Of a DNA stretch of 21,481 nucleotides, positions 1 through 21,481 are shown in pieces. The stretch comes from a virus. The position numbers and the translations under genes are program-made. Numbering within the stretch: position 1 is the stretch's first letter; each line of letters begins with the position of its first letter. Location: positions 1-21,481 of the IMG/VR virus record IMGVR_UViG_3300025168_000800; one strand, 5' to 3'. Below the pieces are notes generated by a model. The model saw only the letters and a list, made by a program, of their open reading frames with translations, was not told the origin of the DNA and did no database searches.

Positions 1-66
1 GGGGCGGGCGGGTGGGACCCGCCGAGCAAGCGAAAAGGGGGGGAGGGGGGGTTCAAAAAGGGGATT
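1..66. other. G-rich left edge with G-quadruplex motif and hairpin
   Basis: Positions 1-16 are four G-runs separated by single bases, a textbook short-loop G-quadruplex motif. Positions 7-13 and 17-23 form a perfect 7-bp hairpin with a GGG loop. Positions 37-51 are seven G, one A, seven G. This composition is unlike the rest of the window. It may be a physical genome end, a structured site or a contig-end artefact; the sequence alone does not decide. I see no gene here. Confidence 0.5.
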
Positions 67-106
67 TGGTACAGGGGCGGATAGAGCGAGACGCGAACCG
101 TGGGCG

Positions 107-130
107 AAAAAAAGCCCCGAAGAACGGGGC
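107..130 (-). terminator. Intrinsic terminator after the leftmost gene
   Basis: Read on the minus strand, a 6-bp all-GC stem (GCCCCG / CGGGGC) with a 5-base loop is followed directly by seven T. It lies about 20 bases past the stop of the 150-449 gene, where a terminator is expected. Confidence 0.88.
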
Positions 131-149
131 AAAGGGTGTAGCTAGGGGG

Positions 150-449
150 TTAGCTTACAGTTATAAACCCTTGGTCGATCAGGCGACGCTTGTAGAACGC
201 CCAGATTTTAGCCGGGGTTTGAACCGTGTTCAATCCTACTTCATCCAGCTTACTATCTAGGCCAGCTGCATCGGTGCCTATTAGTTGCTGAACGGTTAGC
301 TGGTGGTCAGGGGCGTTAGTAAGCGCCTCTAATATCTTACCCGCTTGGGCTGGAACTTTGCCTTTGTTGGTAATAAGCGTAACCGTTGCATCGGTGTTAT
401 AGCTGCGTCCAATAGGAGCGGTGTACTTAGTATCTATTAAGTTTGACAT
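150..449 (-). CDS. Small winged-helix-like protein, paralogue of 4363-4731
   Basis: A 99-residue protein of unknown function. After a flexible N-terminus (residues 1-30) it looks helical, ending in an I-W-x-F-Y-x-x-R-L-x-x-x-G-F segment that resembles the last helix and wing of a winged-helix fold. The same C-terminal pattern closes the 122-residue protein at 4363-4731, so the two look paralogous. The start has a variant ribosome-binding site (AGAAAGGTAG). It is alone between its own promoter (523-551) and an intrinsic terminator (107-130), so it appears to be a single-gene transcript. A DNA-binding or regulatory role is an inference; neither protein is recognised by name. Confidence 0.8.
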   Translation of the reverse strand: MSNLIDTKYTAPIGRSYNTDATVTLITNKGKVPAQAGKILEALTNAPDHQLTVQQLIGTDAAGLDSKLDEVGLNTVQTPAKIWAFYKRRLIDQGFITVS

Positions 450-522
450 AATATTTCTACCTTTCTATTAGGGGTTGGAAAGTTTGTGTCGTTGGTAACC
501 CCTTTACCCAAACAACAAATAC

Positions 523-551
523 ATCATATACCTTACCCCTTTACTTGTAAA
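523..551 (-). promoter_or_regulatory. Sigma70-like promoter for the 150-449 gene
   Basis: On the minus strand: TTTACA, 17-base spacer, TATGAT, about 75 bases before the start codon. Unlike several others in the window it lacks the upstream TACTGG block. Confidence 0.5.
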
Positions 552-590
552 GCTTTTATTTAACTTATTTACTATTCTTTTTTATCAACC

Positions 591-655
591 GTTTATCGCT
601 TGCTCGCGGATTTGTTTATCGCTTGCTCGTCTGTTGTTCTCTTCGTCTGTTGTTC
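591..655 (-). repeat. Two pairs of direct repeats beside terminase small subunit
   Basis: A 16-base repeat (minus strand CGAGCAAGCGATAAAC) occurs at 591-606 and was read at 614-629 with 23-base periodicity. Next to it, an 11-base repeat (minus strand GAACAACAGAC) occurs at 629-639 and 645-655 with 16-base periodicity. The core GAGCAAGCGA recurs on the plus strand at 720-729 and 24-33. The cluster lies just downstream of the terminase small subunit gene, so a packaging (pac/cos) or protein-binding site is a reasonable inference. No coding capacity is seen between 450 and 741. Confidence 0.65.
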
Positions 656-688
656 ATGGGTATGGGTAACGCATCGCGGTCGAGGGAT

Positions 689-722
689 AGAGTAGAGTAG
701 AGTAGAGTAGAGTAGAGTAGAG
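689..722. repeat. Pentanucleotide (AGTAG) microsatellite
   Basis: About six uninterrupted AGTAG units occupy 691-720, between the terminase gene and the GAGCAAGCGA repeats. A shorter tract of the same unit lies inside the coding gene at about 2154-2170. A tract like this in non-coding DNA is prone to slippage; its role is unknown. Confidence 0.85.
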
Positions 723-741
723 CAAGCGACGAAGAGACGAG

Positions 742-1266
742 TTAGTCGATGCTAACAAAGTCTCCCTCGATCACATTGGATCGTCTCTTGATCATCTCCT
801 CGAGTCGAGTGAGTATGTCATCCTTGGACATGAGATCGATCTTCGCGGTAAGAATCTCGCGTCTATCTATGTACAATCCCCCAGCCTTGCCTCGATGGAC
901 CTCGGCTGTGATGGCTGCGGAGATCTGACCTTGGTCTTTTGCCTCCTCCCGAAGCTCGTGGAGCGTGGACAAATGATTCTCTAGAGAAATTGCGTCCTTC
1001 TCTGAGGCTGTGATTTCCAAGTCAATGAGGTAGTTTCGAACCATCGGGTTATGATTTAGTAGAACACTGCCTTGTGTCTTAGCACCCTTGCGATCCTTGG
1101 TATACCCTGCTTTAACAGCCGCGTCGGTAGCTGTTTGTCCTTTGATATACTCCTTACAGAACTTCTTTTGCTTTGAGTTGAGCGGTTGCCATGTCTTACC
1201 CTTGTCATCAACAAATGCAGTACCATCTTCTGTGGGTAGTAATGGGGTATAAGTGAGTGTCTTCAT
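742..1266 (-). CDS. terS: Terminase small subunit
   Basis: A 174-residue small terminase, the DNA-recognition subunit of the packaging motor, which binds the packaging site and hands DNA to the large subunit. Residues about 30-85 carry the Terminase_2 family pattern: L-N-x-K-Q-x-x-F-C-x-E-Y, then T-D-A-A-V-K-A-G-Y-T, then a helix ending N-P-M-V-R-N-Y-L. This is the usual N-terminal helix-turn-helix, followed by a charged helical region suited to oligomerisation. I chose the internal ATG at 1266 over an upstream one at 1314 because AGGAG lies 8 bases before it. No large subunit is in the window. A repeat cluster lies directly downstream and a shared module (1324-1384) upstream. Confidence 0.88.
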   Translation of the reverse strand: MKTLTYTPLLPTEDGTAFVDDKGKTWQPLNSKQKKFCKEYIKGQTATDAAVKAGYTKDRKGAKTQGSVLLNHNPMVRNYLIDLEITASEKDAISLENHLSTLHELREEAKDQGQISAAITAEVHRGKAGGLYIDRREILTAKIDLMSKDDILTRLEEMIKRRSNVIEGDFVSID

Positions 1267-1323
1267 CGGATCTCCTGGGTCGCATAATGATATTGATATA
1301 TTAGTGTAAAACAATATAATTAT

Positions 1324-1384
1324 ATACTTTTCTTATGCCCACTAGGTATCTTACTACTCACTTGTAATAACTAATAGAAAATCT
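1324..1384 (-). promoter_or_regulatory. Upstream module shared with the SNF2 gene (left copy)
   Basis: On the minus strand this 61-base stretch upstream of the terminase small subunit matches 19271-19330 on the plus strand. Shared blocks in order are AGATTTT, ATTAC-N3-TGAGT, and a final 21-base block containing GGGCATAAGRAAAGTAT (19 of 21 identical). Block spacing is conserved within two or three bases. It is probably a binding site for a regulator of both genes. A weak promoter may follow (TTGTTT and TATCAT, 16-base gap, ending near 1290). Confidence 0.6.
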
Positions 1385-1523
1385 ATTACTTTTGCTCATC
1401 ACAACAAACCACTGACCGAGAGACACACAGCTCGATTCTATTAGTCTATTAGTGATATTAGCCAATCGACGAATGTTTTTTCATAAAACTTTTTTAATTC
1501 TGAGATAACAATACGATAGGCGG

Positions 1524-1548
1524 AAAAAAGCCCCACGAGTGTGAGGCT
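1524..1548 (-). terminator. Intrinsic terminator after the 1556-1654 peptide
   Basis: On the minus strand an 8-bp stem (AGCCTCAC / GTGGGGCT, one G-U pair) with a 4-base loop runs into six T. It begins eight bases past the stop of the 1556-1654 gene and closes that operon before the terminase transcript begins. Confidence 0.88.
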
Positions 1549-1555
1549 GTGATCT

Positions 1556-1654
1556 TTAGCGGTTTTTCTTTTTTCTTTCTTCTTCGATTATGAACAGCAC
1601 AAAACAGATATGTACTGCTCCTAGTATTAGCAGAGTGAGTGTATCAAAGTTCAT
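1556..1654 (-). CDS. Small single-span membrane peptide (32 aa)
   Basis: A 32-residue open frame with AAAGGAG 6 bases before its ATG. Residues 5-23 are an uninterrupted hydrophobic stretch with one His and one Cys, long enough for one membrane span. The tail is highly charged (EEERKKKNR). Such a peptide would sit in the host inner membrane with its tail probably inside (positive-inside rule). It follows the 1666-1929 gene by 11 bases and is followed by an intrinsic terminator, so it is the last gene of a short operon. The function is unknown; a holin-like or host-takeover peptide is possible but unproven. Confidence 0.65.
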   Translation of the reverse strand: MNFDTLTLLILGAVHICFVLFIIEEERKKKNR

Positions 1655-1665
1655 ATCGTTCTCCT

Positions 1666-1929
1666 TTAGCCCATATCAAAGTGTGGGCAGTCGCGTGGCT
1701 CAATCAGCCTATTATTTATATCAACGAGTCCCGTTAGTTCGTCATAGCTGTAGATAATCCCTGATTTGTCAAACGTTTCAATTAACTCAGCTAGGTTAAT
1801 ATTCCCGTCATAAAACTCGGTTATCGATTCGGACACTGAATACACGTGGCTGGTTGTATTGTCGATGTCGCATGGTCGATCACCCCCAAACTCCCAGGAT
1901 GGGTCAATATATTCTGAAAAATTACTCAT
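1666..1929 (-). CDS. Acidic hypothetical protein
   Basis: An 87-residue, strongly acidic protein rich in Asp, Glu, Tyr and Ser, with no motif I recognise. It leads an operon from the promoter at 1982-2010. Two adjacent ATG codons exist (1932 and 1929); the second sits 7 bases from the GGAG of the AGAAAGGAG site, matching other genes in the window, so it is preferred. Acidity and small size fit phage proteins that bind host factors or mimic DNA, but that is speculation. Confidence 0.72.
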   Translation of the reverse strand: MSNFSEYIDPSWEFGGDRPCDIDNTTSHVYSVSESITEFYDGNINLAELIETFDKSGIIYSYDELTGLVDINNRLIEPRDCPHFDMG

Positions 1930-1981
1930 CATCTTTCTCCTTTCTAGGTTTCGGCTAATTCTTTAACTAGCCACTATATAT

Positions 1982-2016
1982 AGTATAGCTAGGAATATGA
2001 CCGAGAACTACCAGTA
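1982..2016 (-). promoter_or_regulatory. Sigma70-like promoter for 1929-1556
   Basis: On the minus strand TAGTTC, 17-base spacer, TATACT, preceded by the TACTGGT block seen at other promoters here. The -35 box departs from the usual TTTACT. It lies between the stop of the upstream gene (2026) and the ribosome-binding site of the next. Confidence 0.6.
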
Positions 2017-2025
2017 GTACGAGGC

Positions 2026-2319
2026 TTATCTCCCGATATCTTTTATGTTTTCGTTACTGATTACTTGATAAGCTCCTTTGTTGTAGGCAGGAGCTATGGT
2101 GTGTGTTGATGATTCAATTAGTTGTGATCGATCGATAATGTTACAGTTGTCGGTAGAGTAGAGTAGAGTAGCCGACGCATATTCTTTAGTGTCTCTACGG
2201 TAGATTTCTTCTATCGGTGGTTCTTTGAAGACAGGGACATATCTTCCGGTCTTTCGTTGCAGGGGTTTGCGTTTACGCCCTGAGGTAGTGTGTCTCAAAC
2301 TTCCGAAGGTCAGTGTCAT
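2026..2319 (-). CDS. Conserved small phage protein with basic N-terminus
   Basis: A 97-residue protein of unknown function. Residues 10-30 are basic (T-S-G-R-K-R-K-P-L-Q-R-K-T-G-R-Y-V-P), followed by an acidic Y-R-R-x-T-K-E-Y segment and a short C-terminal helix. From memory this arrangement recurs in small hypothetical proteins of marine T7-like phages; this was not checked. It overlaps the upstream gene by ATGA, so translation is coupled. A short AGTAG repeat tract lies inside the gene (2154-2170, in the region encoding A-T-L-L-Y-S), matching the microsatellite at 689-722 and possibly making this part length-variable. Confidence 0.72.
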   Translation of the reverse strand: MTLTFGSLRHTTSGRKRKPLQRKTGRYVPVFKEPPIEEIYRRDTKEYASATLLYSTDNCNIIDRSQLIESSTHTIAPAYNKGAYQVISNENIKDIGR

Positions 2320-2567
2320 GACTGAGCACCTTCTATTCGGGCAGGAATGACAAACGTGTTATTGCAATCACTACAGCATCTACCGTCATTAATAGGTAGA
2401 GCATTGTGGCCACGTTCCCAATAGACAACGCCATCGGCATTGGTTTGCTTGTCGATATTTTTCTCACAGATACTACATTTAGGGTGAGCAGAGTCGCGTT
2501 TAGAGTTCATCACTCGGGCAAATAGTGTATTTTTGCCTGTTCTCAGCTTTTTCTTTGAAGGGCTCAT
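2316..2567 (-). CDS. Zinc-ribbon-like small phage protein
   Basis: An 83-residue basic protein. Residues 31-34 (C-S-I-C) and 64-68 (C-C-S-D-C) form two Cys knuckles that could bind one zinc ion, separated by about 30 residues containing a G-H-N-A-x-P-I-N-D-G-R segment. A C-terminal V-I-P-A-R-I follows. This pattern is common in short phage proteins of unknown role. It resembles an HNH finger only superficially, since the catalytic HNH residues are not evident. It is coupled to both neighbours: its start overlaps the upstream stop as TGATG, and its stop overlaps the next start as ATGA. Confidence 0.78.
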   Translation of the reverse strand: MSPSKKKLRTGKNTLFARVMNSKRDSAHPKCSICEKNIDKQTNADGVVYWERGHNALPINDGRCCSDCNNTFVIPARIEGAQS

Positions 2568-2869
2568 CAGATTAAGTCCTTTAGTCGGGCATCGTTCATG
2601 CCTAATACTTGGAAGATATCTTTAAGTTCTCTTTCAACGGGATCAAGTTTTATATCGGGGCTGTCGAACACTTCATCAAAGACTTCATTAACGCCTCTGA
2701 GTGATGAGGTGGGTAAATTTTCTATATCTGCGCCCCAACTGACGTGAATGTAGTGAGTCATGCTTCTTGCAAGTTTCGCTCGAGCATTCATTGCATCTTG
2801 AAAAGTTTCGTAACGGATATCGCCTTCGGTACACGTTTCGTGAGTCTTGAGGTGTTTTAATACAAACAT
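2567..2869 (-). CDS. Hypothetical protein, first gene of a three-gene operon
   Basis: A 100-residue mildly acidic protein with no recognised domain. The N-terminal half looks like a small alpha/beta unit (strand, then a helix with D-A-M-N-A-R-A-K-L-A-R, then strand). The C-terminal 35 residues look helical and acidic. It starts at an ATG 6 bases from AGAAAGGAG, directly under the promoter at 2903-2937, and is followed by two coupled genes. Function unknown. Confidence 0.72.
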   Translation of the reverse strand: MFVLKHLKTHETCTEGDIRYETFQDAMNARAKLARSMTHYIHVSWGADIENLPTSSLRGVNEVFDEVFDSPDIKLDPVERELKDIFQVLGMNDARLKDLI

Positions 2870-2902
2870 ATCTTTCTCCTTTCTGAGTTAGCTTACTTTA
2901 TT

Positions 2903-2937
2903 AGTATAGTAAAGAATAACCCCATAGTAAACCAGTA
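2903..2937 (-). promoter_or_regulatory. TACTGG-type sigma70-like promoter for 2869-2026
   Basis: On the minus strand TACTGG immediately precedes TTTACT (-35), then a 17-base spacer and TATACT (-10). It lies between the stop at 2942 and the AGAAAGGAG of the next gene. Confidence 0.72.
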
Positions 2938-2941
2938 AGGC

Positions 2942-3196
2942 TTAGCCCCGAGCACCAAAGAAAATGCGGCTTAGTTCGGGGACTGGTTGTCCGTTGGATT
3001 TTTTAAACTTAGACCCTGTCCATTCGTAGATGGTGTAGTCAATGCCTTCTTTGAATAGAGTCAAGGTTTTGTAGACCCTGATTTTATCACCTTCTTTATG
3101 TGAGTGGACTTTTCCGTGTTCTTTAAGACTTTTCACTTGAACCGCTATTCGCATAGGGCTGTGGAAATTCTCTTCAGCAATGATATATAGGCTCAT
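2942..3196 (-). CDS. Hypothetical protein
   Basis: An 84-residue, slightly basic protein predicted to be mostly beta-strand (alternating I-Y-x-W and V-Y-K-T-L patterns) with no motif I recognise. It starts within an ATGA overlap with the 3193-3375 gene and is the last of three coupled genes transcribed from 3627-3660. Function unknown. Confidence 0.68.
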   Translation of the reverse strand: MSLYIIAEENFHSPMRIAVQVKSLKEHGKVHSHKEGDKIRVYKTLTLFKEGIDYTIYEWTGSKFKKSNGQPVPELSRIFFGARG

Positions 3197-3375
3197 GACT
3201 TGATCTCCTCTTCTTCGGATTCATTTACGATTTTACACGCGAGGTTCCACGCCATCCACGCGCACGTTTGAGCGACAACCGCTTCACTTCCATTAAACAA
3301 TGAAAGATAGTCTTGCAGTGCTTTTATATCCTTAGGGGTTGCAAATATTCCGCCAGGAAATGGTTCGATTTTCAT
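3193..3375 (-). CDS. Hypothetical protein (60 aa)
   Basis: A 60-residue protein with a possibly amphipathic C-terminal helix containing three Trp/Cys residues and an acidic E-S-E-E-E-E tail. It overlaps its upstream and downstream neighbours by four bases each (ATGA), the main evidence that it is translated. No family is recognised. Confidence 0.65.
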   Translation of the reverse strand: MKIEPFPGGIFATPKDIKALQDYLSLFNGSEAVVAQTCAWMAWNLACKIVNESEEEEIKS

Positions 3376-3584
3376 GACATCACCTCTGTTTGCGGGAAAA
3401 CACCAGCAACTGCGTTTAGTGCCGTCTTTTCGTTTTCAGCCATTAGAGCTTTCAACTCTAATTCTTTGATTCGCCCTATTAAATTCTCATTAATCCGTCG
3501 TTGCACTGCGAGAGACTCAACCACTCCGTCTAACGTACTGACAACATCCTGAAGACTACTGAGTATTGTTTCTACATTGTTCAT
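3372..3584 (-). CDS. Small coiled-coil protein
   Basis: A 70-residue protein, mostly one long helix. Residues 5-58 show heptad-like spacing of Leu, Val and Ile, so it should form a coiled-coil oligomer. It leads a three-gene operon: AGAAAGGAG lies 6 bases before its ATG and a TACTGG-type promoter lies at 3627-3660. It overlaps the next gene by ATGA. No enzymatic motif is seen and the function is unknown. Confidence 0.72.
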   Translation of the reverse strand: MNNVETILSSLQDVVSTLDGVVESLAVQRRINENLIGRIKELELKALMAENEKTALNAVAGVFPQTEVMS

Positions 3585-3626
3585 ACATTTCTCCTTTCTC
3601 GTTTATGAAATAACCTAACTATTTAA

Positions 3627-3660
3627 AGTATACCAACCAGTACGCGAAAGTAAACCAGTA
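3627..3660 (-). promoter_or_regulatory. TACTGG-type sigma70-like promoter for 3584-2942
   Basis: On the minus strand TACTGGTTTACTTTC contains the -35 TTTACT, with a 16-base spacer to TATACT. A second TACTGG copy lies inside the spacer, which could be an extra operator half-site. Confidence 0.72.
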
Positions 3661-3665
3661 CCACA

Positions 3666-4112
3666 TTAGTAGTACCCTGCTAGTTCCATTCCTGGTTCAT
3701 CGAAAAATGCACTAATATATAAATCAGGGCATTGTTCTCGTAACGCTTCGATAACGCTTGTCGGTGGTCCCCACGCAGTATTGAAAGTATACTCAATACG
3801 TTCTCCGATTTCGTGGTTAACAATTTCTGAATCATAGCTATTCCATTTAGTAGACCAATTCGAAATAGACCAGTCGTACCAGTTATCTGCTCCGTGCTCT
3901 TTACGTAATCGAGCGTTTTTAGTCTCATCAGGAGTACCCGCGTGGCCTTTGGTGGTGTCTTTGAGTTCGGAAGGCATTGGGATTACCGCGTTAAAATCGA
4001 AAACAGTGTTTTGTTTGTCGTCGTCATGAAGAGACTCAACAACTGATTCGAAACTAATCTCATCGGAGTTACCTACGTTGATGTGGATTCTATTAAAACA
4101 ATGGTTTGGCAC
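3666..4112 (-). CDS. Api92/YubB-like (DUF1281) ferredoxin-fold protein
   Basis: A 148-residue protein resembling the Api92/DUF1281 family found on plasmids and phages. Signs are the N-terminal M-P-N-H-C-x-N-R, a central I-P-M-P-S-E-L, then W-Y-D-W-S-I-x-N-W-S-T-K-W (residues 78-90) and a C-terminal strand-helix-strand with W-G-P-P. The family has a ferredoxin-like fold and no established biochemical role. The start is GTG, chosen because AGAAAGGAG lies 7 bases before it. It follows the 59-residue gene at 4132-4311 by 19 bases and probably shares its transcript. Confidence 0.78.
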   Translation of the reverse strand: MPNHCFNRIHINVGNSDEISFESVVESLHDDDKQNTVFDFNAVIPMPSELKDTTKGHAGTPDETKNARLRKEHGADNWYDWSISNWSTKWNSYDSEIVNHEIGERIEYTFNTAWGPPTSVIEALREQCPDLYISAFFDEPGMELAGYY

Positions 4113-4131
4113 AATATTTCTCCTTTCTTGG

Positions 4132-4311
4132 TTATTTTTTCAATCCTACAAGATTTTCGATGGCTTCATATACCGTGTTGGTAACTACAAAGCTATCGGC
4201 GTTTTTATGAAGAAGATGGTTTTCTTTCAAGGCTAAATAAATATCCCTCGAGAAACTACTTAAATTGGTGTTATACGATGTTCCATCTTTTTGCTGTATT
4301 TCTATTTTCAT
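4132..4311 (-). CDS. Small hypothetical protein (59 aa)
   Basis: A 59-residue open frame filling the gap between the 4363 and 4112 genes. It has AGGAA 7 bases before its ATG, and part of that site overlaps the T-tract of the terminator at 4323-4356. The residues are balanced (Lys, Asn and Glu rich) and look helical in the second half. No known motif is seen. Its mRNA must come from read-through of the terminator or a weak promoter, since none is evident between. A real but lightly translated gene is the best reading. Confidence 0.6.
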   Translation of the reverse strand: MKIEIQQKDGTSYNTNLSSFSRDIYLALKENHLLHKNADSFVVTNTVYEAIENLVGLKK

Positions 4312-4322
4312 GAGAGTTTCCT

Positions 4323-4356
4323 AAAAAAGAGGAGGCACAAGTTGCCCTGTGCCTCC
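4323..4356 (-). terminator. Intrinsic terminator after the 4363-4731 gene
   Basis: On the minus strand a perfect 9-bp stem (GGAGGCACA / TGTGCCTCC) with an 8-base loop is followed after CTC by six T. It lies six bases past the 4363 stop codon. Confidence 0.92.
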
Positions 4357-4362
4357 GATTCA

Positions 4363-4731
4363 CTACGCTTTCGCAAAGTAGCCTTCCTCAACAAGTCGTT
4401 TTGCATAGAACCTAAAGATTCTTAGCGGATCCTGGCCTGTTGTTAGTGCGCCTTGCTTTACTGCAAGCGAAACCAGATCCTGTGCTGTAAAGCTAGAGGA
4501 CAATAAATCACTTGCCGCCGCCTCCATCACAGTAATAATCAACGCATTCATCTGCGGTGTTTTACACTCTGGTTTTTTACCTGTGAACTTGTATAAAGTT
4601 CTCGCGGATCCTTTACCTGTTTTCGTAGGTTTAGGAATTGCAGTCACTTTAGCCTTGCTCAACGGTTTTGTTGCCTTAGTCACCATACGTGGTGCTCTTT
4701 TTACAGAGGGTGTAGCTGTTGCTACTTGCAT
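4363..4731 (-). CDS. Basic winged-helix-like protein, paralogue of 150-449
   Basis: A 122-residue protein with a Lys/Thr/Pro-rich basic N-terminus (residues 10-50, likely disordered and nucleic-acid binding) and a helical C-terminal domain. That domain ends in I-F-R-F-Y-A-K-R-L-V-E-E-G-Y-F, which parallels the end of the 150-449 protein. The domain looks like a winged helix. It is a single-gene transcript between the promoter at 4788-4822 and a strong terminator. The basic tail plus DNA-binding-like fold suggests a nucleoid-associated or regulatory protein; this is inference. Confidence 0.8.
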   Translation of the reverse strand: MQVATATPSVKRAPRMVTKATKPLSKAKVTAIPKPTKTGKGSARTLYKFTGKKPECKTPQMNALIITVMEAAASDLLSSSFTAQDLVSLAVKQGALTTGQDPLRIFRFYAKRLVEEGYFAKA

Positions 4732-4787
4732 AACATTTCTCCTTTCTTTTAGTCAAAATAATCCACCTTGCGGCAGAACGAGTTTAT

Positions 4788-4822
4788 AATATACCGCCCA
4801 ATAACTAGAAAGTAAACCAGTA
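4788..4822 (-). promoter_or_regulatory. TACTGG-type sigma70-like promoter for 4731-4363
   Basis: On the minus strand TACTGGTTTACTTTC with -35 TTTACT, 17-base spacer, -10 TATATT. The 15-base block is identical to those at 3646-3660 and 6689-6703. Confidence 0.75.
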
Positions 4823-4834
4823 GTAGGAAGGCTA

Positions 4835-5038
4835 TTAATCTTGATTAACGTAAGCTCGAGTAGGTCCCATAAGCAGTTCATTCGCTTCATCTATTGTTTG
4901 CCATAGATGTTTGGTTCCTTCGGTTCTTAGTATATCCTCCTCGACTTGCTCAACCAGTTCACCTAGCACTTGAGAGTGTTCAGCAAATAGAGCCACTTGC
5001 GCTTCTAACCGTCTTATCCGTATCTCGTCATCGGTCAT
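4835..5038 (-). CDS. Small coiled-coil protein (67 aa)
   Basis: A 67-residue acidic protein, almost entirely helical, with heptad-like Leu/Val spacing from residue 8 to 45. The start at 5038 (M-T-D-D-E) has AAGG 9 bases before it and overlaps the end of the membrane peptide at 5028-5159, indicating coupling. The longer in-frame version from 5134 would read through the coding sequence of that peptide in another frame and has no ribosome-binding site. Function unknown. Confidence 0.68.
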   Translation of the reverse strand: MTDDEIRIRRLEAQVALFAEHSQVLGELVEQVEEDILRTEGTKHLWQTIDEANELLMGPTRAYVNQD

Positions 5039-5159
5039 GATTCTCATCCTTATTTTTCTTTTCCCATTCACGTTGCTTATCGCAAACAACCAACCAAGCC
5101 CCTCGCAAAAGAATGACAAGGGGAATAAAAACAATAAACATTGAAAAGAAAAGGTCCAC
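5028..5159 (-). CDS. Small membrane peptide with GTG start (43 aa)
   Basis: A 43-residue frame. Its GTG overlaps the TAG of the upstream gene (TAGTG), with GGAG 10 bases before. Residues 4-26 are strongly hydrophobic with one Arg, giving one membrane span, and the tail is a charged helix (K-Q-R-E-W-E-K-K-N-K). A Cys ends the span. The arrangement resembles the 32-residue peptide at 1556-1654: hydrophobic span first, Lys/Glu-rich tail after. An internal ATG at 5141 is an alternative start. It ends 11 bases inside the next gene. Function unknown. Confidence 0.6.
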   Translation of the reverse strand: MDLFFSMFIVFIPLVILLRGAWLVVCDKQREWEKKNKDENHDR

Positions 5160-5350
5160 TAGCCAGCCACTCCCATCAACTCCTCCGCGACTTTATCGCA
5201 TATCTTACAGTATCGAAATTCGTTATCTTCCTCATCGTTACCATAGGATAACTCAACGTCATGGCTATCACAGTATTGTGCGTCCTCTTTAGTCCATGGG
5301 CAATCAGGCAGTAATTCATCATGATCCCCCCTATCAAGCATTGTACTCAT
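5159..5350 (-). CDS. Small acidic Cys-containing protein
   Basis: A 63-residue acidic protein. Cysteines at residues 17, 27, 48 and 51, the last pair as C-K-I-C, could form a zinc knuckle with nearby His. Its start is immediately next to the stop of the upstream gene (5351), so it is translated as part of the DUF932 operon. No family is recognised. Confidence 0.68.
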   Translation of the reverse strand: MSTMLDRGDHDELLPDCPWTKEDAQYCDSHDVELSYGNDEEDNEFRYCKICDKVAEELMGVAG

Positions 5351-5590
5351 TTAATGCACCGTGTCATCCTCGGAGAAAATAACAAAATTATTTTCTTCTA
5401 GGTAGTTTTTCCAAAACATCAAGATAAGCTCGGGATCTGTTACCGTGTCTAGTTCTTGACAACCTTGTGTAATCATAGAGTCTGATAATGCACGAGCCAG
5501 ATCTTCCTGACCTGACTCGTGTAAACCAACCCACAGCATCTCTATGACTTCTGCCGCTAAGAAATACGTCTTGGGATTTTCTTTTTTCAT
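5351..5590 (-). CDS. Hypothetical acidic helical protein
   Basis: A 79-residue acidic protein predicted to be helical, with no recognised motif. Its start overlaps the stop of the DUF932 gene as TAATG, so it is translationally coupled to it. A role linked to DUF932 is suggested only by position. Confidence 0.68.
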   Translation of the reverse strand: MKKENPKTYFLAAEVIEMLWVGLHESGQEDLARALSDSMITQGCQELDTVTDPELILMFWKNYLEENNFVIFSEDDTVH

Positions 5591-6618
5591 TAAGCGGCTC
5601 GCTGTATGGCAGTTGAAAGAGCTTGACTTTTACGGTTTGCTGCAGCACCGAACCACGCACTGTGTAATGCATTTCCTGGTGTTTGCGACTCACGTAAATG
5701 ATCCTCAACATAGGTAACTGCGTTCACGGCTCCCCACCACGTACCTTTTGCAGATTTGAGATGTGCTCCTGGACTTTGATCTAGCGCATCCATTACTAAT
5801 GAAGGGAACTTGTTGAGTTTGTCTTTTAGCGGCTCTTGCATGCCAAGAAGCTTACCCTCAGAACGTAATAGCTGTTCTTTGCGGTATTCTGCAATCATTA
5901 ACGGTTGATATATCTGACCGACATAATCAAGGACATCCGAGTGCTTGGCTTTTGTTTGGGAAAGTAGAGTAGCGTTCTTTCTAAACTCAGTCATAGCCGT
6001 TGCGGATAATCCTAAAGCGTCTTCTGCCGCTTGTATAACGTCGTCACCGAACTCTTTAACATGAGGCATACGAAATGACGCTGTATTATTCATGCCTAAG
6101 GCCATGGTGAGTGTGTTATTACATACAACTCGTATGGGCGTTAGCTTAATGGTCATCGACCTACCAACGATGTGCGGTTGATTAATAAGAAGATAGCCTT
6201 TTATAAGGTCATCACCCGCCAGCGCAAAGTCTTCTGAGATTTTAGCTAAACCCCATATTTCTCCGCCATCTTTTAAACTACCTGCGGTTTCCATGGTCAT
6301 ATGACCAGCTTCCGTAAAGCGTTTAAAGAACTTGAATACATCCTCATTTTGAATAGGGACGTAGTCTCTACCGCAATGGCTAAGTATTTTATTGTCGGAA
6401 TCACGAACGATGTGGAAAGTATTCTCGGCTTGGATAAGCCCCACGTCTTCCGCCCATTCGGGAGCGTCTAAAGTATAGCTTGGACGTTTACTAACGGTCC
6501 AATCTAGCTGTGCCGCTTGTTGCATTTGCAATGGTGTAAGATTGCCGTCAACTTCAACACCTAATCCGTGCCAAGGTTTTGCGCCAGCCCATGCCATTGT
6601 TTCTACTTGATGTGACAT
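5590..6618 (-). CDS. DUF932 (phage/plasmid-like) protein
   Basis: A 342-residue protein of the DUF932 / TIGR03299 family. Features I can see are the N-terminal W-x-x-x-x-P-W-H-G-L-G-V, a region with I-V-R-D-S-D-N-K-I-L (residues 70-80), Y-V-P-I-Q-N-E-D-V-F-K-F-F, and T-P-I-R-V-V-C-N-N-T-L-T-M-A. Length and motif order fit the full-length family. These proteins are widespread on phages and conjugative plasmids and their biochemistry is not established. It leads a four- or five-gene operon with AGAAAGGAG 6 bases before the ATG and a TACTGG-type promoter at 6669-6703. Confidence 0.9.
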   Translation of the reverse strand: MSHQVETMAWAGAKPWHGLGVEVDGNLTPLQMQQAAQLDWTVSKRPSYTLDAPEWAEDVGLIQAENTFHIVRDSDNKILSHCGRDYVPIQNEDVFKFFKRFTEAGHMTMETAGSLKDGGEIWGLAKISEDFALAGDDLIKGYLLINQPHIVGRSMTIKLTPIRVVCNNTLTMALGMNNTASFRMPHVKEFGDDVIQAAEDALGLSATAMTEFRKNATLLSQTKAKHSDVLDYVGQIYQPLMIAEYRKEQLLRSEGKLLGMQEPLKDKLNKFPSLVMDALDQSPGAHLKSAKGTWWGAVNAVTYVEDHLRESQTPGNALHSAWFGAAANRKSQALSTAIQRAA

Positions 6619-6668
6619 AACATTCTCCTTTCTAACTTAATGACCGTAGCCTAATTGCTACTTTTACC

Positions 6669-6703
6669 ATTATATATAGCAGTATTAGGAAAGTAAACCA
6701 GTA
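6669..6703 (-). promoter_or_regulatory. TACTGG-type sigma70-like promoter for the DUF932 operon
   Basis: On the minus strand TACTGGTTTACTTTC with -35 TTTACT, 17-base spacer and a perfect -10 TATAAT. The -35 half lies inside the 3' end of the nuclease gene. Confidence 0.8.
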
Positions 6704-7074
6704 CTAAGAGCGTCCCAATCGTAAGGAATCGTTAATGTTAAAAGAGCAGGGGAACGGTAGCCTTCTTTGACTAAATCTTTTATTCCGGTGAGGCTGTCTA
6801 TGTGGTAGAGTTTGATTTCATTATTTTTCCTCGCCATCACAAAAACTTGACCGCCATGGGAGGCTCGTTTAGCCAACCAGGAAATTTGCATAGGACGTAG
6901 AGTAAGTGCATTGCCCGAATGTATTTCTTTTAATTCTATCCAAAACTCTTTTCCTTTTGCACAACCGTTGACATCAGGAACCCCTGCTCCGGTCATTCCT
7001 GTCTCAATTCGCTGTAAATGCATCTGCGGTAGGTTTGTTCTCAACAATAACCACAAATTTTTCTCTTTTGCCAT
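6685..7074 (-). CDS. PD-(D/E)XK nuclease (VRR-NUC/resolvase-like)
   Basis: A 129-residue single-domain nuclease. The catalytic pattern is Glu23, then G-V-P-D (Asp34), F-W-I-E-L-K (Glu47, Lys49), then R-P-M-Q (Gln63), as in VRR-NUC and related phage structure-specific nucleases. Such enzymes cut branched or flapped DNA and are candidates for resolving recombination or packaging intermediates. The start has AGAGGGG close upstream. It sits between the replication genes and DUF932 but is separated from the HTH gene by 160 bases. The assignment is by motif; the exact substrate is not determined. Confidence 0.82.
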   Translation of the reverse strand: MAKEKNLWLLLRTNLPQMHLQRIETGMTGAGVPDVNGCAKGKEFWIELKEIHSGNALTLRPMQISWLAKRASHGGQVFVMARKNNEIKLYHIDSLTGIKDLVKEGYRSPALLTLTIPYDWDALSTGLLS

Positions 7075-7234
7075 GTTTACCCCTCTGAACTAGAGTCGAT
7101 CGCGTATAAGCTAATCTAAGCCGTTTTAAGAGCTTCTTCATCTATCGGAGCCTACGCCCCTAAGTAGACCTAGATCGTTTAACTTGTGAGCTTATCTGAG
7201 GCCGATTTTTTTGAAAAACCCCGTTTTTTATAGA
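7075..7234. other. Intergenic region between HTH and nuclease genes
   Basis: 160 bases with no convincing promoter or terminator. It holds an imperfect direct repeat (GCTAATCTAAGCCG near 7110 and GCTTATCTGAGGCCG near 7190) and an A/T hairpin near 7213-7229. A minus-strand frame of about 46 codons starts near 7142 and runs into the nuclease gene in another frame; it lacks a good ribosome-binding site, so I do not call it. Confidence 0.5.
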
Positions 7235-7573
7235 TTACCACTCCCATCCCGTGTGTGGGGCAACTTTTTGGTTATTTGACGTCAGTTTAATTTCACGCTC
7301 ACTTAACCACTCATTAAACGCTCTTTGTGTTTGTTCAAAGTCCGAGTAGAGTAGTTTAAATTCAGACCATTTGTTGCGTGCGACAACTCGACCGTAATAA
7401 TAATCACCATTACCCAGTTTACAACGTGTAATTATTTGCCACATACGTTGTTTGGTAACTTCGTGTTCTTCACCTAGTTCTTCTAATGTTATTTTTGAGT
7501 TAGTCCATTGATCAAACATCTTTCTGTACCTGATCGAGTTTTGTTTCGCTTTTGTGTCAGAGATACCTTTCAT
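7235..7573 (-). CDS. Small helix-turn-helix protein
   Basis: A 112-residue basic protein. Residues about 20-50 (F-D-Q-W to I-I-T-R-C-K) fit a sigma-region-4-like helix-turn-helix: T-L-E-E-L-G-x-x-x-x-V-T-K-Q-R-M-W-Q-I-I. The C-terminus is charged and ends in aromatics. The start at 7573 overlaps the polymerase stop as ATGA and has AAGGAA 8 bases before it; a start at 7600 would overlap the polymerase by 31 bases without a better site. It is the last gene of the polymerase operon. It could be a transcriptional regulator; the target is unknown. Confidence 0.75.
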   Translation of the reverse strand: MKGISDTKAKQNSIRYRKMFDQWTNSKITLEELGEEHEVTKQRMWQIITRCKLGNGDYYYGRVVARNKWSEFKLLYSDFEQTQRAFNEWLSEREIKLTSNNQKVAPHTGWEW

Positions 7574-9438
7574 GATTTTATTTCCTTTGTTTCGCCCCAT
7601 GACGTTCCTAACTCTTGATCCACTAATAAAGGGACAGCAAGCTTTACACAGTTTACCATTACTCTTGTTACTGTGTCTGCCTGTTCTTTGCTCTCTATTG
7701 AAATGTCAACTTCATCGTGGACTTGTAGGTGCGGAACTATTCCTTCCTCCCACAGACCTATCATTGCTAACTTTGTCATGTCAGCCGCAGATCCTTGTAT
7801 TAAACGATTTAAAGCTTTGTAAGTGTATGACCGTTTAAGGTCATCCCCATATTTATCTTTTGCCTCTTCAAGAGGTAACGGTAGACTTCTTTCATATTTG
7901 CTTTCCCACAGATCAAAACGGCATCGCCTTCCTGCAAATGTTTTGATATATCCTCGCTCCATTGCTACTCTTGCGCATTGATCTTGTAGAGCGCGAATAA
8001 ACGGAACTTTAGCATGGTACTGTTGGAAAAGCTTTTCAGCTTCTGTATCATCTATTCCTAATTCTTTAACAAGTTTCTCTTTACCCATTCCATAGCTTAA
8101 ACCGAGATTGATAGTCTTGGCCTGTTTACGTGGTATATTTGCCATATCCGCAACGATCTGGTGGAAGTCTGCGTTCTCTTCCGTATAAAGTTTCACAGCA
8201 TCTTTTGCTCCAGTTAGATTCATCTGGTTAGCATAATGAACCGTTAGTCTCGGTTCTTGTTGCGAGTAATCAAACACTCCCCACTGACACCCTTCTTCGG
8301 GAATGAAGAGGGAACGAATTAAACTACCTATCTCAGGATCTCTCGCAGGAACCTGTTGTAGATTAGGATTGCTGTAACTAAACCGACCAGTAACAGTTCC
8401 TCCACGATCATTCCGCATGGGGTGTGCTTCCGCATGTATCCTTCCGTTGAAAGCATGGTCTCCGATCATTTTATCAATAAACGTAGTTCTGGCTTTATTA
8501 AGCTTCCGTGCTCTAACTATCAGCTGAGGCAGTTCATGTGAGTGACCCTCTAGCCAGTCTTTCTGGAAACTCGCCATACCTTTGGCTGTACGTGGAAACC
8601 ATATGCTATTCTTTTCAAAAATACTCTCTAAGGAGGCATTAGCCCACAGGTTTACATCTTTGCCGTACTTCCGCTTGATCTCTATTTGTATTTTCTGTTC
8701 CTCTGTAGAGAGCTTTTTACTAACTCTTTCAGCTTTTTCCTCATCAACTCTAACCCCTCTCCACCTCATTTCCAATAGTAGAGGGATCAACTTAGATTCC
8801 ACAGCAAATATTTTTTCTAAGTTTTGTTCTGCAAGCTCAACCTTTAGTTTATTCCACAACTTTAATGTTAAGGAAGCGTCCTGCTGACCATAAGGTCCAA
8901 CGTATTTAGCATGCAGTTTGTACATCTCTGACTTAGGGTTAATACCAAAAGCCAAAGCCGCACTTTTCAAAAGAGACTCATCTTTTCTCTCATCGCAATA
9001 CTCAACACCTAGATTATCTAATGAATAAGAAAACCTATTCTCGTTGAGTAAGGGAGCCGCAATAATCGTATCGAGTATTTTACCTTTTACAAGGACTCCT
9101 TCTCTCCTTAACCAGCCTACATCGTAGAGTGCATTATGAAACACTACCTCTCTCTTTGTAGAGCTAAGAAGATTAGTTAGCCATCGCAAAACAATACCTT
9201 CATCTAAATTACCACCGCCTTCATGACGAATTGGGAAATAGCCCTCCCAATCTTTCGTAGCAACACCAATACCTACAACATGTCCTCGACCTGTAGCCCA
9301 CCCTGGACCCGAGGTCATGAGGTGGGGATCGTAGGTCTCTAAATCTATAGCGACTGTTTCTGTCTCAGAGAACTGAGGGAAAAAATCAGGAACAGACCAA
9401 TCGCTTTTAGGAGGAAACAACGAGTTCTGTAAGATCAT
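7570..9438 (-). CDS. polA: Family A DNA polymerase with 3'-5' exonuclease
   Basis: A 622-residue replicative phage polymerase with proofreading but no 5'-3' nuclease domain, the usual length for phage PolA. Exonuclease motifs: D32-L-E34, N102/D106 (H-N-A-L-Y-D), and Y183-x3-D187. Polymerase motifs: A, D390-Y-S-Q-Q-E-P-R; B, R437-x3-K441-T-I-N-L445-G-L-S-Y449-G; C, Q-V-H574-D575-E576. The residue matching E. coli Pol I Phe762 is Leu445. Phages vary between Phe, Tyr and Leu at this site; the Leu form has been linked to slower, more accurate polymerases and proposed for slower or temperate lifestyles. It sits in the base-modification operon and overlaps its neighbours by four bases on each side. 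Confidence 0.97.
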   Translation of the reverse strand: MILQNSLFPPKSDWSVPDFFPQFSETETVAIDLETYDPHLMTSGPGWATGRGHVVGIGVATKDWEGYFPIRHEGGGNLDEGIVLRWLTNLLSSTKREVVFHNALYDVGWLRREGVLVKGKILDTIIAAPLLNENRFSYSLDNLGVEYCDERKDESLLKSAALAFGINPKSEMYKLHAKYVGPYGQQDASLTLKLWNKLKVELAEQNLEKIFAVESKLIPLLLEMRWRGVRVDEEKAERVSKKLSTEEQKIQIEIKRKYGKDVNLWANASLESIFEKNSIWFPRTAKGMASFQKDWLEGHSHELPQLIVRARKLNKARTTFIDKMIGDHAFNGRIHAEAHPMRNDRGGTVTGRFSYSNPNLQQVPARDPEIGSLIRSLFIPEEGCQWGVFDYSQQEPRLTVHYANQMNLTGAKDAVKLYTEENADFHQIVADMANIPRKQAKTINLGLSYGMGKEKLVKELGIDDTEAEKLFQQYHAKVPFIRALQDQCARVAMERGYIKTFAGRRCRFDLWESKYERSLPLPLEEAKDKYGDDLKRSYTYKALNRLIQGSAADMTKLAMIGLWEEGIVPHLQVHDEVDISIESKEQADTVTRVMVNCVKLAVPLLVDQELGTSWGETKEIKS

Positions 9439-9767
9439 TTCTTTTTCTTGATCCGCACAACCTTAGACTTAGGTTTTGGTGCTTTTCCGCCTTTCCACGC
9501 TTCATTGATATCCGGCGTAGATTTATTGTCTGCCACAAAAGTACCGTATTCTGTTCTTGCTCTAACGGGTTTCTCGGCTGTTTTAGTAGCCCGAGGGTAT
9601 CGTTTATTTGTAGTAACAGATCCTTCAGTAATTCCTTTAGATAAAGGTTTTAACTCAACTGTTGCATCCTTTAATGCTTTTTCAATAACTCTGGACTTCT
9701 CCTCTTCATCTACTTTTGTAGGCATTGGTCCTGTCATAAAATCGATAAACTTAGAAAACCACTTCAT
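9435..9767 (-). CDS. Lys-rich hypothetical protein
   Basis: A 110-residue very basic protein. It starts with an amphipathic M-K-W-F-S-K-F-I-D-F-M, has an acidic stretch near residues 20-30, and ends in a disordered Lys-rich tail (R-I-K-K-K-K). The start at 9767 is chosen because GAGGAG lies 6 bases before; a longer in-frame start at 9797 overlaps the previous gene. It overlaps the polymerase start by ATGA and lies between it and the Nmad1-type gene. A polymerase accessory or DNA-binding role is possible by position only. Confidence 0.72.
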   Translation of the reverse strand: MKWFSKFIDFMTGPMPTKVDEEEKSRVIEKALKDATVELKPLSKGITEGSVTTNKRYPRATKTAEKPVRARTEYGTFVADNKSTPDINEAWKGGKAPKPKSKVVRIKKKK

Positions 9768-9768
9768 G

Positions 9769-10134
9769 TTACTTCTCCTCGCTGGTGTTTCCAGCATTAA
9801 TAGTTACTTCAGGATAAGAAATATCCTGATCCTCTTCGTCATGGTATTCATCTATAGCCGTTAAAATATGTTCTTCAGTTAATAATAAATACCTTCGCAA
9901 GTCTCTGATATCATCCAGTAGACCTTCATCTCCTACGTAAATTTTTCCTGCTTCAAATACATCCCACCCACACTTTTGGGCTTGATGCTCGACTCGATCG
10001 AACTTGCGTGCTAACATCATAAAAGCCCCGACACCTCCCCGTCTTTTCCAAGAATCGCCGTAAGATGTTTCAGCTTTTTTAAGAGCCTCTAAATCACTCT
10101 GTGCTGCTTTTTTCATAGTTTCCCATTTACTCAT
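9769..10134 (-). CDS. Nmad1 / DUF1599 nucleotide-modification-associated protein
   Basis: A 121-residue all-helical protein of the DUF1599 (Nmad1) family, seen near phage DNA-modification genes. The recognisable stretch runs from residue 25 to 85: Y-G-D-S-W-K-R-R-G-G, A-F-M-M-L-A-R-K-F-D-R, then D-E-G-L-L-D-D-I-R-D-L-R-R-Y-L-L. The Asp/Glu-rich helices resemble all-alpha nucleotide pyrophosphohydrolases, so a nucleotide-binding or -hydrolysing role is plausible. The family's activity has not, to my knowledge, been shown. The start at 10134 has GGAG 5 bases upstream and overlaps the thymidylate synthase stop by 8 bases. Its neighbours support a role in modified-nucleotide metabolism. Confidence 0.83.
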   Translation of the reverse strand: MSKWETMKKAAQSDLEALKKAETSYGDSWKRRGGVGAFMMLARKFDRVEHQAQKCGWDVFEAGKIYVGDEGLLDDIRDLRRYLLLTEEHILTAIDEYHDEEDQDISYPEVTINAGNTSEEK

Positions 10135-11173
10135 TAGCTTCTCCTTCTTTTGTTTTAGTGATATGTGACTGTTCACGTTTGAGGAGCCAAGATAGACAAG
10201 CCGCTCTCCAATCTAATGCTTTAATGTGGCAGAGGTTCTGGTACGCGCCATGGAAATTTTTGTGTTTGTAATAAGAGTAAACCACCATCATCGGGGCGGC
10301 AATATCTTTTAACACAGGGTTTTCCCAACTATCCCAAGTTTTAAAATCATCAGGCTCCGTATTGAAGAATCTTTCTAATTCTTGTGGTATGCTGTCGGTG
10401 TTTTTAAACAAAGGGATATGCTTATAGTCTTTTAAAGTATCATAAGGATTCTTTAGTTCGCTGAAGGTGTGTGGGTCTATGCTTAGATCCTTAACCTTAT
10501 CCCAAACAGGAGCCTCCGTGTAGACATGAAAACTATCACTAACCTGTCGATATACGCCAACACGAACACCGATAGCCGATGCCATATATTCTTGCAATAC
10601 TGACATATGAACCACGTTAGCACCATAGGCTCCCCACAGCATATCATTAGACCGATTACATACGGTCATATTCAGTTTGCCCTCGCGCACCTTAAAATAG
10701 ATATTAGTGTTACAGGGAACGTCTTTGCCATACCTATTTAAATCATATTTAGCATCCCACATCTGTAGAACAGCTCTACGATCGTTAGGATCTTTTTTCA
10801 GCATATTTATAATGAGAGGTAGTTGGTCCCTGCCGAAATAACTTTTCCACCGCCAACCGTAAGCCCCCCACAACGTTTCACCATCGTCAGAAAAATCCCC
10901 CATGGTTTTAACAAAATACGTTAAAGGTTTTAAATCCTTACGACCGTCTAACATCCAAAGACTTTCTATAAGATGAAAGAAAGGGTTAGCGTCTCTTTGT
11001 GGAATTAAACATACGCGCTCACACGGTTTATTATAAACAGTTGTTACGGGGTCTAATGCCTCGTAAGTCGTACCGTTACGCGTCTGTTGTACTCTATAGT
11101 TAACATCACTGTTAAATAAATCTATTCCTAAAAGTAGAGCATCGTTTACATTTCTTGCGTTAATTACTTTCAT
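10127..11173 (-). CDS. Thymidylate synthase homologue (TS or dUMP hydroxymethylase)
   Basis: A 348-residue ThyA-family enzyme that adds a one-carbon unit from methylene-tetrahydrofolate to a pyrimidine nucleotide. Key residues: Glu70 and Trp73, D-R132-R133, catalytic Cys154 (V-P-C), R174-S-N-D177, Asn186, and H216-V-Y218. Asn186 at the base-recognition site favours dUMP; dCMP hydroxymethylases have Asp there. The W-D-E-W segment before the Y-G motif of ordinary thymidylate synthases is missing; M-G-D-F-S-D-D-G-E-T-L-W-G is there instead, and the C-terminus lacks the usual Val end. With an ADDT gene two genes upstream, a 5-hydroxymethyl-dUMP product is a real possibility. Plain dTMP synthesis cannot be excluded. 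Confidence 0.9.
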   Translation of the reverse strand: MKVINARNVNDALLLGIDLFNSDVNYRVQQTRNGTTYEALDPVTTVYNKPCERVCLIPQRDANPFFHLIESLWMLDGRKDLKPLTYFVKTMGDFSDDGETLWGAYGWRWKSYFGRDQLPLIINMLKKDPNDRRAVLQMWDAKYDLNRYGKDVPCNTNIYFKVREGKLNMTVCNRSNDMLWGAYGANVVHMSVLQEYMASAIGVRVGVYRQVSDSFHVYTEAPVWDKVKDLSIDPHTFSELKNPYDTLKDYKHIPLFKNTDSIPQELERFFNTEPDDFKTWDSWENPVLKDIAAPMMVVYSYYKHKNFHGAYQNLCHIKALDWRAACLSWLLKREQSHITKTKEGEANE

Positions 11174-11391
11174 AAGGTTTCGTGGTATCCGTCTATAATT
11201 GCAGCGATAAGATAGCTTATTTCATTCTCGCCAAGTCCTGGAAGTTTCCGTCTTACAAAAGCTACCGCCATTTTATGTGTTGCAGGAACCTTTAGAAAGA
11301 ATGCCACCTCTAGAAACTGGGTGTAATGTATGTCCACCGAGTCTCCCCACTCTTCTAAAAGTTCTAATGAATATTCATTAAGTTTTCCCAT
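11170..11391 (-). CDS. Small protein between ADDT and thymidylate synthase genes
   Basis: A 73-residue helical protein. It starts 14 bases before the ADDT stop with GGAG upstream and overlaps the synthase start by ATGA, so it is translated with both. No domain is recognised. Its constant wedge between two modification genes makes it a candidate accessory protein. Confidence 0.72.
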   Translation of the reverse strand: MGKLNEYSLELLEEWGDSVDIHYTQFLEVAFFLKVPATHKMAVAFVRRKLPGLGENEISYLIAAIIDGYHETL

Positions 11392-12301
11392 ACTTACTTT
11401 CTCCTTCTACTAGATCTTCAATCATAGGAAGATCGTTATGTTTATAGATAGACCGTGTTCTGCCTTCGCTTTTTACCATTCTAGAATATTTATCAAACTC
11501 GCAAAGTCCTCCTTCTATCTCTCGCATTTCATAAGGTAGGTCTTTACGCTTAAACCACAATCTCCCTGAGACCGCACTATACAGTTCATTCATCTCATCA
11601 TTCCAGTTGTGACTTCGTTTTGAAAAAGATAAGTCTCTTCCTGTTAAACGATTGAGTCCTCGCATCGCTCCTGGTCCAGCATTGCCCCACGTTAATCGAT
11701 CCTTTGCGTTTTCTAAAAAATACGTCCATCGTAAATCAGTCACTACCTCGTAGGCCATGAATGGACCCATGTAGGGGTAATCTCTAAGAATACCCCATGT
11801 TTTCTCCAATGAGGATTCTTTATTATTTCTAGCTTCTTCTAGTGTGTCGGTGAGGTAGTTTCGATCGTTCCACATATGAGATATACACTCGGCAACCCCC
11901 GTGACTTTATTCATACCGTTGGGGGTTTTAACAATATAAGCACCTGTTACCCATTTTGGTTGCTTTGTGATTTCATCAACAGCTTTCTGTCTATCCCAGT
12001 TTAATAACAGGTCGTTCTCGATCAACGTTCTTCCTGTCTCTATTAGATTAAACCATCGGAAAATAACCGTTGCCATCAGAACTGCTGGGTCGTTTTTTAA
12101 GGGTACTCTGATATGTTTAGCAAACCACCGAGTCGTTCTATCATCTTCCCGATAAACTTGGCAAAACTTAAAGTTCTGTAGTATAGGATCCTCTGTCCAT
12201 GGGGCATCCTGTCCTAAGATTTCTTTTTTAAATCGAATTTTTTCTCGCTCTTCCTGCCAGTAACAATATCGATCGAGTTCTGCTCGGATAAATGTAGTCA
12301 T
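11378..12301 (-). CDS. aGPT-Pplase/ADDT-family thymine hypermodification protein
   Basis: A 307-residue protein of the alpha-glutamyl/putrescinyl-thymine pyrophosphorylase (ADDT, HMUDK helical-domain related) superfamily. These are thought to replace a phosphorylated 5-hydroxymethyl group on uracil in DNA with an amino acid or polyamine. Signature stretches: E-E-R-E-K-I-R-x-K-K-E (residues 17-27), P-W-T-E-D-P-I-L (34-41), F-x-F-C-Q-V-Y-R-E-D-D-R-T-T-R-W (44-59), Y-M-G-P-F-M-A-Y-E (177-185), W-G-N-A-G-P-G-A-M-R-G-L-N-R-L (205-219), and C-E-F-D-K-Y-S-R (267-274). The start at 12301 overlaps the methyltransferase stop (TAATG) with AAGGAAAAGG upstream. No P-loop kinase is fused or nearby. The clade and product are not determined. 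Confidence 0.88.
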   Translation of the reverse strand: MTTFIRAELDRYCYWQEEREKIRFKKEILGQDAPWTEDPILQNFKFCQVYREDDRTTRWFAKHIRVPLKNDPAVLMATVIFRWFNLIETGRTLIENDLLLNWDRQKAVDEITKQPKWVTGAYIVKTPNGMNKVTGVAECISHMWNDRNYLTDTLEEARNNKESSLEKTWGILRDYPYMGPFMAYEVVTDLRWTYFLENAKDRLTWGNAGPGAMRGLNRLTGRDLSFSKRSHNWNDEMNELYSAVSGRLWFKRKDLPYEMREIEGGLCEFDKYSRMVKSEGRTRSIYKHNDLPMIEDLVEGESKYGKT

Positions 12302-13221
12302 TACCTTTTCCTTAACACCCAAGCACAGTTGTTAGCATATTCGGGAAATGGTGCGGCGGCGGCTACGCGCAAGAACTGTCGACCAAACCGACTCTCAAGC
12401 ATCTCTACCTGTTCGGGCGACCACGCTCTAGGGTATCTTTTCACACTACTATGTAGAGGTATTCCATCAACAGAAGGCTCTACTTGTTCTTTCATAGCCT
12501 TACGAAGATTAGGTAGCTGTATAAAAGTTCCTGTAACATCTTCTATAATGAAGTTTCTTTCTAACTCTTCTTTAAGTTCTTGGAAGCCCCACTCGTAAAT
12601 ATGGTCTTCAGGTAGTTTGTCGTTAGAACCGTCATGATTAGGAGTAGAGATATACGCTAATGCATTAGGTCTCATTGCTCTAGCCGCATCATCTAACCAC
12701 GGACCAACAAACTCTCTATTCATGTGTTCAATAACTTCGGTGGACCAAAAGAAGTCTATACTCTCATCCTCTAGCTCATGAAAGATATTAAGTTTTTTCC
12801 CGTGTTCATCAAACTGAGGGACAGTTACATCGACTATTTTGAGTGTGCCATTAAAGTTTTTAAACCAAGTAGAGTTCACTAAAGGCTCGCCACCGTTAGA
12901 CCAGTAAGGGTTCTCTGCTTCACACGCAGGATCTATATCTGTTCCATAATACGAGCGAATAATATCAGTCTTCTTGACCACATAAGCCTTGTATAAATTT
13001 CTAAGTGCCCAACACTCTCCGCAACCCATTTCAAAAGTATCTAAGGGTCGGTCTAAGTTTTTAGCCTCACTGATGCATAAAGAGGAGATTTTATCGAATC
13101 GGCTCATATGGGCGAGTTCGTCAGGTCTCCAGTTTGCTAAAACTCCTGCCGAAGCAAGATCCATTCGGGTGTTTTTACTGTCGTTTTCATTAACGGTTAG
13201 TTTCTTTCTTATAGATGACAT
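12301..13221 (-). CDS. SAM-dependent class I methyltransferase
   Basis: A 306-residue Rossmann-fold methyltransferase. Motif I is F-E-M-G-C-G-E (residues 63-69), motif II Y-Y-G-T-D-I-D (91-97), and motif IV region I-D-F-F-W-S-T-E-V-I-E-H-M (155-167), typical of the Methyltransf_11/23 type seen in ubiquinone and sugar-modifying enzymes. It has no D/N-P-P-Y motif, so it is not a standard N6A/N4C DNA methylase. The start at 13221 has GGGAG upstream and overlaps the preceding gene by 13 bases; a TTG at 13239 is less likely. Its position next to ADDT suggests it may methylate a modified nucleotide, but a capsid, lipid or RNA target is possible. Confidence 0.88.
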   Translation of the reverse strand: MSSIRKKLTVNENDSKNTRMDLASAGVLANWRPDELAHMSRFDKISSLCISEAKNLDRPLDTFEMGCGECWALRNLYKAYVVKKTDIIRSYYGTDIDPACEAENPYWSNGGEPLVNSTWFKNFNGTLKIVDVTVPQFDEHGKKLNIFHELEDESIDFFWSTEVIEHMNREFVGPWLDDAARAMRPNALAYISTPNHDGSNDKLPEDHIYEWGFQELKEELERNFIIEDVTGTFIQLPNLRKAMKEQVEPSVDGIPLHSSVKRYPRAWSPEQVEMLESRFGRQFLRVAAAAPFPEYANNCAWVLRKR

Positions 13222-13709
13222 TGGCCTATCTCCCACCAAGTTGGTTTAGTTCTACCCTTTTCCCATTTAGCGTAACCTTTTTCATTAATAACATAATTAC
13301 GATAAGCGAGAATAGAGTCCTCGTTTCTGTACTCTTCTGGCATTGCCTGTGCTACCTCTGTCATAAAGCCTATTGGAATGTTCTTTGGCATGTCGTATAA
13401 CGCTTCACAGAATTTCCCCACACTCGCATGAGTGCGTTTGTAGCGGTAAGTGTATTCGTCACCTAACGCTATGAAGTGTCGATAAAGCCACGCGTAGTTT
13501 CCGCTACACTCTCTAACCCAACGAGTACATGGGTGATTCATATAAGCCTTCTTATATAAACCAGCCGCGTCTGCAAATTCATCTCCATCTAATAAACGAT
13601 GAGCTGTACACAACATCTGTGCCGTTTCTAAAGGCATTTTGACCAACATCTTATCGGGTTGCGCTTTAGCGGCTTCTACAGGGTCTTCACTAAAATAAAA
13701 TATATTCAT
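13209..13709 (-). CDS. Conserved phage protein, first gene of the modification operon
   Basis: A 166-residue protein of a phage family without a known function. The pattern is F-x-F-S-E-D-P-x-x-A-A (residues 3-13), then K-M-P-L-E-T-A-Q-M-L-C-T-A (residue 25 on), a central N-H-P-C-T-R-W-V-R-E-C, and Y-T-Y-R-Y-K-R-T-H. Conserved His, Cys, Asp and Lys suggest an enzyme or metal-binding protein. From memory similar proteins occur in many marine and enteric phages. It starts under promoter 13748-13777 with AGAAAGGAG 5 bases before the ATG, and leads the operon containing ADDT, synthase, Nmad1 and polymerase. Confidence 0.8.
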   Translation of the reverse strand: MNIFYFSEDPVEAAKAQPDKMLVKMPLETAQMLCTAHRLLDGDEFADAAGLYKKAYMNHPCTRWVRECSGNYAWLYRHFIALGDEYTYRYKRTHASVGKFCEALYDMPKNIPIGFMTEVAQAMPEEYRNEDSILAYRNYVINEKGYAKWEKGRTKPTWWEIGQCHL

Positions 13710-13747
13710 ACATTCTCCTTTCTGGTTAAGCTTTAATTAAGGGTTTT

Positions 13748-13777
13748 AATATACTTTACTTTTAAGTGCAAAGTAAA
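13748..13777 (-). promoter_or_regulatory. Sigma70-like promoter for the modification/polymerase operon
   Basis: On the minus strand TTTACT, an 18-base spacer, TATATT, in the gap before the 13709 gene. The spacer itself contains AAAGTAAAG; the -35 region is TCTTTACTTTGC. The upstream TACTGG block is absent. Confidence 0.55.
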
Positions 13778-13783
13778 GAACTT

Positions 13784-15280
13784 TTATATCTGGTAGTGGC
13801 GGGGCGTTTTAGGCTCAATTAGATATAGATTCTCTTTAGTTCGGGTTATCGCTACGTAAAAAACTCTGTTCTCATCATCAGGGTTTTGTTGGTAATTCTT
13901 ATAGACTCGTGTAGTTATGTCAGTAAGTAGCACTACGTTTGTAGCCTCTCCTCCCTTCGCCGCATGAATGGTTGACAACCGTATTCGGGGTTGCTTAGTT
14001 ATCTTCTCACCCCTACGTAACATCGCCCTTATGTAACTAATGTCACTAGGACTTAACAAAGTAAAAACGTCATACCATCTTCCGTCGGGTAGCTCAGGGA
14101 AATGGCTTTTCAAATCTTGATACTGTAGTATTGAGTTTGAATCTAACATATCAAGTTTCTTGGGTTTCTCAACTTTGATAAACTTTAATATGTTTGCGCA
14201 CTCAGTTAAGCCGATTGCGTCTCCCTTACCTAGACGTTCCCAAAAAATAACGGCTCTCACCTTGGCTTCTGAAATACTTGGTCGTCCTTTTACCTCGAAA
14301 AACCATCCTTCGTTTCTGCAGTATGCGTCTATATCCTCTAACAGATAATTAGTCCGTGCTAAAACTAACCAGTCCCCCTTCTCCATATCTACTAGCTCTA
14401 TGTTAGGCTCCCACCGAACTAATCCTTCTTCTTTTCGGGGAGTCCATTCTTTATGTATTCTCGATTGAACTTGCCCAATACATCGTTTAGCCAGTTCATG
14501 TACTGCAGACGGAACGCGGTAAGACTGTTTTAATATCATAGAATTTTTAGAATTGTTTATAAGATAGTCTACATCAGCCCCTGCCCATTTGTAGATAGCC
14601 TGATCATCGTCCCCTGCTACATAGATCTTTTTAGCTTTTTCTGCGACCTTACGAACCACCGCCCACTGCAAAGGAGACAAGTCTTGAGCCTCGTCTACAA
14701 ACATAACATCTAACGCCGGAACAGTTCCCTCTACCAAAAACTTGTGTAACATATCGGTATAGTCCACCAGCAGTCTGTCTTTCTTAAACAGCTCTAACCC
14801 TCTAGCAAAACGTTCTAACTCAAACCATCCCACAGCGTCCTCTACTTCATGCCATTGCTCTTTTAACGGTATGTTGCGAACCCTAGCTAAGTTCTCTATA
14901 AACGCTAATCGATCATCATGAGTCATGCCAAAGATATGTCCCTCGTCAGAGGTGGTTCTTCCTGTTAATCTTAAATTCATTTTTTCATTAAGATCTTTTA
15001 TGTCCGTATGGCTAACCACACTTTCCCGAGTCAACCCTAGTTGTCTGAATGCTAATGAATGTAGAGTTCTGAAGAAAGGTAAATCTCTATCACTAATATT
15101 AAACTTATTGACGGCTCTTTGTTTGCCTTCCGTTACCGCTTTCTTAGTGAACGTAAAGAACCCGATGTTCTCGGGTTGTGTCCCCTGCCCTAATTCATCC
15201 TCGATAAGACTGAGCAATGTAGTAGTTTTCCCTGTTCCAGGAGGTCCAAGAATAACTTGGGTGTGGGCTGGAAGAGTCAT
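13784..15280 (-). CDS. UvrD/Rep-like SF1 DNA helicase
   Basis: A 498-residue superfamily 1A helicase that should unwind DNA 3' to 5' using ATP. Motif I G-P-P-G-T-G-K-T-T (12-20), Ia F-F-T-F-T-K-K-A (41-48), II V-D-E-A-Q-D (195-200), III G-D-D-D-Q-A-I-Y-K-W (223-232), IV S-Y-R-V-P (near 253), V T-I-H-A-A-K-G (near 439), VI Y-V-A-I-T-R-T-K (near 476). It lacks the long inserted domains of bacterial UvrD, as in short phage helicases. Its start overlaps the AlkB stop by ATGA. It is the last gene of the replication operon and probably the replicative or repair helicase. Confidence 0.95.
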   Translation of the reverse strand: MTLPAHTQVILGPPGTGKTTTLLSLIEDELGQGTQPENIGFFTFTKKAVTEGKQRAVNKFNISDRDLPFFRTLHSLAFRQLGLTRESVVSHTDIKDLNEKMNLRLTGRTTSDEGHIFGMTHDDRLAFIENLARVRNIPLKEQWHEVEDAVGWFELERFARGLELFKKDRLLVDYTDMLHKFLVEGTVPALDVMFVDEAQDLSPLQWAVVRKVAEKAKKIYVAGDDDQAIYKWAGADVDYLINNSKNSMILKQSYRVPSAVHELAKRCIGQVQSRIHKEWTPRKEEGLVRWEPNIELVDMEKGDWLVLARTNYLLEDIDAYCRNEGWFFEVKGRPSISEAKVRAVIFWERLGKGDAIGLTECANILKFIKVEKPKKLDMLDSNSILQYQDLKSHFPELPDGRWYDVFTLLSPSDISYIRAMLRRGEKITKQPRIRLSTIHAAKGGEATNVVLLTDITTRVYKNYQQNPDDENRVFYVAITRTKENLYLIEPKTPRHYQI

Positions 15281-15864
15281 AAGCCACTTCTAAACGTTAA
15301 ACTAACTCGTCTTTTTGCTCCAAAATCTATCGAAGGAATCGAGTGAGTGCTCGTCATTTGAGAGCGTCCATCGAACATATACACGTCACCATCCTCTAAT
15401 AGAAAGTTTCGAGTAACTGGAGTCCACTTGGTTTTAAAATCTAGTGTCTCACTTGTGTTACTTTCTTCTTTAATTTCCCTGCCATACTCACGCCACTCTA
15501 ATAACCTAGTTCCTCCAAACGAAATACCTAAAACAATATCGTCTAAGGTAGGTACTGTGTCTGAGTGGTGAGGGATACACACATCTCCTGTTTCATATAA
15601 ACCACATAAACAAAAAGTAAACTCTATAGGACGATCCAGTAGTTTTGAAGCCCACTTCTCTGCTTTAATTTTAATGTATTTTATTGGTGCCGTCCATGGC
15701 TCAGGTTTGTATAGTTTCCCTGCGTAGTTAAACTCAGAAACACCATAGCCCTTGGTCGGCCTACCCTGGACTAGTTCATTATTGAACTCGCGTACCGTAG
15801 GTCGATCCCACCCAATGATGTAAGGGTCATCTCCTTCAAATACATTTTTAGCGAAAGTTTTCAT
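15277..15864 (-). CDS. AlkB-like 2-oxoglutarate/Fe(II) dioxygenase
   Basis: A 195-residue AlkB-type oxygenase. It oxidises alkyl groups on nucleic-acid bases using iron and 2-oxoglutarate. Iron ligands are H100-x-D102 and H174; the 2-oxoglutarate/substrate arginines are R186 and R192 in R-V-S-L-T-F-R, the same spacing as E. coli AlkB. A hydrophobic I-V-L-G-I-S-F-G-G-T-R follows the first ligands. It overlaps both neighbours by ATGA, within a primase-helicase operon. The simple role is repair of 1-methyladenine and 3-methylcytosine in phage DNA. Action on a modified base is an alternative given the nearby modification genes. Confidence 0.93.
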   Translation of the reverse strand: MKTFAKNVFEGDDPYIIGWDRPTVREFNNELVQGRPTKGYGVSEFNYAGKLYKPEPWTAPIKYIKIKAEKWASKLLDRPIEFTFCLCGLYETGDVCIPHHSDTVPTLDDIVLGISFGGTRLLEWREYGREIKEESNTSETLDFKTKWTPVTRNFLLEDGDVYMFDGRSQMTSTHSIPSIDFGAKRRVSLTFRSGL

Positions 15865-17384
15865 AATAAATTATCGTTAAATTCGGGTAAGTTATGTGAC
15901 TCAGTTTGTGCTTTAAACTCTTCAATAAACCAAACGTTCACTCCTTTCCCTTTTATGTTGAAAAAATGAGGCTCTCCTTCTAACTGTTTTAACTTAGACG
16001 TTAACTTGTTTCGTTGGTACTCCTTGAAGTTATTTCGGTGGAGGTAGTCCATCAAATCCAGTAGCCTGAAATAAGTTCGGCCTCTTTCTGTCCACGGTTT
16101 ATGTAGAAGTAACTCGTCTCTCTCTCTCGCAGGTCTCTCGGTACAGAAGGCTTCTAACAACTCCATGAAGTGTCCTTCCGTAGAACTTTCTTTAGGAACC
16201 TCTACTATCGTTATCGCATCTAATAGCTGTTGTATAATTTGATTCCAAACGTTCTCCTTCACCTTAGGAGGGATCTTATTCAAAGCGTCCATACACTTAC
16301 GCTGAAATCTATTTTGGTTTAATAGATCATCGGTCTCTAACTCTAATCGACCTCCCTCAACATCCAGGAACCATATGGGAGGGTCACTGTCCTGCTTAGT
16401 GAGGTTACTGAACAACGGTGTTCCTCCGTTAGCCCCTATACCAAACTTGCGAGTCCTACACAACGGACTGTTACAGTGACTAGAGATAGGCTGATCATTA
16501 CACTTATAGAAGTAGTCTTTTCTCTGCAACTGTTTAGCAACTGTCAGAACTTCTTGCGCTCCTAGTGGAGGTTGCATATATTTTATATTTACATCCTCTA
16601 ACCGCTTTTCCCAATCATCCGCAAACTTCTTCCTCAAGAAAACTCCGACACTAAACAGACCTGAGTTTCGTGATCCTTTAGGAAACCCCTGTACAACTAA
16701 ATGCTGTATACACGGAGGTGCTTGATCTAACCACTCTAAGCCTTCGTTTAACGGACTGGCTTCTAACTTCCCTAATTCACTGGGCGTTAACTCTATTTCT
16801 TTTGCGTACTTTAAAAATTCTTCAGGTGTTAATGCCTTACCTTTTGTACTGTATGCGTATCGGGTAGAGTTTTCCCCACCAAAATACGGCATGTTTAAGG
16901 TGCTTCCCCTGTCTCCTCGATCTAATAAAAGCTTGGTTTGTTTTGGAAATATCTCCACCTGTCCGTAACCGATTGCCGCCGCAACTTGTCTTAATTTTCT
17001 CTGTAATACTGATGCGGCTACGGGTTCGGTCAGGAACAAGTAGATGTGTGCTCCACCGCTTTTACTACGGCAAAGAACTAACGGTAATTTTTGCTTCGCT
17101 ATCTTTATCGCTAAATCTTTTAAATCTAGCTGATACTCGTCAACGTCAATAGCTCCCCACACACAGTTATTGTGTTCATCTATGGGGACAATGCCTACGC
17201 TCTGATGCCCCGACAAGTGACCGTCCCATAACTTTAGAAGATCTGTATCAGACAACTCCTTAGATATAGTAATGTTTTTGCCACTTGCCTTGCCATCTTC
17301 CCTAGTTTCATTGTTAGCTGTGAAAGTCCCATACGCTTGACGCAGTCCAGCATAGCGTACAGCAAACTCCTCTGCTAACGACAT
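15861..17384 (-). CDS. TOTE-type archaeo-eukaryotic primase
   Basis: A 507-residue AEP-superfamily primase of the kind found in TOTE conflict systems and many marine phages. The catalytic site is D80-V-D82 (motif I), S107-K-S-G-G-A-H113 (motif II) and E144 in V-E-I-F-P-K-Q (motif III). A Cys cluster (C295, C304, C309 in Y-K-C then S-S-H-C-N-S-P-L-C-R-T-R-K-F-G) resembles the zinc element that follows the AEP domain. The rest is helical and may bind helicase or template. AAGGAG lies upstream of the ATG. It should lay down primers for the family A polymerase. Confidence 0.9.
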   Translation of the reverse strand: MSLAEEFAVRYAGLRQAYGTFTANNETREDGKASGKNITISKELSDTDLLKLWDGHLSGHQSVGIVPIDEHNNCVWGAIDVDEYQLDLKDLAIKIAKQKLPLVLCRSKSGGAHIYLFLTEPVAASVLQRKLRQVAAAIGYGQVEIFPKQTKLLLDRGDRGSTLNMPYFGGENSTRYAYSTKGKALTPEEFLKYAKEIELTPSELGKLEASPLNEGLEWLDQAPPCIQHLVVQGFPKGSRNSGLFSVGVFLRKKFADDWEKRLEDVNIKYMQPPLGAQEVLTVAKQLQRKDYFYKCNDQPISSHCNSPLCRTRKFGIGANGGTPLFSNLTKQDSDPPIWFLDVEGGRLELETDDLLNQNRFQRKCMDALNKIPPKVKENVWNQIIQQLLDAITIVEVPKESSTEGHFMELLEAFCTERPARERDELLLHKPWTERGRTYFRLLDLMDYLHRNNFKEYQRNKLTSKLKQLEGEPHFFNIKGKGVNVWFIEEFKAQTESHNLPEFNDNLL

Positions 17385-17398
17385 ACAATATCTCCTTG

Positions 17399-18172
17399 TT
17401 AGATAGTGTCGTTAACAACATCATTTTGCTGCTCTTGCTTAACATCAACATCACCAGTTCGGGCGGCAGACATAAACTCTTTAGCCATCATAGCTATCGG
17501 CATGGCTGTCGCACTTTCTTGGTTAATGCTATAGGCATTCCAACTACCTTTGTCATTGGACTGAGTAGTGGAGGTTAGTTTATAAGTATACGCAAACATA
17601 GGAGCCTCTACGGAATCTCCCTTAGAGTTCAATACTCTAGCCATTCGTAGCATCGTAAGCCACTTCCTAGAAACACCTAGCTGTGTTGAAGTGAAGGCGA
17701 GAACTGCTTGTTGTGCCGTGTCCTCTTTTACAACTAAAACAAAGAACTGAGCAGTCTCTACGATCTCATTACCCTCGGCAGTGTAGTACCGTCGAGACTC
17801 AGCATCTCGAGTACACTTAGAAAGTATAGATATATCGTGTCCTGCATTAATTAAACCACCGCCCTTCTCTCTAGGGATCCACTCGATGTACTTCTTGTTA
17901 TACGCACAAGGAACTATAGAAAGACCTTGTTCGCCATCGAACGCTTCTCCAGTGACCGTGTTATAAAGATCACCTGCACTAGCCCCTGCCACATAACTTC
18001 CGTGCGTCTTGATTAGCTGGGGTGACATAGGCTGTAGAACACGAATAAAAGGGATTGCGAAATCCTCTGTCGTTGTTTCTTCTAGCCCAGTACCGCCTGA
18101 TAATAAAGTATCGTCAAACGTGCTCATTGCTGTAGCGTTAACTTCTGCCACTTCATTTTTATTCTCTGACAT
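17399..18172 (-). CDS. Conserved phage protein, putative ssDNA-binding/annealing
   Basis: A 257-residue acidic-tailed protein immediately before the primase. The C-terminus is Gln/Asp/Asn rich (Q-E-Q-Q-N-D-V-V-N-D), like the flexible acidic tails of ssDNA-binding proteins, and the core reads as a beta-rich fold with an F-V-L-V-V strand and a conserved P-F-I-R-V-L-Q-P-x-S-P-Q near residues 45-56. From memory, similar proteins in phages are next to recombination or replication genes; I do not know a confirmed function. I chose the ATG at 18172 (M-S-E-N) because AAAAAGGAT lies upstream; the longer start at 18241 would overlap the previous gene by 65 bases. Confidence 0.65.
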   Translation of the reverse strand: MSENKNEVAEVNATAMSTFDDTLLSGGTGLEETTTEDFAIPFIRVLQPMSPQLIKTHGSYVAGASAGDLYNTVTGEAFDGEQGLSIVPCAYNKKYIEWIPREKGGGLINAGHDISILSKCTRDAESRRYYTAEGNEIVETAQFFVLVVKEDTAQQAVLAFTSTQLGVSRKWLTMLRMARVLNSKGDSVEAPMFAYTYKLTSTTQSNDKGSWNAYSINQESATAMPIAMMAKEFMSAARTGDVDVKQEQQNDVVNDTI

Positions 18173-18176
18173 AATC

Positions 18177-18755
18177 TTAATCCTTTTTAATAGTTGCTTT
18201 AGTGCCAATGTAGATGCCGAAAGGCTCGGTTGGTACGTCATTGCCCGAAGTGAATTGCTCTCTAACGAAAGCTTTCAGTGTGCTTGGGTGAACGCTTTGG
18301 CGTACCTCAGGAGATAATCCCCTAGCCTGTAAAGCCGAAACAGTTTGATCGACTACTTCAATCTCCTCACGCCCGAACTTTAAAAGAACCTCGTTCTTTA
18401 TCAGCCCTTCATGACCGTTAGATACTAGCCATTCATACGCTTTTTCTTGATTTGCCCTGGATATGTGAGCATTATAAAACTCATTAATAGAGATTTTTTC
18501 TCCAGTGGTGAGTGTTATTTGAGTAAGCCCTGCTGATTGCATCGCATCAGGTAACTCGTTCTCCGCAGTCAAACGAAGTTCTTCCTTTTTAGCTTTTAAT
18601 CCAGCTTCAAGCTCAGCTACTTCTATAGCAAGTTTCAACTGTTTATTAGCTAGTTTGGAAACGATAGAGAGTTCCCCATCGGTAGCATCGTTTGCCCATT
18701 CCTGAACATCTGTTGTACCGACTAAGTCCTCAAAGGTTGGTTTATTATCACTCAT
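18177..18755 (-). CDS. Conserved phage protein with coiled coil
   Basis: A 192-residue protein. Residues 35-70 form an amphipathic helix, then come L-P-D-A-M-Q-S-A-G and a strand (I-T-L-T-T-G-E-K-I-S-I), then helices with G-H-E-G-L-I-K-N-E, and a C-terminal H-P-S-T-L-K-A-F-V-R-E-Q segment. From memory this belongs to a widespread phage family that sits just upstream of the ssDNA-binding-like gene, with no established activity. AGAAAGGAG precedes the ATG by 6 bases and the start overlaps the previous gene by 8. Position suggests replication or recombination. Confidence 0.72.
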   Translation of the reverse strand: MSDNKPTFEDLVGTTDVQEWANDATDGELSIVSKLANKQLKLAIEVAELEAGLKAKKEELRLTAENELPDAMQSAGLTQITLTTGEKISINEFYNAHISRANQEKAYEWLVSNGHEGLIKNEVLLKFGREEIEVVDQTVSALQARGLSPEVRQSVHPSTLKAFVREQFTSGNDVPTEPFGIYIGTKATIKKD

Positions 18756-19074
18756 CTATTTCTCCTTTCTGGTGGATGTTAATATCAACGGGATAGTATA
18801 AGCCTTCTTGCCTATCCCACTTTAGGATACTATATTTACCGTTATTAAAAAATGCAGCGATAGAACACGCTACGCCAATGGCGGCAGGATCACCAATTAA
18901 TAGTAAGTAATCCCCATCTGTATAGTCGTGTAGAATGCTTTTCATCCTACGTACAGACGGTGATGCGCTTAACATTATTTGGGTGTTGGAAGGTAATAAA
19001 ACTTTAAAATCACCATACTGTCTGGCTGATGTTATATTCCGTCCCTGAACTTCTTGTACGACAAAAACTGTCAC
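18748..19074 (-). CDS. Conserved small phage protein (108 aa, GTG start)
   Basis: A 108-residue protein leading the replication operon. Its sequence has V-V-Q-E-V-x-G-R-N-I, then P-S-V-R-R-M-K-S, then G-D-Y-L-L-L-I-G-D-P-A-A-I-G-V-A, then L-K-W-D-R-Q-E. From memory this pattern appears in small proteins of marine podoviruses, function unknown. The start is GTG, selected because AGAAAGGAG sits 6 bases before it and a promoter lies at 19105-19133. It overlaps the next gene by 8 bases. Confidence 0.78.
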   Translation of the reverse strand: MTVFVVQEVQGRNITSARQYGDFKVLLPSNTQIMLSASPSVRRMKSILHDYTDGDYLLLIGDPAAIGVACSIAAFFNNGKYSILKWDRQEGLYYPVDINIHQKGEIDE

Positions 19075-19104
19075 TTTTTTCTCCTTTCTAGTAGTAGGTT
19101 TTTT

Positions 19105-19133
19105 ATAATATATAGCAATACCGGCAAAGTAAA
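19105..19133 (-). promoter_or_regulatory. Sigma70-like promoter for the replication operon
   Basis: On the minus strand TTTACT, 17-base spacer, TATTAT, about 30 bases before the GTG of the 19074 gene. It shares the -35 and following bases with the TACTGG-type promoters but lacks TACTGG itself. Confidence 0.6.
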
Positions 19134-19142
19134 GTTATATAG

Positions 19143-19219
19143 TTATTAACGATATGTAGTTTTGAAAATTAAATCTTTTTTGTAAAAAACTTTAGGAGAA
19201 CATCTAATATCGTTAATAA
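19143..19219. repeat. 13-bp perfect inverted repeat in the divergent region
   Basis: TTATTAACGATAT at 19143-19155 and its exact reverse complement at 19207-19219, 51 bases apart. The arms lie between the divergent promoters, so they could be two operators for one regulator, allowing looping, or part of an origin. Confidence 0.7.
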
Positions 19220-19270
19220 TCTAATACTGATTTTAATTAAACACAGTGTTTTAGAGACTTTACGATTATT

Positions 19271-19330
19271 AGATTTTAGATTTAAAATATTACTTATGAG
19301 TGATTCTATTAGAGGGCATAAGGAAAGTAT
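19271..19330 (+). promoter_or_regulatory. Upstream module shared with terminase gene (right copy)
   Basis: Plus-strand counterpart of 1324-1384. The 21-base end block at 19310-19330 matches the left copy at 19 of 21 positions, and the AGATTTT and ATTAC-N3-TGAGT blocks keep the same order and almost the same spacing. It lies about 75 bases before the helicase start. Confidence 0.6.
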
Positions 19331-19341
19331 TAGCTTGGTCT

Positions 19342-19370
19342 TTAATTTATATAGTTTTGTAATATATAAT
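19342..19370 (+). promoter_or_regulatory. Probable rightward promoter for the SNF2 gene
   Basis: A perfect TATAAT lies at 19365-19370, 34 bases before the start codon, with a poor -35 (TTAATT, 17-base spacer). A weak -35 would fit activation from the adjacent shared module. Confidence 0.45.
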
Positions 19371-19404
19371 GGGGTATAGAAATCAGAAAGGATAAGCATA
19401 GAAT

Positions 19405-20847
19405 ATGAAGTATAAATTTAAAACAGAACCCTATGATCACCAGTTATTAGCATTAACTAAATCCTGGAATAAGAAAGAATACGCTTATTTTATGGAAATG
19501 GGGACGGGTAAATCTAAGGTACTAATAGACAATATTTCTTTATTATATGATAAAGGAGGAATCAATGCGGCTGTTATAATAGCTCCTAAAGGAGTGTATA
19601 GGAACTGGTCAGAAAAAGAAATACCCGCACATATGCCAGACCACATAGAAAAACATATTGCAGTGTGGACTCCGTCACCTAACTTAAAACAAAAAAGAGA
19701 ACTAACAAAATTATTTGAAGTAAGGCATGATCTGAAAATATTAATTATTAATGTAGAAGCTTTCAGCACTAAGAAAGGTGTAGCTTTTGTTGAAAAGTTT
19801 ATACTCTCGCACAACGTATTAATAGCTGTTGATGAGTCTACTACGATTAAGAATCCGCGAGCACAAAGAACAAAGAACCTATTGAAATTAGCAGTTAACA
19901 GTAAGTATCGTAGAATCTTAACAGGCTTTCCAGTTACTCAGTCACCCATGGATTTATATAGTCAAAGCACTTTCTTATCTCCGGACCTATTAGGATACAC
20001 CTCTTTCTATTCTTTTCAAAACAGATATGCACAGCTTGTAAATAGAAAAATGGGGGCTAGAACGTTTAGACAGGTTGTTGGTTATCAAAACTTAGAAGAA
20101 TTAACTCGAAATGTAAATGAGTTCTCCTATAGAGTGCTAAAAAAAGAATGCTTAGATCTTCCGGATAAAGTATATCAAAGACGAGAGGTAGAACTAACCT
20201 CAGAACAAAAGAAGGTGTATAAAGAACTTCAAGACTACGCTACGGCTGAGTTAGACTCTCGCGACATCGTTAGTGTTACTTCGGTGCTTACTCAGATATT
20301 ACGACTACACCAAGTGGTCTGTGGTTTTGTTAAGAACGATGAAGGAATTGAAGTCGAAGTTAAAAGTAATCGTTTAGATGAACTAATAGATATATTGCAA
20401 GAAGTACAGGGTAAAACAATCATCTGGGCTAACTACCAATATGATATTAAAAGAATATTAAAAACATTACACAACATCGCAGGGGTTGATAGTGTAGCTA
20501 CTTACTATGGTGAAACCCCCGATGAAGAACGTCAAGAAATAATAAGAAGATTCCAAGACCCTAACTCTGCGTTGATCTATCTTATTAGTAACACACAAAC
20601 AGGGGGTTACGGTATCACCCTCACCGAAGCAAGCAACGTTATCTATTACTCTAATAACTATGACTTAGAAAAACGGTTACAGTCGGAGGATCGTGCTCAT
20701 CGAATAGGGCAAACCAACAAGGTAACGTATATTGATTTAGTTGCTAAAGGAACCGTTGATGAAAAAATTGTAAAAGCGTTACGCAACAAATTAAACCTCG
20801 CCCAAGAAGTATTGGGCGACGAAAAATGGAAAGACTGGATCGGTTAG
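19405..20847 (+). CDS. SNF2-family helicase/ATPase
   Basis: A 480-residue two-lobed SF2 ATPase of the SNF2 (DEAD/DEAH-like) family that moves on duplex DNA. Motif I M-E-M-G-T-G-K-S (30-37), motif II A-V-D-E-S (141-145), motif III region L-T-G-F-P-V-T (172-178), and the C-terminal S-E-D-R-A-H-R-I-G-Q-T (motif VI, near 430-440) with T-V-D-E-K-I. Motif II reads D-E-S-T, a DExx variant. It is the only plus-strand gene here and has AGAAAGGAT upstream of the ATG. Its stop overlaps that of the next gene in opposite orientation by four bases. Phage SNF2 proteins may aid replication, recombination or transcription; the role is not known here. Confidence 0.94.
   Translation: MKYKFKTEPYDHQLLALTKSWNKKEYAYFMEMGTGKSKVLIDNISLLYDKGGINAAVIIAPKGVYRNWSEKEIPAHMPDHIEKHIAVWTPSPNLKQKRELTKLFEVRHDLKILIINVEAFSTKKGVAFVEKFILSHNVLIAVDESTTIKNPRAQRTKNLLKLAVNSKYRRILTGFPVTQSPMDLYSQSTFLSPDLLGYTSFYSFQNRYAQLVNRKMGARTFRQVVGYQNLEELTRNVNEFSYRVLKKECLDLPDKVYQRREVELTSEQKKVYKELQDYATAELDSRDIVSVTSVLTQILRLHQVVCGFVKNDEGIEVEVKSNRLDELIDILQEVQGKTIIWANYQYDIKRILKTLHNIAGVDSVATYYGETPDEERQEIIRRFQDPNSALIYLISNTQTGGYGITLTEASNVIYYSNNYDLEKRLQSEDRAHRIGQTNKVTYIDLVAKGTVDEKIVKALRNKLNLAQEVLGDEKWKDWIG
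20799..20818. terminator. Possible hairpin terminator within SNF2 3' end
   Basis: Perfect 7-bp stem CGCCCAA / TTGGGCG with a 6-base loop. On the minus strand it is followed by AGGTTTAATTT, a weak T-tract. It could end the leftward virion transcript, since the converging genes leave no intergenic space for a terminator. Confidence 0.35.
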
Positions 20848-21481
20848 GCAGAATTAAAATTCATTAGTCTAGCCAAAGCATCTTCTTGAGAGGTTCCCAT
20901 AACGTTAGACATGGCCTCTTGTTGTACTTCAGGTTTTTGTAAATTCTGCATGATCATTTCACGCATTACATCATTTTGAGAAATGTCACCACCACTAGCA
21001 AATCCAGGAGGCGTAGCGTTCCGGTACTGATAGTTTGTAGTATCTCTACCAAAGTTTGGTCGATTGGTTTCCTCATTAGCTAGATTTTGTCGTCCACCCA
21101 TTGTTGCTTGTCCACCCATGTTAGCATACATAGGTCCACCACTAGCAAATCCAGGAGGGGCAGCATTTCGATATTGATAGTTTGTAGTATCTCTACCAAA
21201 GTTAGGACGGTTGGTTTCCTCATTAGCTAGATTCTGACGTCCACCCATTGGCCCACCAAATGCAAATCCAGGAGGGGCAGCATTCCGGTATTGATAGTTT
21301 GTAGTATCTCTACCAAAGTTTGGTCGGTTAGTCTCTTCATTAGCTAGGTTTTGTCGTCCACCCATTGGCCCACCAAATGCAAATCCAGGAGGCTTAGCAT
21401 TTCGATATTGATAGTTAGTAGTGTCTCTACCAAAGTTTGGTCGGTTAGTCTCTTCATTGGCTAGGTTTTGTCGTCCACCCA
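20844..21481 (-). CDS. Repeat protein of 39-residue units (partial, runs off right edge)
   Basis: The 3' end of a gene whose reading frame stays open to the window edge. It encodes tandem 39-residue units starting M-G-G-R-Q-N-L-A-N-E-E-T-N-R and ending A-P-P-G-F-A-[F/S]-G-G-P. Four units are seen, with G-F-A anchors about 117 bases apart; one spacing is 147, from a 10-residue insertion (Y-A-N-M-G-G-Q-A-T-M). Synonymous differences between units show old duplication with protein-level selection. The Gly/Pro-rich linkers and G-F-A-S-G-G motif recur in virion internal or tail proteins of marine phages, so a structural role is likely. The C-terminal 60 residues are non-repetitive and Met/Gln/Glu rich, probably helical. 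Orientation agrees with a leftward structural block beyond the edge. Confidence 0.8.
   Translation of the reverse strand, partial: GGRQNLANEETNRPNFGRDTTNYQYRNAKPPGFAFGGPMGGRQNLANEETNRPNFGRDTTNYQYRNAAPPGFAFGGPMGGRQNLANEETNRPNFGRDTTNYQYRNAAPPGFASGGPMYANMGGQATMGGRQNLANEETNRPNFGRDTTNYQYRNATPPGFASGGDISQNDVMREMIMQNLQKPEVQQEAMSNVMGTSQEDALARLMNFNSA

Follow-up and report, generated by a model that had tools for sequence, protein, structure and literature searches.

The window, a stretch of 21,481 nucleotides comprising positions 1 to 21,481 of the virus record IMGVR_UViG_3300025168_000800, contains a block of minus-strand genes which has about an even chance of being a thymine-hypermodification cassette in which phosphorylation is replaced by alkylation, with 5-methoxymethyl-dU as the product. 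A thymidylate-synthase (TS) homologue would make 5-hydroxymethyl-dUMP, by which 5-hmdU would be incorporated in the phage DNA. A protein of the HMUDK_hel family would recognise the 5-hmdU in the DNA and present it to a HEN1-like methyltransferase, which, using SAM and a divalent metal, would methylate the oxygen of the 5-hydroxymethyl group. We infer that the latter two proteins act as a complex, and that the resulting uncharged mark hinders host restriction. If true, this kinase-free marine route would represent a second chemistry for thymine hypermodification, direct O-alkylation, and its product would likely be a new DNA base; in a limited survey of the literature 5-methoxymethyl-deoxyuridine was not found as a base of phage DNA.

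The cassette genes follow each other with touching or overlapping ends, as judged from the window ORFs, which bears out the gene order and co-orientation given by an earlier, sequence-only reading of this DNA. From upstream to downstream, all on the minus strand, they are the gene at 13209-13709, the methyltransferase (12301-13221), the PF18723 protein (11378-12301), a 73-aa ORF (11170-11391), the TS homologue (10127-11173) and the gene at 9769-10134. The stop codon of the methyltransferase gene and the start codon of the PF18723 gene overlap by one base, as TAATG. The block is flanked upstream by a UvrD-type helicase with a canonical Walker A motif (13784-15280, minus strand) and downstream by a family A DNA polymerase, PolA (7570-9438, minus strand), both of which are conserved. 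The best matches of the polymerase are in phages 023Pt_psg01 (53%), DSL-LC04 (49%) and HTVC023P (48%), and no such cassette is found between helicase and PolA in the first two. The methyltransferase gene is followed by the PF18723 gene in 189 of 189 fetched methyltransferase loci, containing 80 distinct methyltransferase ORFs; these loci are kin, and since synteny within one lineage reflects shared ancestry, such co-occurrence counts are not independent. The gene block represents more than chance. A scan for promoters and terminators gave numbers near those of shuffled sequence (25 versus 26.0 and 10 versus 8.6, respectively). The viruses carrying the cassette seem to be a group of marine bacterial viruses with kinase-free thymine modification. 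The window phage itself is uncultured.

The central protein of the cassette (307 aa, 11378-12301) had been labelled ADDT, an assignment that does not hold. It belongs to PF18723 (8e-42; phrog_2396, 8e-62), or aGPT-PPlase clade 1, and shows no match to PF18724 at E values up to 1, while BLAST against two ADDT proteins remains at chance level. ADDT (PF18724) is a separate family; AN14 and PaMx11 carry it on another gene. PF18723 carries the Pfam name HMUDK_hel, "5-hmdU DNA kinase helical domain". The central protein thus falls in a family named as the helical partner of a kinase, which makes the absence of a kinase more striking. Its structure model (pLDDT 87.5) aligns in VIA-align with PaMx11 gp46 (PDB entry 8z2n) at a Z-score of 10.6 and likewise with an 8-oxoG glycosylase, and has no significant Foldseek match; the model suggests a DNA-glycosylase-like helical fold. 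The protein is a putative 5-hmdU-DNA recognition subunit. Across four kinase-partnered and four methyltransferase-partnered HMUDK_hel proteins 54 alignment columns are invariant. A Walker A-like C-terminus (EGESKYGKT) was considered and set aside, occurring in some members of the family only and being absent from the four kinase-partnered proteins aligned.

The TS homologue (348 aa, 10127-11173; phrog_5131, 1e-112) shows 44% identity to the AN14/M6 protein, and its best relative of solved structure is the CMP hydroxymethylase MilA (PDB entry 5jnh, 5e-40). As the sequence-only reading had claimed, it has Asn at the base-specificity site (Asn186, codon 10616-10618) and lacks the W-D-E-W motif; the catalytic Cys is present. 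The Asn is found in 80 of 80 window-type TS proteins; MilA and the AXL3-type proteins have Asp there. By its sequence the homologue is read as a dUMP-type pyrimidine 5-hydroxymethylase.

The methyltransferase (306 aa, 12301-13221) is a class I SAM enzyme matching Pfam Methyltransf_23 at 1.4e-6, a family that matches all 19 members of the methyltransferase family searched at E values up to 10. It was compared with HEN1 by sequence and by structure. The family profile matches HEN1 (4xcx) weakly, at 2e-4, ranking second to an uncharacterised enzyme. The structure model, which is middling (pLDDT 71), aligns in VIA-align with HEN1 structures 3htx (Z-score 14.3, rmsd 3.3, 189 residues aligned) and 4xcx (14.2), at 17-19% identity in the structural alignment, among many tied class I enzymes headed by a Z-score of 15.7. 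HEN1 is absent among the 50 Foldseek matches shown for the model, which are led by small-molecule methyltransferases. The motif E162-V-I-E165-H166 (codons 12724-12738) aligns with the HEN1 motif (4xcx/5wy0), the metal ligands of HEN1 being named in PMC10781085. Its Glu, Glu and His, together with a distal His207 (codon 12601-12603), would form the Glu-Glu-His-His metal site of the HEN1 RNA 2'-O-methyltransferases. All four residues are invariant in the 19 sequences of the family alignment, and His207 is also invariant in the 12 sequences of a second methyltransferase alignment which includes AXL3. The E..EH pattern is kept in 77 of the 80 distinct ORFs and missing from three. A PADLOC mad2 match (2e-6) is taken as general class I similarity, and the FkbM enzyme of a sister clade, considered as possible kin, gives no real profile match. 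A scan of bacterial genomes returned 118 pattern matches with no relatives among them, and therefore gives no host or prophage evidence for the methyltransferase.

The putative metal site would suit an RNA ribose as well, which favours the reading that 5-hmdU is the final base, bound as such by HMUDK_hel, and that the methyltransferase has some other target, such as the RNA ends on which true HEN1 acts. It also fits this reading that none of the cassette genes scanned in the window is recognised as an HD nucleotidase, unlike in AN14, PaMx11 and L209, which have one. On the other hand, the methyltransferase family is tied to TS-family hydroxymethylases of two base types, and its gene overlaps that of HMUDK_hel by one base; we therefore regard the reading as unlikely, and methylation of 5-hmdU in DNA as the preferred function.

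No kinase had been seen in the window, and none of the window genes scanned is recognised as one; the P-loop protein that lies upstream of the cassette is the UvrD helicase. Beyond the window, where the sequence-only reading had suggested looking, the kinase families PF18748 and PF13671 are each found in 0 of 34 methyltransferase-type contigs (24 contigs and 10 of a further set of 31) at E values up to 1. At the same threshold PF18748 matched 3 of 3 known phage records (one over the cut-off) and PF13671 matched 9 of 9 (four over the cut-off, some matches being weak), including AXL3, which is without HMUDK_hel. Within the further set PF13671 matched 6 of the 31 contigs (two over the cut-off), namely five of TAGT type, strongly in G039, and one unclassed (G034), and none of the ten methyltransferase types; HMUDK_hel does not invariably adjoin its kinase, and an AAA_33 protein lies away from it in some TAGT-type or unclassed contigs (G039 and G034). 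Five contigs were joined from pieces; one of them, of methyltransferase type, is 61,952 bp long and has a terminal repeat of 127 bp. When these five were scanned with a Walker A pattern, UvrD was the sole hit assignable to a P-loop enzyme, the pattern being blind to P-loops of non-canonical form, SNF2 proteins being an example; the other matches (four in G006, two each in G010 and G017, none in G003 and G012) were judged by eye to be spurious or non-enzyme. A kinase elsewhere in the genome thus finds no support from the family searches (34 contigs) or the Walker A scan (5 contigs), and its absence is not an artefact of the short window.

Other enzymes of base modification were searched for in the same way. 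ADDT is found in 0 of 24 contigs, Pfam being able to detect it in the AN14, PaMx11 and Pam3 proteins. A glycosyltransferase in the window group finds no support: TAGT is found over the cut-off in 0 of the 24 contigs, with one sub-cut-off match containing a stop (G013), and in all four TAGT-type control contigs. In the five joined contigs nothing related to the FkbM and GT1 proteins of L209, to TAGT, or to the ADDT, radical SAM and PLP proteins of AN14 is found. It is very unlikely that the methyltransferase fold transfers a different group, for example carboxymethyl from Cx-SAM, to 5-hmdU or the base. CmoX acts in this way on cytosine in Synechococcus phage S-B43, according to PMC12783734, but CmoA is found in 0 of the 24 contigs, although a host could supply Cx-SAM.

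The neighbours of HMUDK_hel within 5 kb were classified with small profiles built in this analysis. Among the best 80 HMUDK_hel loci listed, 25 have a kinase, 33 the window-type methyltransferase, 12 a TAGT glycosyltransferase, 7 an FkbM methyltransferase with a glycosyltransferase, and 3 none of these, so that 77 of the 80 have exactly one class; the sample is biased, being ordered by similarity to the protein of PaMx11, containing several near-copies and overlapping with the other locus sets. Kinase and methyltransferase occur together in 0 of 238 loci, and the HMUDK_hel tree requires nine changes between kinase and TAGT. This exclusiveness bears on the usual phosphorylated route, in which the host, or a phage gene that escapes recognition, would supply the kinase, and a later decoration would be added by the methyltransferase. 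The 54 columns kept across both partner types imply that the function of HMUDK_hel may be unchanged, and kuttervirus Guerrero likewise has HMUDK_hel without an adjacent kinase. Yet the neighbour classes exclude each other, both kinase families are lacking in the 34 contigs, and with ADDT lacking in the 24 a phosphate would have no known use, which together make this route quite unlikely.

Direct alkylation, the preferred reading, can be extended into a broader proposal to which we give somewhat less than an even chance. HMUDK_hel would be a general 5-hmdU flipper instead of part of a kinase, and would serve interchangeable enzymes: a kinase, TAGT, an FkbM methyltransferase paired with a glycosyltransferase, and the HEN1-like O-methyltransferase of the marine group, which would produce 5-methoxymethyl-deoxyuridine. 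A sister enzyme would produce 5-methoxymethyl-dC in AXL3-type phages. If true, what Pfam names a kinase domain would be recast as an exchangeable base-presenting module.

The remaining small genes cannot be assigned to the cassette core with confidence. The gene at 13209-13709, previously taken for a conserved unknown, falls in a phage family that matches Pyr_excise (PF03013, 8e-8; phrog_624, 3e-53). The 73-aa ORF (11170-11391) has no family match near significance and is recognised in part of the group only. The protein at 9769-10134, earlier called Nmad1, is unmatched by Pfam or NCBIfam, but this Nmad1-like protein shows 43% identity to Pam3_54, annotated "nucleotide modification" by its depositors. 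Its gene was not found in relatives L151, L152, L159 and L161. Each of the three is unrecognised in some relatives which keep the methyltransferase, PF18723 and TS genes, and unlabelled ORFs of similar size occur at some of their places. The kinase-free thymine cassette proposed earlier, with the methyltransferase providing a different step, is supported throughout the contig group, whereas the ADDT assignment falls. The coming and going of optional genes would also fit a partly decayed cassette, having lost its kinase and now supplying only hmdU or ordinary dTMP. This is highly improbable, as no internal stop interrupts the methyltransferase in any of the 25 contigs searched, and most members of its family, which spans approximately 52-98% identity, retain the putative catalytic residues.

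The cassette can be compared with several known systems. With the HEN1 small-RNA 2'-O-methyltransferases the phage enzyme shares the class I fold and the aligned Glu-Glu-His-His site, but it has 306 residues and adjoins a DNA-base cassette. Stenotrophomonas phage AXL3 contains a block of methyltransferase, NTP pyrophosphohydrolase, P-loop protein and TS, in which a homologous methyltransferase (26%, same metal quartet) likewise lies beside a TS without WxEW. Unlike the window TS, that of AXL3 has Asp and is dCMP-like, and no PF18723 protein is found in 23 of 23 AXL3-type loci searched. The methyltransferase adjoins an Asp-type TS in 22 of these 23 loci, a P-loop protein is present in 19, and the distal-His pattern is shown for 20. 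AXL3 DNA was cut by 2 of the 37 restriction enzymes reported in PMC7504290, a resistance which may result from 5-hmdC alone. In HTVC023P-type pelagiphages of clades V, VIII and IX, TS and aG/PT-PPlase1 lie near PolA, a system that PMC9599517 likens to M6; its main text does not contain the word methyltransferase and has kinase only as histidine kinase. Phage 023Pt_psg01, the best PolA match, bears a name of the kind used in that study. The TS/PPlase1 pair is thus already reported in pelagiphages there, and the methyltransferase is not. In M6, ViI and phi W-14, the three phages with hypermodified thymine in PMC6449724, the route is held to pass through phosphorylated 5-hmdU, and M6-like phages have a P-loop 5-hmdU kinase upstream of HMUDK_hel. 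The window group shares with the M6/PaMx11-type cassette the TS branch (42-45% identity), the PF18723 protein (31-42%) and the order kinase slot, PF18723, TS and PolA. It differs in being without a detected P-loop kinase or ADDT, and in its kinase slot, which the HEN1-like methyltransferase occupies in the window and in 76 of its 80 close relatives; the four exceptions begin near a contig end.

The cassette proposed from the sequence alone is borne out at the level of gene arrangement: its genes lie on the minus strand of the 21,481-bp virus fragment, with ends that touch or overlap. The central protein had been read as an amino-acid:DNA transferase (ADDT). This label is wrong, since the protein matches PF18723 (HMUDK_hel, the 5-hmdU DNA kinase helical domain; 8e-42) and has no match to the ADDT family PF18724, although the underlying idea was right. 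In the M6-like phage AN14, ADDT (AN14_10) and PF18723 (AN14_14) are two separate genes, the latter directly following the kinase AN14_13 (PF18748, 8e-18). The same order of kinase and PF18723 is found in PaMx11, Pam3 and Sonora; the kuttervirus Guerrero has a PF18723 gene without an adjacent kinase, and the order is thus not universal.

The PF18723 protein of the window was used to retrieve 80 IMG/VR loci. A methyltransferase (12301-13221, minus strand, in the window) lies directly upstream of PF18723 in 76 of them, and in the other four the PF18723 gene starts within 400 bases of the locus start. The order UvrD helicase, methyltransferase, PF18723, thymidylate-synthase (TS) homologue (10127-11173 in the window) and family A DNA polymerase (PolA) is maintained in the methyltransferase-type loci shown. 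Genes of the Pyr_excise family, the 73-residue ORF, and AlkB-like and Nmad1-like genes are recognised in part of these loci; unlabelled ORFs of like size occupy some of the optional places in L159, L161 and L231, so these genes may have diverged. The methyltransferase, PF18723 and TS form the recognisable core. In 023Pt_psg01 and DSL-LC04, the named phages closest by PolA, the stretch from helicase to PolA shows no cassette of this type. The AlkB-type 2OG oxygenase of the same operon (15277-15864) shows lower conservation than the genes around it and is located beyond SNF2 in L070, L072, L073 and L075-L077. An ORF of near-identical tandem repeats (GGRQNLANEETNRPNFGRDTTNYQYRNA..PPGFA) occupies the window end (20844-21479).

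The lack of a recognisable kinase, first noticed within the window, extends to related contigs. Profile searches with the kinase families PF18748 and PF13671 (AAA_33) were run with a limit of E up to 1. They give no match in 24 contigs, of which 21 measure 53-84 kb, and none in the 10 methyltransferase-type contigs of a further 31-contig search; ADDT is likewise found in 0 of the 24. At E up to 1 the controls recover PF18748 in three of three known records (one above cut-off) and PF13671 in nine of nine (four above cut-off), and as some of these matches are weak, a divergent kinase could escape the search. Five contigs were rebuilt by joining fetched pieces and were scanned for the Walker A pattern; one of the five contigs looks complete because of a 127-bp terminal direct repeat. 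UvrD is the only match assignable to a P-loop enzyme. Eight other matches, which include one each at the PF18723 C-terminus in contigs G006 and G010, were judged by eye not to be kinases.

In a wider HMUDK_hel scan, neighbours up to 5 kb away were classed by profile. The best 80 loci listed comprise 33 with the methyltransferase, 14 with kinase and ADDT, 11 with kinase without ADDT, 12 with a TET-associated glycosyltransferase (TAGT), seven with an FkbM methyltransferase and a glycosyltransferase, and three with none; within these flanks no two of kinase, methyltransferase, TAGT and FkbM share a locus. Pfam matches of example proteins are 2e-13 for FkbM, 3e-21, 3e-18 and 4e-16 for TAGT, and a weak 8e-5 for the glycosyltransferase. 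An AAA_33 protein above cut-off lies outside the flanks in contigs G039 (TAGT type) and G034 (no class); exclusivity therefore holds at the level of the neighbourhood, and at that of the whole contig for the methyltransferase type only. Overall, 238 PF18723 loci reduce to 128 distinct sequences (methyltransferase 82, kinase 24, neither 22). A tree of 88 proteins needs nine changes for kinase versus TAGT, two for the methyltransferase and one for FkbM, and its well supported branches alone force six for kinase versus all other rows; these counts are approximate because 20 of 85 inner branches are open. A single origin of the methyltransferase is not rejected (p-AU 0.43). HMUDK_hel has exchangeable neighbours, and we infer that its family name is too narrow.

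Seven loci (L209, 5822-8102; L205, L206, L208, L211-L213) have, close to PF18723 and TS, genes for an FkbM-type methyltransferase and a group 1 glycosyltransferase and one that is Nmad1-like. No kinase was found in their contigs, and they are candidates for thymine that is both glycosylated and O-methylated. PF18723 with a TAGT relative occurs in L198, L203, L207, L214, L224, L228, L234, L235, L256, L260, L263 and L265, suggesting glycosylated 5-hmdU; no kinase lies within the flanks of these 12 loci, and the L214 contig has an AAA_33 protein elsewhere.

Pfam places the methyltransferase in Methyltransf_23. The first match of its family profile is an uncharacterised enzyme (7e-6), followed by HEN1 (2e-4 and 9e-4), and EVIEHM and DHxYEW align on the HEN1 motif, which in the human enzyme provides the metal ligands E132, E135, H136 and H181 (PMC10781085). 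None of the four putative metal-site residues varies among 19 aligned members, nor among the 12 of an alignment that includes AXL3; E..EH is present in 77 and DH[IV]YEW in 78 of 80 distinct ORFs. Comparison of the structure model, of middling quality (pLDDT 71), does not appear to single out HEN1, which is absent among the 50 Foldseek matches listed and reaches Z 14.3 in VIA-align, in a list of many class I enzymes topped by METTL6 (15.7).

The structure model of the PF18723 protein is of good quality (pLDDT 87.5) and gives no significant Foldseek match (best E 0.87). VIA-align scores it at Z 11.0 against a queuine salvage enzyme and at 10.6 against both PaMx11 gp46 (5-PmdU glycinyltransferase) and an archaeal 8-oxoguanine glycosylase, with many more DNA glycosylases below; a base-flipping scaffold would fit these suggestive values, which for a helical protein are not proof. 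The best solved relative of the TS homologue is the CMP hydroxymethylase MilA (5e-40; best thymidylate synthase 1e-24). MilA has Asp at the specificity site and the window TS has Asn, as do 80/80 distinct window-type, 9/9 TAGT-type, 6/6 FkbM-type, 4/4 unclassed and 20/22 kinase-type rows; of the remaining two, one has Asn by eye and one is an improper TS frame. WDEW occurs in none of 121 TS rows.

Relatives of the methyltransferase number five in 50,697 phage records (Stenotrophomonas phage AXL3 twice, PW916 and two uncultivated Manatee Spring phages), with 23-26% identity, and they provide an independent context. In AXL3 the methyltransferase gene is followed by those for an NTP pyrophosphohydrolase, a P-loop protein and TS, and the AXL3-type set comprises 22 IMG/VR loci and AXL3. 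This compact block (L184, L271-L292) has E..EH in 23/23 methyltransferases, the P-loop protein in 19/23, PF18723 in 0/23 and, in 22/23, a TS whose specificity residue is Asp and which lacks WxEW; in L286 no TS is seen within the short stretch covered. The product of the block may be an alkylated 5-hydroxymethylcytosine. Of 37 enzymes, only two are reported to cut AXL3 DNA, and the sites of both consist of A/T alone (PMC7504290); 5-hmdC by itself could be sufficient for this resistance. The methyltransferase family thus travels with hydroxymethylase-like TS of both base types, and for this reason the hydroxymethyl oxygen is the favoured acceptor.

The observation is real, and is best called a kind of thymine hypermodification with a kinase-free, SAM-dependent step and a predicted product. 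None of the papers searched pairs '5-methoxymethyl' with 'phage', and 'methoxymethyl' is absent from the 20 papers listed in a further literature search. The kinase step of M6, ViI and phi W-14 has been described (PMC6449724). TS together with aG/PT-PPlase1 has been noted in HTVC023P-type pelagiphages of clades V, VIII and IX and likened to M6, in a paper whose main text has no 'methyltransferase' and uses 'kinase' solely for histidine kinase (PMC9599517); the window PolA is nearest to phages of this HTVC023P-type kind.
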